IMG/VR virus record: IMGVR_UViG_3300021594_000673
Coordinates: 1 to 42,914 of that record
DNA from: a virus
Length of the DNA: 42,914 bases
Reading direction: 5' to 3' (one strand)
Part shown: positions 1-42,914 of the stretch, piece after piece
Numbering within the stretch: position 1 is the first letter of the stretch
Layout: each line of letters begins with the position of its first letter
Translations under genes and position numbers: made by a program
The notes under the pieces: generated by a model
Told to the model about the DNA's origin: nothing
Databases searched by the model: none
What the model saw: the letters and a program-made list of their open reading frames with translations, nothing else

Positions 1-68
1 TATTATAATAAGATAATAATTATCAAACCTCTGGTAAAAAAACCAAAGAATTAAAAAAAAGTTTGAAG

Positions 69-76
69 TATTTATA
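69..76 (+). promoter_or_regulatory. TATTTATA motif, putative phage promoter
   Basis: The octamer TATTTATA sits a few bases before the first ATG of the nuclease-like gene. The same octamer recurs just upstream of many genes here on their coding strand. It is the reverse complement of the T4 late box, so equating it with a late promoter is inference; the short distance to the ATG would mean a nearly leaderless message. Confidence 0.35.
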
Positions 77-80
77 TATG

Positions 81-1061
81 ATGAAATTTTTGGATTCTTT
101 AAAAGAAATTATACTTGAGAATAATTATCGTTTCGATACAGAAATGATGAGGACTATCAGACCGTTACTAAGAGACATATATACGGGTAATGGTTATAAT
201 ATTCCGACAGGAACACAATGGTCAACAGTACAATCGGTATATCCTGAATTTAGTGATGTATGTCAAACCAAAGAAGGTGTCATTGGTCCAAAAGAATTAG
301 CACATCCTGGTGAAGAAAAATACAATTGGTCAATTATTAATAGATTTGATACAAACTCATTGGTTCACAACAAGATAAAAGAATTACATGCACAATCAGG
401 TGATGAAAATAATTTATACACTTGGGTTAAAAATAACGCAGAAGACTTATTTACACCAAATGGTAGATACATTAATGAATTAGTTAGAGTCAATTTACAA
501 ACCTTCTTAAAAGGTGAAGCCCGTGAAAGACAAGCCATTAAAATCTTAAGTGATAAGTTACCAAACATAACATTACAAAAATTTTGTTCAGGTGCTGAAG
601 AAGATTTCTCTAAAGGTAAGGACCTTATTGTTACACTTCCTAATGGCGCATCTTTTTCTACACAAGTAAAACCATTTGATACAAAGATGTCAAGAAGATG
701 GACGGACCCTGAAGGAACGGTGTATTATAAAATCAAGTCAAGTTCATACAACCCAACACAATACAAACCGGCAAACGTTCAAGTAATTATGTTTGTTGAT
801 GATGAACAGTTTATAATCTTTGCAAATGAAAAAAATAGAATTGTTAAAGATGGCATCGCATACTCTAGATTTTATGAGGAACCAATGATTACAAATTTTG
901 ATTTTGGAATTAAAAAAGATACTGGTTCACCACAAATTAAAAAAGTAAAACAACATTTTTCTTACGGTACCAATAAAGAAAACGAAATTGAAAGATTGGA
1001 ACTAAAGAAACTTGAATTAGAAAAATTAATAAAAAAATTATCAAGAATGAAAAACAAATAA
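81..1061 (+). CDS. PD-(D/E)XK nuclease-like protein with N-terminal tag
   Basis: I start it at the ATG at 81; ATG 78 and TTG 63 are also in frame. The protein has about 326 residues. The middle holds GEARERQAIKIL, then GKDLIV followed about ten residues later by FSTQVK, which fits the E...D...(E/Q)xK core of the PD-(D/E)XK nuclease fold. The N-terminus (MKFLDSLKEIILENN) is a short amphipathic helix with an ILE|N site like the tags on neighbouring genes, and the C-terminus is a charged coiled coil rich in LELKKLEL. The nuclease call is motif-based inference; I cannot name a target. It is followed closely by the gene at 1090 on the same strand. Confidence 0.5.
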   Translation: MKFLDSLKEIILENNYRFDTEMMRTIRPLLRDIYTGNGYNIPTGTQWSTVQSVYPEFSDVCQTKEGVIGPKELAHPGEEKYNWSIINRFDTNSLVHNKIKELHAQSGDENNLYTWVKNNAEDLFTPNGRYINELVRVNLQTFLKGEARERQAIKILSDKLPNITLQKFCSGAEEDFSKGKDLIVTLPNGASFSTQVKPFDTKMSRRWTDPEGTVYYKIKSSSYNPTQYKPANVQVIMFVDDEQFIIFANEKNRIVKDGIAYSRFYEEPMITNFDFGIKKDTGSPQIKKVKQHFSYGTNKENEIERLELKKLELEKLIKKLSRMKNK

Positions 1062-1069
1062 AATTGTTA

Positions 1070-1077
1070 TATTTATA
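1070..1077 (+). promoter_or_regulatory. TATTTATA motif, putative phage promoter
   Basis: TATTTATA ends 12 bases before the ATG at 1090, inside the short gap after the upstream stop codon. Spacing matches that at 3581 and 5038. Confidence 0.4.
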
Positions 1078-1089
1078 TAGAAAAGAATT

Positions 1090-1425
1090 ATGAAAACAGT
1101 AAGATTATCAGAATCGCAATTAGTAGACCTAATTAATAGAGTGGTTAACGAAAACCAATTGGTTGGTGTTCAGGGTATGTCTCCGATGCCTGAGGCAACT
1201 GCAACTGAAGAGCCAAAAAAAGAAACTAAACCAAAAGCCGAAAAACCTGTACCACAAAAATTATATGATAGTTTGGCTAAAGCTAAAGGTGAATTTGAAA
1301 AACATTATCACAACATAGATTATTCTAAGAATCCAACAATTAAAACTAAGTACACAAACTTGATTAAGGCAGTTGAAGCATTACACGCAGAACTTGGAAG
1401 ACATCCACAGGTAAACAAACTTTAA
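1090..1425 (+). CDS. small tagged protein, possible internal head protein
   Basis: This 111-residue protein opens with an amphipathic helix (LSESQLVDLINRVVNENQ) that contains VNE|N, a possible prohead-protease site. Next comes a Pro/Lys/Glu-rich linker (residues 35-55, EEPKKETKPKAEKP) and then a charged helical C-terminal part. No enzyme motif is visible. A hairpin terminator follows at 1448. The tag suggests packaging in the capsid, by analogy with T4 internal proteins; that is inference. Confidence 0.6.
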   Translation: MKTVRLSESQLVDLINRVVNENQLVGVQGMSPMPEATATEEPKKETKPKAEKPVPQKLYDSLAKAKGEFEKHYHNIDYSKNPTIKTKYTNLIKAVEALHAELGRHPQVNKL

Positions 1426-1447
1426 TAACACTATTTAAAGATTAATT

Positions 1448-1480
1448 AATCCCTCATCTAACAAGGTGGGGGATTTTTTA
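1448..1480 (+). terminator. intrinsic terminator
   Basis: AATCCCTCA pairs with TGGGGGATT (one G-T pair) around a ten-base loop and is followed by a T run. It lies directly behind the gene ending at 1425. Confidence 0.7.
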
Positions 1481-1515
1481 TTTACACAATAAATTAATTT
1501 GTTTATCTATTGTCC

Positions 1516-1776
1516 ATGATTACAAACACGTTGATGTTGGACATTATTCACGACTTCCAAGAAAACCCAAAATATAAATTTTCTATTATTGAACTAAATG
1601 AATTTGAGGACATGAATCAGAAATGTATGTGGTTATCTTTAAAACTTGAGGATTGGAGATATCAAGAGGGAATGAACTTACAAATAGTCAAGTCTGATAT
1701 AAAAAAAAGAATATCCAACCTGTTAGGATTGGATAGACTAATATTGTATTTTGATATTAATATAGATTGTCTTTAA
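1516..1776 (+). CDS. hypothetical protein, 86 aa
   Basis: I choose the ATG at 1516; an in-frame TTG lies at 1510. The product is acidic and rich in aromatic residues, with no signal peptide, membrane segment or motif I recognise. Its end overlaps by four bases the stop of the convergent gene at 1773. Confidence 0.45.
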   Translation: MITNTLMLDIIHDFQENPKYKFSIIELNEFEDMNQKCMWLSLKLEDWRYQEGMNLQIVKSDIKKRISNLLGLDRLILYFDINIDCL

Positions 1777-2507
1777 GACATTTTTGGTATTTCTTGGTCA
1801 ATTTTTCTGGCGGTGTCTTCACGACCTTTATATTTTTCAATTATAGATAACATATTTTTTGAACCAGTTCCCCAAACATCTAACTCACCTTTTTTACCAT
1901 CTCTTGTTCTACACCCAGCAATTTCATTAAATGACTTACTATCTCTTAAACTTTGAACAATACAATTATAGTAACCGTTCTTCAAAGTTTTAATTGTTGC
2001 ATCAATACCATATTCAGGTTTTGAATAATGTTTCACACCAACAGAATTATAATTTTTAATTTCAGGGTCCATACTATAATTGTATGTTGTGTTGAATGGG
2101 TTATTAGTTGCTGTAATTTTTTTCTTATTCGGCCCATCAGTTCCCATCTCACCAATTCTCCATAACTGAAGAAAATCAATATTGTTTTTTGACGTTGGAG
2201 CTCCAATACCAAATAAAATTGCTTTATAAAAATCATCATCAGATTTAACTTTTGAAAAAACTTCCATTTTTTCTTTTTGTGTAAGTTCTGTTGCATCTTT
2301 GTCAGGTAATGTAAATGAACTTTTAATCTCAGATGAGTCTCCTGTATCAATCAAGTCATCAAATGCCGCACCAAGTTTAGTTGATACACCTTGTACTTTA
2401 CCATAAAGGTAATCTTTGATGTCATCTAACATATCTTCTTGAACCTCTTGTTCAGTCATTAATGACTTCATTTTATTAAGCTGTTCGTTTAATTTTTTGT
2501 TTTCCAT
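1773..2507 (-). CDS. lysozyme-like protein with N-terminal tag
   Basis: The start at 2507 gives MENKKLNEQLNKMKSLMTEQ, a tag with LNE and MTE sites; it follows a TATTTATG box. The tag region shares EDMLDDI with the M23 peptidase at 30025. The C-terminal half (about residues 110-244) has LWRIGEMGT, TATNNPFNTT, GVKHYSKPEYGIDATIKTLKNGYY and a late DVWGTG, written here as separate short motifs; this order is typical of lysozyme-like domains in phage virion proteins, with Glu of GEMG as the likely catalytic acid. I infer a muramidase packaged in or on the virion. Confidence 0.6.
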   Translation of the reverse strand: MENKKLNEQLNKMKSLMTEQEVQEDMLDDIKDYLYGKVQGVSTKLGAAFDDLIDTGDSSEIKSSFTLPDKDATELTQKEKMEVFSKVKSDDDFYKAILFGIGAPTSKNNIDFLQLWRIGEMGTDGPNKKKITATNNPFNTTYNYSMDPEIKNYNSVGVKHYSKPEYGIDATIKTLKNGYYNCIVQSLRDSKSFNEIAGCRTRDGKKGELDVWGTGSKNMLSIIEKYKGREDTARKIDQEIPKMS

Positions 2508-2519
2508 AATAGTGTTAAA

Positions 2520-2527
2520 CATAAATA
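2520..2527 (-). promoter_or_regulatory. TATTTATG motif, putative phage promoter
   Basis: On the minus strand TATTTATG ends 12 bases before the ATG of the lysozyme-like gene at 2507. Confidence 0.35.
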
Positions 2528-2558
2528 TCTTATTTTTTAATAAATGATATTTATTATC

Positions 2559-2906
2559 ATGGAAATAACACGCACAGGGTATCAAAAGGCTTTGAATTCT
2601 TATCTACCAAGAAAATATCCATTTGTTGAGCGCGTTGATATTACCAAAGGTCCCGGTATTAAAATGGGAATGTTTATTTGTGATTTACATTTAACAACCA
2701 AAGAAGGTTTTTACAAAAAAATTAAAAGTGAATGTAAGGAAAAATTTAAGGAAGGTGATGCTATAGGTTTTTGGCCATTCATACAATGTTTTGGAAAAAA
2801 CTATGATATTATAGGATTTGAAAAAGATATCCAAATGATTTATACCGAGTTGACAGGACTTAAATCAATTGCTAGAGATATTACAATCAAGTTTGAACTT
2901 AGATGA
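2559..2906 (+). CDS. hypothetical protein, 115 aa
   Basis: The ATG at 2559 begins MEITRTGYQKALNSYL; a TATTTATT octamer lies four bases upstream. The protein is basic, mixed alpha/beta in appearance and has no motif I can name. It ends with TGA, overlapping the end of the convergent gene at 2899 by eight bases. Confidence 0.5.
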   Translation: MEITRTGYQKALNSYLPRKYPFVERVDITKGPGIKMGMFICDLHLTTKEGFYKKIKSECKEKFKEGDAIGFWPFIQCFGKNYDIIGFEKDIQMIYTELTGLKSIARDITIKFELR

Positions 2907-3543
2907 AAATGGTTTCAATAAAAAAACCAACACACTGCATAGGTCTAAATTTTTCAACATAGTTTGTGATTACATCATTATACCACTCTTCACCAAAATT
3001 ATTATACTCCTTAAAAACTGACCATATACTACCTTTATTTAACGGACCAAGATTAACAAAATTACCATCACGAGTAATGTAATGGTCAATGTATTTGGCG
3101 TAAATTGTGATATTTAAAGCATTTCCAGTCGTATGTTCTTCCAAAGTAATCTTTGTTGGTTCTTGTTTTATTTTAATTACCAAATCATCATATTCATCAT
3201 CATGGTTAATATCCGTAATTTTTTTTATTTCATCAAACAAACCATTTATAAAATCATCAGTAATATAAAAAGATTCTAATTTTTCATTTTTGTCAAAAAT
3301 GTTTACCATAACTTTCTCCTCAATTCCAAGATATTTTAAATAAGGTTTTAATTCATTATATAAAGAATCTTCTAAACACTGACGACAAAATGACTCATCA
3401 TTGGGATTATGAACTTTGAAATCAAAAAATAAAGAATCTACCCAACTACTCCTAATATTCCATAATTTAAATTCAAAACCATCTACTTTGAATTCTTCAT
3501 CCTCTAATAAGTTTTGAATTTCATTTATTTTATTATTGTCCAT
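2899..3543 (-). CDS. hypothetical acidic protein, 214 aa
   Basis: The start at 3543 follows a TATTTATA octamer (3548-3555). The protein is acidic, rich in Asp, Asn and Phe, with no signal peptide or membrane segment. I do not recognise a family. It converges on the gene ending at 2906. Confidence 0.5.
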   Translation of the reverse strand: MDNNKINEIQNLLEDEEFKVDGFEFKLWNIRSSWVDSLFFDFKVHNPNDESFCRQCLEDSLYNELKPYLKYLGIEEKVMVNIFDKNEKLESFYITDDFINGLFDEIKKITDINHDDEYDDLVIKIKQEPTKITLEEHTTGNALNITIYAKYIDHYITRDGNFVNLGPLNKGSIWSVFKEYNNFGEEWYNDVITNYVEKFRPMQCVGFFIETIFI

Positions 3544-3580
3544 TGTTTATAAATACCTATACATTTTATATTATTGATGA

Positions 3581-3588
3581 TATTTATA
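3581..3588 (+). promoter_or_regulatory. TATTTATA motif, putative phage promoter
   Basis: TATTTATA ends 13 bases upstream of the ATG at 3602 in the divergent gap between 3543 and 3602; a second copy faces the other way at 3548-3555. Confidence 0.4.
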
Positions 3589-3601
3589 TTAGAAAATATT
3601 T

Positions 3602-4492
3602 ATGAAAAATTTATTTGAACTATCCGAAGAGGAAAAAAATAATATTCGTGGTTTACATGAATCACATAAAAGTAAGCTTGGAACATCTTTGAATGAACAA
3701 GATACTTCACAAAAAAAAATTGAAATACCATTGTCAGCAACATTTGATTCAGGTAAATACATAATAAAAAATTCAGAACAACTTGACCCTGTAATAATTA
3801 AAATTCAAGAATTTCTCAAGACTGTTCCCCAAAAACAAAAAACAAATATAACGATTAGCGCCGGAGAATCTCAAGTACCAAACTACGATAGAGAAAAATA
3901 TCCATCCACCGGTGATAAAAAAGTGGATTTCAGTGAAGAAAAAAAATTACCATTAGGGGATTTAGCAAAAAAAAGAATGTCTGAGATTGAGAGAGTGGTT
4001 AAAGAAAAGTTTGGTAATTTACCTAACGTTACAATAAATAAAACAGAACCTGTATTCGGTGAAACGCCTTGGGACCCGGCAAAAGGTTCTAAAGACCCTA
4101 ATTATACTAAAGAACAATTTATTAAAGTTATACTCGAAGTACTTGGAAAATCAGATGTTCCCAAAACAAATAATCCAAAGTGTAAACAATATGATTTTTA
4201 TTTTGGAAATAGAGTGTTGAGAACATATGAAATAACAAACGCAATTAAATTTTTGAATGCTCTAACTGAAAATCCTCAAAGTAATTTAACGCCAAACTGT
4301 GTGAATTATGTTGGTCAATATTATCAATCAAGTAAACCCTCAATAAGAAATGAGTATGAATCACATTTTCCTAACACAAAAGGTTTTATTGGTTATAATG
4401 ATAAATTGTATAAGAGTGAAAAAGAATACAATAAAGACTCAAATATTGTTTGGTTGGACCCTATCGCACAATATAAAATGACCAGTATTTAA
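3602..4492 (+). CDS. tagged protein with OmpA-like domain
   Basis: The 296-residue product begins MKNLFELSEEEKNNIRGLHE and has SLNE|Q near residue 34, the same tag design as the gene at 5062. Residues 43-145 (ATFDSGKYIIKNSEQLDPVI, ITISAGESQ, DLAKKRMSEI) resemble the peptidoglycan-binding OmpA C-terminal fold: a strand, a helix, a strand ending in a Ser-Gln, then the helix where OmpA has its RA motif. The C-terminal third is unassigned. I infer a virion protein that may contact peptidoglycan during entry. Confidence 0.55.
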   Translation: MKNLFELSEEEKNNIRGLHESHKSKLGTSLNEQDTSQKKIEIPLSATFDSGKYIIKNSEQLDPVIIKIQEFLKTVPQKQKTNITISAGESQVPNYDREKYPSTGDKKVDFSEEKKLPLGDLAKKRMSEIERVVKEKFGNLPNVTINKTEPVFGETPWDPAKGSKDPNYTKEQFIKVILEVLGKSDVPKTNNPKCKQYDFYFGNRVLRTYEITNAIKFLNALTENPQSNLTPNCVNYVGQYYQSSKPSIRNEYESHFPNTKGFIGYNDKLYKSEKEYNKDSNIVWLDPIAQYKMTSI

Positions 4493-4493
4493 C

Positions 4494-4967
4494 TTACTCT
4501 GAGAGTAAAAGAGTGAAATAAACAGTGTCATCTTTCTTATAACAAGAAATGTAGAACTTGGTGTTGGTAGGTTCAATTAGACTTTTATGATGTAATGGTG
4601 ATTTTTTTAAACCATCCAAAATTACAAACACACCAAATCCAATATTGTTAAACTCACTAACCCAACGTTCACCACAATTTTCATAACAAGAAATATTTTT
4701 TAAATTAATTTCTTTTTCAACCCTTTTCTCAAAGGTAAAATTACCTTCACCGTGAGTTCTATACCCCAAACTTGCTTGATAATAAGTGTGTTGGTCAACA
4801 AAGTTTTTATATTTTGGTTCTAAAACAACATTTGTCAAACCTAAGGAGTTTCTATACATGTTGATAGAATCTTGAAACATCTCAAAAAAAGAGTTGTTAG
4901 TCAAAAATTGAGCTTGAACGGTGATAGTCGAGATAAACATTGCGATGGTGGTGATTATGTTTTTCAT
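4494..4967 (-). CDS. secreted CAP-domain protein
   Basis: A clear signal peptide (MKNIITTIAMFISTITVQAQ) is followed by a short CAP/SCP-like domain: FQDSINMYRNSLGL, a later CYENCGE, and SPLHHKSLIEP with a closing YFTLLLSE strand. CAP domains in bacteria are often secreted and of unclear function. At 157 residues it is compact for the family. The signal-peptide cassette and promoter are near-copies of those of the gene at 5734. It has its own Bacteroidota promoter, so it is probably transcribed early by host polymerase. Confidence 0.6.
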   Translation of the reverse strand: MKNIITTIAMFISTITVQAQFLTNNSFFEMFQDSINMYRNSLGLTNVVLEPKYKNFVDQHTYYQASLGYRTHGEGNFTFEKRVEKEINLKNISCYENCGERWVSEFNNIGFGVFVILDGLKKSPLHHKSLIEPTNTKFYISCYKKDDTVYFTLLLSE

Positions 4968-4988
4968 GGTTTATTTTCCTTTCTTATA

Positions 4989-5020
4989 CAAAGATACAAA
5001 TAATATTCCAATTGCACAAT
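4989..5020 (-). promoter_or_regulatory. Bacteroidota-type promoter
   Basis: On the minus strand ATTG (-33) is followed after exactly 20 bases by TATCTTTG (-7), matching the Bacteroidota consensus. It reads into the CAP-domain gene. Confidence 0.65.
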
Positions 5021-5037
5021 TTTTTCTTTATTAATTG

Positions 5038-5045
5038 TATTTATA
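5038..5045 (+). promoter_or_regulatory. TATTTATA motif, putative phage promoter
   Basis: TATTTATA ends 16 bases upstream of the ATG at 5062, back to back with the host-type promoter for the CAP gene. Confidence 0.4.
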
Positions 5046-5061
5046 TGTAAATCACAAAAAT

Positions 5062-5685
5062 ATGAGAAAATTATTTAATATTGACCAAGACGAAAAAAAT
5101 AGAATTTTAGAAATGCATGAAAATGCAACTAAAAGACATTATTTGAATGAATATAGTGGTGTTGCCTTTGGTGATGAACAAAATGGTTTAAAAATTGAAA
5201 AAGTTGAAACTAAGGAGCAAGTTAGAACTGGTGAGGTTACACCTGACCAACAAAAACAAATGTTTGATAAAGACATGTTAGCTGTTAATGAAAAATTACC
5301 TTTGGATTATAAAACATTGGCAACTATGTCATCAAAATTAAATGGTATTGAAAAAAGTTTGGTTGGACCACAATTTGAAACGGCTTTAGCAAGTGTTTGG
5401 GGCGATGATTTAATTAATCAATTTAACAAATCAATGTCAATACTTGGATATCAATTAGGTCAAGAGGGAGGTTACAGAACTATGATGGGTGGTAGGGAGA
5501 TTGGTAATGTAAATTCAATCGCTGCAGTATTAGCAATGGTTAACGATTTAAAACTATTAAAAGATGGTTTAACTTATTTAGCACAAATAAAGGCTGGAAT
5601 GAATGTAATTCCAACAGATTCGGTTAAACAAGCGTTACCATATTTAAAGAATTTTTCACAAAAAAATCAATTAGGTTTAGCTTAA
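5062..5685 (+). CDS. tagged helical protein, possible internal head protein
   Basis: The ATG at 5062 gives MRKLFNIDQDEKNRILEMHE, very like the start at 3602, and HYLNE|Y near residue 30 is a good T4-type prohead-protease site. The remaining 175 residues are helical with a Gly-rich stretch (GQEGGYRTMMGGREIG). No enzyme motif is seen. A bidirectional terminator follows. Confidence 0.6.
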   Translation: MRKLFNIDQDEKNRILEMHENATKRHYLNEYSGVAFGDEQNGLKIEKVETKEQVRTGEVTPDQQKQMFDKDMLAVNEKLPLDYKTLATMSSKLNGIEKSLVGPQFETALASVWGDDLINQFNKSMSILGYQLGQEGGYRTMMGGREIGNVNSIAAVLAMVNDLKLLKDGLTYLAQIKAGMNVIPTDSVKQALPYLKNFSQKNQLGLA

Positions 5686-5705
5686 AAAATATTTAACATT
5701 ATTTT

Positions 5706-5736
5706 AAAAAAAGGGACTCAAATAGTCCCTTTTTTA
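5706..5736. terminator. bidirectional intrinsic terminator
   Basis: AAAAAGGGACT pairs with AGTCCCTTTTT around a short loop, with A and T runs on either side. It serves the convergent genes ending at 5685 and 5734. Confidence 0.8.
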
Positions 5737-6162
5737 TTTAAGATTTTTGGGTAACCAAGATACCCAACCTTGAGTCATGAACAAATCTTTTCTCCAAACA
5801 CACATCAAGAATGTTGGGTTATATTTGTCAAAGATATAAAGATAGTCAGTTCCGTCACGTGAACTCACAGTAAATGATTGATAATTATTTTCAGAATGAG
5901 AATCAATGATTGGTCTTACAACTACTGATTTATTGAAAGAGTCAACATCGGTCATAGTATTTTTAACACAATCAAAGATAAAAACAACATTTGATGTTAC
6001 ACCCATCAATTTGGTTTCTTGGTTGTTATTCAAAACTTCCATAGAATTCAACCCTGAAGTATGTTCAAAATTGTAGAAACCCTTACAATGAAACTGATAG
6101 ACTTGTGCTTGAGCGGTGATTGTCAAGATAAACATTGCGATAGTGGTGATTATGTTTTTCAT
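5734..6162 (-). CDS. secreted protein, unknown function
   Basis: The start at 6162 gives the signal peptide MKNIITTIAMFILTITAQAQ, 18 of 20 residues identical to that at 4967. The mature part (about 120 residues) has two CVxN/CVWR cysteines and several beta-like strands, with no family I recognise. Its cassette (promoter, leader, signal peptide) looks duplicated from the CAP gene while the mature parts are unrelated. Confidence 0.55.
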   Translation of the reverse strand: MKNIITTIAMFILTITAQAQVYQFHCKGFYNFEHTSGLNSMEVLNNNQETKLMGVTSNVVFIFDCVKNTMTDVDSFNKSVVVRPIIDSHSENNYQSFTVSSRDGTDYLYIFDKYNPTFLMCVWRKDLFMTQGWVSWLPKNLK

Positions 6163-6183
6163 AGTTTGTCTTCCTTCCTTATA

Positions 6184-6215
6184 CAAATATACAACCATTT
6201 TTCTAATCCACCAAA
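6184..6215 (-). promoter_or_regulatory. Bacteroidota-type promoter
   Basis: On the minus strand TTTG, exactly 20 bases, then TATATTTG. It drives the secreted protein at 5734-6162 and abuts the TATTTATA box of the divergent endolysin gene. Confidence 0.7.
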
Positions 6216-6223
6216 TATTTATA
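6216..6223 (+). promoter_or_regulatory. TATTTATA motif, putative phage promoter
   Basis: TATTTATA ends 20 bases before the endolysin ATG at 6244. Confidence 0.4.
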
Positions 6224-6243
6224 TATAATAAACAAGAAAAAAT

Positions 6244-7068
6244 ATGATTTTAAAATTAGGTTCAAAAGGAGAAGAGGTAAAAGCTCTTCAATCAAAATTA
6301 GGAATTGCCGCAGACGGTGATTTCGGTTCTGGCACTGAAAAGGTTGTTAAGGAATGGCAAACAAAAAATGGTTTAACTGCTGACGGTATTATCGGTCCAG
6401 CATCAATGGAAAAATTAGGATTGTCAGCATCAGTTATTAAAGAAGATGTTGTTATCCCTAAAGGTGGCCCACTTAATTTGGAAAAATTAAAAGGACACAT
6501 TCCTGAAGCTGTAATCGTACAGATTCCAACTGTAATGGAAAAATTCCAAATCAACACACCTTTGAGATTGGCTCACTTCTTGGCACAATGTGGTCACGAG
6601 TCAGGTGGATTCAAAGCAACACAAGAAAACTTAAATTACTCAGCGGATGGTCTCAAGAAGATTTTCCCTAAATATTTCCCTGGTAACATCGCTGAGTCAT
6701 ACGCAAGAAACCCTGAAAAAATTGCATCAAAAGTTTATGGTGGAAGAATGGGTAACGGTGGTGAGGAAACAAAAGAAGGTTACAAATTCAGAGGTAGAGG
6801 TTACATCCAATTGACAGGAAAAGAAAACTACACATCTTTTGCAAAATCAATCGGTGAAGATACGGTTGCAAATCCTGATTTGGTTGCTACCAAATACGCA
6901 TTAGCATCAGCAGGTTGGTTCTTTAGTAAGAACGGATTGAATGCAATTGCTGACAAAGGAGCTGATGACGCTACGGTAACCGCAGTTACAAAAAGAGTAA
7001 ACGGTGGTACTATCGGACTTCCTGATAGAATTAAACACTTCAAAGAGTATTATCACTTATTAGCATAA
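6244..7068 (+). CDS. endolysin: peptidoglycan-binding domain plus GH19
   Basis: Residues 1-60 are a PG_binding_1 domain (LGSKGEEVKALQSKLG, ADGDFGSGT, ADGIIGP). Residues 80-274 are a chitinase-class GH19 lysozyme: HFLAQCGHESGGF carries the catalytic Glu119, and FRGRGYIQLTGKENY is the family's substrate-groove signature. GH19 phage endolysins cut the glycan backbone of peptidoglycan at lysis. There is no signal peptide, so it would need a holin or other export. A strong terminator follows at once. Confidence 0.9.
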   Translation: MILKLGSKGEEVKALQSKLGIAADGDFGSGTEKVVKEWQTKNGLTADGIIGPASMEKLGLSASVIKEDVVIPKGGPLNLEKLKGHIPEAVIVQIPTVMEKFQINTPLRLAHFLAQCGHESGGFKATQENLNYSADGLKKIFPKYFPGNIAESYARNPEKIASKVYGGRMGNGGEETKEGYKFRGRGYIQLTGKENYTSFAKSIGEDTVANPDLVATKYALASAGWFFSKNGLNAIADKGADDATVTAVTKRVNGGTIGLPDRIKHFKEYYHLLA

Positions 7069-7078
7069 TAAACCTTAC

Positions 7079-7106
7079 TAAGGGGGTCTTGAACCCCCTT
7101 TTTTAT
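7079..7106 (+). terminator. intrinsic terminator
   Basis: AAGGGGGT and ACCCCCTT pair around a short loop and are followed by a T run, nine bases after the endolysin stop. Confidence 0.85.
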
Positions 7107-7109
7107 TAT

Positions 7110-7829
7110 ATGAAAAAATACATTTTAATCCCCTTACTTATATTGTCAAATTTTGTTTTGGGACAAGACTCAATTACTTACAAATATAATGTGGACTTAA
7201 CAGGTTCAATGAACAATGCAAATAACAACCAACAGAATAACATTGTTTTCTCAACGTTTAACAGTGTCAATTGGAAAAAGTTTGAGACAGGTATGTCAAC
7301 TAACTATCAGTTGATGACAACCAACAAAAACATCCTTATCAATGATTTTACGTTAAGGGTACAACCAAGAATTATAGATAAGAACTACTCTGTATTCACA
7401 TTTGGTCAGCTATCACAATTAACATCAAAGAAAATTAATCAACGTATTGAAACTGGTGTTGGTGGCGGTATTACAACCTTCAGAACAAAGTATTTGGAAA
7501 ACACATTATCATATGGTGTTTTATACTATGATAACACTTATGTTGACCCAACAATTATAAATTCAGGTGTTCGTCATTCACCAAGAGCACAGTTCTTTGG
7601 TGAGATGAAAAATTATAAGTTAAAATACTTTGTAGAGTGTCTGTATCAACCAAAAGTAGGTGAGACATCAGATTACATACTTATGACAAAATCGTGGGTT
7701 AAATTTGATTTAAATAAGTTATTAGGTATTAAATTACAATACACAACTGCATATGAATCATTCTTTGCTACAGGAGCAACAAACGATATTAAAAACTTTC
7801 TTGTAGGTCTAAACTATAGTTTAAATTAG
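7110..7829 (+). CDS. outer-membrane beta-barrel, DUF481-like
   Basis: The ATG at 7110 gives a signal peptide (MKKYILIPLLILSNFVLGQ) and then alternating beta strands with aromatic ends, closing with FLVGLNYSLN, as in DUF481/YdiY-like outer-membrane proteins. It may alter the host surface. The gene ends TAG TGA: the TAG is backed by an in-frame TGA, which matters because the window encodes an amber-suppressor tRNA. Its 3' end overlaps the convergent gene by 41 bases. Confidence 0.55.
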   Translation: MKKYILIPLLILSNFVLGQDSITYKYNVDLTGSMNNANNNQQNNIVFSTFNSVNWKKFETGMSTNYQLMTTNKNILINDFTLRVQPRIIDKNYSVFTFGQLSQLTSKKINQRIETGVGGGITTFRTKYLENTLSYGVLYYDNTYVDPTIINSGVRHSPRAQFFGEMKNYKLKYFVECLYQPKVGETSDYILMTKSWVKFDLNKLLGIKLQYTTAYESFFATGATNDIKNFLVGLNYSLN

Positions 7830-7995
7830 TGATAAAATCTTTAACTAAATCAAGTTCAATATTCATTTGAATACCATTTTTTTTTAGTCCAACATAAATT
7901 TTTGGATTACCTGGATAAAAATAAAAATCACTTACCGTCCAATCTTCATCCATATAGTTGATAACGGTACCTTTAACGAAATTAGCGTCTCTCAT
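7789..7995 (-). CDS. hypothetical protein, 68 aa
   Basis: The ATG at 7995 gives MRDANFVKGTVINYMDEDWT, a small acidic beta-rich protein with KGTVI and GLKKNG turns suggesting an SH3-like barrel. The longer in-frame start would run through the terminator at 8017 and is unlikely. Confidence 0.45.
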   Translation of the reverse strand: MRDANFVKGTVINYMDEDWTVSDFYFYPGNPKIYVGLKKNGIQMNIELDLVKDFITNLNYSLDLQESF

Positions 7996-8016
7996 GTGAA
8001 TAAATATGAAGAGCAT

Positions 8017-8047
8017 AAAAAAACCCCTTAACAAGAGGGGTTTTTTT
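8017..8047. terminator. bidirectional intrinsic terminator
   Basis: AAAACCCCTT pairs with AAGAGGGGTTTT around a short loop between the genes at 7789-7995 and 8065-8271. Confidence 0.75.
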
Positions 8048-8064
8048 ATTTAGATAGGTTTAAA

Positions 8065-8271
8065 TTACTTTTTTACTTCACACTTTGTTTCACAAACTGA
8101 ATCACACACAGTTGAATCACACATAGATGAATCACAGTTGTTTATACATTTAATTGAGTCACACATAACAGAATCACAAACAGTTGAGTCAACATTTGTA
8201 GTTTCAGTTGAGTTGTTACAAGCTGCCACTAAGGCTCCTACCATTACGATTGCAAATAATACTTTTTTCAT
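8065..8271 (-). CDS. Cys-rich lipoprotein with CDS repeats
   Basis: The start at 8271 gives MKKVLFAIVMVGALVAAC, a lipoprotein signal with the lipobox Cys at residue 18. The mature 50 residues carry repeated CDS tripeptides (VCDSVMCDS, CDSSMCDST) and 11 further cysteines. It could bind metal or form a disulfide-linked surface layer; function is unknown. A TATTTATG box lies 15 bases upstream of the ATG. Confidence 0.65.
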   Translation of the reverse strand: MKKVLFAIVMVGALVAACNNSTETTNVDSTVCDSVMCDSIKCINNCDSSMCDSTVCDSVCETKCEVKK

Positions 8272-8286
8272 TTTTTTAATATTATA

Positions 8287-8294
8287 CATAAATA
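8287..8294 (-). promoter_or_regulatory. TATTTATG motif, putative phage promoter
   Basis: On the minus strand TATTTATG ends 15 bases upstream of the lipoprotein ATG. Confidence 0.35.
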
Positions 8295-8317
8295 TATGGT
8301 AATTGTCAATAAGACAA

Positions 8318-8866
8318 TTAAATAAATTTTGATTGGAATTGGTAATGCCACACGTCTAATGGATTGAGGACATAAAAGTCATCTCCATAATTGAAACCTT
8401 GAATACAACTATAAACTGAACCATCAGTCAACGTAAATGTATCACAAACAATTTCTATTTTAGACAAATCAATTTTTTCATCCAAGTAAATAATTTCATC
8501 TAACAGCGAACCTTTCTGTTTACGTACTACTAAAAGATGTATAGTATCAGGAATTGCATTTTCTTCATGTTCCTCAAAATCAATTATTGTTTTTAATTCT
8601 GAAAGTTTTCGGTCAAAAACAATTTTATCAAATTCATCGTAAATTGTGATTTTTGATTCTTCAGGAATTGCACCATCAATAATGTCAATGTCACAAATGT
8701 CTGACCATTCACAATTTAAAACATCGGTTAATTCGTTGAAAATTGTCTCAGAAACTGAAATGTTAGTTTCTTTTGAAAAGTTAATAATTTTTTTTCTTTG
8801 TTCATTGGAAACGGAACCCAATGAAATTTTTTGACTAATGCCTGAAATTACTACGTTATATTTCAT
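8318..8866 (-). CDS. hypothetical protein, paralogue of 25476-26084
   Basis: The 182-residue acidic protein starts MKYNVVISGISQKISLGSVS. It shares a layout with the product of 25476-26084: MKY start, a (S/T)-(N/D)-E-Q helix, a W-containing stretch, DIDI(I/W)DG, then a beta strand ending in a D-(E/D)-x-(D/G)-K-x-V turn. The two are probably paralogues of an unnamed phage family. Confidence 0.5.
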   Translation of the reverse strand: MKYNVVISGISQKISLGSVSNEQRKKIINFSKETNISVSETIFNELTDVLNCEWSDICDIDIIDGAIPEESKITIYDEFDKIVFDRKLSELKTIIDFEEHEENAIPDTIHLLVVRKQKGSLLDEIIYLDEKIDLSKIEIVCDTFTLTDGSVYSCIQGFNYGDDFYVLNPLDVWHYQFQSKFI

Positions 8867-8903
8867 ATGAAGTTAATAAGGATAATTGTTAAAAATTATA
8901 TAA

Positions 8904-9353
8904 TCAAATTTCAGTTACGTAAGCATTTTCATCTAAAAACTCAGAATCATACACTTCACGACTATTTGGTCTTTCAGGACCATCAAAACAACCTATATAA
9001 CCATCATACACTTGTCGTTCAACAGATTCTTTATTGTAACTAAATGTGTTAGTTATTGTTTCATACTTAACCCATAGTTTTTCTTTAACCTCAAATATAA
9101 CTTCATATTCTTTTCTTTTGGGTCTAATAATTTCATCAGGTGAGCTTACACGTGGATTTAAATTAATTAACTCATCAAAAAAAGAAGTATTTTCATTAGT
9201 ATAGCTAATACTCAAATATTTACAAAATTGTTTTGCTTTGGACTCATTGTACTCACCTTCAAAGTCTTGTAAAAAATCAAATAGTAAATCATTCGGAACA
9301 CCAGCAAATGGGTCAGACGTTTCTTCTTTTAAGATTTGACGAATTTTTTTCAT
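8904..9353 (-). CDS. tagged acidic protein, unknown function
   Basis: The product of 149 residues starts MKKIRQILKEETSDPF, a short tag with LKE|E as a possible protease site, like other tagged proteins in this window. The rest is acidic, with no motif. The start overlaps the stop of the upstream GAF-like gene (ATGA), so translation is probably coupled. Confidence 0.5.
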   Translation of the reverse strand: MKKIRQILKEETSDPFAGVPNDLLFDFLQDFEGEYNESKAKQFCKYLSISYTNENTSFFDELINLNPRVSSPDEIIRPKRKEYEVIFEVKEKLWVKYETITNTFSYNKESVERQVYDGYIGCFDGPERPNSREVYDSEFLDENAYVTEI

Positions 9354-9970
9354 AAGTATTGTGTTAAAGAACTACTTTCAGCAGTATATTGTTTTTTAAA
9401 TTGTTCACTGAATTGACCATCAGTTAAATATTCTTCAGGTATTTCACTGAATACCCAATCAAGAGCCATTATACCTGTTAAATGATTTGCCTTATCAAAG
9501 ATTGGAACTGCGGCGTGTGAAAATGTACCATTACTCAAAATTAAAGAACGAATTGCAAAATCAGGAAGTTCTTCAACATCGTGATAGAACATTTTATATT
9601 CCATCGTATCTCTGATATATCCTGTGAAGTTACTGATTAAAACTCCTTGATATTTTTCGGCTTTTCTTTCCAACCCTTCAGAACATCTTTCATACGTTAT
9701 TGACGTTCGCTGCATTGGAGATGATGTATAGAAATTTCCACCGTTATGGAATTGCCAAACATACACTCTATCTGCATTGTATTTTCTTCTCAATTCTCTT
9801 AAAGCGTAATGAACAATTTCGTCATGTTCAATTTGCTTCATTAATTGTTTTTTAGAAAATTGTTCTTTTACTTTTTCAGCCCTTCTTCTAAAATATCCCG
9901 CAGTAATAAGCGCAATAAATATTGATGTGAATGATGTTAAAAGTACCTCAATTATTTTTGACCAATCCAT
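9350..9970 (-). CDS. membrane-anchored GAF-like protein
   Basis: Residues 8-27 are a membrane segment (VLLTSFTSIFIALITAGYF), followed by a basic helix RRRAEKVKEQF and a GAF-like domain: ADRVYVWQFHNGGNF, ISNFTGYIRDTMEY, AAVPIFDKANHLTGIMALDW. GAF domains bind small ligands; the ligand here is unknown. A TATTTATA box (9989-9996) precedes the gene. Confidence 0.5.
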   Translation of the reverse strand: MDWSKIIEVLLTSFTSIFIALITAGYFRRRAEKVKEQFSKKQLMKQIEHDEIVHYALRELRRKYNADRVYVWQFHNGGNFYTSSPMQRTSITYERCSEGLERKAEKYQGVLISNFTGYIRDTMEYKMFYHDVEELPDFAIRSLILSNGTFSHAAVPIFDKANHLTGIMALDWVFSEIPEEYLTDGQFSEQFKKQYTAESSSLTQYL

Positions 9971-9988
9971 ATTTTTTTTGTACTAATT

Positions 9989-9996
9989 TATAAATA
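9989..9996 (-). promoter_or_regulatory. TATTTATA motif, putative phage promoter
   Basis: On the minus strand TATTTATA ends 18 bases upstream of the ATG at 9970. Confidence 0.35.
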
Positions 9997-10035
9997 TTAC
10001 AAATTGCAAACTAAATTAGTATTTTAATAAAAATT

Positions 10036-10992
10036 TTAATAATTCACTAAGGGATAATCGCGTGCATCTGATTGTTCAGTTTCAGGTTCCATTGCATAAT
10101 CTACCCCTTGTTCCTCACCTGGTTCTATTAATTCTCTTATGGGTGTTTCAGACAATTTCTCTTCTCTAACATTGTTTTCGTAGGATTTAGTCCAAAATTC
10201 ACCACCAATTTCTTTATTAGACGTAACTTCAGAAGAAGTAATTGTTTTTTTCAAAACATCTATTACTTCACCGTCCAAATCAGTAAATAACGAGTCAATT
10301 CTATCATCAGCAGAATTCCAAAACGAAATATCATAAGGTTTTTTTTGGGAATCAATCCAAGAATGGAAGGCAGTTTTAACCCCTGTTTCTTTGTTTATAC
10401 AATAAACTAATATGGATAATTCAGTATATCTAAAAAATTGATTTGGGTTGTGTTTTGATGCGGTACACCATCTTGTATTGGCACCATATTTTACAGAAGC
10501 TTCATATGTTAAGGGTCTAAGAACCAACCATTTTTCCGTTTCAAGTTCAACACTTATTTGTTTAGAATATTCTTTAATTAAATTTTTAACTGATATTAAG
10601 TTAACAATCTTTTCAATTTCTTGAATATTTTTCAAATTATTTATGTCGACATTATTAATTTGATTTTTTTCATACGAATCCATAAAATCCAACATAGTCT
10701 CAAGTTCGCTAACTCTTATTTGTTCTATCATGTGGTAAATAGTAAAAAGAGTCCCCTTACCAAAAGTATTTATTTTATTTTTCAAACTTGGAACTCTTTG
10801 TACCAATTCTCTTCTATAGTCATCAATTTCATGAGGATTATCAGTCCTTGTCCTATAACTATTGTTAACTATCTGTGTCAACATTGGTAAAAATTTATTA
10901 GTTTTGGATGAGTCTATCAGTTCCAAAACATCTAACATTGAAATCTTCATCCAATCAGGGGCGGTTTCTCTAAATTCTTTTAATTTTGTCAT
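10036..10992 (-). CDS. YGxxTxWCT-motif phage protein
   Basis: I start at the ATG at 10992 (MTKLKEFRETAPDWMK), which follows the promoter at 11010-11041; the longer in-frame start would lie inside that promoter. The core motif is VKYGANTRWCTASK, also found (YYGAGTKWCTTMK) in the product of 20372-22006. Upstream of it both have a (V/R)L(I/R)(V/P) strand. The family recurs in phages but I know of no proven function. The C-terminal 45 residues are Glu-rich and probably disordered. Confidence 0.5.
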   Translation of the reverse strand: MTKLKEFRETAPDWMKISMLDVLELIDSSKTNKFLPMLTQIVNNSYRTRTDNPHEIDDYRRELVQRVPSLKNKINTFGKGTLFTIYHMIEQIRVSELETMLDFMDSYEKNQINNVDINNLKNIQEIEKIVNLISVKNLIKEYSKQISVELETEKWLVLRPLTYEASVKYGANTRWCTASKHNPNQFFRYTELSILVYCINKETGVKTAFHSWIDSQKKPYDISFWNSADDRIDSLFTDLDGEVIDVLKKTITSSEVTSNKEIGGEFWTKSYENNVREEKLSETPIRELIEPGEEQGVDYAMEPETEQSDARDYPLVNY

Positions 10993-11009
10993 GATTAAAT
11001 TATTTGATA

Positions 11010-11041
11010 CAAAGATAGTAAATAAAAAAAACCGAGTCAAA
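11010..11041 (-). promoter_or_regulatory. Bacteroidota-type promoter
   Basis: On the minus strand TTTG, exactly 20 bases, then TATCTTTG, reading into the gene at 10036-10992. Its -33 box overlaps the terminator hairpin of the tRNA unit upstream. Confidence 0.7.
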
Positions 11042-11052
11042 TAACTTGGTTC
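11025..11052 (-). terminator. intrinsic terminator of tRNA unit
   Basis: On the minus strand AACCAAGT pairs with ACTCGGTT (8 bp with one G-T) around a short loop, followed by a T run, just after tRNA-Ser(GCT). Confidence 0.6.
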
Positions 11053-11060
11053 TTTTTCTG

Positions 11061-11148
11061 CGGAAGATGAGGGACTCGAACCCCCGCGCCAATTTCTCAG
11101 CCTAACAGTTTAGCAAACTGCCCCCTTCACCGACTTGGGTAATCTTCC
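11061..11148 (-). tRNA. tRNA-Ser(GCT)
   Basis: Acceptor GGAAGAT/ATCTTCC with discriminator G, anticodon loop TTGCTAA on stem GCAGT/ACTGT, long variable arm as expected for Ser, T loop TTCGAGT. Reads AGC/AGU. Confidence 0.9.
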
Positions 11149-11149
11149 A

Positions 11150-11184
11150 AAAAAAAAAATCTTGGGTTGGTGTCCCAAGATTTT
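11150..11184 (-). terminator. hairpin/terminator between two tRNA-Ser genes
   Basis: ATCTTGGG and CCCAAGAT pair and are followed on the minus strand by a run of T. It would end or attenuate transcripts between tRNA-Ser(TGA) and tRNA-Ser(GCT). Confidence 0.65.
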
Positions 11185-11273
11185 GCGGAGGCTTAGGGAT
11201 TCGAACCCCAGGATGCCTTTCAACATCTTCAGTTTTCAAGACTGACGCAATCGACCGCTCTGCCAAACCTCCG
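11185..11273 (-). tRNA. tRNA-Ser(TGA)
   Basis: Acceptor CGGAGGT/GCCTCCG, anticodon stem TCAGT/ACTGA with loop CTTGAAA, long variable arm, T loop TTCGAAT. Reads UCA and relatives. Confidence 0.9.
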
Positions 11274-11282
11274 TATTTTTTT

Positions 11283-11358
11283 GTGTCTCCGACAGGATTC
11301 GAACCTGTGACCTACTGCTTAGAAGGCAGTTGCTCTATCCAGCTGAGCTACGAAGACA
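11283..11358 (-). tRNA. tRNA-Arg(TCT)
   Basis: Acceptor TGTCTTC/GGAGACA, anticodon stem CTGC/GCAG with loop CTTCTAA, T loop TTCGAAT. Reads AGA. Confidence 0.9.
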
Positions 11359-11375
11359 TGTTTATAATTACAAAA

Positions 11376-11555
11376 CTAAACCTTTTTTACGTAATATCTA
11401 TAACCTGAATCAGAATTTTTTGTTAAAATTTCCGCCATTTTAATAGCAACATCACTATTTTCAAACTCCCAAACCTCATCATTGTTGTCTAATAAGATAA
11501 CTGGTAATTCAATACCATTAGTATTTTTCATCAATTTTACAATACAATATGCCAT
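11376..11555 (-). CDS. small hypothetical protein, 59 aa
   Basis: An ORF starting MAYCIVKLMKNTNGIELPVI lies between the membrane-protein gene and tRNA-Arg, four bases after the upstream stop. It has a helix AIKMAEILTK and ends YRYYVKKV before TAG, one of only two TAG stops I find in the window; readthrough would run into the tRNA. Its tight operon position supports it as a real gene. Confidence 0.55.
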   Translation of the reverse strand: MAYCIVKLMKNTNGIELPVILLDNNDEVWEFENSDVAIKMAEILTKNSDSGYRYYVKKV

Positions 11556-11559
11556 AGTC

Positions 11560-11913
11560 TTATTTAATAAATAATTGTACTAATATTATAAGAAAAGAAA
11601 GGAATAAAGACAGCATTGTTTTGAAATTAATTGTCTCATCCATAATACTATGACTTAAAATTGCAAATATAATTATACCAATAGAAAACCCTAAAAATCT
11701 TTGTGGCCACAGCAATCCATCAAATGCTTTTACACCATAATTTGTACCATAGATATAAAGATAACTAATTGGAATACCAACAAGGGATAATAAAAAGGTA
11801 TTCTTTTTGAACCACTCATTAAAGAATTGTCCATTCAGTTGAAACCAAACCAAAACTTGGCTTAACGCAAATATTCCAAAACAAAACAAAAAGTTTTTTA
11901 AATTTATATTCAT
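11560..11913 (-). CDS. small four-helix membrane protein
   Basis: The 117-residue product has about four hydrophobic helices (near residues 7-24, 40-56, 70-87 and 96-115) with short loops (WFQLNGQFF, YGTNYGVKAFDGLLWPQRF). I recognise no transport signature. It starts two bases after tRNA-Ile(CAT), so it is probably co-transcribed with the tRNAs from 12711. Confidence 0.55.
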   Translation of the reverse strand: MNINLKNFLFCFGIFALSQVLVWFQLNGQFFNEWFKKNTFLLSLVGIPISYLYIYGTNYGVKAFDGLLWPQRFLGFSIGIIIFAILSHSIMDETINFKTMLSLFLSFLIILVQLFIK

Positions 11914-11914
11914 G

Positions 11915-11990
11915 GTGGACCCTACAGGGCTTGAACCTGTGACCTACTGATTATGAGTCAGCCGCTCTAACCAACTGAGCTAAGGGTCCA
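11915..11990 (-). tRNA. tRNA with CAT anticodon, tRNA-Ile2-like
   Basis: Acceptor TGGACCC/GGGTCCA, anticodon loop CTCATAA inside GACTCATAATC, which matches the anticodon arm of bacterial tRNA-Ile2 whose C34 is changed to lysidine by TilS to read AUA. Elongator Met is the alternative. Confidence 0.8.
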
Positions 11991-11994
11991 AAAA

Positions 11995-12294
11995 TTATTT
12001 AGATGTAGTATCCGTCTTTGGTATTACTGTTGGTTTTACCACAGGTTTTACGGTTGGTATTACCACAGGTTTGATTTGTATTCTAACAGTGTCACGTATT
12101 ACTCTTGTGACTTCTCTATCCATGTAGAATGTATCGTGAACTGATTCATTTTTGCGGTCCATTACGTTAACGTTGACAACAGGTTCAGAACTACAAGAAC
12201 GAAACATGGCACCAAAAATAATGCTGGCAAATAATGTTGTGATTATAAAGACCAACATTCCTAATCTATACGTATTTTTAAATGACTTGTTCAT
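11995..12294 (-). CDS. membrane-anchored protein with VKP/VIP repeats
   Basis: The 99-residue product has one N-terminal membrane helix (LGMLVFIITTLFASIIFGA), then a periplasm-type region ending in short Val-Pro repeats (KPVVIPTVKPVVKPTVIPK). Topology and stiff Pro-rich tail would suit a spanin-like or envelope-spanning protein, but I cannot support that. It sits one base after the upstream stop codon. Confidence 0.5.
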   Translation of the reverse strand: MNKSFKNTYRLGMLVFIITTLFASIIFGAMFRSCSSEPVVNVNVMDRKNESVHDTFYMDREVTRVIRDTVRIQIKPVVIPTVKPVVKPTVIPKTDTTSK

Positions 12295-12295
12295 A

Positions 12296-12703
12296 TTATT
12301 TTTGTAAATTATTAATTATATTTTTAAGTGAGTGTTTAATGTTTACTTCTACTTCTGATTCCAATTTAAGACATCTTTTTTCTTGTTCTTGGTTGAATGT
12401 TGCCATTACCCTTTCATATGTCTTTTCATCAAGATGTATTGAATAACTATAAATATGGTTGATGATTTGAACTGTTCGTCCTTGTATAATTACAAAGATA
12501 TTTGAATCATCATTTTTAATGTATCTTTTTGCCGTTAATGGTGATACAATAAGTTCTGATTCGGGATTACCGATTAATTTCTGACAAATTGAAAAACATT
12601 CTTTCCCGTGAGTAGACTTATCTAATGTACGATAGTCCAACTTACGTGTAATATCAATGGCGATTCTCTGAAGAAACCTTTTAAAGGTATGTTTATATTC
12701 CAT
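12296..12703 (-). CDS. hypothetical protein, 135 aa
   Basis: A basic, helical protein starting MEYKHTFKRFLQRIAIDITR with no recognised motif. It is the first gene of the unit that carries the four tRNAs at 11061-11990 and has its own host-type promoter. Confidence 0.5.
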   Translation of the reverse strand: MEYKHTFKRFLQRIAIDITRKLDYRTLDKSTHGKECFSICQKLIGNPESELIVSPLTAKRYIKNDDSNIFVIIQGRTVQIINHIYSYSIHLDEKTYERVMATFNQEQEKRCLKLESEVEVNIKHSLKNIINNLQK

Positions 12704-12710
12704 ATTGGAA

Positions 12711-12742
12711 CAAAGGTAATAACAAACTTTATTAAAAACAAA
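12711..12742 (-). promoter_or_regulatory. Bacteroidota-type promoter
   Basis: On the minus strand TTTG, exactly 20 bases, then TACCTTTG, eight bases before the ATG at 12703. It probably drives the whole gene/tRNA unit down to 11061. Confidence 0.7.
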
Positions 12743-12761
12743 TATATTTTAAAATATAATG

Positions 12762-13838
12762 TTAGAATCTATATCCTGTTCTCACTAAATAGTAATTAGA
12801 GCTACCTTTATTTGTTAACCCATTGACTGTAATGGTTTGTGTCCCTGAATAGGTTGATTTCAAATTACTTGTTGATGTACTGATTGTACTCCATTCAGTC
12901 GGTGTAAAAATTCTATAATTAACAACACCTGATTTCCAACCAACACCAATAATTTTCATATAAATTACATAAACATCTGTTATAGATAAATTATCATCAT
13001 TATTAACATCCATTCTATAATAATCACGTGAATTAAACGATTGTTCAATTACTTTAGTATTAAATAATTTTGCATCATTAACAATTGGTGATGATATTGT
13101 TAGAGTACTGATTCTCAATTGAAAATCATATAAGGTAGCGTCTCTAGTTGAACTTAAACTAAACTTACCATTTGCATCTGTTGTTACGCTATTTAAAGAA
13201 GTGTAAGTAACATCAGTTTTTAATTTACTATATAACTCTACGGGAATACTTTGAATACCAGTTCCTTCTGAATTATAGATATATCCTGTATAACTAAATG
13301 GGTCAGTCGCACCTACAATTCTTGTTTTGAAATCAAATGTATTTCCATATGAGTATGTACCACATATTACAGGAGAACCTGAATATTGCATTACAAATCT
13401 CATATATACTTCACCGTTATAAACAGATGTTGGAACGGTGAAACTTGCGGTAACTGTTTTGGTACCTGTCCATTGATAATTAGAACTATGGACCAACTCA
13501 CCGGCATCGGTTAAAACACCATTACCGTTAAAATCAATCCATAGTTTGAAATACTCCATGTAGTTACCGTTGGTAACCCCTGTATATGAAATAGAAATAC
13601 TTTGACCCGCTTTAATTCTTGGGACAGTATCTTTGGTGTATGTATAATCATAATAACCCGCAGGACTACCACCAGATGTATTACTAAATCCTGTACTTCC
13701 TGCAAATGTTTTTCCATTAATACTCACACTTGAAACATATTCACAACAAAAACTTGTTGGTCTACTAGCACATAATGGTGATTGAGAATATGACTTCAGT
13801 GATATGAAAAAAGTTAATATGAATATAATCCACTTCAT
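12762..13838 (-). CDS. secreted GEVED and dockerin-like protein
   Basis: A signal peptide (MKWIIFILTFFISLKSYSQ) leads a GEVED-type domain (about residues 30-175: KLWIDFNGNGVLTDAGELV, then the MRFVMQYS strand), a CNA-B-like beta domain (residues 180-265, with VTTDANGKFSLSS) and a dockerin/EF-hand-like loop DVNNDDNLSITDVYVIY. The last two modules are homologous to parts of the product of 17582-19480. No T9SS sorting domain is seen here. Likely exposed on the host surface or secreted. Its ATG overlaps the end of the upstream gene. Confidence 0.65.
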   Translation of the reverse strand: MKWIIFILTFFISLKSYSQSPLCASRPTSFCCEYVSSVSINGKTFAGSTGFSNTSGGSPAGYYDYTYTKDTVPRIKAGQSISISYTGVTNGNYMEYFKLWIDFNGNGVLTDAGELVHSSNYQWTGTKTVTASFTVPTSVYNGEVYMRFVMQYSGSPVICGTYSYGNTFDFKTRIVGATDPFSYTGYIYNSEGTGIQSIPVELYSKLKTDVTYTSLNSVTTDANGKFSLSSTRDATLYDFQLRISTLTISSPIVNDAKLFNTKVIEQSFNSRDYYRMDVNNDDNLSITDVYVIYMKIIGVGWKSGVVNYRIFTPTEWSTISTSTSNLKSTYSGTQTITVNGLTNKGSSNYYLVRTGYRF

Positions 13839-14293
13839 TATATTTTAGAAATACCGTCTTGTAATGATTTTTTAACTGCTGATGCAAAAACGCTTTTTTC
13901 AAATGGTAAATTTTCATCTTTTAATTCTGCAAAAGATGCTTTAACTGAAAGTTTTGCGGTACCCTCACCAACATAAACTTTATCATTGATAACGATTTCG
14001 GTTTTTACAATTGTATTTTTCTTTCTAATCATAAACGGACCAATGTTAATACCAACAGTCGGAGCTTCAATTGATGTGATGTTAACTACAACAGGTTTAC
14101 CATCAGTACAGATTGTAAATTTTTCACCCAACAACTCTTCAGTCATTTGTTTTATACCGAAAGTGAATCTTTTTGATGAAAGGTCAGGATTTTCAGTTTT
14201 GTTGTTAACTTCTTTGACTGTGTAACAGTCCTGTGCGTTTAGGTTGATTATACCCGTGAGTATAATACCTAATAGTATAATTGTGTTTTTCAT
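13838..14293 (-). CDS. small secreted protein of the CsgG-like operon
   Basis: A signal peptide (MKNTIILLGIILTGIINLNAQ) precedes about 130 residues with a beta-rich middle (VVVNITSIEAPTVGINIGPF, KTEIVINDKVYVGEG) and a helical end. I do not recognise the family; its position between CsgG-like and surface genes suggests an accessory secretion or lipoprotein-like partner. It starts four bases after the 600-residue gene. Confidence 0.45.
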   Translation of the reverse strand: MKNTIILLGIILTGIINLNAQDCYTVKEVNNKTENPDLSSKRFTFGIKQMTEELLGEKFTICTDGKPVVVNITSIEAPTVGINIGPFMIRKKNTIVKTEIVINDKVYVGEGTAKLSVKASFAELKDENLPFEKSVFASAVKKSLQDGISKI

Positions 14294-14297
14294 ATTT

Positions 14298-16100
14298 TTA
14301 TAACATTATTTTACCACCTGTTAATATCTGATATTGTAATACAGATTTACCAACTTCCCATGTTCCTGAGAAACTGACATTATATTTAAAGTTTTTTGAA
14401 ATTGAATAATCCCAAGAACTAAATGGGACTAACAATGTTCCTGATTGCCACCAAGTACCTTCATAGAATTTTGTAAAAGGTGAATATACCGCCAATAACA
14501 ACATATTACCTGATAAGTTTTTACTAACTTTAAACATGTAAAAACCACCACCAACAGCTGAAATATTATTAAATGATGTTTCAGCCATTGAACCTATGGT
14601 GTAGTTAAGACCACCCATAAGTGAAAATTTGTTAAATCTGTGAGATTCAAGAACTGTTGTTGTATTAAACAAATCATAATTAAAGTTAATCATTGTTGAA
14701 TTGGCGCAAATTAGAGTATTTGATTTAGCTTTATTCGTAAACGCTCCGTAAAAAGTAAGATTTGAGTTATTGATTGCGGTTGTAAAATTTAATAAAGCTC
14801 CCTTAGCTCTTGAATTATCAGTATTTGATTTTGTAACAGACATTGTTGCCTTAAATGAGTTCGCATTATCTTCAGCACTTCTAATTGCAACAATATCACC
14901 AGTTCCAATGATTGAACCCACTCTAATATTTGATTTTGCGCCTCCTTTACCTCCACCACCACTACCTTCTGATGCATTTGATGTTGAACCACCTGATGAG
15001 GCCTCAGCAGCGTTTGCAACTGAGTTGGTGGTTCCACCATTCCCACCTGATTTACTGTCCGTAGGAGTCGTTGTAGGGTCTGTTGTGTTGGTTTTTGTAT
15101 CAGTTCCACCTCCCGAACCACCGGAACCGCCTGTATTATTTGTATTTGACCCCGAATTCCCTGTATTTCCACCACCAGAACCTGAATTCCCCGTATTTGA
15201 CCCTGTATTCCCCGTATTTGTACCACCGGAACCACCTGTATTATTTGTATTTGACCCCGAATTCCCTGTATTTGTACCCGATTGGGTATTATTTCCCCCA
15301 TTTGACCCTGTATTTGTACCCGATTGGGTATTATTACCTGTATTTTGACCTGATTGTGTGGTATTACCTGAATTCCCCGTATTTGACCCTGAATTCCCTG
15401 TATTGGGCTCAGTTTTATTTGTATTTGGGCTCGTATTTGGTTGATTTTGAGCCGTATTACCCCCTACAGGTGAGCCAGACGGTTGATTTCCTCCTTCAGT
15501 TGATTGATTTGTACCTGATGAGCTTCCTCCTTCTGTCTTATTAGACCCTTGAGTTGAATTAGTTGTTGTTCCACCTCCTTGAGGTTGTCCTGAGGTTCCA
15601 CTTTCTTGATTATTTGATTTACTTCCTGAATTATTCTGTCCATTTTTGTTTTCTTTTGAACTTCCCCCACCACTACTGTTATCTGATGAGTTATTCACAC
15701 TATTTCCTAACGCAGTTCCTGCACTTTGAGAACTAACAGAACTAATTGAACTCGTTACGGACATTGTTGCCGCTGCTGTCACACTTGTTAGTGTTGAAAT
15801 AATGTTATTGGTAATAATTTGATTTGTATTGGTTTGTGTTTGTGTTTTTAAACCCTCACATGGTTGTGTTGATGCTGCGGATACTGAATACATCCACGCT
15901 GAAAATGTTCCGTTTTGAAAATCGGCTTGAGTAAACGTATTTGCTACTCCATAATAACTTATTGTTACTGAATTTTGACCCGAAGGTATGTAAACAGTAT
16001 TTGTTTTTTTAGAACAGGGGTCCACATACGAATATGAGAACCCCTGACCAAAACTAGCAGAGGATACTAACAATAATAATATTGAAAATATCCACTTCAT
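14298..16100 (-). CDS. large secreted repeat protein with C-terminal beta-barrel
   Basis: A signal peptide (MKWIFSILLLLVSSASFGQ) is followed by a short beta domain (SYSYVDPCSKKTNTVYI), a Ser/Thr helix-poor stretch, about 230 residues of Gly/Asn/Ser/Thr repeats (units like NTGNSGSNTGNSG and NNTGGSGG), then about 200 residues of beta strands (GGLNYTIGSMAETSFNN, closing LQYQILTGGKIML) that look like an outer-membrane barrel. The repeats give long misleading antisense ORFs. CsgG-like pores with Gly-rich secreted partners occur in some marine phages; here a link to adhesion or curli-like export is inference. Confidence 0.6.
   Translation of the reverse strand: MKWIFSILLLLVSSASFGQGFSYSYVDPCSKKTNTVYIPSGQNSVTISYYGVANTFTQADFQNGTFSAWMYSVSAASTQPCEGLKTQTQTNTNQIITNNIISTLTSVTAAATMSVTSSISSVSSQSAGTALGNSVNNSSDNSSGGGSSKENKNGQNNSGSKSNNQESGTSGQPQGGGTTTNSTQGSNKTEGGSSSGTNQSTEGGNQPSGSPVGGNTAQNQPNTSPNTNKTEPNTGNSGSNTGNSGNTTQSGQNTGNNTQSGTNTGSNGGNNTQSGTNTGNSGSNTNNTGGSGGTNTGNTGSNTGNSGSGGGNTGNSGSNTNNTGGSGGSGGGTDTKTNTTDPTTTPTDSKSGGNGGTTNSVANAAEASSGGSTSNASEGSGGGGKGGAKSNIRVGSIIGTGDIVAIRSAEDNANSFKATMSVTKSNTDNSRAKGALLNFTTAINNSNLTFYGAFTNKAKSNTLICANSTMINFNYDLFNTTTVLESHRFNKFSLMGGLNYTIGSMAETSFNNISAVGGGFYMFKVSKNLSGNMLLLAVYSPFTKFYEGTWWQSGTLLVPFSSWDYSISKNFKYNVSFSGTWEVGKSVLQYQILTGGKIML
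14985..15465. repeat. tandem Gly/Asn/Ser/Thr-coding repeats
   Basis: Short degenerate DNA repeats (for example CCCGAATTCCCTGTATTTG and CCACCGGAACCACCTGTA) recur many times inside the 600-residue gene. They encode the N-T-G-N-S-G units and are a likely site of length variation. Confidence 0.75.
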
Positions 16101-16465
16101 TAATCAACTGATGTTACGTTAGATAAAGATTGACCATCTTCTTCGTCAACTTTTTGAATCAACATTTTGTCTCTGTCTTCAGAGTTGAACCAATAGTCAA
16201 CAACTTTGTTTAAGTTACCAACAAAAGCACCTAACAAGATTAATAACAATTCTTTCCAATCTTCACCGATGGATACACCGAAGAAAACCGCTGAATTAAT
16301 ACCAGCGATAATGAAGAAGAATAAGAACAACACCGCCAAGGTGATTTTCCATCTATTATTTTGCATTTGTTGCAACATGTAGTAGAATCTGTTTTTGTCT
16401 TCTACTTTTACGAAATCAGGTTTATCTAAACCCAATGAATTTTTGATTTTGTCTTTAATAGCCAT
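16100..16465 (-). CDS. two-TM membrane protein of the CsgG-like operon
   Basis: The 121-residue protein has a cytosolic N-terminus (MAIKDKIKNSLGLDKPDF), two membrane helices (about residues 40-65 and 71-88, LLILLGAFVGNLNKVVDYWF) and an acidic tail. The pattern is holin-like in size, but the operon context points to an envelope role. Its stop overlaps the next ATG (TAATG), implying coupling. Confidence 0.5.
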   Translation of the reverse strand: MAIKDKIKNSLGLDKPDFVKVEDKNRFYYMLQQMQNNRWKITLAVLFLFFFIIAGINSAVFFGVSIGEDWKELLLILLGAFVGNLNKVVDYWFNSEDRDKMLIQKVDEEDGQSLSNVTSVD

Positions 16466-16466
16466 T

Positions 16467-17195
16467 TTAATTTTTAAATACTCCTTTTTTTATCAACTTT
16501 TCCACCACTCTTACGGTAGATGTTTCTAATGCTTTTTTGGTTGATACACCAACTGTAGATTTATTGAATTTTGGTCCATCAATATCACCAAGAGTTGATG
16601 ATGTTTTAGTTGTAACCGCTTTTCCTTGTCCACTACCTGTGATAACTTCACCAGATTCTGCATCAACAAATCTAACTTGTAAACCAAGTTGTGTATTTTG
16701 TTTGATTGTCACACCTGATGTTTCAACCACCTCATCTTCACCAACAGAGAAGTCATAAACTTCAATGTAGACAAAGTATTTTGCTAACTTAATTTTACCT
16801 TTACCGTCAACTTTGTTTTCAGTAAAACCTTTGTTTGATGCTTTGAATTGGTTAACCATTCTTTCTTTTATTTCCAATTTGTCTTCAGTGAAAACAAATC
16901 TTCCTGTTTGTTCCAAATATTCTAAAACAATATTTGTAACACCCATACCAACTCTTGCGTCTTTTAACTCAGGGTACATCTCATAAACTTCTTCACTGAT
17001 ACCAATTTTCAAAATTTGTATTGGAATCTGAATTGTATCTGTGTATGGAGGTAATGAATCCAAAGATTTTTTCTTTTCAAATCCTGCGGTATATTCTTCG
17101 GTTTTAACTGAACCTATTTGCCCACTTAGTGGTTGTGTTGATACACAACTCGCAAATAATAAAGTTAAACCTACTAGTATATTACCAAGGCGCAT
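16467..17195 (-). CDS. CsgG-like outer-membrane secretion lipoprotein
   Basis: I start at the ATG at 17195, giving MRLGNILVGLTLLFASC with a lipobox Cys at 17. The body matches the CsgG family: VGMGVTNIVLEYLEQTGRF, then ELKERM-like KLEIKERM, a YFVYIEVYDFSV strand, a QVRFVDAESGEVITGSGQGK segment, and STVGVSTKKALETS. CsgG forms the nonameric outer-membrane channel that exports curli subunits. CsgG-like genes are known in some T4-like marine phages. Neighbours are secreted and repeat-rich, so it may export or display them; that is inference. The start overlaps the upstream gene by 14 bases. Confidence 0.75.
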   Translation of the reverse strand: MRLGNILVGLTLLFASCVSTQPLSGQIGSVKTEEYTAGFEKKKSLDSLPPYTDTIQIPIQILKIGISEEVYEMYPELKDARVGMGVTNIVLEYLEQTGRFVFTEDKLEIKERMVNQFKASNKGFTENKVDGKGKIKLAKYFVYIEVYDFSVGEDEVVETSGVTIKQNTQLGLQVRFVDAESGEVITGSGQGKAVTTKTSSTLGDIDGPKFNKSTVGVSTKKALETSTVRVVEKLIKKGVFKN

Positions 17196-17514
17196 CTTCA
17201 GTTTCGCTTTTCTTTGCTGGTTTAGATTCTGCTGGTGCTGCTTGTTTTTCAACAACAGTTTTTTCTTTGATAACTGTTGTAGTTCCGCCACCACCTCCTG
17301 CTGTGTTTTTTGACGAATTGTCAACACTTAAGTTGATAACAGGTGCTGCCGCAGGTGCTTGTTCTGTTTTTGGTTTTTCTTCGTCATCACCACCACCGAA
17401 TAATGTTGATGTGAACCATGCTCCACCAGCCGTAACTGCTGTTGCGATTGTACCGATAATTGTTTTTTTTAAACCTGACCAAGTACTGTCATTTGTTTCT
17501 TGTTCTTCACTCAT
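17182..17514 (-). CDS. single-TM protein with Gly/Ala/Lys-rich tail
   Basis: The 110-residue protein has one membrane helix (residues 17-36, TIIGTIATAVTAGGAWFTS), then GGGDDEEKPKTEQAP and a low-complexity Ala/Pro/Lys/Glu tail with GGGGG. No enzyme motif. It overlaps the CsgG-like gene and is probably a partner of it. Confidence 0.5.
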   Translation of the reverse strand: MSEEQETNDSTWSGLKKTIIGTIATAVTAGGAWFTSTLFGGGDDEEKPKTEQAPAAAPVINLSVDNSSKNTAGGGGGTTTVIKEKTVVEKQAAPAESKPAKKSETEDAPW

Positions 17515-17555
17515 TTTTTTGTATTTTATTTTTTGTTTATTTTTTTTTTCGGCTT

Positions 17556-17576
17556 ATGGGGGTCAGTAACCCCCAA
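17556..17576. terminator. hairpin in the surface operon
   Basis: GGGGGT and ACCCCC pair around a short loop between the genes ending at 17582 and starting at 17514. On the minus strand it lacks a T run, so it may limit rather than end transcription into the CsgG-like genes. Confidence 0.4.
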
Positions 17577-17581
17577 ATTTA

Positions 17582-19480
17582 TTATTTAGTTTTAACTGCT
17601 TTTTTTGTTGTTGTTTTTTCTTCGTTTCTTAAAACCGCCAAGTAAGTTCCTGGAGGTAAAAAACTCAAATCAACTGTGTTTGAATAAATTCCAATTTTAG
17701 TTTCGTTTGCAACAATTTCCATTTGTTGTTTTCCGTTTATATCATAAATACCAATTATGTTTTTACCTTCTTTGTAGATTTTAAAACCAATTGTTACATC
17801 ACCCTCAAATGGGTTAGGATATAAAATCATATCTTTGAAATTGTTTGTTGTACCACCCATTCTGAAAACTTGAATGATTCCGTCAGTTGGTGTGATGTTT
17901 AAATCAGTTGCCAATGGGTTACCTGCAAATTTTCTTTGAACATACAATGGACTTTTTCCCCACTCGTTCTGTGGTTTTTTAGATTCAAATTCTAATGTAA
18001 AAAACAAATCACCATCGTTAACCAAGTGTTGGTTATTAGATGGGTCATATCCACCCCATTCAACCATGTTGTTTGATGTATTGATGAAAGAAATCCAATA
18101 AGAAGTTTTCATTTCATTTTTTACACCTTTAAAAGTTAAAAGAGTAGAATCGTATTTCATACAAATCTGTAATGAACCTAAGTTAATACCACCTGTTTTT
18201 AATTTTACAGGAATTCTAACCACGTCACCAGCATCTACACCCAATTTAGGGTAGTTAACTTCAATAGTTTCCAAAATGTTATCATATGCTGTAGTTACAT
18301 CAATGATGTGTTTGTTAGCATTGTTTGGATTAACAATTTGAATTGGTGTTAAACGAGCTCTGTTGTAACCTGTTCCGTTAGCATCACCAGGACACACAAC
18401 ATAATAAGTTACAGAGTCAGGTTGACCTGCGATGATTTGGTATGTGAAGTTTGTTACACCCGCAATTGTACTTGTGTAGTTTTTACTCGAACCGTTAATA
18501 GTGTCGTATTCAGAAACTGTAAAGAATTTAACATCTTTAACACTATTTGACCAAGTTGTAAATCTACCTGATACTCTTGCGTAAACACCATAAACGTCAG
18601 AGATTGAAACTGAATTGTCTCCGTTTACGTCAGATGAATAGTAATCAAAACCAGTCATAGACTGAGTTCCCAATACATATTGGTTGATTCTTTGTGCATC
18701 TGATGTAGAAACAATTGCTCCAACACCCATAGTATCACCTTTAACTGCAATTCTTACATCCCAAACAGTTGTATCAATTGCAACATCTGTGAAGAAGAAT
18801 TTACCTAAACTATTAGTAAAGGTATCTTGAACATATGACCATGTTGAAGAAGTTTTAAGTTTCTTCTCTAATGATACTGTCAAGTTTTTTGAAGGTGTAC
18901 CAGTAACGTTTACAAACTTACCCTTAAATGACATAACCTGAGGTTTGAAAACACCACCAAAGTTTTTAAGTGTCAACGCATAGTCGGCACCTGCCTGAGT
19001 TGTAGATAACTGAGGAAAAGTTGGGGTTCCACCAAATGTCATATCGGTAGGGGTAAAGTATGTTGTTGCAAGTACTGATGAATGTTTCAAAGTAACTTGG
19101 AACATTTTACCATTCGGTAATGTAAAACTACTATTATTACCTGTGTAAGTTAAAGTAATTGTTACATATCCACCTGTTGGGTTGTCCACATACTGAAGAT
19201 ACTGTGAGAACGACGTATTCAACGAAGTAACAGTATCAACCTTAGCAAACGCAGTTTTATCGTAGAATACTCTAAACTGTGTTGCCGTAATGTTTGTTGA
19301 GGTGTTGTTGTACCAACACAATCCTATGTTTGTTTTTCCAGACCTATAGGTACCTGTTTGGTAAGTTGAATCTAATGTCACGTGAGCAGCCGTCGTGGAC
19401 GGTGTCGGACATGTTTGCGCGTAACTCACCAGCGAAGCGCAAACCAGCGTTAATGATAAAAGAATTTTTTTCATTTGCAT
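17582..19480 (-). CDS. secreted cohesin/dockerin-like protein with T9SS sorting domain
   Basis: The 632-residue protein has a signal peptide (MKKILLSLTLVCASLVSYAQ), a first cohesin-like beta domain (residues 30-175), a CNA-B-like module with the EF-hand loop DVNGDNSVSISDVYGVY, a second cohesin-like domain (about residues 405-515, IPVKLKTGGINLGSLQICM), and a C-terminal domain starting LYPNPFEGDVTIGF and ending in a Lys-rich tail. LYPNPF...G.Y...PGTY is the type A sorting signature of Bacteroidota T9SS cargo, so the product should cross the host outer membrane by T9SS. The first or third codon may be the start. It heads the operon running to 12762. Confidence 0.75.
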   Translation of the reverse strand: MQMKKILLSLTLVCASLVSYAQTCPTPSTTAAHVTLDSTYQTGTYRSGKTNIGLCWYNNTSTNITATQFRVFYDKTAFAKVDTVTSLNTSFSQYLQYVDNPTGGYVTITLTYTGNNSSFTLPNGKMFQVTLKHSSVLATTYFTPTDMTFGGTPTFPQLSTTQAGADYALTLKNFGGVFKPQVMSFKGKFVNVTGTPSKNLTVSLEKKLKTSSTWSYVQDTFTNSLGKFFFTDVAIDTTVWDVRIAVKGDTMGVGAIVSTSDAQRINQYVLGTQSMTGFDYYSSDVNGDNSVSISDVYGVYARVSGRFTTWSNSVKDVKFFTVSEYDTINGSSKNYTSTIAGVTNFTYQIIAGQPDSVTYYVVCPGDANGTGYNRARLTPIQIVNPNNANKHIIDVTTAYDNILETIEVNYPKLGVDAGDVVRIPVKLKTGGINLGSLQICMKYDSTLLTFKGVKNEMKTSYWISFINTSNNMVEWGGYDPSNNQHLVNDGDLFFTLEFESKKPQNEWGKSPLYVQRKFAGNPLATDLNITPTDGIIQVFRMGGTTNNFKDMILYPNPFEGDVTIGFKIYKEGKNIIGIYDINGKQQMEIVANETKIGIYSNTVDLSFLPPGTYLAVLRNEEKTTTKKAVKTK

Positions 19481-19493
19481 CTTGGTAATTACC

Positions 19494-19501
19494 TATAAAT
19501 A
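19494..19501 (-). promoter_or_regulatory. TATTTATA motif, putative phage promoter
   Basis: On the minus strand TATTTATA ends 13 bases upstream of the ATG at 19480; it is the only promoter-like sequence I see for the surface operon. Confidence 0.4.
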
Positions 19502-19548
19502 TGACTATGTGGACATTAGTGTCTTGTTAGTGTATATTTAACATTAAG

Positions 19549-19998
19549 ATGAAGTGGTTAGTTTTAATTCTTTTTTATATACCAATATTTGGATATTCAC
19601 AAATAAAAATTGATGATGTGGGCGACAATTGGAGACTACGAGTTGATTCAGCTCTTCAGATAGTTAAAAAATATGATACAACAAATTATAATGTTATTTT
19701 AAAGTATTGTAAGAATGTTTCATTTTGGAATGGGAACTTCTCAACAGTTGAGGACAGTCAAACAGTTGTTATAACAAGAAAAGATGCCACCCATAGTTGT
19801 TTAAACAACATTTCAGCAATTTTAGTACATGAATCACATCATTTAAGAATTATAAAACAAAAAATAAAATATACCCCAATTGAAGAAGAGGTTTTCTGTT
19901 ATTACACTGAATTAGAATTTTTAAGAAGAATACCTAATGTTGAAAATTGGTTAATAAATAACGCAAAAAAAATGATACAATATTATGAAGGACAATGA
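19549..19998 (+). CDS. secreted HExHH metallopeptidase-like protein
   Basis: A signal peptide (MKWLVLILFYIPIFGYSQ) leads about 130 residues with ILVHESHHLRII, a zinc-peptidase-like HExxH motif, followed about 15 residues on by EEEVFCYYTELEFL that could supply the third ligand. I infer a small secreted or periplasmic zinc peptidase; substrate unknown. Confidence 0.55.
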   Translation: MKWLVLILFYIPIFGYSQIKIDDVGDNWRLRVDSALQIVKKYDTTNYNVILKYCKNVSFWNGNFSTVEDSQTVVITRKDATHSCLNNISAILVHESHHLRIIKQKIKYTPIEEEVFCYYTELEFLRRIPNVENWLINNAKKMIQYYEGQ

Positions 19999-20131
19999 AT
20001 TTGAATGGCAAGGTAAGAAACAAGAAAATATTCAGTTTTCTTACAAAATGTTTTTTTGGAGTACAATAATTTGTGTAATACTGTTGCTCGGGTTAAGCGC
20101 AATTGGTTTTTTAGAATATTTCTTTAAATAA
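19985..20131 (+). CDS. small single-TM protein, 48 aa
   Basis: An ORF starting MKDNEFEWQGKKQENIQFSY overlaps the end of the preceding gene and has one C-terminal membrane helix (STIICVILLLGLSAIGFLEYF). Overlap and composition suggest a real small membrane protein coupled to the secreted peptidase. Confidence 0.5.
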   Translation: MKDNEFEWQGKKQENIQFSYKMFFWSTIICVILLLGLSAIGFLEYFFK

Positions 20132-20285
20132 ATAAGATAATATCACCATTACAATTGTCCCACTCGTCTTCCCAAAACGAATACTCAATCTGAGGATTTT
20201 CGTCTTGCGCAGATTTATCATCGGATATAAAATTATCCAAAATCGTGTTGAAATCTTGTTCGGTGGTTTTTTCGTTTGGGTCCAT
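20124..20285 (-). CDS. small acidic protein, 53 aa
   Basis: An ORF starting MDPNEKTTEQDFNTILDNFI is strongly acidic (SFWEDEWDNCNGD) and converges by eight bases on the small membrane protein at 19985. No family recognised. The 86 bases between it and 20372 show no gene. Confidence 0.45.
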   Translation of the reverse strand: MDPNEKTTEQDFNTILDNFISDDKSAQDENPQIEYSFWEDEWDNCNGDIILFI

Positions 20286-20371
20286 TGCTTTAGTCAAACA
20301 ATATATATCAAAAAATGTGCAATTTCAACCGCAAAAACCAAAAAAAAGTAAAAAATAATTAAAAAATAATC

Positions 20372-22006
20372 TTAAGAGAATTTTTCCTTGTATTTGTCAA
20401 AATTTGGACCTTTAATGTATCCATTTTTACCCTTAGGTTTTTGAATAATTCCGGCTTGGTTTGCCGCTGAAAAGAAAGATGATAGATATCCTTGAAGTGA
20501 TATTTGTCTTCCTGTTTTACTAAAACTTCCTTGGGGTGTAACAGTAACTTGACCTGTTCTTTTTAAGAAATCTAATTTATTACCAACAACACCTTCAGGT
20601 AATGAATCAATATAATTAATCAACGCTCTTGTTAATTTACCACCTTTAGTAAAGGTATAACCAGCTAATGTGTATTTTCTATTAATACCTTTTTTCTCAC
20701 TAAATTCCCTTAATTTAGCTTTGAAATAATCATAACTTGTAATTTTATCTAATGTTTTATCTAACATTTTGTGCATTGTCACCGAAAAAGACTTATCTTT
20801 ATTAAAATTACCATCAGTTTGTAATTGTTCTCCGTAATTTAAAAGATAATCATTACCATAATCATCATCTTGTTCAAAATTTAAAATAATTTGATATGTG
20901 TTTTCACCTGCCAATACTACACCATAAACTGAACCGTCTTCATAAAAATGAGAATCCTCATCAGGGTCAACTAATTCCATTTCAGTTTGATTGAATTCTG
21001 AAAGTCTATATTTTGCGGTAAATCTTTGAAATTCACCATCCTCTTCAACATCACCCAAATCATCATGTAATTCAAATTGTTCAAATCTTAACGCAATATT
21101 TACTGATTTAGTACCACTTAAAAAAAATCTAGAACCTGCCTGCATTAAAGCTGTTTTTGGAATTGTTGGAACCAATTCTTTAGTAAACCAAGAATCTTTT
21201 AACTGTTTTAAATCTTCATAAATTGAATCAATAGCTTTTTGTGGGATAATTGTTAGGAATAAATCTTTTTCACTATAACCTAACATATTATCCAAAACAT
21301 CATACCACTCGGCATCAATTAATTTCTGACCTGGTCTGATACTAAGGGCTATTTTATAAAATCTATCAGATACTTTTTTCTTTTTAACAATTATATAATA
21401 AAGATTTGCATTTTTTGTGTAATTATCAAAATAGGATGTGTTATCCTTCATTGTCGTACACCATTTGGTACCTGCACCATAATAACAAGATGCCGTATGT
21501 GTTTTTGGTTTCACTATTAAAACCGTATCACTATCGTAGATTTTCTCAACTTCTTTTCTAGCTTTCTTTTCCTCTTGTTTAATTGAAGATTTTTTAATTA
21601 AATCATCTGTAAAATCCAAAAAATCTCTTTCAAACCAATCTCCAATATATTCCCTTAAATCTTTTTTAGGGTATTTGTCTTTATTCTTATCAAAGAATTC
21701 AACTTTTGATACAACATTCTGAACAAATTGTCTTTTGCTACGTATAGACTCAATTGCTGTGTTAGGGTGATTTGGTTCAAGTTCTTCCAACTCTTTACCT
21801 TGTCTTGGATAAACTTCGTTGTTGAAAAAATATTGTTGTACTAAAGGTTCTAAATATTTGTAGTTTGTTTGTTGTAAAAACGGCTCCCCAATCAATATGT
21901 CATAAATTGATAATGGTTCAAAAGATGAATCTAATTTCCTATCGGCATCAATCTGTCCTTTGTATTTGTTATAAATGTCTTCTTTTCTACCTTCTAATAA
22001 TACCAT
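20372..22006 (-). CDS. YGxGTxWCT-motif phage protein, 544 aa
   Basis: The product starts MVLLEGRKEDIYNKYKGQID. Residues 170-230 hold VLIVKPKTHTASCYYGAGTKWCT and then a beta-rich IALSIRPGQKL stretch; the same core occurs in the product of 10036-10992. After it come an acidic region (DEDSHFYEDGSVYGVVLAGE) and a basic C-terminal winged-helix-like part (LDFLKRTGQVTVTPQGSFSK). The family recurs in large phages, with function unknown to me. A TATTTATA box lies three bases upstream of its ATG. Confidence 0.5.
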   Translation of the reverse strand: MVLLEGRKEDIYNKYKGQIDADRKLDSSFEPLSIYDILIGEPFLQQTNYKYLEPLVQQYFFNNEVYPRQGKELEELEPNHPNTAIESIRSKRQFVQNVVSKVEFFDKNKDKYPKKDLREYIGDWFERDFLDFTDDLIKKSSIKQEEKKARKEVEKIYDSDTVLIVKPKTHTASCYYGAGTKWCTTMKDNTSYFDNYTKNANLYYIIVKKKKVSDRFYKIALSIRPGQKLIDAEWYDVLDNMLGYSEKDLFLTIIPQKAIDSIYEDLKQLKDSWFTKELVPTIPKTALMQAGSRFFLSGTKSVNIALRFEQFELHDDLGDVEEDGEFQRFTAKYRLSEFNQTEMELVDPDEDSHFYEDGSVYGVVLAGENTYQIILNFEQDDDYGNDYLLNYGEQLQTDGNFNKDKSFSVTMHKMLDKTLDKITSYDYFKAKLREFSEKKGINRKYTLAGYTFTKGGKLTRALINYIDSLPEGVVGNKLDFLKRTGQVTVTPQGSFSKTGRQISLQGYLSSFFSAANQAGIIQKPKGKNGYIKGPNFDKYKEKFS

Positions 22007-22041
22007 AACTATAAATACACGTTGATAATAAAAAATAATTG

Positions 22042-22117
22042 TAGCGTAGACTGGATTCGAACCAGCGTGCCTCTGCTCCCAAAGCAGATGAGATAAACCT
22101 GACTCCTCTACTACGCT
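22042..22117 (-). tRNA. tRNA-Pro(TGG)
   Basis: Acceptor AGCGTAG/CTACGCT, discriminator A, anticodon stem TCTGC/GCAGA with loop TTTGGGA. Last tRNA of the array that begins at 23803. Confidence 0.9.
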
Positions 22118-22126
22118 ATTTTTTTG

Positions 22127-22200
22127 TGGACCGTGACGGATTCGAACCGTCGACCCCCTGCGTGCAAGGCAGGTGCTCTAGCCAACTGAGCTAACAGCCC
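22127..22200 (-). tRNA. tRNA-Ala(TGC)
   Basis: Acceptor GGGCTGT/ACGGTCC with two G-T pairs, anticodon loop CTTGCAC on stem CCTGC/GCAGG, discriminator A. Confidence 0.9.
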
Positions 22201-22208
22201 TTATTTTT

Positions 22209-22282
22209 GCGGTCCCACCGGGAATCGAACCCGGCACTTTGCCGTGACAGGGCAATATTATAGCCGATTAACTACAGGACCG
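22209..22282 (-). tRNA. tRNA-Asp(GTC)
   Basis: Acceptor CGGTCCT/GGGACCG, anticodon stem TTGCC/GGCAA with loop CTGTCAC. Confidence 0.88.
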
Positions 22283-22296
22283 TAGTTAGTAAATCC

Positions 22297-22331
22297 GGGC
22301 CCAACAAGCCGTAATAAACACGGAAGGGCCC
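22297..22331. other. GGGCCC-closed hairpin between tRNAs
   Basis: GGGCCC at 22297 pairs with GGGCCC at 22326, enclosing CCGT/ACGG with a seven-base loop. On the plus strand a T run follows, so it could also act as a terminator for antisense transcription. Confidence 0.5.
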
Positions 22332-22350
22332 TTTTTAAGATTCACATTTG

Positions 22351-22423
22351 AGCGGGAGACCGGATTCGAACCGGCGACCCCAACCTTGGCAAGGTTGTGC
22401 TCTACCAACTGAGCTACTCCCGC
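22351..22423 (-). tRNA. tRNA-Gly(GCC)
   Basis: Acceptor GCGGGAG/CTCCCGC, anticodon stem CAACC/GGTTG with loop TTGCCAA, discriminator T. Confidence 0.92.
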
Positions 22424-22426
22424 AAC

Positions 22427-22552
22427 AAAAAGAAACTTTCCTTCTACGCTCACCGTAGGTTTAGATTTTACCGATGGTTTGTTCCCCATCACCTGTTATG
22501 TGTGCACCATAGAGCAGGGTCCATTACAGAGTCGTAAGGAAAGGTTCTTTTT
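22427..22552 (-). ncRNA. cloverleaf-like structured RNA between two tRNA-Gly genes
   Basis: The ends form a 17-bp stem with one mismatch (22427-22443 with 22536-22552). Inside lie at least three hairpins: CTACG/CGTAG, GATGG/CCATC, and CCTG/CAGG enclosing TATG/CATA with a seven-base loop. It fills the whole gap between tRNA-Gly(GCC) and tRNA-Gly(TCC), has no ORF of note, and does not carry the TTCRA T loop of a tRNA. Function unknown. Confidence 0.5.
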
Positions 22553-22553
22553 G

Positions 22554-22625
22554 AGCGAGTGGGGAGAATCGAACTCCCATCTCCAGCTTGGAAGGCTGGA
22601 GTAATAGCCTTTATACGACACTCGC
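22554..22625 (-). tRNA. tRNA-Gly(TCC)
   Basis: Acceptor GCGAGTG/CACTCGC, anticodon stem CCAGC/GCTGG with loop CTTCCAA, discriminator T. Confidence 0.92.
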
Positions 22626-22632
22626 ATTTTTG

Positions 22633-22830
22633 GGTGGAATCAGACTAGTTCTGTCCACCGAGACCTTGTCGTTAACTTTCGTCAGAGCGTACCAAGACAC
22701 AAGATTTTAAAAACCCCCACAGTTTCTATTGGCCAAATATTCTTATGGGGGGTTGTTAACGCTTATGCCTTGGGTTATTCACGTTAACTCTATCTACCAC
22801 TGTGATGTTCTTACGGTAATCATCGTGGTA
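22633..22830 (-). ncRNA. structured spacer RNA in the tRNA array
   Basis: This 200-base gap contains nested inverted repeats: GGTGGA/TCCACC with inner CAGA/TCTG near 22633-22660; CGTTAAC/GTTAACG enclosing AACCCCC/GGGGGTT with an inner TTGGCCAA palindrome; and TACCAC/GTGGTA near 22795-22830. No gene is visible. The dense pairing suggests an ordered RNA. Confidence 0.4.
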
Positions 22831-22835
22831 CTTGG

Positions 22836-22906
22836 TTGCGAACCTAGGACTCGAACCTAGAACTTTGGGTTATGAGCCCAATATGTTACCATTACACCAA
22901 CTCGCC
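22836..22906 (-). tRNA. tRNA-Met(CAT), initiator-like anticodon stem
   Basis: Anticodon stem TTGGG/CCCAA with loop CTCATAA gives the three G-C pairs typical of initiator tRNA. The acceptor is GGCGAGT with GTTCGCA, leaving positions 1 and 72 unpaired (G, A), another initiator-like trait. The D arm (GTG, TAATGGTAA, CAT) is small, so elongator identity is not excluded. Confidence 0.75.
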
Positions 22907-22916
22907 ATATATTTGG

Positions 22917-22995
22917 TTGTGATTAGAGGACTCGAACCTCTGACGGGGGGCGACCCAATTCGGTTCATGAGACCGACGTTACACCTGTATCACAA
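22917..22995 (-). tRNA. atypical tRNA with CAT anticodon
   Basis: The anticodon arm TCGGT/ACCGA with loop CTCATGA and the T arm AGAGG/CCTCT with TTCGAGT are good. The acceptor is about 6-7 bp (TGTGAT/ATCACA), the D arm is too short to pair normally, and the variable region is about 18 bases with a GGG/CCC mini-stem. It may be a decayed or specialised tRNA. Confidence 0.5.
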
Positions 22996-23000
22996 TTTGG

Positions 23001-23072
23001 TAGCGGGGACAGGATTCGAACCTGTGACCTCAAGGTTATGAGCCTTGCAAGCTACCTCTGCTCTACCCCGCT
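23001..23072 (-). tRNA. tRNA-Met(CAT)
   Basis: Acceptor AGCGGGG/CCCCGCT, anticodon stem CAAGG/CCTTG with loop CTCATAA, T loop TTCGAAT. The 5' part (GCGGGGTAGAGCAG) resembles bacterial initiator tRNA, but positions 1-72 pair and the stem has only two of three G-C pairs. Confidence 0.8.
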
Positions 23073-23082
23073 ATTTAAAAAA

Positions 23083-23389
23083 GTTGTAATTAGTTTAGAG
23101 GTTGGTAACCTATAGGTCGTACGTACCATCACTTGTACTTTGTGTCAGGGGTTCACCCCATACCTCCATTTGCTGATTAATAAGGATTTGAACCTTAATC
23201 CTGCATCCCAATTACGTTCTGCCGTGCCCCATACACCATAACCAATCGGAAGTTTCGAACCTTCCAGTCTCAGGGTAATTAATCCTGAGGTTTGTGGATA
23301 ATACAGGAATCGAACCTGCGTCTGAGAATCACCTCTGTGGTACCACTCCACTAATTAGCCTATTCAAGTTAATTACTCTTGAATGTTTG
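23083..23389 (-). ncRNA. structured spacer with degenerate tRNA-like elements
   Basis: No gene is seen. There are T-arm-like hairpins (TAAGG/CCTTA with loop TTCAAAT near 23181-23197; GGAAG/CTTCC near 23248-23263) and GGGG-TTCA-CCCC near 23149. The best element is 23295-23360: acceptor GGCTAAT/ATTATCC with one mismatch, D arm GTGG/CCAC, T arm GCAGG/CCTGT with TTCGATT, but an anticodon arm cut to GAG/CTC with a six-base loop. Confidence 0.4.
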
Positions 23390-23545
23390 TAGTCAGGACA
23401 GGGCTCGAACCTGTAGCGCCGGATTACTGCAGTTACGGCATTCGTCCTAGGTAAGCTCTTTCAACCATACACCATCATAGGACTAAGCGTCTTCCAAGTT
23501 ATAAGGGGACTATATGTCTGCTTATAAGCATTTCGCCACCTGACT
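23390..23545 (-). ncRNA. enlarged tRNA-like element (AGTCAGG family)
   Basis: The ends are tRNA-like: acceptor AGTCAGG/CCTGACT, discriminator A, T arm ACAGG/CCTGT with loop TTCGAGC. The interior is 80 bases too long: the D region has an extra GCTTA/TAAGC hairpin and the anticodon position has GTCCTA/TAGGAC closing a loop of about 28 bases. The same ends recur at 26100, 26300 and 26421. Confidence 0.5.
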
Positions 23546-23555
23546 ATTTATTTGG

Positions 23556-23629
23556 AGCCTCCGGACGGATTCGAACCGCCGACCCACTGATTACAAATCA
23601 GTAGCTCTGGCCAACTGAGCTACGGAGGC
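23556..23629 (-). tRNA. tRNA-Thr(TGT)
   Basis: Acceptor GCCTCCG/CGGAGGC, anticodon stem ACTGA/TCAGT with loop TTTGTAA, T loop TTCGAAT. Confidence 0.92.
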
Positions 23630-23633
23630 ATTT

Positions 23634-23729
23634 AAGTTACATCGTACAGGCATTCTACTTCCAGTTCCGAGAACTTGTATCTAATTTAACCCTACTCACC
23701 ACTGTACGGGTACCTGAGGATATAACTTT
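23634..23729 (-). ncRNA. structured spacer RNA
   Basis: A 10-bp end stem (AAGTTATATC with GATGTAACTT, one G-T) encloses CGTACAG/CTGTACG and AGTTC/GAACT hairpins. It fills the gap between tRNA-Thr and tRNA-Glu and holds no gene. Confidence 0.45.
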
Positions 23730-23731
23730 TG

Positions 23732-23803
23732 TACTCGGTAGGGGAGTCGAACCCCTCTTACCAGGATGAAAACCTGAGGTCCTAACCGATAGACGAACCG
23801 AGC
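23732..23803 (-). tRNA. tRNA-Glu(TTC)
   Basis: Acceptor GCTCGGT/ACCGAGT, anticodon stem TCAGG/CCTGG with loop TTTTCAT, T loop TTCGACT. First tRNA of the array that runs down to 22042. Confidence 0.9.
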
Positions 23804-23812
23804 AATTTTTTT

Positions 23813-23835
23813 ATTACCAACATGTCAAAGAACTT
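23813..23835 (-). promoter_or_regulatory. boxA-like antitermination element
   Basis: On the minus strand the core GTTCTTTGACATGTTGG lies 10 bases upstream of tRNA-Glu. It matches the boxA pattern (GCTCTTTAACA) of rRNA leaders at 9 of 11 positions and is identical over 23 bases to 28390-28412, which lies at the same place before the other large array. Confidence 0.6.
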
Positions 23836-23852
23836 TTTTGTTCTGTTGTCAT
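23814..23852 (-). CDS. possible 12-residue leader peptide
   Basis: An ORF MTTEQKSSLTCW starts about eight bases after the expected transcription start and ends inside the boxA-like element. It begins with Thr-Thr-Glu, and Glu and Thr are the first two tRNAs of this array. Being so short it could be chance. Confidence 0.25.
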   Translation of the reverse strand: MTTEQKSSLTCW

Positions 23853-23866
23853 CTTCAACAACAATA

Positions 23867-23898
23867 CAAAGTTAATACATTTTTTTGATATTGACAAA
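23867..23898 (-). promoter_or_regulatory. Bacteroidota-type promoter of the 22-23.8 kb tRNA array
   Basis: On the minus strand TTTG, exactly 20 bases, then TAACTTTG. It reads into the boxA-like element and tRNA-Glu. Confidence 0.7.
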
Positions 23899-23906
23899 CA
23901 TAACCA

Positions 23907-23940
23907 AAAAAAAACCCATCCTTTTGAGATGGGTTTTTGT
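23907..23940. terminator. bidirectional intrinsic terminator
   Basis: AAACCCATC pairs with GATGGGTTT with A and T runs on both flanks. It separates the tRNA array promoter from the aminotransferase unit. Confidence 0.8.
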
Positions 23941-23956
23941 AAGATTTTTTACAATA

Positions 23957-24025
23957 TTATCCCATCTCCACTTTGGAAGTATCACCCTCTGTTGCTGGTG
24001 TGCCGAATATGAATATGGTTTTCAT
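23957..24025 (-). CDS. possible 22-residue peptide
   Basis: MKTIFIFGTPATEGDTSKVE begins a 22-codon ORF that ends 17 bases before a terminator, downstream of the aminotransferase. Placement is gene-like, but length gives little support. Confidence 0.25.
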   Translation of the reverse strand: MKTIFIFGTPATEGDTSKVEMG

Positions 24026-24081
24026 CGAATGTATTATTATTTGATTTCTTATTAAATATAGTAATATTTTGAAAAAATCAA

Positions 24082-25350
24082 TCAAAATACCATAGAATTT
24101 ATAAAACTATTTGATTTTAATACGGATTTTTCAATTGTATCAAGAATAAAATCCAAATTTAATGATGAAATGTTACCAATTGAGATTCTAAACCATCCTT
24201 TATTTTCTTTGGAACCAAAATATTCAAAAGGAACAATTCCCAATCCACAAGTATTAATTAAGAACGAAATATATTCTTCTGTAGATGAAAATGAATGGAC
24301 ATAACCCAAATAAACTGAAATATAAATTCCACCATCAGGTTTTTGATAATCAACATCTAAACCCTTTGTCTTCAACTCTTGAAACTTTTCACATATTTGG
24401 GTTGATAAATATTCATACTCTTTTGTAACATAATCAATGTGTGACAAATAATCATCATGATTTTCTTTGATGTATCTGGCCAATGCTGTTTGTTCAGGTT
24501 TTGGTGCCCAAGCTCCGATATGAGACAAGACCTCAGTCATTTTCCCAATCACATCTTTTGGTCCAAACAACCAACCAACACGAACACCAGTTGCGTTTAA
24601 TGATTTTGAAATACCGTCAGCACAAATCAAATAATCTTTAATTTCAGGACACAGTGTTAATGGGTGTACAAATAAACCATCTTTGGTAATGTCAGAATAA
24701 ATTTGGTCAAAGAACAAATACAATGGTCTTGTATATGCTTGATTTTTTCTGATATTGTTTTCATCAACAATTACCTGACAAATACCTTTCAAAACTTCTG
24801 AATTAATTACACGACCTGTTGGATTTTGTGGTGAACAAATACAAATTAAAGATGTATTGTCCCTCAATTTATTTTTAACATCTTCAACGGTTGGAAAAAA
24901 TGAATTTTCAGGTGAACATTCAATTTCTTGTTTTTCAGCGTTATGTAAAAAACAATAATGGTTGTTATTCCAAGATGGTGTTGGATAAATAACACCCTCA
25001 CCCGGATTTACCATTGATTTATAAACTGTATAAATCAAAGGTCTAACACCACCACCAATTAAGATTTCTTCAGGTGAATAATCAACATTGAATTGATGTT
25101 TAATATGTTTTGAAACAGATTCCCTTAACTCAATTTCACCTTGTGAATTTGGATAATTTGTTAAACCATGTTCATAAGCTTCTTGAATGTAATCACTTAA
25201 TTTTGTTGGTATTGGCCATAATTTGGAACTAAAGTCACCAATGGTTAAGTTTGATACAGGTTTTGTTTTTGCAATTTCTTTGATTTGTTGTGAGATTTTG
25301 ATAATCTCAGAACCGACGATTTGGTTCCCTACTCTTGATAATTTTTCCAT
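24082..25350 (-). CDS. PLP-dependent aminotransferase, class I/II
   Basis: The 422-residue protein is full length for fold-type I aspartate-aminotransferase-like enzymes. Visible motifs are the substrate/cofactor loop NYPNSQGEIELRESVSKHIK-type start, CSPQNPTGRV (cofactor-ring Asn), FFDQIYSDI (Asp and Tyr of the PLP site) and ADGISKSLNATGVRVGW, where Lys of SKSL forms the Schiff base and R is the phosphate anchor. It would move an amino group between an amino acid and 2-oxoglutarate-like acceptor; the substrate is not readable. A TATTTATA box precedes it. It sits between two tRNA arrays, an unusual place for a metabolic gene. Confidence 0.8.
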   Translation of the reverse strand: MEKLSRVGNQIVGSEIIKISQQIKEIAKTKPVSNLTIGDFSSKLWPIPTKLSDYIQEAYEHGLTNYPNSQGEIELRESVSKHIKHQFNVDYSPEEILIGGGVRPLIYTVYKSMVNPGEGVIYPTPSWNNNHYCFLHNAEKQEIECSPENSFFPTVEDVKNKLRDNTSLICICSPQNPTGRVINSEVLKGICQVIVDENNIRKNQAYTRPLYLFFDQIYSDITKDGLFVHPLTLCPEIKDYLICADGISKSLNATGVRVGWLFGPKDVIGKMTEVLSHIGAWAPKPEQTALARYIKENHDDYLSHIDYVTKEYEYLSTQICEKFQELKTKGLDVDYQKPDGGIYISVYLGYVHSFSSTEEYISFLINTCGLGIVPFEYFGSKENKGWFRISIGNISSLNLDFILDTIEKSVLKSNSFINSMVF

Positions 25351-25359
25351 CTGTTAAAA

Positions 25360-25367
25360 TATAAATA
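25360..25367 (-). promoter_or_regulatory. TATTTATA motif, putative phage promoter
   Basis: On the minus strand TATTTATA ends nine bases upstream of the aminotransferase ATG. Confidence 0.35.
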
Positions 25368-25391
25368 ACTTGTTTTGAATAATCAACTTTG

Positions 25392-25465
25392 TAGCGAGGA
25401 ACGGAATCGAACCGTTAACCTTCTGCGTATGAAACAGACGCTCTAACCAATTGAGCTACCTCGCC
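25392..25465 (-). tRNA. tRNA-Met(CAT), elongator-like
   Basis: Acceptor GGCGAGG/CCTCGCT, D arm GCTC/GAGC, anticodon stem TCTGT/GCAGA with loop TTCATAC as in elongator tRNA-Met, T loop TTCGATT. Confidence 0.88.
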
Positions 25466-25475
25466 AAAACTATAA

Positions 25476-26084
25476 TTAGTTTATTACCCCTCCATCAGAT
25501 GTAAACAATTCAACGGTTGATGCTTTCCCCGAATTATCCAAATAATCCTCAATTTCTAACTCAACAGTTTTAAAGAAAATTTTATCAATATAATCATAAT
25601 CGCCTTCAGGTGTTACAATACTACCTGTCATAAATGTAAAATCTTCTACTGTTGGAACATCATCTGACTCAAAGTTCATGTAATACAACCCACCTTTATT
25701 CTCATCAACCATCAACAGAACGTTATTGTTACCATTTTCATTTGGAAATGCGTTATACTCTTCAAGACGATTATGTGTGTAATAATCATCAATCACCTCA
25801 TCCAAAGCCAACATATCTTGAATATCAAATTTTAACACCTCTTTCCCTTCTTCATCCTCAATAACAAAATTCATTCCTCCGTTATCAAACGCTTTTGATA
25901 AATGAAACAGTTCACCATCCCAAATGTCAATGTCTAAAAGTTGGTCCAATTCAAAACGGGCTTCCCACAAATTTTCATACCCATTTTCGCTCATAAACTC
26001 TTTAATTTTTGAAACTTGCTCATCGGTTAATGATTTTCCGATTGCTTCCATTTGCCATCCGTAACAATTTAGTGTATATTTCAT
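25476..26084 (-). CDS. hypothetical acidic protein, paralogue of 8318-8866
   Basis: The 202-residue protein begins MKYTLNCYGWQMEAIGKSLT and carries DIDIWDGELFHLS, then FVIEDEEGKEVLKFDI, the same order as in the product of 8318-8866. It is strongly acidic with no enzyme motif. It lies between tRNA-Met and tRNA-Ile(TAT) and is probably co-transcribed with them. Confidence 0.5.
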   Translation of the reverse strand: MKYTLNCYGWQMEAIGKSLTDEQVSKIKEFMSENGYENLWEARFELDQLLDIDIWDGELFHLSKAFDNGGMNFVIEDEEGKEVLKFDIQDMLALDEVIDDYYTHNRLEEYNAFPNENGNNNVLLMVDENKGGLYYMNFESDDVPTVEDFTFMTGSIVTPEGDYDYIDKIFFKTVELEIEDYLDNSGKASTVELFTSDGGVIN

Positions 26085-26099
26085 ATTTCCTGTTATTAG

Positions 26100-26172
26100 T
26101 AGTCAGGACGGGATTCGAACCCATAACCTTGATGATATAAGCATCCTGCGCTCACCATTGCGCCACCTGACT
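26100..26172 (-). tRNA. tRNA-Ile(TAT)
   Basis: Acceptor AGTCAGG/CCTGACT, D arm GCGC/GCGC, anticodon loop CTTATAT on a 4-bp stem GATG/CATC, T arm ATGGG/CCCGT with TTCGAAT. Reads AUA. It shares its acceptor with three aberrant tRNA-like elements. Confidence 0.8.
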
Positions 26173-26179
26173 AAATTTG

Positions 26180-26297
26180 CAAAGATATATGGTGTCGCTC
26201 CACAGCCTCTACAACCTAAGGATTTCGCTCAGAAGGGATATTATCCGCTCCGTACTTTTCCAAATTGCTAACCCTGTCCTTTTAGACAGATATCTTC
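26180..26297 (-). ncRNA. structured spacer between tRNA-like genes
   Basis: The ends carry AAGATAT/ATATCTT, and shorter inverted repeats lie inside. No gene is seen. It joins tRNA-Ile(TAT) to the tRNA-like element at 26300. Confidence 0.3.
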
Positions 26298-26299
26298 GG

Positions 26300-26377
26300 T
26301 AGTCAGGACAGGATTCGAACCTGTAACACCGGTTTGACCACTCACGTGGTCGCGTCTAACCATTCCGCCACCTGACT
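26300..26377 (-). ncRNA. tRNA-like element with a tetraloop in place of the anticodon
   Basis: Acceptor AGTCAGG/CCTGACT, a Leu-type D arm (GCGGAATGGTTAGACGC) and T arm ACAGG/CCTGT with TTCGAAT are intact. The anticodon arm is GACCAC-GTGA-GTGGTC, a 6-bp stem with a GNRA tetraloop, or at best a six-base loop on 5 bp. A small variable arm follows. No usable anticodon is seen. Confidence 0.55.
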
Positions 26378-26420
26378 ATTTCTTTGGTTTTTTAGTGAGA
26401 ACCGTTGATAAAACTCTCTG

Positions 26421-26525
26421 TAGTCAGGACAGGATTTGAACCTGCACAAAGTAGCTTATTCGCACCTTAAAGGTTTGGGCCATCTTACTTTACTTTCGTT
26501 GCGTCTACTATTCCGCCACCTGACT
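26421..26525 (-). ncRNA. enlarged tRNA-like element (AGTCAGG family)
   Basis: Acceptor AGTCAGG/CCTGACT, Leu-type D arm (GCG, GAATAGTAGA, CGC) and T arm with TTCAAAT are kept. The centre is about 60 bases: AAAGTA/TACTTT closes a long loop with TTTAAGG, which could be a Leu(TAA) anticodon loop but lacks a 5-bp stem. Confidence 0.5.
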
Positions 26526-26603
26526 ATGGTTGTCAGTCTCTCCTGACCGTCACCCCCACTCCGAAGGTATCAGCCTTCATTGTGAAACTGGGTTAGTTTT
26601 TCA
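26526..26603 (-). other. spacer with short hairpins
   Basis: GTCAG/CTGAC and GAAGG/CCTTC inverted repeats lie between two tRNA-like elements. No gene is seen. Confidence 0.3.
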
Positions 26604-26735
26604 TAATTAGAGCCGGTCTCGAACCGGATACCGTTCAGGACGGATTAGACAACCTTACGACGCAACGACCACCAATTACAGGTGACCGCCAATCTTGGGG
26701 ACTCGGGTACCATCCCTCATTACGCCCATCTAATT
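26604..26735 (-). ncRNA. enlarged tRNA-like element, AATTAGA acceptor
   Basis: Acceptor AATTAGA/TCTAATT with discriminator A, and a T arm CCGG/CCGG with TTCGAGA. The 132-base interior contains TCACC/GGTGG with a seven-base loop TGTAATT and other inverted repeats, so it is far from a standard cloverleaf. Confidence 0.45.
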
Positions 26736-26741
26736 ATTTTG

Positions 26742-26816
26742 TGGTGTGAGAGGGAATCGAACCACTCGGCACACGGGGTTTCAAACCGTTGCTCTACCTA
26801 CTGAGCTACCTACACC
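26742..26816 (-). tRNA. tRNA-Phe(GAA)-like
   Basis: Acceptor GGTGTAG/TCACACC with one mismatch, D arm GCTC/GAGC, anticodon arm ACGGT/CCCGT (one mismatch next to the loop) with loop TTGAAAC. The T stem is weak. A better tRNA-Phe lies at 28310, so this may be a diverged second copy. Confidence 0.6.
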
Positions 26817-26828
26817 ATTATTATAATA

Positions 26829-26860
26829 CAAAGTTAAAACATATTACCCAATTTTCCAAA
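26829..26860 (-). promoter_or_regulatory. Bacteroidota-type promoter of the 25.4-26.8 kb tRNA array
   Basis: On the minus strand TTTG, exactly 20 bases, then TAACTTTG, reading into the tRNA at 26816. The -33 box lies inside the end of the upstream gene. Confidence 0.7.
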
Positions 26861-27320
26861 CACCATTAATGTATTTTTTCATTTTTTTACCATCTTCAAT
26901 GTTACCAATAACCACACCATCTTTGATGGTAAATGCATGTCCTCTAACAACCACCACGTAAGTACCTTTTGGATATTTTTTGATAAAAGAACCCGTTGTA
27001 GTACTTCTAAGGGTTTTAACCCCTTTCACTACAACGTAGTACAACATGGTACTATATTCTTCAGAGATAATTTCAACAGATTTACCGTTAATTTTTTCAC
27101 CATTTTTAGACATTAGGTTCATAGTAACACCAAAACCAAAAGTTCCTTTACGATTTTGTCTTTTAAATTTTTGTTTAACAAACTGATGAGCCGAATCATA
27201 GTCCATTTCAGCTGCAGATGCGATTGCTCTTACAACACAATCACCTGACTCACTTTTAGCCAATGCGGATTCTTTAGCACCTTTGATAAATTCGGTTGAA
27301 GAAATATATCCTGTTGTCAT
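26844..27320 (-). CDS. papain-like cysteine peptidase-like protein
   Basis: I start at the ATG at 27320, just after a good promoter; the longer frame runs through three tRNAs. The 158-residue protein has ESGDCVVRAIASAAEMDYD (Cys at the start of a helix) and, 90 residues later, VVVVRGHAFTIKDGVVIGN (His at the start of a strand), the Cys-helix/His-strand layout of small papain-like phage proteins. Activity is not proven. Confidence 0.5.
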   Translation of the reverse strand: MTTGYISSTEFIKGAKESALAKSESGDCVVRAIASAAEMDYDSAHQFVKQKFKRQNRKGTFGFGVTMNLMSKNGEKINGKSVEIISEEYSTMLYYVVVKGVKTLRSTTTGSFIKKYPKGTYVVVVRGHAFTIKDGVVIGNIEDGKKMKKYINGVWKIG

Positions 27321-27324
27321 GATA

Positions 27325-27356
27325 CAAATATACAACAGATATTTGACTTTACCAAA
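27325..27356 (-). promoter_or_regulatory. Bacteroidota-type promoter
   Basis: On the minus strand TTTG, exactly 20 bases, then TATATTTG, five bases before the ATG at 27320. It lies next to the last tRNA of the 12-tRNA array. Confidence 0.7.
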
Positions 27357-27364
27357 AAAAGTTG

Positions 27365-27436
27365 CTCCCCGACCTGGATTCGAACCAGGGACCGCTCGGT
27401 TAACAGCCGAGTGCTCTACCGCTGAGCTACCGAGGA
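27365..27436 (-). tRNA. tRNA-Asn(GTT)
   Basis: Acceptor TCCTCGG/TCGGGGA, anticodon stem CTCGG/CCGAG with loop CTGTTAA, T loop TTCGAAT. Last tRNA of the 12-tRNA array. Confidence 0.95.
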
Positions 27437-27441
27437 ATATG

Positions 27442-27523
27442 TACCAAAGGTGGGAATCGAACCCACATGTCCCGAGGACATTAGTTTCTAAGACTAACGC
27501 GGCTACCTTTACGCCACTTTGGT
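27442..27523 (-). tRNA. tRNA-Leu(TAG)
   Basis: Acceptor ACCAAAG/CTTTGGT, anticodon stem TTAGT/ACTAA with loop CTTAGAA, long variable arm. Only clear Leu tRNA in the window. Confidence 0.93.
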
Positions 27524-27529
27524 ATTTTG

Positions 27530-27600
27530 CAGGCCAGGAGGGATTCGAACCCCCAACAACAGTTTTGGAGACTGTCATGATACCATTTCACTACTGACCT
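27530..27600 (-). tRNA. tRNA-Trp(CCA)
   Basis: Acceptor AGGTCAG/CTGGCCT, discriminator G, anticodon stem ACAGT/ACTGT with loop CTCCAAA. Its anticodon arm is close to that of the amber tRNA at 28646. Confidence 0.93.
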
Positions 27601-27608
27601 GTGTGTTG

Positions 27609-27682
27609 TGATTCCTGAGGGACTCGAACCCCCAACCTTTTCGTCCGTAGCGAAACGCTCTAATCCATTGAGCTAAGGAACC
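27609..27682 (-). tRNA. tRNA-Arg(ACG)
   Basis: Acceptor GGTTCCT/AGGAATC, anticodon stem TTTCG/CGAAA with loop CTACGGA. A34 would need TadA deamination to read CGU/CGC/CGA. Confidence 0.93.
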
Positions 27683-27688
27683 ATTTGG

Positions 27689-27763
27689 GGTGACTGATGG
27701 GGCTTGAACCCACGACCTTTGGTACCACAAACCAACGCTCTAAACCAACTGAGCTACAGTCAC
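27689..27763 (-). tRNA. tRNA-His(GTG)
   Basis: Acceptor GTGACTG/CAGTCAC with discriminator C, anticodon stem TTGGT/ACCAA with loop TTGTGGT. The base at -1 in the DNA is T, not the G usual for His. Confidence 0.92.
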
Positions 27764-27764
27764 A

Positions 27765-27839
27765 GAGTCCATAGTTGGAATCGAACCAACGAATAACAGT
27801 TTTGCAGACTGTCCCTTTTACCATTCAGGCATATGGACT
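27765..27839 (-). tRNA. tRNA-Cys(GCA)
   Basis: Acceptor AGTCCAT/ATGGACT, anticodon stem ACAGT/ACTGT with loop CTGCAAA, T loop TTCGATT. The D stem is weak and the discriminator is C. Confidence 0.88.
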
Positions 27840-27900
27840 TATATTCTATAAGTCTCCAAAACTAGTAAAAAAAGCGAGTTTTGGAGGATTATAAGTTTTG

Positions 27901-27982
27901 TGCCAGCAGTAGGACTCGAACCTACGAACTCAAATGAGGCTTGATTTACAGTCAAGTGCAATTGCCGCTATGCGATACTGGC
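27901..27982 (-). tRNA. tRNA-Tyr(GTA)
   Basis: Acceptor GCCAGTA/TGCTGGC, anticodon stem CTTGA/TCAAG with loop CTGTAAA, long variable arm as in bacterial Tyr. A short TCCAAAA hairpin lies in the gap before tRNA-Cys. Confidence 0.93.
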
Positions 27983-27988
27983 ATTTTG

Positions 27989-28061
27989 TCTTTCCTGTTG
28001 GATTTGAACCAACGACCCTCTGCATGTAAGGCAGATGCTCTTCCAACTGAGCTAAGGAAAG
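27989..28061 (-). tRNA. tRNA-Val(TAC)
   Basis: Acceptor CTTTCCT/AGGAAAG, anticodon stem TCTGC/GCAGA with loop CTTACAT. Confidence 0.95.
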
Positions 28062-28067
28062 ATGTTG

Positions 28068-28142
28068 TGACCCCGTCGGGACTCGAACCCGAAACCCCCT
28101 CATTAAAAGTGAGGTGCTCTAAACCAATTGAGCTACGAAGTC
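28068..28142 (-). tRNA. tRNA-Lys(TTT)
   Basis: Acceptor GACTTCG/CGGGGTC, anticodon stem CCTCA/TGAGG with loop CTTTTAA. Confidence 0.95.
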
Positions 28143-28148
28143 ATATTG

Positions 28149-28219
28149 TTACCCCTGAAGGACTCGAACCTCCATTCAGTGGACCAAAACCACTTGTCCT
28201 GCCATTAGACGAAAGGGTA
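28149..28219 (-). tRNA. tRNA-Gln(TTG)
   Basis: Acceptor TACCCTT/AGGGGTA, anticodon stem AGTGG/CCACT with loop TTTTGGT. Confidence 0.93.
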
Positions 28220-28227
28220 ATTTATGG

Positions 28228-28301
28228 TTGGTGATACAGGACTTGAACCTGTGACCCCTACGGTATCAGCGTAGTGCTCTAACCAACTGAGCTAATCACC
28301 A
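28228..28301 (-). tRNA. tRNA-Ile(GAT)
   Basis: Acceptor TGGTGAT/ATCACCA, anticodon stem CTACG/CGTAG with loop CTGATAC. Confidence 0.95.
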
Positions 28302-28309
28302 ATGTATTG

Positions 28310-28382
28310 TGGGACGGGGTGGACTCGAACCACCATGGCTGGATTTTCAGTCCAGTGCATTGACCATCTTTGCTACCGTCCC
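28310..28382 (-). tRNA. tRNA-Phe(GAA)
   Basis: Acceptor GGGACGG/CCGTCCC, anticodon stem CTGGA/TCCAG with loop CTGAAAA. First tRNA of the 12-tRNA array. Confidence 0.95.
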
Positions 28383-28389
28383 ATTTTTG

Positions 28390-28412
28390 ATTACCAACAT
28401 GTCAAAGAACTT
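28390..28412 (-). promoter_or_regulatory. boxA-like antitermination element
   Basis: Identical over 23 bases to 23813-23835; on the minus strand the core is GTTCTTTGACATGTTGG, seven bases before tRNA-Phe and just after the leader terminator. rRNA boxA recruits NusB/S10 to let polymerase pass terminators in untranslated RNA. Confidence 0.6.
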
Positions 28413-28418
28413 AAAAAC

Positions 28419-28448
28419 AAAAAACCCGAACCTTGTGAGTTCGGGTAT
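28419..28448 (-). terminator. leader terminator (attenuator) of the 12-tRNA array
   Basis: On the minus strand ACCCGAAC pairs with GTTCGGGT and a T run follows. The 5' arm ACCCGAAC can instead pair with AGTTCGGGT (28481-28489) in the end of the leader ORF, which would block the terminator. This is the arrangement of a translational attenuator. Confidence 0.7.
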
Positions 28449-28468
28449 CCTTTTTAGGCTACTACGTG

Positions 28469-28564
28469 TTAACTTAAAACACCCGAACTTGCAAATAAGC
28501 GAATATACCAATTCTGACAGAATTGAATGACATGTTTCACGATTTGTTTATTTACGAGTTTCAT
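28469..28564 (-). CDS. leader peptide of the 12-tRNA array, 31 aa
   Basis: The ORF starts 24 bases after a good -7 box and stops about 20 bases before the terminator hairpin. Residues 2-24 use only K, L, V, N, Q, I, H, F, C, W, Y and R, each at least once; these are exactly the 12 amino acids of the 12 tRNAs at 27365-28382. D, E, G, A, S, T and P are absent from that stretch. After it come A, S, S, G, V, L, S, where the codons for S-S-G form the antiterminator arm. I infer that slow decoding at any of these codons changes leader folding and lets polymerase reach the tRNAs. Confidence 0.7.
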   Translation of the reverse strand: MKLVNKQIVKHVIQFCQNWYIRLFASSGVLS

Positions 28565-28587
28565 TGTGTTTGTTATTAAATATAGTA

Positions 28588-28618
28588 CAAAGATACAAAA
28601 GTTTATTGATATGTCAAA
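28588..28618 (-). promoter_or_regulatory. Bacteroidota-type promoter of the 12-tRNA array
   Basis: On the minus strand TTTG, 19 bases, then TATCTTTG. It reads into the leader peptide at 28564. Confidence 0.75.
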
Positions 28619-28645
28619 TATTTTTTATTTTTTTTTTATTTTTTG

Positions 28646-28717
28646 TGGCCCTGACGGGGTTCGAACCCGTGACTATCAGTTTTAGAGACTGCAATGTTAC
28701 CGCTACACCACAGAGCC
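28646..28717 (-). tRNA. tRNA-Sup(CTA), amber suppressor
   Basis: Acceptor GGCTCTG/CAGGGCC, discriminator A, D arm GTG, TAGCGGTAA, CAT, anticodon stem CAGT/ACTG (outermost pair G-A open) with loop CTCTAAA, T arm ACGGG/CCCGT with TTCGAAC. C34-T35-A36 reads UAG. The arm is one base from that of tRNA-Trp(CCA) in this window; the D arm resembles Gln-type tRNAs, so the inserted amino acid is open. Confidence 0.88.
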
Positions 28718-28721
28718 AATT

Positions 28722-28796
28722 AGAGGTCGGAGATAGATTTCCACTATCCTAAGGGGTCTTGCGGACCCTCACCTAAGTACTCAGCCACCCGACCTT
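28722..28796 (-). ncRNA. tRNA-like element without a TTC T loop
   Basis: Acceptor-like AGGTCGG/CCGACCT and a Ser/Leu-type start (GGTGGCTGAGTACT) are present. The middle hairpin GGGT/ACCC has loop CCGCAAG (C at position 33), and the T-arm hairpin GATAG/CTATC has loop TGGAAAT in place of TTCRA. Probably not a normal substrate for the ribosome. Confidence 0.45.
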
Positions 28797-28798
28797 AT

Positions 28799-28894
28799 AT
28801 GTGATTAATGGTGGTCTAACACCTCAACTTTCAACTGATACGTTTTATGTGTGCCTCACATGGTCTAATCGTCACTGTCACTTTTCAATCACAA
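28799..28894 (-). ncRNA. structured element at the 5' end of the suppressor-tRNA transcript
   Basis: End stem TTGTGATT/AATCACA, hairpin ATGTG/CACAT and hairpin GGTG/CACC with loop TTAGAC. It begins where the promoter at 28897 should start transcription. No gene is seen. Confidence 0.4.
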
Positions 28895-28896
28895 TA

Positions 28897-28928
28897 CAAA
28901 GTTATTAAACTTCTTTCATATTTTCAAC
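28897..28928 (-). promoter_or_regulatory. Bacteroidota-type promoter of the suppressor-tRNA unit
   Basis: On the minus strand GTTG, 20 bases, then TAACTTTG, overlapping the end of the gene at 28905. It can express tRNA-Sup independently of the upstream Pth2 operon. Confidence 0.6.
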
Positions 28929-29246
28929 CATATTCAGATATTCTTCTTTGGTTGTTTTTTTCTTTGGGACATACCCTCTGTTTTCTCGTCTTCTATTAAC
29001 CCACTTCTTTAGGTTTCTGTCGTTACGGTAGTTTTTTATTTCATCTGAGGTTTCCTTATAAATCTTCATAACCTCATCAAAAAGTTTAACTTTATCTTCA
29101 TCAGTTAATTTTTTTCTTTCACTTAGACATGCCCAGTATTCTCTTGAATATGGTTTGTGATGGGTACATACACCTAAAAGTTTATGGATTTTATTTGAGA
29201 AAGCCGATTTAATCATCATTGTTGGGTTGTGTTTTGTGTTTTTCAT
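28905..29246 (-). CDS. hypothetical basic protein, 113 aa
   Basis: A Lys/Arg-rich helical protein starting MKNTKHNPTMMIKSAFSNKI with two Cys/His pairs (VCTHHKPYSREYWAC) that could bind metal, and a basic WVNRRRENRGYVPKKK stretch suited to RNA or DNA. It follows the amber-containing gene by one base, so it is the third gene of the Pth2 operon. Confidence 0.5.
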   Translation of the reverse strand: MKNTKHNPTMMIKSAFSNKIHKLLGVCTHHKPYSREYWACLSERKKLTDEDKVKLFDEVMKIYKETSDEIKNYRNDRNLKKWVNRRRENRGYVPKKKTTKEEYLNMVENMKEV

Positions 29247-29247
29247 T

Positions 29248-29505
29248 TTAGTAAATTTTTGCTGTTATTTTATTGTTTTCCTCACTAATGGACAATTGTC
29301 CTTTGAATTTTATACTCCCTTTAGTGTGGGGATTGTCGGGAGTTTCTTTTGTTGAAAAACCAATTCCTGGTAATACATCAACGTGGTCAACGTAATGTGT
29401 ATCACCACGACACTTCACAACCCACATTGGGATTGTTGAGTTCTGAATGTGTTTCTTGTTAAAATGAAACACAATTTCTTCTTTTTTTTCTGTTATCTAT
29501 TTCAT
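29248..29505 (-). CDS. hypothetical protein with in-frame amber at codon 3
   Basis: The frame starts ATG AAA TAG ATA ACA (amber at 29497-29499) and stays open for 82 more codons. An in-frame GTG at 29472 gives a 74-residue alternative start. The body (IPMWVVKCRGDTHYVDHVDV, then STKETPDNPHTKGSIK) matches a small beta-rich family common in T4-like phages with no proven function. The start lies four bases after the stop of the Pth2 gene, and the first five codons mirror those of that gene. Confidence 0.6.
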
Positions 29506-29509
29506 AAGT

Positions 29510-29839
29510 TTATTGTTTAAGTGCTAATGGTAATGATTTTGTATGTCCATGACTTTTTTCATTGTGTTGAAACGCAATGGATGTTAACTGATTATTCAAA
29601 TCAGGTTCGTAGAATGTGGAAATAGGAATTCCAAACGATTCTAACTTTTCTAATACTTTGTTTAATGATTGTTCGTTTTCGGTGGATAAACAAATAAGAT
29701 AGTTATTGTTCCACTCTTTTGATTTTTCAGGATGCTCCAACAGATATTGAGCAATTGCATGTCCTGATTGTGCGATTTGAGCACCTGGCATCAAATCTTT
29801 TCTTGTAACTACGTAGAGTCTGTTTGTAATCTATTTCAT
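29510..29839 (-). CDS. Pth2-type peptidyl-tRNA hydrolase with in-frame amber at codon 3
   Basis: The frame reads ATG AAA TAG ATT ACA AAC, then N-R-L-Y-V-V-T-R-K-D-L-M-P-G-A-Q-I-A-Q-S-G-H-A. LYVVTRKDLMPGAQIAQSGH is the first strand and helix of the Pth2 fold (compare VVRTDL..GKIAAQ.SHA) and FYEPDLNNQLTSIAF is its C-terminal signature. The amber codon is at 29831-29833. There is no ATG between it and the conserved strand; the internal TTG/ATG at 29794/29791 would delete that strand. Pth2 frees tRNA from peptidyl-tRNA. Full-length product should need the amber tRNA encoded at 28646, or a rare AUU start. Promoter-like TTTG lies at 29872-29875 with TATATATA 20 bases on. Confidence 0.75.
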
Positions 29840-29875
29840 ACTTTATATATAGTATAAGTTGTTTAAAATGTCAAA

Positions 29876-30025
29876 TTAATTTTTTGTATATTTCAATTTA
29901 GTTACGATTTTGGTTGGTTTTTCATTTTTTTTCATCAATTGGTCCATTTCAAAACTTGTTGGGTCTTTATGAACAACCTTAATGTATCTATTAAACTTAA
30001 ACCAAGATAATATCTTTTTAATCAT
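29876..30025 (-). CDS. small basic protein, 49 aa
   Basis: MIKKILSWFKFNRYIKVVHK begins a basic ORF (12 Lys) coupled to the M23 gene by TAATG overlap. An amphipathic start and basic tail are seen; no family recognised. Confidence 0.5.
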   Translation of the reverse strand: MIKKILSWFKFNRYIKVVHKDPTSFEMDQLMKKNEKPTKIVTKLKYTKN

Positions 30026-30723
30026 TATGATGCTTTTGTACAGTAGTTTTTGTTAATATGTTTTGATGGGTCAACAAATGAACCATCTTTTTTCAATTCA
30101 AAGTGTAAGTGAGCGTCTTCTGAATTACCTCTTTTGCTTGCTGAATCAGATTTGTCACCACCTGATTTTCCAATCTCTTGTCCTTTTAATACAAATTCAC
30201 CTTTTTCAACACTTCTTGATGATAAGTGACAAAACTTTGCCTCATATCCATTATCAAATTTAATCTTAATCATTCCACCACAATCAGAAGCGTTGTCAGT
30301 AGAATCAATAATTTCACCGTTAAATGGTGAAACCAAAGTTGTACCTTGTTTTGCCTTTAAATCATTTGCTGAATGTTTTTCACTCTTACCATCTCTTGTT
30401 CTATCACCAAATTCACTTGTAACCTCCCACTCATATTCTGTACCACATAAAGGTGAAATCATATCATCAGTTTTTGATGGGTCTTTTTCAACAGACTTGA
30501 AGAAATCTTTGATTTTATCACCAACGCTTTTATCATCGGAATTTTTAGAGTCATCACTATCTTCATCATCATCACCATCAAAAAAATCTTCAATTTTTTT
30601 AACAATTTCAGAATCTTTAATTTTATTGATAATATCGTCCAACATATCTTCATTAATAGGTTTTAAACCCATTAATTTTCTCATTTTGTTGGACTCTTCC
30701 TTAAGAATTTCTTTTTTGTTCAT
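30025..30723 (-). CDS. M23 metallopeptidase with N-terminal tag
   Basis: The tag MNKKEILKEESNKMRKLMGL plus PINE|DMLDDI gives a likely prohead-protease site at residue 25; EDMLDDI is shared with the lysozyme-like gene at 1773. Residues 50-80 are acidic and disordered. The peptidase domain has EKHSANDL (His117, Asp121), HLSS near 166 and AHLHFEL (His205, His207), the zinc ligands of lysostaphin-type peptidases, which cut peptidoglycan cross-bridges. With the tag this looks like an internal or virion-borne wall hydrolase used at entry. A TATTTATT box abuts the start. Confidence 0.8.
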   Translation of the reverse strand: MNKKEILKEESNKMRKLMGLKPINEDMLDDIINKIKDSEIVKKIEDFFDGDDDEDSDDSKNSDDKSVGDKIKDFFKSVEKDPSKTDDMISPLCGTEYEWEVTSEFGDRTRDGKSEKHSANDLKAKQGTTLVSPFNGEIIDSTDNASDCGGMIKIKFDNGYEAKFCHLSSRSVEKGEFVLKGQEIGKSGGDKSDSASKRGNSEDAHLHFELKKDGSFVDPSKHINKNYCTKAS

Positions 30724-30744
30724 AATAATAAATATAATCAGGAT

Positions 30745-30773
30745 AAAAAAACCACCCGAAGGTGGTTTTTAAT
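30745..30773. terminator. intrinsic terminator
   Basis: AAAACCACC pairs with GGTGGTTTT around CCGAA, with A and T runs on both sides, between the M23 gene and the gene at 30777. Confidence 0.8.
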
Positions 30774-30776
30774 GTA

Positions 30777-31031
30777 TTAAAGGGTTTCTTTGGATTTTAA
30801 CATCCAATTGGCCCCGTGAATAAAACCACGTTTCCAATTTGCAATATCATCATCACTCATTCCTTCACTAAATTGTTCACATTCATCATCAGCACCAATA
30901 TGAATCATTTGTTTTATTCGTTTTTCAACAAATCCTGGTTTTGTTTGAAATTTAGGTTCACCTAATTCAACTTCACCATGTATCCACTGTTTCCAAATGG
31001 AAAAATCTTTTAAATCATCAAGTGTAATCAT
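30777..31031 (-). CDS. hypothetical protein, 84 aa
   Basis: A small acidic protein starting MITLDDLKDFSIWKQWIHGE with a helical SDDDIANWKRGFIHGANWML end. No family recognised. It is the last gene of the unit from 32788. Confidence 0.5.
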   Translation of the reverse strand: MITLDDLKDFSIWKQWIHGEVELGEPKFQTKPGFVEKRIKQMIHIGADDECEQFSEGMSDDDIANWKRGFIHGANWMLKSKETL

Positions 31032-31036
31032 AATGG

Positions 31037-31495
31037 TTAAAAATCAGTTGTATGTTGGATTTGAACTCTAACACATGTTTGAGGTTGACCTTCATTCATG
31101 TAAAAGTTATTGATGTAACCCATGATGTTTGATGCTCCAATTGGATTTGCTGAGTGAACATAAACAACAGGAAATTTAATTTCACTTTCTTTTTTGTCCT
31201 TTCTGCTCATTTGAAATCTGTCAACATTGTTATCATAAAAAACATCAACCAAGAATTTCGCTGCGTCATAACCAGTTTTTTCATTGATGTTGTTATAATC
31301 CAATTTATAGTTTTTTGATACATTGTTGAAGTATTCTGCCATTGCGGTATCACCCAAATCATGGTCCAAAGAAACAAGTTCAATGTTATCCAATCCAAGT
31401 TCATTAACCTTATCAACAAACTCTTGGTAGTTTCTTACAACAATCCAATTACCCTCAACCGGTGTTCTTACGTCGTCTAAATAAATTCTATTCAT
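31037..31495 (-). CDS. cyclic-phosphate processing receiver (cREC) domain protein
   Basis: I start at the ATG at 31495: MNRIYLDDVRTPVEGNW. LDDxRxP, then LVSLDHDLGD, GYDAAKFLVD and VVYVHSANPIGASNIMGYI form the receiver-like fold of the cREC family, which is predicted to process cyclic phosphates in RNA repair and NAD pathways. At 152 residues it is a single domain. In a window with more than 25 tRNAs a link to tRNA repair is attractive but inferred. Confidence 0.65.
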   Translation of the reverse strand: MNRIYLDDVRTPVEGNWIVVRNYQEFVDKVNELGLDNIELVSLDHDLGDTAMAEYFNNVSKNYKLDYNNINEKTGYDAAKFLVDVFYDNNVDRFQMSRKDKKESEIKFPVVYVHSANPIGASNIMGYINNFYMNEGQPQTCVRVQIQHTTDF

Positions 31496-31518
31496 CTTTA
31501 TATGTATTTTAATATTAA

Positions 31519-32091
31519 TTAATCCCACCAATGCTCAATTCTTTGTTCCAAAATTTTGAATAAGAGTTTTCTTGCTTTTTCATGTCTGACAATACTAACT
31601 GCAAGACCACCATTTCTATCACCCTCAAAATAACTCTTAAATCTTGGGTCTTTTTTCGCCCTTCTTAAAGCGTGGGTGTATTTTTTGACAAATTGTTCAG
31701 TATCATCACGTTTGACATCAAAGACAACCTTATACAAACCATCTTCTGTGGGAACTGTATTCATTTCCAAATCACGATAGTCTTGGTATTCCATCTGATA
31801 ATACTCATTTTGAATTCTATCAATTAAAGTTTCACATATTCTCATATACTTTACTTCTTTTTCCCAACCAACAAATCTTTGTTTTTTTTCGGTATACTTG
31901 GCGGTATTTTTGATTTTAAATTTTAAAACTTCAAAAATGTAATGGTTATCCCAATCACGGTCTTTCCAAATGATTGGGAGCCATTTCCACAAATTTCTAA
32001 ATCCTTGAGCAACATCACGATGAAAGTGTTTAGCGTCCCATCTGAACCATCTATAAAGTTTCCAATACCATTGATTATATCCTTTTTCCAT
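31519..32091 (-). CDS. hypothetical aromatic-rich protein, 190 aa
   Basis: The protein starts MEKGYNQWYWKLYRWFRWDA and is rich in Trp, Tyr, His and Lys, with helices EKEVKYMRICETLIDRIQNE and KARKLLFKILEQRIEHW. It is a recurrent phage-type protein without a function I can name. Its start lies one base from the stop of the phosphoesterase gene. Confidence 0.5.
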   Translation of the reverse strand: MEKGYNQWYWKLYRWFRWDAKHFHRDVAQGFRNLWKWLPIIWKDRDWDNHYIFEVLKFKIKNTAKYTEKKQRFVGWEKEVKYMRICETLIDRIQNEYYQMEYQDYRDLEMNTVPTEDGLYKVVFDVKRDDTEQFVKKYTHALRRAKKDPRFKSYFEGDRNGGLAVSIVRHEKARKLLFKILEQRIEHWWD

Positions 32092-32092
32092 A

Positions 32093-32788
32093 TTAATCTA
32101 AAAATTCAATTTCATTAGTTTCAGGGTTCCAATCAACGGTCAAAGGTTTTTGAGTGAAGTTATATTGTTCATCCAAAACTGCGGCATTGAAGTAGTGAGT
32201 ATCTCCATCAAATTTGTAACCATATCCTGTGTGGATGTGACCACAAACGTGAATCTTTGGTTTTACCACTTTGATTCTTTCCGCCAACAACTCACAACCT
32301 AAATTGAAAGTTGGGTTAAATTTTACAGTATCCAAGTTACCCCAAGAAGGACCGTGAGTAATCAAGATGTCAATGTCAGTCGGAATCATATTCCACTTTT
32401 CTTTCAATTCCTCACCCTGCCGTGGAAGATTGAATGCCCAATTGTAGAATTCAGGTTGCCAAGGAGACCCCCAAATTTTAATCATCTTATCATAGTCCTC
32501 GCCAATCATCAACATGTCATCCTGTAAGTAATCAATGTCTTTATAAGAGTTAACAATTTCCATGATTTTCTCATTGTTGTTTTGAAATCCCCAATCATGA
32601 TTACCTGCGATGAATGCCTTGTGATTGTAACCTTCAATACTATTGAACCATTTACAGAATTGTTGGATTTCATGTTTATAACCCATTGAACTTAGGTCAC
32701 CAGCATGAATCAACAAATCACCACCAGGAAGACTTGATGTCACTTGTTTGTGTTTGGTGTGGGTATCAGAGATAAACGTAATTTTCAT
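32093..32788 (-). CDS. calcineurin-like metallophosphoesterase
   Basis: The 231-residue protein carries the full family signature: ISDTHTKH (DxH), LLIHAGDLSS (GDxx), FIAGNHDW (GNHD), ILITHGPSWG and HVCGHIHTGYG (GHxH). These bind two metal ions and cut phosphomonoesters or diesters. Substrate not readable. It starts the unit that includes the cREC gene. Confidence 0.85.
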   Translation of the reverse strand: MKITFISDTHTKHKQVTSSLPGGDLLIHAGDLSSMGYKHEIQQFCKWFNSIEGYNHKAFIAGNHDWGFQNNNEKIMEIVNSYKDIDYLQDDMLMIGEDYDKMIKIWGSPWQPEFYNWAFNLPRQGEELKEKWNMIPTDIDILITHGPSWGNLDTVKFNPTFNLGCELLAERIKVVKPKIHVCGHIHTGYGYKFDGDTHYFNAAVLDEQYNFTQKPLTVDWNPETNEIEFLD

Positions 32789-32795
32789 AACAAAA

Positions 32796-32827
32796 CAAAG
32801 GTAGTAATAAATTTTGATATTACCAAC
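32796..32827 (-). promoter_or_regulatory. Bacteroidota-type promoter
   Basis: On the minus strand GTTG, exactly 20 bases, then TACCTTTG, eight bases before the phosphoesterase ATG. Confidence 0.65.
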
Positions 32828-32909
32828 CTTTGATTTTGTATTTGATTAAATAATAAATAACTAATGGTGTTAACATAATAAGCTCAAGTAATATTAATAA
32901 ACGTTTCAT
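32820..32909 (-). CDS. small hydrophobic protein, 29 aa
   Basis: MKRLLILLELIMLTPLVIYY begins a single-helix membrane peptide with a basic tail (KYKIKGW). Its ATG overlaps the stop of the SLT gene (TGATG). Such a peptide beside an SLT could be a holin-like or pinholin-like partner; no direct support. Confidence 0.45.
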   Translation of the reverse strand: MKRLLILLELIMLTPLVIYYLIKYKIKGW

Positions 32910-33451
32910 CAGTAAGAAACCCATTTAGCTTTGTAGTTTTTGTTTGAAACACAATATCTTGCGTATTCATTTACAATTGCGGAACCTGTATTATATCCAC
33001 CACAAGCGGTTGCCCAGTTACCCGTACTATTATATCGGGTTCTTAGCATTTTCATACTAATCATTACATTAAGGTCAATGTTGGTTCTTAGTTCTTTTTC
33101 GGTAATACGTCTTTCTGCGTATTGATGAGCCCATTTTGTAATAATTTGCATTGGACCTTGAGCTCCCGCATAAGAAGTTAATTTACCGTGATAATCCCAA
33201 TCAAAAGGACCTTGATACCTTGTTTCAAGATACGCCACGTTATATGCTATGTATTTTGGAACCCTGTAAGTTTTGGAATATTTTTCAATTGATGTGTACA
33301 TTTGAAGACAATACGGTGAATTTGGTTTTCCACCCATATCTTCAAGTTTATACTCAGGTTTTTCCTTGAACAAGTTGAATAAGTTTAGTGTTGCAACTAA
33401 AATTGCAACACTAAACAAAAAGTAGAGAAATTTAACACCTTTATTGACCAT
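32909..33451 (-). CDS. membrane-anchored lytic transglycosylase (SLT)
   Basis: A membrane helix (FLYFLFSVAILVATLNLF) is followed by an SLT/lysozyme-fold domain: NVAYLETRYQ with the catalytic Glu, then YAGAQGPMQIITKWA and IDLNVMISMKMLRTRY, and a closing ACGGYNTGSA, in the canonical order. It should cleave glycan strands in the periplasm while anchored to the inner membrane. Its start overlaps the upstream gene by 11 bases. Confidence 0.8.
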   Translation of the reverse strand: MVNKGVKFLYFLFSVAILVATLNLFNLFKEKPEYKLEDMGGKPNSPYCLQMYTSIEKYSKTYRVPKYIAYNVAYLETRYQGPFDWDYHGKLTSYAGAQGPMQIITKWAHQYAERRITEKELRTNIDLNVMISMKMLRTRYNSTGNWATACGGYNTGSAIVNEYARYCVSNKNYKAKWVSY

Positions 33452-33776
33452 TAGTAGTAGTGGTTTTAGGGTTAGCCGCTTGTCCCCAAATGTTCTTTGC
33501 GTACAAGTTAAAAATCATGTAACCAACTGAGTCTTGATAAACGGTGTAAGTACCATCTTTTTTGTGAATTACTAAAAGATGGTTACTTTCATCAATGGCG
33601 AGTTTTACTTCATTTCTTTTTACAGAAACGGGTTGGTTTCGTTTAAAGCTGTTTTTAATGAAGTCGTAGTAATAACCAATTGAAATTCCAGCACCCAAAC
33701 TAATTAGGATGATTGTGTACAATGATACTTGTTTTACGACTTGCTTGAGTTTTTCTTTAATGTTTTCCATATTCAT
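33441..33776 (-). CDS. single-TM protein, 111 aa
   Basis: MNMENIKEKLKQVVKQVSLY leads a membrane helix (TIILISLGAGISIGYYYDF) and a small beta-rich domain (LLVIHKKDGTYTVYQDSVGY), ending in a Thr-rich tail. It is translated just ahead of the SLT and may act with it at the envelope. A TACCTTTG box lies upstream, without a clear -33. Confidence 0.5.
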   Translation of the reverse strand: MNMENIKEKLKQVVKQVSLYTIILISLGAGISIGYYYDFIKNSFKRNQPVSVKRNEVKLAIDESNHLLVIHKKDGTYTVYQDSVGYMIFNLYAKNIWGQAANPKTTTTNGQ

Positions 33777-33847
33777 AGTTTAAACCTTTTTTCTTATAAA
33801 GTCAAAGGTACAACCAATTTTCAAATATGGTGCCGTAAATTGAAAAT

Positions 33848-34447
33848 TTACTTTATTGTTAGTTTTGGACCTTTTACAACCACATATTTTGTATAGTCGG
33901 TTGACAATGGTTTTTCATTTTTAAAGTAATAAATGGTTGTTTTACCATTAACAGTAATATATTTGTAGAATCCATCAGGAACCGTGGCGCCTGAAGTTAA
34001 CTTGATTGACGACGGACTAAAAACCATCAATATTGATACTTTTACGTTTCCTGTTGACGACAATTGTCTTTCATATGCTTCAAGTAACCTCCAAGCCCCT
34101 CTATTTAAATCCTGATGTTGTAATACACAATTTAAATAACTAAATGTTGATAACAACATCTCACGAGTACAGTTAAAGTCAGCTGCGGGTGCACAATGTC
34201 CTTTGTCATAAACATTATTTGTATAGTCATTATTATCTGATGTGTGAATTGAATCGTTGGTAAAAAAATCCATTCCAGTTCTTTTTGCAGTTCCATTTGG
34301 ACACATTACAGTATACTGAACCTCTAAAGGTTGTTCTAATTTTTCAGAGTAATATCCTTGATAGATGTTATTTTTAAAATAAACTTTTTCTCTTACAGGT
34401 GTAAATGCAAAAAGGGGTAATAATAATATTAGTATTAGTTTTTTCAT
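33848..34447 (-). CDS. secreted DNA/RNA non-specific endonuclease
   Basis: A signal peptide (MKKLILILLLPLFAFTP) precedes a beta-beta-alpha-metal nuclease: NNVYDKGHCAPAADF holds the DxGH motif (His84) and DLNRGAWRLLEAYER supplies the Asn-type metal ligand. The family cuts DNA and RNA without sequence preference, typically in the periplasm or outside. A phage could use it to block superinfecting DNA or scavenge nucleotides; that is inference. Confidence 0.8.
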   Translation of the reverse strand: MKKLILILLLPLFAFTPVREKVYFKNNIYQGYYSEKLEQPLEVQYTVMCPNGTAKRTGMDFFTNDSIHTSDNNDYTNNVYDKGHCAPAADFNCTREMLLSTFSYLNCVLQHQDLNRGAWRLLEAYERQLSSTGNVKVSILMVFSPSSIKLTSGATVPDGFYKYITVNGKTTIYYFKNEKPLSTDYTKYVVVKGPKLTIK

Positions 34448-34469
34448 ACTAATAATTATTGTAAAACTA

Positions 34470-34892
34470 TTAAATTGTTTTATCTGTAATTTCTATACCT
34501 TGAATTATCTGATTAATTCTATTTTTTGCTCTGTCACTAATTGGAATTGGATTTCCTTCCTCATCGATTCTGACAAAAGTTGTTTCGGTATGAAGAATTA
34601 CAGTTTGAGAACCTGTGTAAACACTATGAGAACGAGCCTCTATGTATAATTTTATAGATGTATTACCAACCTTAAGTGGTTTACCATAAATTTTTAATAA
34701 CTGACCTTCTTTACCGGGTTTTATAAACCGACACTCATCTAATGACACCGTGACCAATCGAGGTGAGTCACAAAGTTGCATTGCAAGTCCTGATGCTGCT
34801 GAATCAACCCAAGCTAAAATTTTACCACCAAATAAATTCCCATGAAAACCCAAATCAGATTTCTTAATTGGGTGAGTGTTCAATAATTCCAT
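34470..34892 (-). CDS. hotdog-fold acyl-CoA thioesterase-like protein
   Basis: The ATG at 34892 gives MELLNTHPIKKSDLGFHGNL. FHGNLFGGKILAWVDSAA is the hotdog motif of YciA/acyl-CoA hydrolase-type thioesterases (N..GN.FGG.....D.A), followed by VTVSLDECRFIKPGKEGQ and SVYTGSQTVILHTETTFV. It would release fatty acids from CoA. An unusual metabolic gene for a phage. Confidence 0.75.
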   Translation of the reverse strand: MELLNTHPIKKSDLGFHGNLFGGKILAWVDSAASGLAMQLCDSPRLVTVSLDECRFIKPGKEGQLLKIYGKPLKVGNTSIKLYIEARSHSVYTGSQTVILHTETTFVRIDEEGNPIPISDRAKNRINQIIQGIEITDKTI

Positions 34893-34940
34893 ACAATAAA
34901 AATAGAAATATATTATCATTAATCAAGGTATTTATTATTA

Positions 34941-35387
34941 ATGAGGATACGTTTTAAGGAAAGAGAAGATTTAGATAGTGTAATGCCCCAAATACTAAGG
35001 GAAACAAAACCTTGCTTAAAATTTATATCAGAAGAAGAATTAAATTTACCCATCTATGTTCCATTCACAAGATATCTTGATGATGAAACAATGAGAGCTC
35101 CTTTGGGAACTATGGATGTTAAGTTAGTACCATTACATTATAAAGCAATGATATCAACAGGTGATTGGGTACCAGTTTTACAATTTAAAGTGGTCATATT
35201 CAATATGAAATTTAATGATGAAAAACTAAAAGAATTCTTTAACCTTTTTTTACCGATAGGTACACCAAAGAATTTACAATATAGCCATTTTTTATCACCA
35301 ATTAATGAAAAAATTAAAGATTATTTTGGTTATTGTAATATGAGAGAAATTTCTTATAATTTAAATGAAATAGAATGGAAAGATTAA
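34941..35387 (+). CDS. hypothetical protein, 148 aa
   Basis: Starts MRIRFKEREDLDSVMPQILR, mixed alpha/beta with no motif recognised. A TATTTATT octamer lies four bases upstream. It overlaps the next gene by 13 bases. Confidence 0.5.
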   Translation: MRIRFKEREDLDSVMPQILRETKPCLKFISEEELNLPIYVPFTRYLDDETMRAPLGTMDVKLVPLHYKAMISTGDWVPVLQFKVVIFNMKFNDEKLKEFFNLFLPIGTPKNLQYSHFLSPINEKIKDYFGYCNMREISYNLNEIEWKD

Positions 35388-35974
35388 TAGAAAGTATAGA
35401 TTCCGATACTAGAATGATAGTAAAGGATATTGTTAGAATTATTAAAAACGGTGATGAAGGTAGTTGGGACCTACCATCAGACATTAGCGATGAGGAATAC
35501 TATCCTTATGACATTAACGTATTTTTTGATTGGAACTTTAATTGGAAAGAAGGTAATCAAAAATATTTTGTTGATGGTGATTACGATGATGAGACTGAAA
35601 GTATGCAAGTGGTTGTATTTTTAAATAAGGATTACTATCCTGAATTGATGTATGATTTGGTTGCGGATTTAAATGATATTATTGCACATGAATATGAACA
35701 TCACAAACAATATTTGGGTTTAAGACCTGACTCTGAAGTTTATATTGATGGTAAACAACCTAAGAATTACAAATATTATTTACAATCCCACGAAATACCA
35801 GCAGTTTTACAAGGATTCAGAAGAGTAATGAAATTAAGAAAAATTGGTATTGATGAAGTAATTGATGGTTGGTTAAGAAGAAATATTAGCAATCGTGACA
35901 TGAGTGAAAAAGACCAATTAAAATTAAAAAAGGAACTTATAAAACAATACGAATTGAAGTATGGTAAAAAGTGA
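35375..35974 (+). CDS. HExxH zinc-peptidase-like phage protein
   Basis: The 199-residue acidic protein has DIIAHEYEHHKQY (HExxH) and, about 35 residues on, YLQSHEIPAVLQGF, whose Glu could be the third zinc ligand. No signal peptide. The family recurs in T4-like phages; substrate unknown. Confidence 0.6.
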   Translation: MERLIESIDSDTRMIVKDIVRIIKNGDEGSWDLPSDISDEEYYPYDINVFFDWNFNWKEGNQKYFVDGDYDDETESMQVVVFLNKDYYPELMYDLVADLNDIIAHEYEHHKQYLGLRPDSEVYIDGKQPKNYKYYLQSHEIPAVLQGFRRVMKLRKIGIDEVIDGWLRRNISNRDMSEKDQLKLKKELIKQYELKYGKK

Positions 35975-36254
35975 ACTTGAAAAATTATCACTAATTGAAC
36001 TTAAGAATTTATGTAAAAAAGAAGGTTTGAATTTTGATAAGTCAAAAGATGAACTTATCTTTGCATTGGACGAATACTTTAAACCAATGAGAATTAAACC
36101 AACAACGACAACAAAATCTGTTAAGTACAAGACAAAGGCAATTAAACTTGAGGATAGTCAGGCGTTAACTGAAATGGGTAAACTAGTTGAGAAAAAACTT
36201 GCCAGAAGAACATATTACGCAAATGGTAATATCTATTTTGAATTACTTGATTAA
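35961..36254 (+). CDS. SAP/Rho-N-like small protein
   Basis: Residues 5-40 (LEKLSLIELKNLCKKEGLNF, then KDELIFALDEYF) match the two-helix SAP or Rho N-terminal pattern that binds nucleic acids. The rest is basic and ends NGNIYFELLD. It overlaps the upstream gene by 14 bases. Confidence 0.5.
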   Translation: MVKSELEKLSLIELKNLCKKEGLNFDKSKDELIFALDEYFKPMRIKPTTTTKSVKYKTKAIKLEDSQALTEMGKLVEKKLARRTYYANGNIYFELLD

Positions 36255-36871
36255 TTTTTGTATTTTTCAGATAAAGTATTGAACATTCTTTTCAATACGT
36301 GTCCACCAACAATTATACCAGTTGCTTCAGATAAACTTTTAGCAATTGTATCAAAATCAATATCTGAAACATTATAAGATTGTAAGAATTTTGTAAATTC
36401 ACCTAATATTGGTAATAAAAAGGCATAACCAATAATATCAGTACCTCTCCAAAAACTTGAACCAACTGCTTTCAATATTTTTGAAAATTTTGTTTTTAAA
36501 GTTTCTGTAAATGAAACCGCATCAATTAATTCATTCTGTAACCCTTTTTCTTCAACCTCTTTTTCCATTTTGAGGATGTCCTTTGATTCAAAGAATACAA
36601 CCATAATCGCTGTTAATGCCAACATTTTAACATCAGTATCACTTAACCCTGAATAGTTTTCATGTAAATGTTCAATGACGTGATTCAATACAACACCGAT
36701 TCCCGCGCCATAGGTAACACCAAATCTAAAATTAAAATTCATGGAGTTTTTAAGGTCGTTTATAACATCAACCGTATATTGTTTAAACAATTCAACTTTT
36801 TTAATAACATCAGATTTGAAATTTTCTTTCAAAATTACTCTGCGTTGCTCTTCAGTTATAATAATCTCCAT
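36251..36871 (-). CDS. tagged helical protein, possible internal head protein
   Basis: The ATG at 36871 gives MEIIITEEQRRVILKENFKS with LKE|N as a possible prohead-protease site, the same design as the other tagged genes. The body is helical with hydrophobic stretches (LALTAIMVVFF, IIGYAFLLPIL). The longer in-frame start would run through the divergent gene. A TATTTATT box lies about 30 bases upstream. Confidence 0.5.
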   Translation of the reverse strand: MEIIITEEQRRVILKENFKSDVIKKVELFKQYTVDVINDLKNSMNFNFRFGVTYGAGIGVVLNHVIEHLHENYSGLSDTDVKMLALTAIMVVFFESKDILKMEKEVEEKGLQNELIDAVSFTETLKTKFSKILKAVGSSFWRGTDIIGYAFLLPILGEFTKFLQSYNVSDIDFDTIAKSLSEATGIIVGGHVLKRMFNTLSEKYKN

Positions 36872-36878
36872 ATTTATA
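36871..36878 (+). promoter_or_regulatory. TATTTATA motif, putative phage promoter
   Basis: TATTTATA ends 25 bases before the PPK2 ATG at 36904 and touches the start codon of the divergent gene. Confidence 0.35.
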
Positions 36879-36903
36879 TGTAAGTATCTTATATTTAATA
36901 AAT

Positions 36904-38556
36904 ATGTCGTTAAATCCGCAATTAAAAGAAGGTGATAGAGTAGTTTGTTACTACATGGAAGGTGAAACATCAAATGTTCCTATTGGTACCACAGGTACTG
37001 TCACAAAAATAGTACGAGTTCCATTCGGTTTGGGTATACAATACAGCGTTAAATGGGATAATGATTCTACTTTAGATTTAATACCTGAAACTGATGCTTG
37101 GGATTTTGAATCTGAAAATGTATTAGGTGAATCTATAGAAAAATTTGTCAATGTATTAGTTGATGATGGTTTAAATCCTGACGATTTTGAAGATGAAATT
37201 ACTAAGTTAAATGATGATGATATTACCGATGAATTTTTAAGGAATATTGACCGAAAATTATTAAAGTCAGGTGATAAGACTGAAAATGTAAAAAAATATA
37301 TTGACAAATATCTTAAATCTTTAGAGGATAGAAAAGATATTGAATCAGAACCAAATGATGATTTTGACGAAGATGAATTTATGTATGGTTCGGAAGAACC
37401 AATTAAATCTAAAATTGGTAAAAAACAATATATAAAAGAATTGATGCCAATGCAAGTTGAATTATTAAAATTACAAGAAATGGTTAAAAACTCAGGAAAA
37501 CCATTTCTTGTTGTTTTTGAAGGTCGTGATTCGGCAGGAAAAGGTACAATGATTAGAACTTTAACACAATACTTAGACCCAAAATATTTTAAAGTAGTTG
37601 CTTTAGGTGTACCAACACCTGAAGAAAGAAAAAATTGGTTTAATAGATATGAAAGTCAAATGGAACCAAATAAATTAATTTTCTTTGATAGAAGTTGGTA
37701 TAATAGAGGTATTGTTGAACCTGTTATGGGTTATTCATCTGAAGATGAATATAAAGACTTTATGGAAAATGTTTATCCATTTGAAAGAAGTTTAGTTAGT
37801 GCGGGAATACCATTATTTAAATTTTGGTTTTCAATAACACCTGAAACACAAGAAAAAAGATTTAATCTTAGAAAGTCATCACCATTGAAGTATTGGAAAT
37901 TTTCACCAAACGATGCCAAGTCATTAGAAAAATGGGATGATTATACTGAATACAAGAAAAAAGCGATATTGGCAACAAAAACAGCTTCGCCTTGGTACAT
38001 TATTGACACTAACGATAAAAGAGCGGGTATTTTAAATGCTCTACGTGTAATCTTAAATAATACTGATTACCCTGGTAAAAATGATGAGCATATTGGTATG
38101 ACGTATCCTGAAATTGTAACCACCGTAAAGGAAGACGCTCTACATGAAATGACTTTAACTAAAAAATCAAAATTAATTCAAGAGTCACGTGAATTGGAAA
38201 CAATGTTTAGAAGGGACGATGCTTATAGTAACATAGAACCAAAAGATTGGGACACAATAAAACAATATTTGGAATTTTTAAGAAAAACAGGTATTGTCAA
38301 CATGTACCAAGCCGCTCCATTTCTGTACGCACCTTTAGAATGGATTACTGACCAAGCAAAATGGAAAGACTTAGATGAATACTCAGAAGCCGCTCTTGAG
38401 GGTCTAATTGAGTTAAACCCACAAGTTCAGGGGATAATGGTAAATGCAGCAATTAAATCTTTAGGTGATAAAGATTTTGATGTATCAGAGGTTAATAGTA
38501 AATTAAGAAAAATTTCAATTCATGTTCTTGAAGATTTATTTCAAAACTGGTCATAA
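36904..38556 (+). CDS. polyphosphate kinase 2 family protein with long extensions
   Basis: Residues 172-400 are a PPK2 domain: FEGRDSAGKGT (Walker A, 206-215), FFDRSWYNRGIVEP (Walker B, from 260) and a lid region FNLRKSSPLKYWKFSPNDA. PPK2 moves phosphate between polyphosphate and nucleotides, usually making NTPs from NDPs or NDPs from NMPs. The usual length is about 270-300 residues; this one has 550. The first 70 residues look like an SH3-like barrel (GDRVVCYYMEGETSNVPIGT), followed by an acidic helical linker, and about 130 helical residues follow the kinase. A phage could use it for nucleotide supply from host polyphosphate. Confidence 0.85.
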   Translation: MSLNPQLKEGDRVVCYYMEGETSNVPIGTTGTVTKIVRVPFGLGIQYSVKWDNDSTLDLIPETDAWDFESENVLGESIEKFVNVLVDDGLNPDDFEDEITKLNDDDITDEFLRNIDRKLLKSGDKTENVKKYIDKYLKSLEDRKDIESEPNDDFDEDEFMYGSEEPIKSKIGKKQYIKELMPMQVELLKLQEMVKNSGKPFLVVFEGRDSAGKGTMIRTLTQYLDPKYFKVVALGVPTPEERKNWFNRYESQMEPNKLIFFDRSWYNRGIVEPVMGYSSEDEYKDFMENVYPFERSLVSAGIPLFKFWFSITPETQEKRFNLRKSSPLKYWKFSPNDAKSLEKWDDYTEYKKKAILATKTASPWYIIDTNDKRAGILNALRVILNNTDYPGKNDEHIGMTYPEIVTTVKEDALHEMTLTKKSKLIQESRELETMFRRDDAYSNIEPKDWDTIKQYLEFLRKTGIVNMYQAAPFLYAPLEWITDQAKWKDLDEYSEAALEGLIELNPQVQGIMVNAAIKSLGDKDFDVSEVNSKLRKISIHVLEDLFQNWS

Positions 38557-39075
38557 AGTTTTTTTATAGTCTTCCCATAAAAATCCATCACGGTCTTTTT
38601 CCGATAAATGCGGGTTTTCCGTGTAATTTTTAACAAACTTATCAAATTCCTCAACACTACTGTACAACATAGATTTTTCATGTTGTGGTGAATAAGGTGA
38701 ATCAACAAAATATTGGATGACTGTATTAGGTTCCATTGTTATTAAACCATTTGCGTAACCTCTTGGTACCATAACAGCATGGTCTTTATCAACCTCAAAT
38801 ATATAAGTTTTTCCAAAATCAAAATGTGTTTTATCTATACACATTACAAATTGGAAAATTTTACCTGAAACAACTTTTAAGTATTTTGCCTGTTCAAAAG
38901 GTTCTAACTGAAAATGAAGTCCTCTAATGGTATAAATTAAAGGACTAATACTTGTATTAACTTGGACCCAGTGTTTATCTAAACGTTGGTCGTGTTTCAT
39001 GTGGAGTGGTGATGGGCAAAAATTACCCCTATCATCACCAAAAGTTTTGTGTTCTGTAATAAAAGGAAATTCCAT
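38551..39075 (-). CDS. RmlC-like dTDP-sugar 3,5-epimerase
   Basis: The 174-residue cupin has FGDDRGNF, YTIRGLHFQLEPFEQAKYLK (RGxHxQ with the catalytic His) and KVVSGKIFQFVMCID, then VPRGYANGL, all in RmlC order. It would epimerise dTDP-4-keto-6-deoxyglucose in deoxysugar synthesis, perhaps for glycan or DNA decoration. It starts two bases after the GIY-YIG gene. Confidence 0.8.
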   Translation of the reverse strand: MEFPFITEHKTFGDDRGNFCPSPLHMKHDQRLDKHWVQVNTSISPLIYTIRGLHFQLEPFEQAKYLKVVSGKIFQFVMCIDKTHFDFGKTYIFEVDKDHAVMVPRGYANGLITMEPNTVIQYFVDSPYSPQHEKSMLYSSVEEFDKFVKNYTENPHLSEKDRDGFLWEDYKKTL

Positions 39076-39077
39076 GA

Positions 39078-39833
39078 TTAATTTGATAAGGGTGCTTTGA
39101 TTGATGAGTGTGATTTGTAGTTTTTGTATTTTTCATTTTTGGAATTTATTCTCCATAAAATGGTTGGTGACGGAATACCTGTTTGTCTTGACGCTTCCGA
39201 CAAACTTTCATAGATAATATTATCAATTATAACTTGTTTCATATTTGTTGGTTTTTTTCCTTTTCTACTTTCACTTAATTTTTTTTTGGTTTCTTCCGAA
39301 TGTTGTTTACCAAAAAAAGGATTATTCATCCCTGATTTATCTCTACAATTTATACAGGTATTGTTAATTGCCGATATTTTAACTCCACATTCGCAATATT
39401 TGAAACTTGTTCCGCCTTTCCAATTTGGGTTTGTTTCCATAGGTTGTGAATGTTTTTCTTTTTTTTCTTCATCAGTCATTAAATCATATCTTTTTTTAAC
39501 CGATTCAGTCATTTTTTTAACAATATTATTCTTGTTAGGATTTTTTGTCAAATTATCACCACCACTTGATTTAATCCCTATGTTATATTTAGGTTGTAAA
39601 TCCAAATACTTTTGTTCGGTCTCAAGAAGGACACTGATATCACATTCTTTAACAATCTCAAATAAAAAATTATCTTCTCCGTATTTATCCCATGCTCTTT
39701 GTAATATACAATTTATATGATTATTATTTTTCAATTCTCTTCTATGTCTACCCAATCTTTTTTCAATTTGTTTGGACGAACCATAATAACAATCACCATT
39801 AACCAAATTTTTAATTCTATATATACCAATCAT
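39078..39833 (-). CDS. GIY-YIG homing endonuclease with NUMOD domains and a ThyA-like tail
   Basis: Residues 1-90 are a GIY-YIG domain (MIGIYRIKNLVNGDCYYGSS, R26/R31 helix, catalytic Glu near ETEQ). Then a zinc-like CECGVKISAINNTCINC knuckle, NUMOD3-like NPFFGKQHSEETKKKLSESR and a NUMOD1-like YESLSEASRQTG. The last 15 residues (KNYKSHSSIKAPLSN) match the C-terminus of the adjacent thymidylate synthase at 11 of 15 positions. I read this as a free-standing homing gene inserted at the 3' end of thyA that carries off the old tail. Confidence 0.85.
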   Translation of the reverse strand: MIGIYRIKNLVNGDCYYGSSKQIEKRLGRHRRELKNNNHINCILQRAWDKYGEDNFLFEIVKECDISVLLETEQKYLDLQPKYNIGIKSSGGDNLTKNPNKNNIVKKMTESVKKRYDLMTDEEKKEKHSQPMETNPNWKGGTSFKYCECGVKISAINNTCINCRDKSGMNNPFFGKQHSEETKKKLSESRKGKKPTNMKQVIIDNIIYESLSEASRQTGIPSPTILWRINSKNEKYKNYKSHSSIKAPLSN

Positions 39834-39834
39834 A

Positions 39835-39890
39835 GGACTATCTTTTAATATAAATATCTGTTAAATCTAAAAAGTTAAAAGGTAGTCCTA
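39835..39890 (-). promoter_or_regulatory. long hairpin at the start of the GIY-YIG gene
   Basis: AGGACTACCTTTTAA and TTAAAAGATAGTCCT (15 bp with one G-T) pair around a 26-base loop, and the second arm ends at the base before the ATG. In the thyA-to-endonuclease transcript this would hide the start region, as described for the T4 td-intron gene I-TevI. The loop holds TATTTATA (39849-39856), so a transcript starting there would lack the first arm. Confidence 0.6.
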
Positions 39891-39894
39891 AAAA

Positions 39895-41064
39895 TTAATT
39901 AGAAAGTGGAAAATAAATCTTAGAATGTGATTGATAATTTTTCAAAATAACATCATTTACTGATGAACAGTGGATTCCGTCTCTAACGTGTACTGTTGGT
40001 AATTCAAACGGTTCTCTTGTACGTCTTGGGACTAAGAATTCATCACATAACTTCATAACATCTTCGTTTGATGAATAAGATGATAATTTAACTAAAAAAT
40101 CTTTATTATCTTTAATCAACTCTAATCTTTCTTCATAACTAAACTCTCTACCAATTTGTTCTTTAACACCGTCCATTTGGTTCAAATAGATGTGACAATC
40201 TCCTAAATTACCAATTAGTTCTTCAGGTATCATATTAACTTCATCCGCAATCATCATTAAAAGAAGTCCATATGATGCTATATTCATTGGAATTCCTAAT
40301 GGAACGTCACACGAACGTTGATTCCACATTAAAGAGATTGCTCGTTTAGGAACACCTATTGAATTATAATACTCCATTTCATCACCAGTTCCATCCCATT
40401 TTCCAGAATACTTACCCGTTCTTAAATGTACATATCTCTCACTCTTACTTAATTCTCTCGTATAAACTTGAAATCCATAATGACAAGGAGGAAGAACCAT
40501 TTGGTCTAATTCTCCTACATTCCAAGCTGAAACCATTAGTCGTCTTGAGTCTGGATTTGTTTTAAGGTCGTTGATTAGGTTTTGGATTTGGTCTATTTGT
40601 TTTGTATAAACACCAGGGTCAACTATTTTCTCATCACGGGTTGCATTTCGGCTCCAACTTCTCCATTGCTTACCATAGATTGGTCCTAACTCACCCCACT
40701 CCTTAGCAAACTCATCATTAGTTTTAATCAGATGAATGAATTGGTCTTGGTTCCATATCATGTCAGGGTCACCTTCACTTGTAGTCATAAAGTTTTTGAA
40801 CGCATCACCATCCCAAATATGGCAATCATTATCAACAAGGTATTTGATGTTTGTATCACCTCGTAAAAACCATAGTAATTCTGTCACCATTGTCTTCCAA
40901 GCCATTTTCTTGGTTGTAAGTAATGGAAACCCATCACTCATTTTATGACGGATTGTATAACCAAAAATAGATTTGGTTCCTGTACCTGTACGGTCTTTCT
41001 TTTCTACACCATAATCTAAAATAGATTTGAGTAGGTCTTGGTATTGTTTATCTAGGTTGTTCAT
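39895..41064 (-). CDS. thyA: thymidylate synthase
   Basis: The 389-residue protein has all ThyA landmarks: DRTGTGTKSIFG near the start, ELLWFLRGDTN, GPIYGKQWR, the phosphate-binding pair SRRLMVSAWN, catalytic Cys194 in LPPCHYGFQ, RSCDVPLGIPMNIASY, and GDCHIYLNQ. It makes dTMP from dUMP with methylene-THF. It is longer than the 264-residue E. coli enzyme because of inserts around residues 85-110 and 205-235. The C-terminus ends KIYFPLSN rather than the common IKAP-type tail, which is instead found at the end of the neighbouring GIY-YIG gene. The start overlaps the upstream small gene by 17 bases. Confidence 0.95.
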   Translation of the reverse strand: MNNLDKQYQDLLKSILDYGVEKKDRTGTGTKSIFGYTIRHKMSDGFPLLTTKKMAWKTMVTELLWFLRGDTNIKYLVDNDCHIWDGDAFKNFMTTSEGDPDMIWNQDQFIHLIKTNDEFAKEWGELGPIYGKQWRSWSRNATRDEKIVDPGVYTKQIDQIQNLINDLKTNPDSRRLMVSAWNVGELDQMVLPPCHYGFQVYTRELSKSERYVHLRTGKYSGKWDGTGDEMEYYNSIGVPKRAISLMWNQRSCDVPLGIPMNIASYGLLLMMIADEVNMIPEELIGNLGDCHIYLNQMDGVKEQIGREFSYEERLELIKDNKDFLVKLSSYSSNEDVMKLCDEFLVPRRTREPFELPTVHVRDGIHCSSVNDVILKNYQSHSKIYFPLSN

Positions 41065-41254
41065 TTAATTCAATCTCCTCTTCGTATTGTCGTTTTAATT
41101 CAATATAAGCTAATTCGGCACATTCAACAGTATTTAAGTCAGGGTGTTTTTTTCTACACTCATTTACTTTACCATGCATTTCATTGTACTTACCAATCTC
41201 ATGAGATAGGTGATACAATTCCTCAATCCATTCTTCGTTTGTCATATTAACCAA
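41048..41254 (-). CDS. small helical protein, 68 aa
   Basis: MVNMTNEEWIEELYHLSHEI begins a charged helical protein with a Cys pair (VNECRKKHPDLNTVECAELA). No family recognised. It overlaps ThyA downstream and the 35-residue membrane gene upstream by 13 bases. Confidence 0.5.
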   Translation of the reverse strand: MVNMTNEEWIEELYHLSHEIGKYNEMHGKVNECRKKHPDLNTVECAELAYIELKRQYEEEIELNEQPR

Positions 41255-41349
41255 TTGTCTTTTTTGTCGTTTCTAATAAACCGCATGATTATCGGTCCTG
41301 GTATTAAACATAAGAAAAAAATAATAACTTTGTCCACTATTTTTCTCAT
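41242..41349 (-). CDS. small membrane protein, 35 aa
   Basis: MRKIVDKVIIFFLCLIPGPI begins a single-helix peptide with a basic tail (RFIRNDKKDN). It overlaps the CYTH gene (ATGA) and the next gene, so translation is probably chained. Confidence 0.45.
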   Translation of the reverse strand: MRKIVDKVIIFFLCLIPGPIIMRFIRNDKKDNWLI

Positions 41350-41807
41350 TCCGCTAAATTTTTATTACTAAATTCTTTTATACCCGTTACTTCATAAAGG
41401 ACTTCTTTTTCAATATATTTCGGTAATGAATATTTTTCATTAATATCACCAAGTTCAATCTCCATGATGACAATATTTAAACCTTCATATTTGTCAATTT
41501 CCAATTTATGACCCTTATGTTTTACAACAGTTCGGGTTTTTTTAATATGAAGTGAATTTGCCAAATCAAGTTGTTGGAACTCCTCAGATGTTAAAGTTGT
41601 TTCTTCCTCAGTATTAATACCTTTGGAAATATTTGTTTTTTTGGTTTTAAAAATATGGATTTCACCTGTAGGAATTTCAACTTGATATCTATATCTAAAA
41701 CCATCGGCATGATACCATTGTTCAATTTGGTATACAGTATTGATTTTGGCGAGACGTGGGAATCTCTTCAATAAAAATTTACGTTCAATTTCCTGAAATG
41801 TTATCAT
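41346..41807 (-). CDS. CYTH-domain protein (triphosphate tunnel fold)
   Basis: EIERKFLLKR at residues 6-15 is the ExExK signature of the CYTH family; YRYQVEIPTGEIHIFKTKK, KKTRTVVKHKGHKLEIDKYEG and VIMEIELGD supply the expected charged beta strands, at the normal length of about 150 residues. Members hydrolyse triphosphate or thiamine triphosphate or bind polyphosphate. It may work on the same pool as the PPK2 at 36904. Confidence 0.75.
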   Translation of the reverse strand: MITFQEIERKFLLKRFPRLAKINTVYQIEQWYHADGFRYRYQVEIPTGEIHIFKTKKTNISKGINTEEETTLTSEEFQQLDLANSLHIKKTRTVVKHKGHKLEIDKYEGLNIVIMEIELGDINEKYSLPKYIEKEVLYEVTGIKEFSNKNLAE

Positions 41808-41823
41808 ATCGTTTATTTTTTTT

Positions 41824-42000
41824 TTAGTCCATGTCTTTTTCTATTGAACCGTAATTTATTGGTCCATTTAATCCTGATTTAATACAATCTTTCATACCTT
41901 CTTCAAGGTCTTCAATTTTTTGTGCCATTGGTCTGTACCATTGGAAATAAGTAAAAATTACCCCAATCCACATGCCGAATACAATATATAGTAGTTCCAT
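41824..42000 (-). CDS. small single-TM protein, 58 aa
   Basis: MELLYIVFGMWIGVIFTYFQ begins with a membrane helix, followed by WYRPMAQKIEDLEEGMKDCI and a hydrophilic tail. A TATCTTTG box (42010-42017) lies upstream without a clear -33. Start of the unit that leads to thyA. Confidence 0.5.
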   Translation of the reverse strand: MELLYIVFGMWIGVIFTYFQWYRPMAQKIEDLEEGMKDCIKSGLNGPINYGSIEKDMD

Positions 42001-42019
42001 AATATGTTACAAAGATAAA

Positions 42020-42058
42020 CAAAAAACCCGAGACTTTTACATCCCGGGTTATTTTTTT
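42020..42058 (-). terminator. intrinsic terminator
   Basis: On the minus strand AACCCG pairs with CGGGTT and a T run follows. It ends the SPFH transcript. Confidence 0.75.
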
Positions 42059-42913
42059 TTACTTATTTAATCCAAACATTAGGTTTTGGTTACTTCCGAG
42101 AACAGTACTTGGAACATTACCTTCCCATTTTTCAATCCACATTTGTTGAAGCAACAACGGTGTTAAAGTTTGTTGTCTCAATTTGTTAGATTCCGCCTCA
42201 GCCCTTGCGTTTGTCAACAAAGCCTGTGCATTACCTTCAGCGGTTGCAATTTTAATTCTTGCTTGTGCTTCAGCGGTTTTAACTTGATTTTCCGCCATAA
42301 GTGCCGATTGTACAGCGTTGTTCTTAGCCTCAATCGCTTTCTTAAATGTTTCAGGGTAAACTAAGTTTGATGTAAATTGTTGTAATACAAATCCTTCAGG
42401 TGATAATTGTTTTTCCAATACCTGTCGGACTTTGATTTCAAACTCTTGTCTATTAGATATAAGAGCGTCTGCTGTGTAACTATTTGCTACCACACGGAAC
42501 GCATCAAAGATAGATGTCTTTAAGAAACCTTCTTCAATTCGGTCCAACTCAACACGATATTTTGCAAATATATAAGGAACCTTTTCACGTTTTACTGCGT
42601 AGTTTACCATTGGTGAACAATGGAACTCGGAACCGTCTTTAGAGTTTACCACAAAAGATTCATCAACACCGTCTTCAGTTTTTTTATATTCTTTATGTTG
42701 AACATAAGTTGGGAATTCAACAATTTTGGTTGAAATCGGGTTATACAATACCCATCCTGTAACCTCAGTTACATCATCAACACCTTTACCATCACCGTAA
42801 AGATTTACTTTAACACCTACGTGTCCTGCGTCAATTCGTTCACATCCCGTGAACCCGAAAATCAAAAGTACCAGTACCGATACTCCGATTAGAAGTTTAG
42901 TTAGATTGCTCAT
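42059..42913 (-). CDS. SPFH/band-7 (prohibitin-like) membrane protein
   Basis: An N-terminal membrane helix with a possible lipobox (LLIFGFTGC) leads an SPFH domain (GHVGVKVNLYG, then FVVNSKDGSEFHCSPMVNYA) and the long helix typical of the family (AENQVKTAEAQARIKIATAE). Such proteins form large membrane rings or scaffolds and occur in several large phages. The gene is complete; its start codon lies two bases from the window end. Confidence 0.85.
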   Translation of the reverse strand: MSNLTKLLIGVSVLVLLIFGFTGCERIDAGHVGVKVNLYGDGKGVDDVTEVTGWVLYNPISTKIVEFPTYVQHKEYKKTEDGVDESFVVNSKDGSEFHCSPMVNYAVKREKVPYIFAKYRVELDRIEEGFLKTSIFDAFRVVANSYTADALISNRQEFEIKVRQVLEKQLSPEGFVLQQFTSNLVYPETFKKAIEAKNNAVQSALMAENQVKTAEAQARIKIATAEGNAQALLTNARAEAESNKLRQQTLTPLLLQQMWIEKWEGNVPSTVLGSNQNLMFGLNK

Positions 42914-42914
42914 C

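What the first reader, a model, noticed from the sequence alone, without database searches (positions are those of the whole stretch)
26100..26525. Family of tRNA-like RNAs with one acceptor/T arm but remodelled anticodon regions
Seen: AGTCAGG/CCTGACT acceptor, similar D start and T arm occur at 26100-26172 (normal tRNA-Ile TAT), 26300-26377 (anticodon arm replaced by a GNRA-capped hairpin), 26421-26525 (+30 bases) and 23390-23545 (+80 bases). 23295-23360, 26604-26735 and 28722-28796 show the same theme with other acceptors. Keeping the aminoacylation/processing ends while changing the anticodon domain suggests function outside decoding, such as decoys for anticodon nucleases, CCA-addition or RNase P competitors, or tRNAs spread by recombination and decaying.
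Basis: partly seen in the sequence, partly recalled or inferred. Interest (0 to 1): 0.8.

Follow-up and report, generated by a model that had tools for sequence, protein, structure and literature searches.

The report
Phage tRNA-shaped RNAs without anticodons
Many uncultured phages that probably infect Bacteroidota carry small RNAs that keep the ends and folded elbow of a transfer RNA but replace the code-reading part with many different structured RNA pieces, so they probably do something other than translation.

Summary
Four minus-strand genes in a phage tRNA array share AGTCAGG...CCTGACTAC: one tRNA-Ile, three without an anticodon arm. Among 249 distinct non-canonical copies the middles form 213 sequence clusters, fold better than shuffles and show compensatory changes. 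Anticodon arms are no commoner than in shuffled middles. The encoded C74 and strand match the true tRNAs of the same phages. Some middles occur in other frames, two without any tRNA frame. The neighbouring 26605-26735 element belongs to a separate covarying tRNA-like family (82 contigs, 27 acceptor sequences).

Best reading: small RNAs on a tRNA chassis. The tRNA ends would give maturation and stability (inferred); the exchangeable module would be the working part (inferred). Non-decoding is well supported by sequence. Expression, charging and targets are untested. Decay is refuted for the class, although a few members look damaged. An anticodon-nuclease decoy is unlikely, because there is no anticodon loop.

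The parts
26301..26377 (-). tRNA-chassis RNA, 77 nt; anticodon arm replaced by 6-bp hairpin GACCAC-GTGA-GTGGTC followed by AACCGG
   Evidence: Rfam tRNA 42.6 bits, ARAGORN finds no proper anticodon; relatives in 10 viral contigs plus L246 with changes on both sides of the hairpin
26422..26525 (-). tRNA-chassis RNA, 104 nt, no anticodon arm; middle closed by a helix near AAAGTA/TACTTT
   Evidence: scan; relative in L291 with compensatory changes in middle helix and T stem, one G-U in acceptor
23391..23545 (-). tRNA-chassis RNA, 155 nt; hairpin inserted in D loop, then GTCCT...AGGAC domain and GCCG...CGGC hairpin in place of anticodon and variable arms
   Evidence: scan; relatives L031, L219, L220 aligned
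26101..26172 (-). Ordinary tRNA-Ile (anticodon TAT) with the same AGTCAGG acceptor
   Evidence: ARAGORN and Rfam 62.5 bits
26605..26735 (-). Member of the GCGTAATGAGG tRNA-like family, acceptor AATTAGA, with two extra hairpins
   Evidence: 82 contigs; 59 of 61 unique cores have a tRNA frame; 99.3% of cells paired, all 7 acceptor pairs change on both sides
28724..28795 (-). tRNA-like RNA with acceptor AGGTCGG, hairpin with CGCAA loop in place of anticodon arm, atypical T loop TGGAAAT
   Evidence: one relative, L220, 72% identity, loop kept while stem changes on both sides
23295..23360 (-). tRNA-like RNA with shortened anticodon arm
   Evidence: Rfam tRNA 46.5 bits; matches in 7 loci, best 86%
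23175..23247 (-). tRNA-like RNA, acceptor GATTGGT, with standard T loop; not called by ARAGORN or Rfam
   Evidence: matches in 11 loci; pairing read from sequence
22041..28795 (-). tRNA and small-RNA array that holds the elements above

Best explanation
These genes make small stable RNAs on a tRNA chassis. Shown by sequence: acceptor stem, D arm, T arm, the discriminator and an encoded C74 are kept; the anticodon arm is replaced by structured modules that differ between phages and within a phage; modules are inherited separately from D arm and frame. Inferred: the array is transcribed as one RNA, host RNase P, 3' processing and CCA addition cut out and finish each RNA as they do the true tRNAs, and the chassis protects it from exonucleases. 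Inferred further: the module is the working part, most likely binding and blocking or titrating a host molecule during infection; rapid turnover of modules fits an arms race with host defences or host factors. The fixed AGTCAGG acceptor, whose 3' end was not found in 295 of 296 sampled Bacteroidota genomes, may mark the RNAs for one shared enzyme or keep them out of translation.
For: Unbiased 3' end: of 131 elements found by the 5' end and given a partner, 107 have exactly CCTGACT and 111 have A73. C74 in 242 of 248 non-canonical and 212 of 212 canonical genes; nearest tRNA-like gene within 1 kb is on the same strand 154 times, opposite once, none 93. No anticodon arm above shuffles: 10 of 249 against 9.1; 3 with T33 against 1.85. 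Middles fold better than shuffles: 134 testable of 249, mean z -0.74. Covariation: 14 compensatory, 15 one-sided, 9 broken pairs in 25 clusters; 56 two-sided cells against 10.4 shuffled in the 26605 family. Module exchange and frame-free copies in L021 and L157.
Against: No transcript data. No target found: no excess complementarity to own locus, rRNA or tRNAs, no shared motif, no conserved neighbour protein (best in 20 of 184 loci). Nine pairs are broken, some middles fold worse than shuffles, and a few elements have damaged 3' ends. The zero within-locus similarity (0 of 155 pairs) is what the low between-locus rate (53 of 30,721) would predict anyway, so it shows no selection for diversity. 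The collection was drawn with AGTCAGG and CCTGACT patterns, so acceptor frequencies are biased.
Confidence: 0.5

Rival explanations
1. Charged but non-decoding tRNAs: the Leu-type D arm and A73 let a synthetase charge them, and they donate an amino acid to a non-ribosomal reaction or tie up EF-Tu or the synthetase.
For: D arm GGCGGAAT.GGTAGACGC is Leu-like by recall, A73 in 111 of 131; leucyl- and seryl-tRNA synthetases of E. coli ignore the anticodon (recalled).
Against: Does not need hundreds of different structured middles; D arm also comes in non-Leu forms; sister families use G73 (37 of 37) or 27 acceptors.
Confidence: 0.15
2. Decoys or competitors for tRNA enzymes (RNase P, CCA-adding enzyme, anticodon nucleases).
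For: The 3' signal and frame are kept; tRNA-cutting defences are common (recalled).
Against: No anticodon loop to attract anticodon nucleases; competition at the ends gives no reason for variable, covarying modules.
Confidence: 0.1
3. RNA parts that assemble with each other, like the RNA-only cages of ROOL and GOLLD found near phage tRNA islands.
For: 23391 relatives carry GTATAC or CTGCAG in an apical loop in 3 of 4; the third family has a GCCGGC loop, which was part of its search pattern; PMC12286853 passages on tRNA islands.
Against: 6-base palindromes are depleted in AGTCAGG middles (106 against 144 of 249) and palindromic hairpin loops are at chance (24 against 24.8).
Confidence: 0.08
4. 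Y-RNA-like partners of a Ro/TROVE protein.
For: Weak TROVE matches in 4 of 45 records.
Against: 41 of 45 records have none, the window included (records may be fragments); Rfam YrlA matches are weak and do not lie on these elements.
Confidence: 0.05
5. Recombined and decaying tRNA genes without function.
For: Some elements have broken acceptors or T arms; a true tRNA-Ile shares the acceptor.
Against: Frame kept while middle changes, compensatory changes, maturation signals kept, deep families in 82 and 53 contigs.
Confidence: 0.05
6. Intron-containing tRNAs whose middle is spliced out.
For: Many elements are longer than a tRNA.
Against: Elements of 66-77 nt have no room for an intron plus anticodon arm; no conserved anticodon-arm halves flank the middles.
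Confidence: 0.02

Closest known systems
Canonical tRNA (Rfam RF00005)
   Same: Acceptor stem, D arm, T arm, A73, encoded C74; many elements score above the Rfam cut-off
   Different: No anticodon arm; a structured middle of very variable length and sequence instead
Engineered tRNA scaffold for RNA expression (PMC3753655; passages read)
   Same: Acceptor, T and D arms kept, foreign RNA placed in the anticodon arm, gains stability
   Different: Laboratory construct; here natural genes in phages with unknown RNA effectors
ROOL and GOLLD RNAs (PMC12286853; passages read)
   Same: Phage RNAs of unknown function encoded near tRNA islands
   Different: Much larger, without the tRNA frame described here; no Rfam match here
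YrlA bacterial Y RNA (RF02553)
   Same: tRNA mimicry with a second functional domain (recalled)
   Different: No match on these elements; Ro/TROVE rare in these records
tmRNA
   Same: tRNA-like ends with a large insert (recalled)
   Different: 3:70 pair is U-A, not G-U; ARAGORN calls no tmRNA in the window
T4 stable RNAs C and D in the T4 tRNA cluster
   Same: Non-tRNA stable RNAs inside a phage tRNA array (recalled only)
   Different: Not compared here; a paper search found nothing to read

Membership tests
Functional (decoding) tRNA | Acceptor stem, D arm and T arm | tested here: met
Functional (decoding) tRNA | 5-bp anticodon stem with 7-base loop in place | tested here: not met
   10 of 249, shuffled 9.1; with T33 3 of 249, canonical set 187 of 212
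Functional (decoding) tRNA | CCA end and aminoacylation | not testable with these tools
   C74 encoded in 242 of 248; charging needs an experiment
tmRNA | G3-U70 alanine identity and tag reading frame | tested here: not met
   acceptor pair 3:70 is U-A in AGTCAGG/CCTGACT; no tmRNA call in window; tag frame not examined further
YrlA / Y RNA | Covariance-model match to RF02553 | tested here: not met
   only weak matches, none on these elements
YrlA / Y RNA | Ro (TROVE) partner encoded with it | tested here: inconclusive
   4 of 45 records, window negative, records may be fragments
ROOL / GOLLD | Rfam model match | tested here: not met
ROOL / GOLLD | Location near phage tRNA genes | tested here: met
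tRNA-scaffold architecture | Foreign structured RNA in place of the anticodon arm of an intact tRNA frame | tested here: met
tRNA-scaffold architecture | Matured by tRNA enzymes and stabilised in the cell | not testable with these tools
   inferred from signals shared with true tRNAs
T4 RNAs C and D | Sequence or structure homology | not tested
   recalled only

The most novel reading that the evidence does not exclude
Phages of Bacteroidota run a natural tRNA-display library: a phage-specific tRNA chassis, orthogonal to host tRNAs in its acceptor, that carries exchangeable, fast-evolving RNA effector modules which inhibit host or defence proteins. Each phage would hold several different ones, matured by the host's own tRNA enzymes.
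Probability: 0.3. Interest if true: 0.92.

Novelty: new variant of a known kind. Interest (0 to 1): 0.8.

Why it matters
tRNA genes in phages are read as translation helpers or tRNA replacements. Here many of the tRNA-shaped genes in one group of phages cannot decode and instead present structured RNA modules. If they are expressed, phages have been using the tRNA scaffold that laboratories invented for RNA expression, and hundreds of ready-made natural RNA modules with unknown targets are available to test. It also warns that tRNA counts in phage genomes mix decoding and non-decoding genes, since many of these score as tRNAs.

Tried and rejected
Antisense guides: longest exact match of 218 middles to their own locus 9.76 against 9.74 for shuffles; to SSU rRNA 8.58 against 8.46, LSU rRNA 9.15 against 9.05, array tRNAs 8.90 against 8.95. 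CRISPR-repeat mimicry: V-A repeat stems in 0 of 212 middles, other repeat-like frames at chance. Shared motif: no strong k-mer. Internal T loops: 4 of 249 against 0.4 expected, too few to explain the class. Dimerisation through palindromic loops: at chance, and palindromes are depleted. A conserved partner protein beside the elements: none. Relatives by the neighbouring 544-aa protein: none. Cultured phages with the AGTCAGG frame: none in INPHARED by blastn of 26298-26377, and no match for the L219 (23391-type) or third-family elements. Intron and decay readings: see rivals. The first alignment of the GCGTAATGAGG family (A1, 47 of 59 sequences) misplaced the acceptor of members with shorter spacing; the pair counts use A2 with 34 of 59.

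Full report
What is there. The window is a whole IMG/VR record of 42,914 bases. Its minus strand carries a dense array at 22041-28795 with most tRNA isotypes. Four genes share AGTCAGG...CCTGACT: 26101-26172, 26301-26377, 26422-26525 and 23391-23545. The first is a normal tRNA-Ile(TAT). The other three keep the tRNA ends, T arm and discriminator A, but have no anticodon arm; 23391-23545 also has a hairpin in its D loop. Shuffled windows give no such hits (0 in 20). CCTGACTAC occurs four times in the window, once at each of these genes. A Por secretion tail domain and a thymidylate synthase closest to Flavobacterium phage immuto (57%) point to a Bacteroidota host.

A widespread frame. A scan of IMG/VR for AGTCAGGTGGCGGAATNGTNAGACGC gave 10 contigs. 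Nine show the same 3' end and different middles, three of the ten being near-identical; the tenth is cut off by its contig end. In 84,980 cellular genomes the looser 5' pattern hit 6 contigs, all of metagenome-assembled genomes, four of them under 8 kb. In 296 Bacteroidota genomes a tRNA 3' end with CCTGACTA occurred in one only, the genome used as centre, on the contig already found. Of 20 large viral records, 18 have exact TTCRANTCCTGTCCTGACTA, up to 8 copies each. In the INPHARED phage collection I found no match to the frame beyond ordinary tRNA T arms.

Constant frame, variable middle. In the loci then held and the window, a scan found 517 unique tRNA-like elements: 220 with a canonical anticodon arm and varied acceptors, 297 without, of which 229 have AGTCAGG, 11 GGTCAGG and 8 AGTTAGG. 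These loci were fetched by AGTCAGG/CCTGACT patterns, so the proportions are biased. I kept 249 unique members in 174 loci, 66-190 nt long, median 105; elements spanning two genes were dropped. Their middles fall into 213 clusters, 188 of them singletons. Of 155 pairs within a locus none are similar; between loci 53 of 30,721 are, so this shows non-redundancy but not selection for it. Later, two copies of the 26301 subfamily were seen side by side in L218.

No anticodon. A perfect 5-bp stem with 7-base loop in the right place occurs in 10 of 249, against 9.1 in shuffled middles. With T33 required it is 3 of 249, 1.85 in shuffles, and 187 of 212 canonical genes.

RNA-level signals. Elements found by the 5' end alone test the 3' end without bias: 107 of the 131 with a partner have exactly CCTGACT; of the other 24, 15 are wobble variants and nine carry a mismatch; 15 more elements had no partner. 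With more loci, 17 of 173 lacked a partner, 8 of these at a locus edge, and several of the remaining nine look damaged. The base after the discriminator is C in 242 of 248 non-canonical and 212 of 212 canonical genes. The nearest tRNA-like gene within 1 kb is on the same strand 154 times and opposite once; 93 have none. So the elements share the 3' signal and orientation of true tRNAs. That they are processed like tRNAs is inferred.

Structured and covarying middles. Of 249 middles, 134 could be delimited; they fold better than dinucleotide shuffles (mean z -0.74, t-test p 6e-15), though some fold worse. Across 25 clusters of two or more, predicted pairs are unchanged 245 times, changed on one side 15, compensatory 14 and broken 9. 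In L023 against L064 a helix GTTGAA/TTCAAC becomes GAGCAA/TTGCTC around an unchanged loop.

The window's own elements have relatives. 26301-26377: ten contigs with hairpin GGCCCC-GTYGA-GGGGTT (one copy in L218 differs slightly) followed by AACCGG, and L246 with ACCAC-ATAA-GTGGT; the GNRA loop is not conserved, and the 5' acceptor strand varies through G-U pairs. 23391-23545: L031, L219 and L220 share TTAGTCCT...AGGACGAAT and a second hairpin that changes on both sides; the D-loop hairpin is different or absent in each. 26422-26525: L291 with compensatory changes. 28724-28795: L220, with loop CGCAA kept and stem changed.

A second, deep family. 26605-26735 matches GCGTAATGAGG...GGTNCC...RARTCC in 82 contigs. 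Of 61 unique cores, 59 have a tRNA frame with at most one acceptor mismatch (53 with none); there are 27 acceptor sequences, 24 of the 59 being AGTCAGG. The frame search itself demanded pairing. On 34 of the 59, 99.3% of cells pair (shuffled 89.8%), 56 cells change on both sides (shuffled 10.4), all seven acceptor pairs do so, and sliding the partner by one base destroys it. A third family of about 156 nt, not in the window, was found in 53 contigs; 37 of 41 unique cores have a perfect frame, all 37 with G73. So AGTCAGG is the commonest acceptor of two families with different T arms.

Modules move. Similar middles sit on different D arms (L013, L182, L188; L022, L057). The L110/L121 middle occurs in L021 closed by a plain helix and not by a tRNA frame, and part of the L148 middle occurs in L157 outside any frame. 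This is the strongest sign that frame and module are separate units.

What was not found. No complementarity above chance to own locus, rRNA or tRNAs. No shared motif. No conserved neighbour protein. No Rfam family other than tRNA at gathering scores in 17 further loci, and at the window's elements only tRNA; a third-family member matched nothing over a cut-off. TROVE proteins, partners of Y RNAs, match weakly in 4 of 45 records.

Mechanism. The best-supported reading is a natural version of the engineered tRNA scaffold (PMC3753655, passages): tRNA ends for maturation and protection, a structured RNA in place of the anticodon arm as the working part. Architecture and loss of decoding are shown from sequence; transcription, maturation, effector action and target are inferred. 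Ten paper searches over an open-licence library listed no title or abstract describing such a class. Subscription journals and most preprints are not held, so absence from print is not shown. I call it a new variant of a known kind (tRNA-like RNAs), while noting that I found no described counterpart of the frame-plus-exchangeable-module organisation.

Noticed in passing
window 22466-22528 (-): Rfam freshwater-1 RNA (73.8 bits) inside the tRNA array; similar sequence in 10 loci.
   Followed up: partly
window 23632-23728 (-): Unannotated conserved RNA between tRNA genes, similar sequence in 26 loci.
   Followed up: partly
window 26527-26603, 22628-22700, 23240-23296 and 28797-28885 (-): Further inter-tRNA stretches similar to sequence in 8, 10, 10 and 2 loci, some with visible paired changes (CTCAGG/CCTGAG to CATAGG/CCTATG); the array looks like an island of small RNAs.
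   Followed up: partly
L301 5560-5800 and 36 other framed loci: Third tRNA-like family of about 156 nt, G73 in 37 of 37, conserved CGTCT-type loop, GCCGGC apical loop and palindromic hairpins in the D loop; 53 contigs.
   Followed up: partly
L225 6326-6441 = Cellulophaga phage phi17:2 91325-91440: Unannotated tRNA-like gene without a canonical anticodon arm in a cultured phage; a laboratory handle on the class.
   Followed up: partly
L221 20247-20329 (Flavobacterium phage immuto 3-5A): Gene annotated tRNA-Cys that fails my anticodon-arm test.
   Followed up: no
window 23806-24080 and 28384-28640 (-): Upstream of two tRNA blocks: a short reading frame (MKTIFIFGTPATEGDTSKVEMG at the first, similar DNA in L028 and L294), a terminator-like hairpin, then GTTCTTTGACATGTTGG, which resembles a boxA antitermination site (boxA recalled).
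   Followed up: no
window 28646-28717 (-): tRNA with anticodon CTA, named tRNA-Pyl by ARAGORN from the anticodon; a possible amber suppressor.
   Followed up: no
AGTCAGG-frame middles in all loci: 6-base palindromes are depleted (106 of 249 elements against 144 in shuffles, sd 8), as expected under restriction pressure.
   Followed up: no
L034 2485-2559: AGTCAGG-frame gene with a perfect anticodon arm reading TGA (serine) but no long variable arm.
   Followed up: no

Follow-up and report, generated by a model that had tools for sequence, protein, structure and literature searches.

Leader ORFs that list the amino acids of the phage tRNA arrays behind them: candidate attenuators for whole codon sets

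Two leaders and two tRNA arrays in one virus record

The sequence analyzed here, referred to below as the window, is the complete virus record IMGVR_UViG_3300021594_000673 (42,914 bases). It carries two tRNA arrays, each preceded by a short leader ORF, a terminator and a boxA-like element (Table 1). The promoter, ORF, terminator, ORF-embedded arm, boxA-like element and 12 tRNA genes that a preliminary description had assigned to the first of these loci were all recovered in the same places by inspection of the sequence and with ARAGORN; the motif at 28588-28620 is promoter-like, resembling the Bacteroidota type. The arms and loop of the leader 1 terminator span 28446-28424, and its T run reaches 28419. 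The arm within ORF 1, AGTTCGGGT, is approximately a copy of the 3' arm of the terminator, GGTTCGGGT, so that either could pair with the middle arm, ACCCGAACT, and the arrangement, as read from the sequence, is the classic layout of an attenuator.

Table 1. Features of the two leader-array loci in the window.
Feature	Position	Strand	Basis
Promoter-like motif of leader 1 (TTTG ... TATCTTTG)	28588..28620	-	sequence; Bacteroidota-type consensus
Leader ORF 1, 31 codons, MKLVNKQIVKHVIQFCQNWYIRLFASSGVLS	28469..28564	-	sequence, set count
Switch arm 1 of leader 1, AGTTCGGGT, near ORF end; predicted pairing partner, arm 2 (antiterminator)	28481..28489	-	
Terminator of leader 1: arm 2 ACCCGAACT, loop, arm 3 GGTTCGGGT, T run	28419..28446	-	
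boxA-like element GTTCTTTGACATGTTGGTA preceding array 1	28392..28410	-	sequence
tRNA array 1: Phe Ile Gln Lys Val Tyr Cys His Arg Trp Leu Asn	27364..28382	-	ARAGORN
Leader ORF 2, MKTIFIFGTPATEGDTSKVEMG	23957..24025	-	sequence, finder
Switch arm 1 of leader 2, GAGATGGG	23961..23968	-	
Terminator of leader 2, ACCCATCTC ... GGATGGGT and T run	23906..23934	-	
boxA-like element preceding array 2	23815..23833	-	
tRNA array 2: Glu Thr Met Met Gly Gly Asp Ala Pro	22041..23803	-	ARAGORN

Residues 2-24 of leader 1 consist of exactly F, I, Q, K, V, Y, C, H, R, W, L and N, that is, the set of amino acids served by the 12-tRNA array 1 and no other, as the preliminary description had claimed and a count confirmed. 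Its contention that such a composition is very unlikely by chance also held: none of 102,296 23-residue windows taken from long ORFs in the same loci use the set, and the only short ATG ORFs that do (3 of 6,622) are leader 1 and two homologues.

The second leader in the window, absent from the preliminary description, encodes a peptide unrelated to that of leader 1 and lists amino acids complementary to it. It contains T, P, A, E, G and D, with a Met codon lying within its switch arm, and in addition K, I, F, S and V, which are not in the array 2 set. Its arms are GAGATGGG, CCCATCTC and GGATGGGT, followed by a run of T. A similar split of the amino acids was observed in phages with unrelated leaders (window 22041-28382; L049, L137, L169), one array being mainly for Phe, Ile, Gln, Lys, Tyr, Cys, His and Trp and the other for Glu, Asp, Gly, Ala and Thr.

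The surroundings of the two arrays contain further tRNA signals. Four more tRNAs (Phe, undetermined, Ile, Met) were called by ARAGORN at 26816-25391, between the Asn tRNA of array 1 and array 2, and a tRNA with anticodon CTA (amber suppressor type, labelled Pyl) was called at 28645-28717, just upstream of the leader 1 promoter; two tRNAs of the same CTA kind are present in the phage LR756501. Several tRNA-like stretches with unusual inserts, common 'tagtcaggtggcg' starts and similar 'tcctgacta' ends were also seen at 23400-26620, only some of which are called by ARAGORN, and the array 2 region likewise holds tRNA-like stretches that it does not call.

Leader 1 belongs to a family of seven members, in which we saw no case of the same array behind a leader with an unrelated residue set, an outcome that the preliminary description had named as a refutation. 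In the two members whose array includes an additional tRNA-Ser(UGA), the leader list also contains a TCG codon. Among the five remaining members, three have no Ser codon, and two (L130, L131) have a Ser codon at residues 24-25 and no tRNA-Ser. The L129 leader retains Trp with no tRNA-Trp call, L131 retains Leu and Asn without those tRNAs nearby, and in L012 the list is complete although the tRNAs behind it are just those for Phe, Ile and Gln and, further on, Glu. These mismatches indicate that the leader list does not follow every change in tRNA content.

Leaders of the same design in other genomes

The arm pattern of leader 1 returned 13 matches in IMG/VR, some of them near-identical, and all 13 had a leader ORF with tRNAs behind it. 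A scan for the boxA-like motif yielded at least 119 stretches, and boxA was thereby a selection criterion for the loci that it supplied. Similarity at the DNA level to the array region, used to pick other phages, was confined to tRNA genes and included no leader among the matches listed, and a tblastn search of the phage collection with the 31-residue leader 1 peptide gave no match. To qualify as a hit, a site had to present a terminator, a second copy of its 3' arm further upstream and a short ORF that starts with ATG and ends at this copy; three-way pairing of the arms is hence a requirement of the finder, whereas composition was ignored. On 175 loci the finder returned 200 hits with 85 distinct peptides; for 68 of these a tRNA lies no more than 500 bases away. 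All but one of these 68 had at least three tRNAs, and that one was dropped. The remaining 67 leaders were grouped into 33 families at a distance cut-off of 0.5, and into 23 broader families at 0.65, with arm sequences varying between families. Each family was represented by a single member, and both a truncated copy (L091) and a chance-like leader (L132, MALEWGQ...) were kept. Met and undetermined tRNAs were excluded from the set tests because CAT anticodons are ambiguous. Leaders of this design are widespread, the window being one case of them, and are carried by phages of Bacteroidota.

The 17 peptides without a tRNA within 500 bases were set aside; six of them resemble members of leader families, with tRNAs further away or none called. 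Clustering at 35% identity, which chained unrelated leaders, was replaced by the distance cut-offs above (under it, too, none of the 20,000 permutations described below reached the observed value).

We identified arm 1 (at least 7 bases) at 59 of 97 array-leading terminators, in all 59 instances within the end of an ATG ORF, compared with 4 of 97 when the upstream DNA was shuffled. At terminators away from tRNAs, arm 1 was found in 15 of 379, against 4 after shuffling.

Several of the leaders lie in named phages. Cellulophaga phage phi17:2 carries three: MKIQRLHLQELEQPIISGGTGV, ahead of Pro Glu Gln His Leu Leu Arg; KIKVQLTKTGITVIDKTKGARA..., ahead of Ala Lys Ile Gly Met Asp Thr Val Arg Met, which lies inside the annotated hypothetical gene Phi17218_077 and has an unsure start codon; and MKTNYCTYNNSNWSFSYDTG..., ahead of Tyr Ser Asn Trp Phe, which is also present in phage phi4:1. 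An undetermined phi17:2 tRNA was not resolved by other ARAGORN settings; its loop, TTGCAAA, suggests that it may be tRNA-Cys, and Cys is what the leader would predict. Two leaders were found in Tenacibaculum phage Gundel_1, one in Prevotella megaphage Lak-B6 and five, with five checklists, in the 735-kb phage LR756501. The tRNAs of LR756501 are grouped by amino acid, each group with its own leader: Leu, Met/Gln and Arg/Thr/Val/Ala/Gly (L176, L184, L186). The Stenotrophomonas phages Yut2 and Moby have a common leader, MNNMYSQNQFCKWSVEDAGHRSVFESC, ahead of 16 tRNAs, and the Moby terminator is annotated as such in its record; here sets of 16 and 15 of the 20 amino acids overlap in 14 (p ~0.03, calculated by hand), so that this case is only suggestive.

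In the stretches around their tRNAs, no leader was found in Vibrio phage Hades, Serratia phage BF, Escherichia phage phiWec187, Aeromonas phage AhMtk13a, cyanophage S-RIM44, Mycobacterium phage NoodleTree, Streptomyces phage Navo, Pseudomonas phage phiPMW, Enterococcus phage ZJGS3, Acinetobacter phage Aci01-1 or cr116_1, and Arthrobacter phage Racecar had one chance-like leader. In all, 12 of 19 sampled phage records with tRNAs presented no leader or only a chance-like one in the tRNA-flanking stretches, which are not whole genomes.

The design may also be used by bacteria. A genome scan with the leader 1 arm pattern returned two matches, one of which is a Microscilla leader, MKYLNTHIVEFRASLGMGSQDWDCARSGVFKSKYRY, that precedes a TROVE-domain gene, with no tRNAs. 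TROVE proteins bind RNA in surveillance and repair, and the domain was found in 45 of 193 genomes of Microscilla's order. A leader with its switch was present in 6 of the 29 TROVE upstream regions examined, two of the six having leaders identical in every letter, and 40 dinucleotide shuffles of each region yielded none at the printed precision. TROVE leaders were seen to contain 15 to 19 amino-acid kinds and a switch of the same kind (L199 5270-5440, L221; loci L210, L211, L220 and L229).

Agreement between leader codons and array tRNAs

The preliminary description had proposed comparing leader composition with array content in relatives, and the comparison revealed agreement across the 33 families, among sister leaders and in codon boxes. 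The mean Matthews correlation coefficient (MCC) between the leader set, taken from the codons before arm 1, and the array set was 0.487 over the 33 families, whereas permuted pairs had a mean MCC of 0.006 (sd 0.052, maximum 0.207) and none of 20,000 permutations reached the observed value. A leader's own array ranked first of the 33 in 17 families, with one expected, and the 23 broader families gave a similar picture (mean MCC 0.448, 0 of 20,000). Where the array covers no more than 14 amino-acid kinds (27 families), the leaders contain 189 of the 196 amino acids served by the arrays. The match is confined to the codons before arm 1: the peptide after it showed no agreement with the array (MCC -0.015, reached by 14,031 of 20,000 permutations).

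The correspondence is incomplete in the other direction, with 141 of 420 leader amino-acid kinds missing from the detected array, in part because contigs end inside arrays and because of start context. MCC fell below 0.2 in three of the 33 families (L082, L097, L160), and two could not be scored. One leader, MQLHGCTYWILSNVEKNFPQADSITHIPGRS, has 18 amino-acid kinds before the arm and Arg after it (L097; also L024, L059), and in L097 it stands ahead of 21 tRNAs.

Genomes with more than one leader allow each leader to be scored against sister arrays. In 17 genomes with two to five leaders each, the own array fitted better than the sister arrays for all 38 leaders (mean 0.61 versus -0.38); since several of these genomes are closely related, 38 is not the number of independent events. 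The entries for three named phages were made by hand, with leader parts and arrays cut by eye, and phi17:2 leaders A and B, which were found by eye and fall below the finder thresholds, were used in this test only. For the LR756501 Met/Gln array, three tRNA-Glu genes further on were left out.

The agreement extends to codon boxes. We considered each instance of Arg, Leu, Ser or Ile in a leader whose array tRNAs cover only one box for that amino acid. The leader has a codon in the box read by the array in 44 of 45 such cases, against a permuted mean of 34.2, with none of 20,000 permutations reaching the observed count. Where the only tRNA-Arg reads AGR, 4 of 4 leader Arg codons are AGR, and where it reads CGN, 11 of 13 are CGN. 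The LR756501 leader ahead of five tRNA-Leu genes contains all six Leu codons, once each, before the arm. A mismatch is seen in L184, where the array has tRNA-Ser(CGA) and the leader no TCG codon. Homologous leader pairs differ by 195 replacement and 70 silent codon changes in all. An excess of replacements would be expected if only the set matters; it is no proof of coding, and there is no clear coding signal.

Inferred regulation, rival readings and known systems

Together, these results lead us to propose that the leaders are ribosome-mediated attenuators that sense tRNA supply for whole codon sets, a reading to which we assign a probability of about 0.85; the regulation is inferred, in the absence of expression, ribosome or mutation data. 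The leader codons would serve as a checklist, naming those codons that the tRNAs of the following array read. Assuming that the ORF is translated, which we infer, prompt reading of all its codons would bring the ribosome to the ORF end, where it covers arm 1, so that arm 2 pairs with arm 3 as the terminator and transcription stops short of the array. Slow reading of any listed codon, its tRNA being scarce, uncharged or cleaved, would leave arm 1 free, and it would pair with arm 2 while arm 3 is still to be made; termination would then fail and the whole array would be transcribed, perhaps aided by the boxA-like element where present, a role that is likewise inferred. Because the array's product supplies the signal, the loop would be closed, with the tRNAs ending their own synthesis once sufficient. 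The multiplexed attenuator envisaged in the preliminary description is supported by set and codon matching, while the path from a slow ribosome through the antiterminator to tRNA transcription is still an inference.

Switch energetics are the weakest computed link of this model. In 21 of 33 families the arm 1-arm 2 region has a predicted stability equal to or greater than that of the terminator. The values are -17.6 versus -13.0 kcal/mol for leader 1 and -11.8 versus -12.6 kcal/mol for leader 2. At equilibrium the terminator dominates in most families, with a median probability of 0.97 when arm 1 is free and 0.98 when it is masked, and we therefore rejected equilibrium folding as proof of a switch. 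Of the two structures anticipated for leader 1, the alternative pairing lies in the region predicted to be the more stable, but equilibrium folding alone does not show the switch. The model consequently needs arms 1 and 2 to fold first, during transcription, as in known attenuators.

The trigger is inferred as well. Loss of host tRNAs during infection, through nucleases or shut-off, would switch on the array containing the lost tRNA. Host tRNA damage is one possible trigger and would fit the proposal that phage tRNAs counter host defences that cut tRNAs (PMC10264068), and plain homeostasis would look the same. It remains quite possible, though we lean slightly against it, that the leader merely tunes phage tRNA output to demand, without any involvement of host tRNA cleavage; such homeostasis falls within the attenuator reading and does not exclude it. 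Feedback by the tRNAs of the array alone would be enough to account for the anatomy, with wiring as in amino-acid operons, and the consideration on the other side, namely the proposal that tRNAs of phages withstand anticodon nucleases of the host (PMC10264068), does not rule it out.

If the leader instead reported only ribosome movement in general, as under host shut-off, its residues would address no particular tRNAs. The 18 amino-acid kinds before the arm in L097, the near-complete set that stands before a TROVE gene rather than tRNAs and the intact list of L012 with most of its array missing are all compatible with such a gauge, which nevertheless predicts no link to the leader's own array and is disfavoured, to the point of being very improbable, by the 38 of 38 leaders that fit their own array better than those of their sisters and by the matching codon boxes. 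We give still less credence to a regulatory small protein that acts by itself, with the array match incidental. The short ORFs are conserved in place, and the one in phi17:2 lies inside the annotated gene Phi17218_077, yet the peptides are unrelated across families while their residue set follows the array, the match ends at arm 1 and replacement changes within families are many. Ordinary terminators with spurious ORFs ahead of tRNAs may account for two chance-like hits (L132, among the 33, and L179), but as an explanation for the group as a whole chance is refuted by the permutations, tail control, swap test and shuffles, all obtained with a composition-blind finder.

The attenuator reading can be generalized, at what we judge to be even odds, to a class of codon-set sensors: modular attenuators whose leader holds a checklist of codons that is edited whenever tRNA genes are gained or lost. 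Bacteroidota phages, and perhaps others outside this group, would distribute the amino acids over one to five arrays that limit themselves, and certain host bacteria would place near-complete checklists before TROVE (Ro60-like) RNA-surveillance genes, so that any tRNA loss starts repair. The attenuators proposed for the phages would raise the number of amino acids known to be sensed in attenuation from between one and three to up to 18 kinds. They would also allow array content to be predicted from a rule in the sequence, and could serve as a model for building translation sensors with many inputs.

The reason why phages carry tRNAs is described as unclear for more than fifty years, and phage tRNAs are proposed as a counter-defence to host anticodon nucleases (PMC10264068). 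That system involves the same kind of gene and has tRNA loss in infection as the proposed problem; it concerns tRNA insensitivity, and no regulatory leader appears in the part available (PMC10264068). The wiring of the phage leaders seems to state what is watched, namely the supply of the carried tRNAs, down to the codon box, so that a cultured phage, phi17:2 on Cellulophaga baltica, offers a direct test of the question. Like the preliminary description, which knew of no attenuator listing a whole tRNA array, we found no description of such phage tRNA-array leaders, nor of multivalent attenuation, among the matches listed from the full-text literature, which does not cover preprints and most subscription papers.

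T-box riboswitches read tRNA charging and control termination, binding one uncharged tRNA directly and without translation. The phage leaders, as proposed here, would resemble them in reading charging and controlling termination, and differ in that T-boxes need no translation. A T-box model was not among the seven matches up to E 10 in 28385-28640, the only leader region scanned. No Rfam leader family reached its gathering threshold there, the best of them being Thr_leader (19.8 versus 55 bits), and the best of all families was STnc150 (21 versus 60 bits). Leaders of amino-acid operons sense one to three amino acids, as with Thr and Ile in thr or Leu, Val and Ile in ilvGMEDA. The attenuators of these operons (trp, his, leu, thr, ilvGMEDA, pheA) share with the phage leaders a short leader ORF with codons matched to the role of the operon, and a terminator with an antiterminator that uses one of its arms. 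In the operons these two structures compete and ribosome position is coupled to read-through (mechanism in PMC1183508), which for the phage leaders is inferred. The amino-acid operons make enzymes, whereas the phage leaders serve tRNAs, with up to 18 amino-acid kinds before the arm (L097). The mechanism of attenuation is known, and with one to three amino acids it is textbook material (PMC1183508); the scale and the target seem new within the literature covered.

Follow-up and report, generated by a model that had tools for sequence, protein, structure and literature searches.

A phage amber-suppressor tRNA and its linked start-proximal amber codons: a putative translational switch

The stretch of DNA analyzed here, referred to as the window, is the entire 42,914-base virus record IMGVR_UViG_3300021594_000673. 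ARAGORN predicts 31 tRNA genes in the window, all of them on the minus strand, and one of these has the anticodon CTA. The features around this gene are, in their order along the minus strand:

29510..29839, minus strand: gene B, a Pth2-type peptidyl-tRNA hydrolase, beginning ATG AAA TAG ATT ACA, with the amber as codon 3 (TAG 29833-29831)
29248..29505, minus strand: gene A, an 85-aa protein of no known family, beginning ATG AAA TAG ATA ACA, with the amber as codon 3 (TAG 29499-29497)
28905..29246, minus strand: gene C, which separates A from the tRNAs and encodes a 113-aa protein of unknown function, without an amber
28723..28794, minus strand: tRNA-Cys(GCA)-like gene adjoining tRNA-CTA (ARAGORN), with an unusual T loop
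28645..28717, minus strand: amber-suppressor tRNA gene with anticodon CTA (ARAGORN), the proposed trans-acting key
28424..28446, minus strand: terminator-like hairpin and T run 3' of tRNA-CTA (consensus scan), setting the unit apart from the main array of tRNAs

Gene A starts four bases past the stop of B, and both lie upstream of tRNA-CTA on the same strand. Gene C has no family match at 0.01. The consensus scan found four terminator-like sites in the region, where 1.2 are expected, but such a scan does not prove function. The T loop of the tRNA-Cys-like gene reads TGGAAAT, the usual form being TTCRANY; a tRNA-Cys next to A recurs in several related loci, where its T loop is mostly normal. 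Elsewhere in the window lie a tRNA-like gene with an anticodon left undetermined by ARAGORN (26298-26377, minus strand), a class I/II aminotransferase within the tRNA region (24082-25350, minus strand), an M23 peptidase (30025-30723, minus strand), a PPK2-type kinase (36904-38556, plus strand) and a long thymidylate synthase (39895-41064, minus strand).

An earlier sequence-only reading had proposed an amber-suppressor tRNA with a CTA anticodon at this locus, and this held, both in ARAGORN, which places the gene at 28645-28717 on the minus strand, and in a cloverleaf parsed by eye. The acceptor stem is GGCTCTG/CAGGGCC, the D loop contains GG, the anticodon arm is GCAGT-CTCTAAA-ACTGA, the variable loop has 5 nt (TAGTC), the T arm is ACGGG-TTCGAAC-CCCGT, and the discriminator is A73. 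The ARAGORN label “tRNA-Pyl” is the program's name for any CTA anticodon. The body of tRNA-Pyl has a 3-nt variable loop, a 6-bp anticodon stem and a D loop without GG; a pyrrolysine tRNA identity is thus ruled out for the window gene by its 5-nt variable loop, short anticodon stem and D-loop GG. The same reading had put the anticodon arm one base away from that of the phage's own tRNA-Trp, which is only partly correct: there is one mismatch in the loop, but there are three in the whole 17-nt arm, and the remainder of the molecule is quite different.

Two codon-3 ambers had also been claimed, and both were found, in B and in A, as ATGAAATAG at 29839-29831 and 29505-29497 on the minus strand. 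The surrounding 11-mer ATGAAATAGAT occurs twice in the window, only at the starts of B and A (0.09 copies expected; 0/100 shuffles). When the TAG is read through, the product of B matches Pfam PTH2 (PF01981) over residues 8-78 with 28.5 bits against a cut-off of 23. Protein A has no family match in Pfam, NCBIfam or PHROGs. AlphaFold models of the window protein and of a 188-aa form reach mean pLDDT values of 92 and 88, respectively; the core is mainly beta, and the long form adds an alpha/beta half. In the PDB, the core has no significant fold match (best Z 3.8), and the C-terminal half of the long form reaches a Z of at most 5.0, reflecting a common alpha/beta arrangement only. Profile searches gave weak similarity of the core (MWVVKCRGDTHYVDHV...FSTKETP) to a WW domain, with E-values of 0.01 to 1.7, probably by chance.

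Relatives of A were collected by IMG/VR searches and from isolates, giving 289 loci with 163 distinct sequences, which form 87 clusters at 85% amino-acid identity. An in-frame stop codon just past the start is present in 64 of the 87 clusters, and this stop is TAG in 64/64 and TAA or TGA in none. The amber lies 7-14 codons ahead of a conserved FHFN core and 1-9 codons after the ATG, mostly two, with a single codon separating ATG from TAG in 39/64 prefixes; a Shine-Dalgarno (SD)-like sequence precedes the ATG in 52/64. TAG is followed by A in 57/64 clusters and by G in 6/64; a U at this +4 position has been linked to lower readthrough (PMC5289835). The codon after TAG encodes Ile (AUH) in 48 of the 64 genes and is AAC, AAA, CCC, ACT, GTT or similar in the other 16. 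Over 2,356 sequence pairs, pN/pS is 0.22 for the nine-codon stretch that separates TAG from the core and 0.19 for the core itself. Since the two values are so close, the stretch between TAG and core appears to be translated, although it contains no ATG in the majority of the genes. What is expected of programmed readthrough, i.e., a stop conserved at one position together with coding conservation beyond it, is therefore met (64/64 TAG; pN/pS 0.22). Homologues of A were found neither in 84,980 bacterial and archaeal genomes (genome_contigs) nor in plasmids (PLSDB), which suggests that the family is confined to non-integrating phages. In the isolate RHph_I1_18 (MN988519), A is unannotated and reads ATG AGT GAG TTC ATG TAG AAC GAA behind AGAGGAAAGG, and an annotated tRNA-Pyl(cta) starts about a dozen bases past its stop. 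Where A has no amber, a B gene overlapping or preceding it usually has one; in three clusters (L065, L068, L250) no amber in A and no gated B were found, and two of these (L065 and L250) have a tRNA-CTA.

The pattern at B is equally uniform: all 33 complete Pth2 genes upstream of A contain a TAG only a few codons into the gene (MK*, MT*, MTH*, MKN*, MS* and others, the asterisk marking the amber). In one group of loci (L018-L029), A has no amber of its own and its start overlaps the end of the amber-gated B, so that a single gate on B might possibly serve A as well via translational coupling, which is an inference. One of these loci (L028, around 4850-6010) also contains an amber-bearing pth2 fragment, which enters an unrelated frame upstream of a second, complete amber-gated pth2. 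Isolated phages show the arrangement too: in Tenacibaculum phage pT24, ATG AAA TAG ATA ACC lies ahead of Pth2, whose annotated start is too late, and a tRNA-Sup is annotated 2.6 kb upstream; Acinetobacter phage ME3 has ATG ACT TAG ATT at Pth2 and a tRNA-CTA about 400 nt upstream; and Xanthomonas phage XacN1, in which the search used detected no A homologue, has AGAGGATTAATACC ATG AAG TAG ACC ATT ahead of a Pth2 fusion. The Aeromonas phages phiAS5 and ZPAH1 served as negative controls: their Pth2 genes lack an amber, and the flanks of about 2.5 kb are free of tRNAs. In pT24 (L341) and XacN1 (L349), Pth2 is fused, in opposite order, to a domain with the motif HD(L/I)GKP...RHFPNHAQ. The Pth2 genes of the mycobacteriophages Myrna (L342, 2980-2990) and Alice (L375, 2471-2480) start [AG]TG TAG GTG and have a tRNA-CTA immediately downstream; because the GTG behind the TAG lies at a suitable position relative to an SD-like sequence, gating is uncertain in these two phages.

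How tightly the ambers are linked to the tRNA can be read from the loci of the 64 amber-bearing A clusters. In the locus sequence examined, a tRNA-CTA lies on the same strand in 50 of the 64 and on the opposite strand in none. Where the locus contains exactly one tRNA gene, its anticodon is CTA in 30/30 clusters. Four further contigs carry the tRNA-CTA farther off, and about ten, many of them fragments, have none in the sequence searched. Amber-gated genes and tRNA-CTA thus form a conserved module in related phages. The tRNA-CTA bodies are highly diverse among relatives, so that the common element is the anticodon and not one tRNA lineage. The discriminator is A in most relatives and G in some; together with the diversity of the bodies, this suggests that the identity of the inserted residue perhaps matters little.

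A third gene family is linked to tRNA-CTA in the same manner. In the Stenotrophomonas phages Summit, DLP3 and DLP5, the tRNA-CTA comes after a small gene, D, and upstream of D lies a strictly conserved mini-ORF, ATG AAG TAG GTC TAC AAG CCG CCN TAA (MK*VYKPP-stop), behind AGAAGGAGAAGACC. Other D leaders encode MKS*IRPPP (DSS3_MAL1), VIEPL*IKKPP (OLIVR1, with a GTG start) and MSTEGM*VFKPP (locus L357). The 5' arm of a hairpin follows directly after the PP-stop, and its 3' arm includes the SD region or the start of D. Folding of this hairpin is significant in MAL1 (z -3.3), OLIVR1 (z -4.1) and L357 (z -4.6), while the hairpin of the Summit group is weak and not significant. An attenuator is expected to combine a leader ORF that contains a stall motif with a hairpin over the downstream ribosome-binding site, and this combination is present in MAL1, OLIVR1 and L357. 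Termination after Pro-Pro is slow in E. coli, which suits a stall. The tRNA before the amber leader of OLIVR1 (L352, 1312-1388) is annotated as Val, and ARAGORN finds a loop with CCTA; the final stop of this leader is TAG followed by G, and a four-base reading is not excluded.

Among 56 distinct D loci from IMG/VR, an amber directly after a start codon occurs in 13/13 loci with a tRNA-CTA vs. 2/43 without (Fisher 5.6e-11). As assigned by reading the sequences, the gate in the 13 loci lies on D itself (MT*I..., four loci), on a leader ending in PP-stop, or on a leader of the form M[KTM]*LSTGPP or MA*VARQRGPP that reaches the D start. Two amber-gated D loci (L377 and L412) have no CTA in 6 kb. 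Linkage to tRNA-CTA is consequently seen in three unrelated gene families, A, B and D, and a start-proximal amber arrangement is present in the isolates RHph_I1_18, pT24, XacN1, ME3, Summit, DLP3, DLP5 and DSS3_MAL1.

The interpretation put forward here is that tRNA-CTA acts in trans as the key of a translational switch for the amber-gated genes. This is very likely, but the readthrough, the on direction and the purpose of the switch are inferred, and there are no expression, proteomic or reporter data. In the absence of the phage tRNA, release factor 1 would terminate translation at the codon-3 UAG of B and A, and only a Met-Lys dipeptide would be made. Once the phage tRNA is transcribed, processed and charged by a host synthetase, some ribosomes would read the UAG and produce full-length B and A. 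With B, A and the tRNA in one same-strand block, the arrangement would amount to a coherent feed-forward (AND) gate, whose output would require both the mRNA and a pool of charged suppressor tRNA competing with release factor 1. The same kind of key might open D in other phages, either by a start-proximal gate or via a leader ORF that ends in Pro-Pro-stop or contains Gly-Pro-Pro: a ribosome that has passed the UAG would pause and thereby open the hairpin over the D ribosome-binding site, or couple into D. The anatomy, the TAG-only conservation, the purifying selection behind TAG in A and the linkage to tRNA-CTA are shown. It is inferred that the tRNA becomes charged and decodes the gating UAGs, that its absence keeps the genes off, and that the D ribosome site is opened by stalling on the leader. 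A delay or an AND gate is likely because the gated genes and the tRNA are co-located. As one of the gated genes clears peptidyl-tRNA, the switch most likely ties clean-up functions to UAG suppression versus release factor 1, although this is the least certain part of the proposal.

The most obvious alternative is global recoding, i.e., that TAG is read as an amino acid throughout the genome (code 15, known from some crAss-like and Lak phages) and that B and A are merely two recoded genes. The presence of a tRNA-CTA, which is one hallmark of code 15, is in line with this, as is the rarity of TAG as a stop, which had been claimed beforehand and held: the 45 non-overlapping ORFs >300 nt in the window end in TAA (35), TGA (9) or TAG (1). 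However, another hallmark, in-frame TAGs that break many genes including structural ones, is absent from the window, where long genes read without interruption under table 11, with no need for TAG readthrough. A scan for gate-like sites (ATG, up to nine codons, TAG, at least 60 open codons) returned nine structures, and once those that overlap a longer ORF or have an ATG within six codons of the stop are set aside, only B, A and a weaker candidate at 8065-8373 are left. Moreover, TAG still serves as a terminator, ending 34/453 long ORFs in contigs with amber-class A genes and 2/66 annotated genes in Rhizobium phage RHph_I1_18. Global recoding is thus refuted at the level of the window and all but excluded, and, at this level, the presence of tRNA-CTA is not a sign of it. 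The preference of the sequence-only reading for regulatory readthrough of a few sites is supported by the comparative evidence, since the site is TAG-only in relatives, purifying selection extends beyond it and tRNA-CTA travels with the gated genes; expression itself has not been measured. Gene decay or sequencing errors, for which nothing speaks beyond the in-frame stop itself, are likewise all but excluded: the amber-bearing genes come from independent contigs and from isolates, selection is purifying past the stop, and the stop is exclusively TAG, so that conservation refutes this explanation.

Two further alternatives assign a function to the stop itself. The TAG could be an insulating stop, with translation of B and A beginning just past it at a rare start codon (AUU, AUA, AUC or GUG). 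In favor of this idea, an Ile codon directly follows TAG in 48/64 A genes, where rare non-AUG starts are not wholly excluded, and the GTG after TAG in Alice and Myrna is at a good distance from a Shine-Dalgarno-like sequence. Nevertheless, it is very unlikely: the codon after TAG is not Ile in 16/64 A genes, TAA and TGA would be expected as well, yet neither is seen, and the idea explains neither the linkage to tRNA-CTA nor the D leaders whose TAG is followed by a 5-codon peptide with PP-stop at its end. Alternatively, the ATG-NNN-TAG minigene could act as a drop-off sensor that yields peptidyl-tRNA, such that the downstream Pth2 regulates itself by clearing it. The bar minigenes of phage lambda are known to make peptidyl-tRNA, B is a peptidyl-tRNA hydrolase, and the single codon between ATG and TAG in 39/64 A prefixes would fit. 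This explanation is very unlikely too, though, since the ATG-to-TAG distance varies from 1 to 9 codons, the stop is solely TAG with tRNA-CTA as its strict partner, and the gate also occurs on A alone and on D without a Pth2. The switch keyed by tRNA-CTA remains the preferred reading.

A bolder version of this reading is still likely: phage amber-suppressor tRNAs would be dedicated trans-acting regulatory RNAs with small regulons, comprising gates on Pth2, A and D and amber-sensing leader attenuators, and would constitute a natural switch common to many unrelated lytic phages, which would account for orphan suppressor tRNAs without reported targets. Candidate targets can now be named in XacN1, Summit and many other phages with suppressor tRNAs, and the open question of what these tRNAs are for becomes directly testable in cultured phages. 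The gated genes were missed before because the amber precedes the start chosen by gene callers, so that the gene is either omitted (RHph_I1_18) or trimmed at its start (pT24). If the proposal is true, phages that retain TAG as a stop possess a natural switch in which a tRNA is the key to gene expression, and the D leaders are attenuators that sense stop-codon suppression. The gates would also represent ready-made parts for orthogonal gene control.

In the open-licence literature searched, no description of natural amber gates was found, though phage suppressor tRNAs, which are reported from large phage genomes, are described there. The studies on XacN1 (PMC5852040) and Summit (PMC9022506) examined readthrough past gene ends and reported no target of the suppressor tRNA; both phages have the same kind of tRNA-CTA, and a start-proximal amber is present in both. 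TAG-recoded phages with code 15, such as crAss-like phages (PMC9523058; PMC7886860), are similar in that a phage tRNA-CTA reads in-frame UAG in phage genes, and regulation of late genes through genome-wide stop-codon recoding has been proposed for them. However, TAG occurs in many of their genes, whereas in the gated phages one or two start-proximal ambers per genome are seen and TAG is kept as a stop elsewhere. A start-proximal stop codon that reads out the state of translation termination is also known from prfB, the gene for release factor 2, which is autoregulated by an in-frame stop; there, the mechanism is +1 frameshifting at UGA, whereas the phage gates are proposed to use a dedicated tRNA that reads UAG in frame. 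The D leaders resemble translational attenuators of the ermC and tna type in having a short ORF with a stall motif (PP-stop) and a hairpin over the downstream ribosome site, but the input of the former would be amber suppression, while the latter respond to an antibiotic or tryptophan. The logic is also shared with a suppressor-tRNA feed-forward loop built in E. coli, which removes leaky expression (PMC7969014) and in which, as proposed here, the coherent feed-forward gate consists of a suppressor tRNA combined with an amber placed in its target gene. That loop is synthetic, whereas the phage gates are natural and occur across many phages on specific gene families, namely Pth2, A and D.

Follow-up and report, generated by a model that had tools for sequence, protein, structure and literature searches.

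The window analyzed here is a 42.9-kb IMG/VR phage fragment (42,914 nucleotides, considered over its whole length). Its minus strand carries a Pth2-like gene and an adjacent gene, here called P2, each interrupted near its start by an in-frame amber codon, with two tRNA genes following on the same strand. The features are as follows, in the order in which they are read.

29510-29839, minus strand: Pth2-like gene, 109 aa if the TAG is read, ending in TAA, with an in-frame TAG at codon 3
29831-29833, minus strand: amber codon of Pth2 (codon 3), +4 base A
29248-29505, minus strand: P2 gene, 85 aa if the TAG is read, ending in TAA, with an in-frame TAG at codon 3
29497-29499, minus strand: amber codon of P2 (codon 3), +4 base A
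28905-29246, minus strand: 113-aa ORF directly after P2, lacking both a family match and an early TAG, uncertain membership of the module
28723-28794, minus strand: Cys(gca)-like tRNA adjoining the suppressor tRNA (ARAGORN), absent from the Rfam results at gathering score
28645-28717, minus strand: suppressor tRNA with anticodon CTA and anticodon loop CTCTAAA (ARAGORN; Rfam tRNA, 60.9 bits)

An earlier note on this DNA had read these openings as ATG AAA TAG ATT ACA for Pth2 and ATG AAA TAG ATA ACA for P2, and both were exact. Both frames stayed open after the TAG up to their TAA, as the long in-frame ORFs described there, and not a single ATG, GTG, or TTG was present between the TAG of Pth2 and its conserved first strand. 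The CTA tRNA was also found downstream on the same strand, 0.53 kb past the end of P2, as one of 31 tRNA genes in the window, and the assignment to Pth2 was borne out by a match to Pfam PTH2 of 28.5 bits, against a cut-off of 23. The sequence ATGAAATAG occurred in 4 copies in the window, compared to 0.95 expected (0/100 shuffles got to 4), and ATGAAATAGAT was present at the Pth2 and P2 openings only. A sigma-70 promoter scan of the window gave no excess over shuffles worth interpreting. The possibility that the TAG is an assembly error, raised in the same note, was dismissed because the same in-frame amber codon recurred in hundreds of assemblies and in cultured phages.

It had also been proposed that this opening be sought in homologous phages, and there it recurred. 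A peptide-pattern search with gated Pth2 queries (that is, with the early in-frame stop), which was blind to TAG and reached down to about 40% identity, gave 80 IMG/VR loci. At 78 of these, the first in-frame stop upstream of Pth2 was TAG, with an ATG close before it and nearly always no start codon between the TAG and the Pth2 core; the early stop of Pth2 and P2 lay within about 13 codons of the upstream ATG. Database counts include related phages many times over; after dereplication to <80% identity, TAG was the first upstream in-frame stop in 57/58. A suppressor-type tRNA was located within 6 kb of Pth2 at 72/80 loci (70 CTA and 2 TTA), and it was on the same strand as Pth2 in all 49 representatives, at a median distance of 1.0 kb. 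The two TTA tRNAs adjoined the two ungated Pth2 genes (L350 and L355, the anticodon call in L350 looking doubtful), and at a few gated loci, mostly on short contigs, no suppressor tRNA was detected in the stretch around the gene. Amber suppression is favored by a 3' purine, and the +4 base was a purine in 98/98 gated Pth2 loci.

The gated Pth2 proteins share a match to PTH2 (PF01981) above the cut-off (28 to 34 bits for five gated relatives), yet they form a divergent group without the Lys of the canonical GK motif. In the alignment, this residue, which stands before the QxxHA helix and which we take to be catalytic in canonical PTH2, was replaced, e.g., by PGYQ or PGAQ. Since the presumed catalytic Lys is missing from the group, hydrolase activity should not be assumed.

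The TAG was equally regular in P2. A P2 query against viral contigs found 71 loci, most of them with an in-frame TAG at codon 3 to 6 (codon 10 in one) directly before the conserved core, with openings such as MK*ITEK.., MS*IEYACKDLVFHFNKKHL.., MTTL*NCKEAVFHF.., and METLV*NEV.. (asterisk, TAG), in phages with and without Shine-Dalgarno sequences. An alignment search returned at least 391 viral loci, of which the best 80 were taken and 78 analyzed; all 77 of these further loci with an intact 5' end carried an early in-frame TAG, at codon 3, 4, 5, 10 or later. As the codon number varies among carriers, the position drifts while the TAG is kept. The +4 base of gated P2 was a purine in 56/57 loci and A in 55/57, the suppressor tRNA was on the same strand as P2 in 23/23 representatives, and the CTA tRNA was often the sole tRNA within the 10-kb stretches around these loci.

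Where P2 lacked the TAG and had an ordinary start (L041, L042, L044, L047, and L049-L052), the overlapping upstream Pth2 had one at 8/8 loci examined, with openings MK*INPKLRVVTRRDL, MT*INNQ.., MTH*INQ.., and MKN*IENN... Pth2 and P2 are separate genes in the window and in its close relatives, and there both contained the TAG. Hence, either both genes are gated or, in a coupled pair, the first one is. In L088 and L090-L092, P2 was ungated and no gate was identified. Homologues with a sense codon in place of the stop and no CTA tRNA, which the earlier note had named as evidence against its reading, were indeed found, but among distant Pth2 relatives only; among close relatives, loss of the stop from P2 was paired with a stop in the first gene of the operon. 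Pth2 was also ungated in the jumbo phage XacN1 and in L004 and L005, where a CTA tRNA was present. As a separate observation, the P2 homologue at L058:4998-5228 had its sole in-frame TAG inside the core (ITDP*GIPPWV), with a CTA tRNA approximately 0.9 kb upstream.

P2 gave no match to Pfam, PHROGs, or PDB sequences and, in one scan, had no relative among the cellular genomes of 84,980 species; it adds a protein family found here only in phages. AlphaFold predicted a confident small beta-rich fold for the short P2 core (pLDDT 90), for which Foldseek against the PDB returned nothing below E 0.5. Long forms of P2 (L055-L178) have in their C-terminal half a second domain of approximately 90 aa, predicted to be ferredoxin-like, and an acidic tail. 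The resemblance of this domain to ferredoxin-like folds reached a Z of only about 5, and we therefore claim no function for it.

Selection was then compared for the codons that lie behind the TAG but ahead of any further usable start, and that no start codon other than the ATG before the TAG precedes. For P2, pN/pS was 0.33 (pS 0.62, pN 0.21), and for Pth2 it was 0.29 (pS 0.74, pN 0.22), compared to 0.7 to 1.7 for the same stretches in shifted frames, without comparable synonymous excess. As judged from these substitution patterns, the post-TAG codons of Pth2 and P2 are under protein-level selection and hence translated.

The suppressor tRNAs were diverse, with 153 unique sequences, mostly with discriminator A, G1:C72, and the loop CTCTAAA. 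Their best-matching ordinary tRNAs were scattered over many isotypes, and an origin of the window tRNA from tRNA-Trp was unsupported as a general rule. The label tRNA-Pyl in these records is merely the ARAGORN term for a CTA anticodon. Four genomes (W01, G011, G001, and G006) had exactly one suppressor tRNA each, <0.7 kb from the gated gene. For G007, with a gated P2 and no local CTA tRNA, a genome search set as a test of prediction gave two CTA tRNAs elsewhere. In G009, where ARAGORN found none for a gated Pth2, inspection by eye identified, approximately 20 nt before Pth2, a tRNA-like sequence that has a poor D arm and the loop CTCTAAA; a thermodynamic fold failed to single out this sequence. 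An element of this kind, missed by ARAGORN and with the CUA loop CTCTAAA and a poor D arm, lies directly upstream of a gated Pth2 at L049:4540-4612. The Cys(gca)-like tRNA (ARAGORN) was also observed beside the module in several relatives, in L041-L052 just behind P2. Rfam at gathering score did not return the window copy, which could therefore be tRNA-like only, degenerate or of a special kind.

Cultured or complete phages allowed the pairing of stop and anticodon to be compared. Sinorhizobium phage Phosso and Agrobacterium phage Atu_ph07 are relatives, with Pth2 proteins 72% identical that keep the GK-motif Lys (AGKLASQ); the Phosso protein matched PTH2 with 73.8 bits. In Phosso, Pth2 opens AGGAG..ATG AAG TAT TAG, and among 61 tRNAs found there were CTA tRNAs at 171,983 and 446,731 and none with TCA. 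In Atu_ph07, the opening is AAAGG..ATG ATT GGC GAA CAC TTT TGA, and the 30 tRNAs found included one TCA and no CTA; the opal suppressor is also given by the paper describing this phage (PMC6102473). On sequence comparison, stop codon and suppressor anticodon are thus switched together between Phosso (TAG/CUA) and Atu_ph07 (TGA/UCA). In both phages, the operon consists of Pth2, an ORF of 108 to 110 aa, and then the P2 domain, with no local suppressor tRNA.

Further cultured or complete phages were compared as well. In the cultured Rhizobium phage RHph_I1_18, an unannotated P2 opens MSEFM*NESCREVIFHFN, with a CTA tRNA directly behind it, and in Tenacibaculum phage pT24, a tRNA-Sup is annotated 2.6 kb upstream of a Pth2 that opens MK*ITKNSNRSNKVEQSQKFRIITRSDL. 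Four huge phages (LR756500, LR756501, LR756504, and LR745206) had Pth2 with an early TAG, and CTA tRNAs were seen near Pth2 in LR756500 and LR756501. Cluster C mycobacteriophages (191 similar records) had (A/G)TG TAG GTG before Pth2 and a CTA tRNA 0.1 to 0.3 kb behind it in 6/6 examined, and a TTGACA/TANNNT pair puts the predicted transcription start at the (A/G)TG. On this predicted promoter, the Pth2 mRNA would be leaderless with TAG as codon 2; as annotation begins Pth2 at the GTG that follows the TAG, possibly an ordinary start, we regard this group as suggestive only. The Pth2 genes of Phosso, Atu_ph07, and pT24 are annotated from a later start, so that gated genes are truncated by automatic annotation or, like P2 of RHph_I1_18, escape it.

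A second class of candidate targets consisted of short ORFs of the form M-x(n)-UAG-x(1-6)-PP-stop adjoining the modules and mostly ending in KPP or RPP. A regex scan for such leaders gave 40 TAG matches on the module strand versus 4 on the other, and on the module strand such UAG mini-ORFs ended in PP more often than in any other pair of residues (29/747, versus 3/303 on the other strand). In the Stenotrophomonas maltophilia phages Summit, DLP_3, and DLP_5, the leader MK*VYKPP# (the final sign standing for TAA) was invariant, while neighboring bases diverged. Two related loci differed in the stop: L094:4576, with a CTA tRNA, had the TAG leader MKLDKL*VTKPP#, and its relative L093:4578, with a TCA tRNA at the same place, had the TGA leader MKKQKLYEL+VIEPP#; both leaders precede ungated Pth2-P2. 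The leader of Atu_ph07 was MK+IVFKPP*. Pro-Pro before a stop slows termination, and UAG-PP leaders may for this reason be suppression-sensing leaders.

The leader in Summit, DLP_3, and DLP_5 (L377:1943, L378:293, and L379:295) reads ATG AAG TAG GTC TAC AAG CCG CC(G/C) TAA with a strong Shine-Dalgarno sequence before it; the surrounding DNA differs by approximately 10%, and a hypothetical gene and the amber suppressor tRNA follow. Relatives of that gene follow such leaders in other phages too. A third small family, ..RNQRKTV..LR.MYAAYA.LRGR...IE, was noted after UAG-PP leaders (L330:6544-6852, L331, L323, L312, L005, and L377:2031-2363), and three members tested had no match in Pfam.

The earlier note had argued that full-length Pth2 and its neighbor are made only when the suppressor tRNA is present, a claim that the kept in-frame stop, the linked tRNA, and the joint switch of stop and anticodon strongly support. 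From these sequence data, the phage suppressor tRNA and the stop-locked Pth2 and P2 very probably constitute a translational AND gate, the tRNA being taken to decode the stop because of the covariation and selection data. The amber codon close to the start of Pth2 and/or P2 would be read by the phage CUA tRNA, and the yield of full-length protein would depend on, and roughly scale with, transcription, processing, and charging of this tRNA; in its absence, translation would end at RF1 after a few residues. We infer readthrough during infection, its efficiency, and its timing.

Alternative readings were weighed against this one. Ordinary genome-wide amber recoding (code 15 type), with TAG simply a sense codon in these phages, would fit the window, where TAG ended 1/56 called genes and that one TAG was directly followed by TGA, and it would fit LR756501, which has an additional TAG inside its gated Pth2. 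However, in six other whole records the share of called genes ending in TAG was 8.2, 3.8, 2.8, 8.8, 7.3, and 8.8%, and when four whole records and the window were scanned for genes opening ATG..stop without an alternative start, Pth2 and P2 were the sole clear early-TAG genes. Because TAG still ends about 2 to 9% of genes and no other genes were clearly gated, wholesale recoding is highly improbable. A start downstream of the stop, at ATT, GTT, or another non-canonical codon, with the TAG merely ending a leader of 2 to 12 codons, is suggested by the ATT right after the TAG in many members and by the annotated GTG start of the cluster C mycobacteriophages. It is very unlikely, if a little less so than recoding: the codon after the TAG is AAC, AAT, GTT, CCC, or AAG in other members, Shine-Dalgarno spacing suits the upstream ATG, and such a start is unable to explain the in-frame constraint, the choice of TAG only, the linked CUA tRNA, or the switch to TGA/UCA. 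The least probable of all was the alternative of the earlier note, in which ATG AAA TAG acts as a minigene giving a dipeptidyl-tRNA as Pth substrate to tune the system, with readthrough incidental. AUG-AAA-stop does resemble lambda bar-type minigenes, and a Pth2-like gene adjoins; however, a bar-type minigene is an ORF of a few codons without coding continuation, whereas here the frame runs on with a pN/pS of about 0.3 after the stop. Moreover, the position of the stop varies between codon 3 and about codon 13, its frame is always that of a conserved protein under selection, and the stop is almost never TAA, being matched to the suppressor anticodon, with TGA in the relative that has a UCA tRNA. 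As a main function, the minigene is therefore not supported.

Why Pth2 and P2 should be locked is a matter of lower confidence. Suppression would yield readthrough products together with abortive peptidyl-tRNA, and our leading guess, which we hold at roughly even chances, is a feed-forward purpose in which tRNA-handling proteins (Pth2-like and P2) are made only in step with suppressor activity. Repair of peptidyl-tRNA drop-off by Pth is a plausible rationale for locking Pth2, to be set beside the absence of the presumed catalytic Lys from the gated group. The main rival is a negative-feedback homeostat, in which Pth2 and P2 target the suppressor tRNA or the peptidyl-tRNA made from it and serve as a self-made brake, making suppression a pulse. 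It draws on the nature of the targets, a tRNA-acting fold and a protein linked to that fold in the operon even without a local suppressor tRNA (Phosso and Atu_ph07), and on the ungated Pth2 genes of L004 and L005, which still adjoin a CTA tRNA. The missing Lys speaks against it as well, and we consider it possible but rather unlikely.

Several known systems resemble the proposed gate in part. In amber-recoded phages (code 15, Crassvirales and others), a phage CTA suppressor tRNA also reads UAG in phage genes, and control of gene timing has been proposed (PMC9523058, PMC10879173). There, however, TAG occurs across many genes, whereas here it occurs once, near the start of one or two genes beside the tRNA, and remains a stop for part of the genes. 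Selenocysteine and pyrrolysine insertion likewise relies on a special tRNA that decodes a stop codon; in contrast, the tRNAs described here are diverse and ordinary-looking, both UAG and UGA are used, and the stop is N-terminal, outside the conserved core, and absent from relatives. The same logic, an amber gene combined with a controlled suppressor tRNA, underlies an engineered Escherichia coli loop, described as a coherent feed-forward loop that damps leak (PMC7969014).

Suppressor tRNAs have been reported without identifiable targets in XacN1 (CUA; PMC5852040) and in siphophage Summit (CUA; PMC9022506), and for the UCA suppressor of Atu_ph07 several UGA-ending genes were given as possible targets only (PMC6102473); where a method is described, these authors sought readthrough past gene ends. 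By comparison, the Pth2 gene of Atu_ph07 proved to have, near its start and in frame, a TGA that corresponds to the UCA tRNA of this phage, and Summit to have a UAG-containing leader adjoining its tRNA; XacN1, whose Pth2 start is normal, is still unsolved. In the open-access papers searched, neither Pth2 nor P2 was described as a target of suppression.

Phage suppressor tRNAs have long been listed without known targets unless the whole genome was recoded, and dedicated targets can now be named. We lean slightly toward the view that such tRNAs, in phages of several host phyla, are part of a conserved and previously unrecognized regulatory module comprising the tRNA with a stop-locked Pth2, a stop-locked P2, and/or a leader M..UAG/UGA..(K/R)PP-stop whose suppression may cause ribosome arrest, so that suppression would be the signal and Pth2 and P2 would handle it or feed back on it. 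The engineered suppressor-tRNA feed-forward loop would have its natural equivalent in this gate, which occurs in phages of several host phyla, and the cultured cluster C mycobacteriophages, grown on Mycobacterium smegmatis mc2 155, make the gate directly testable.
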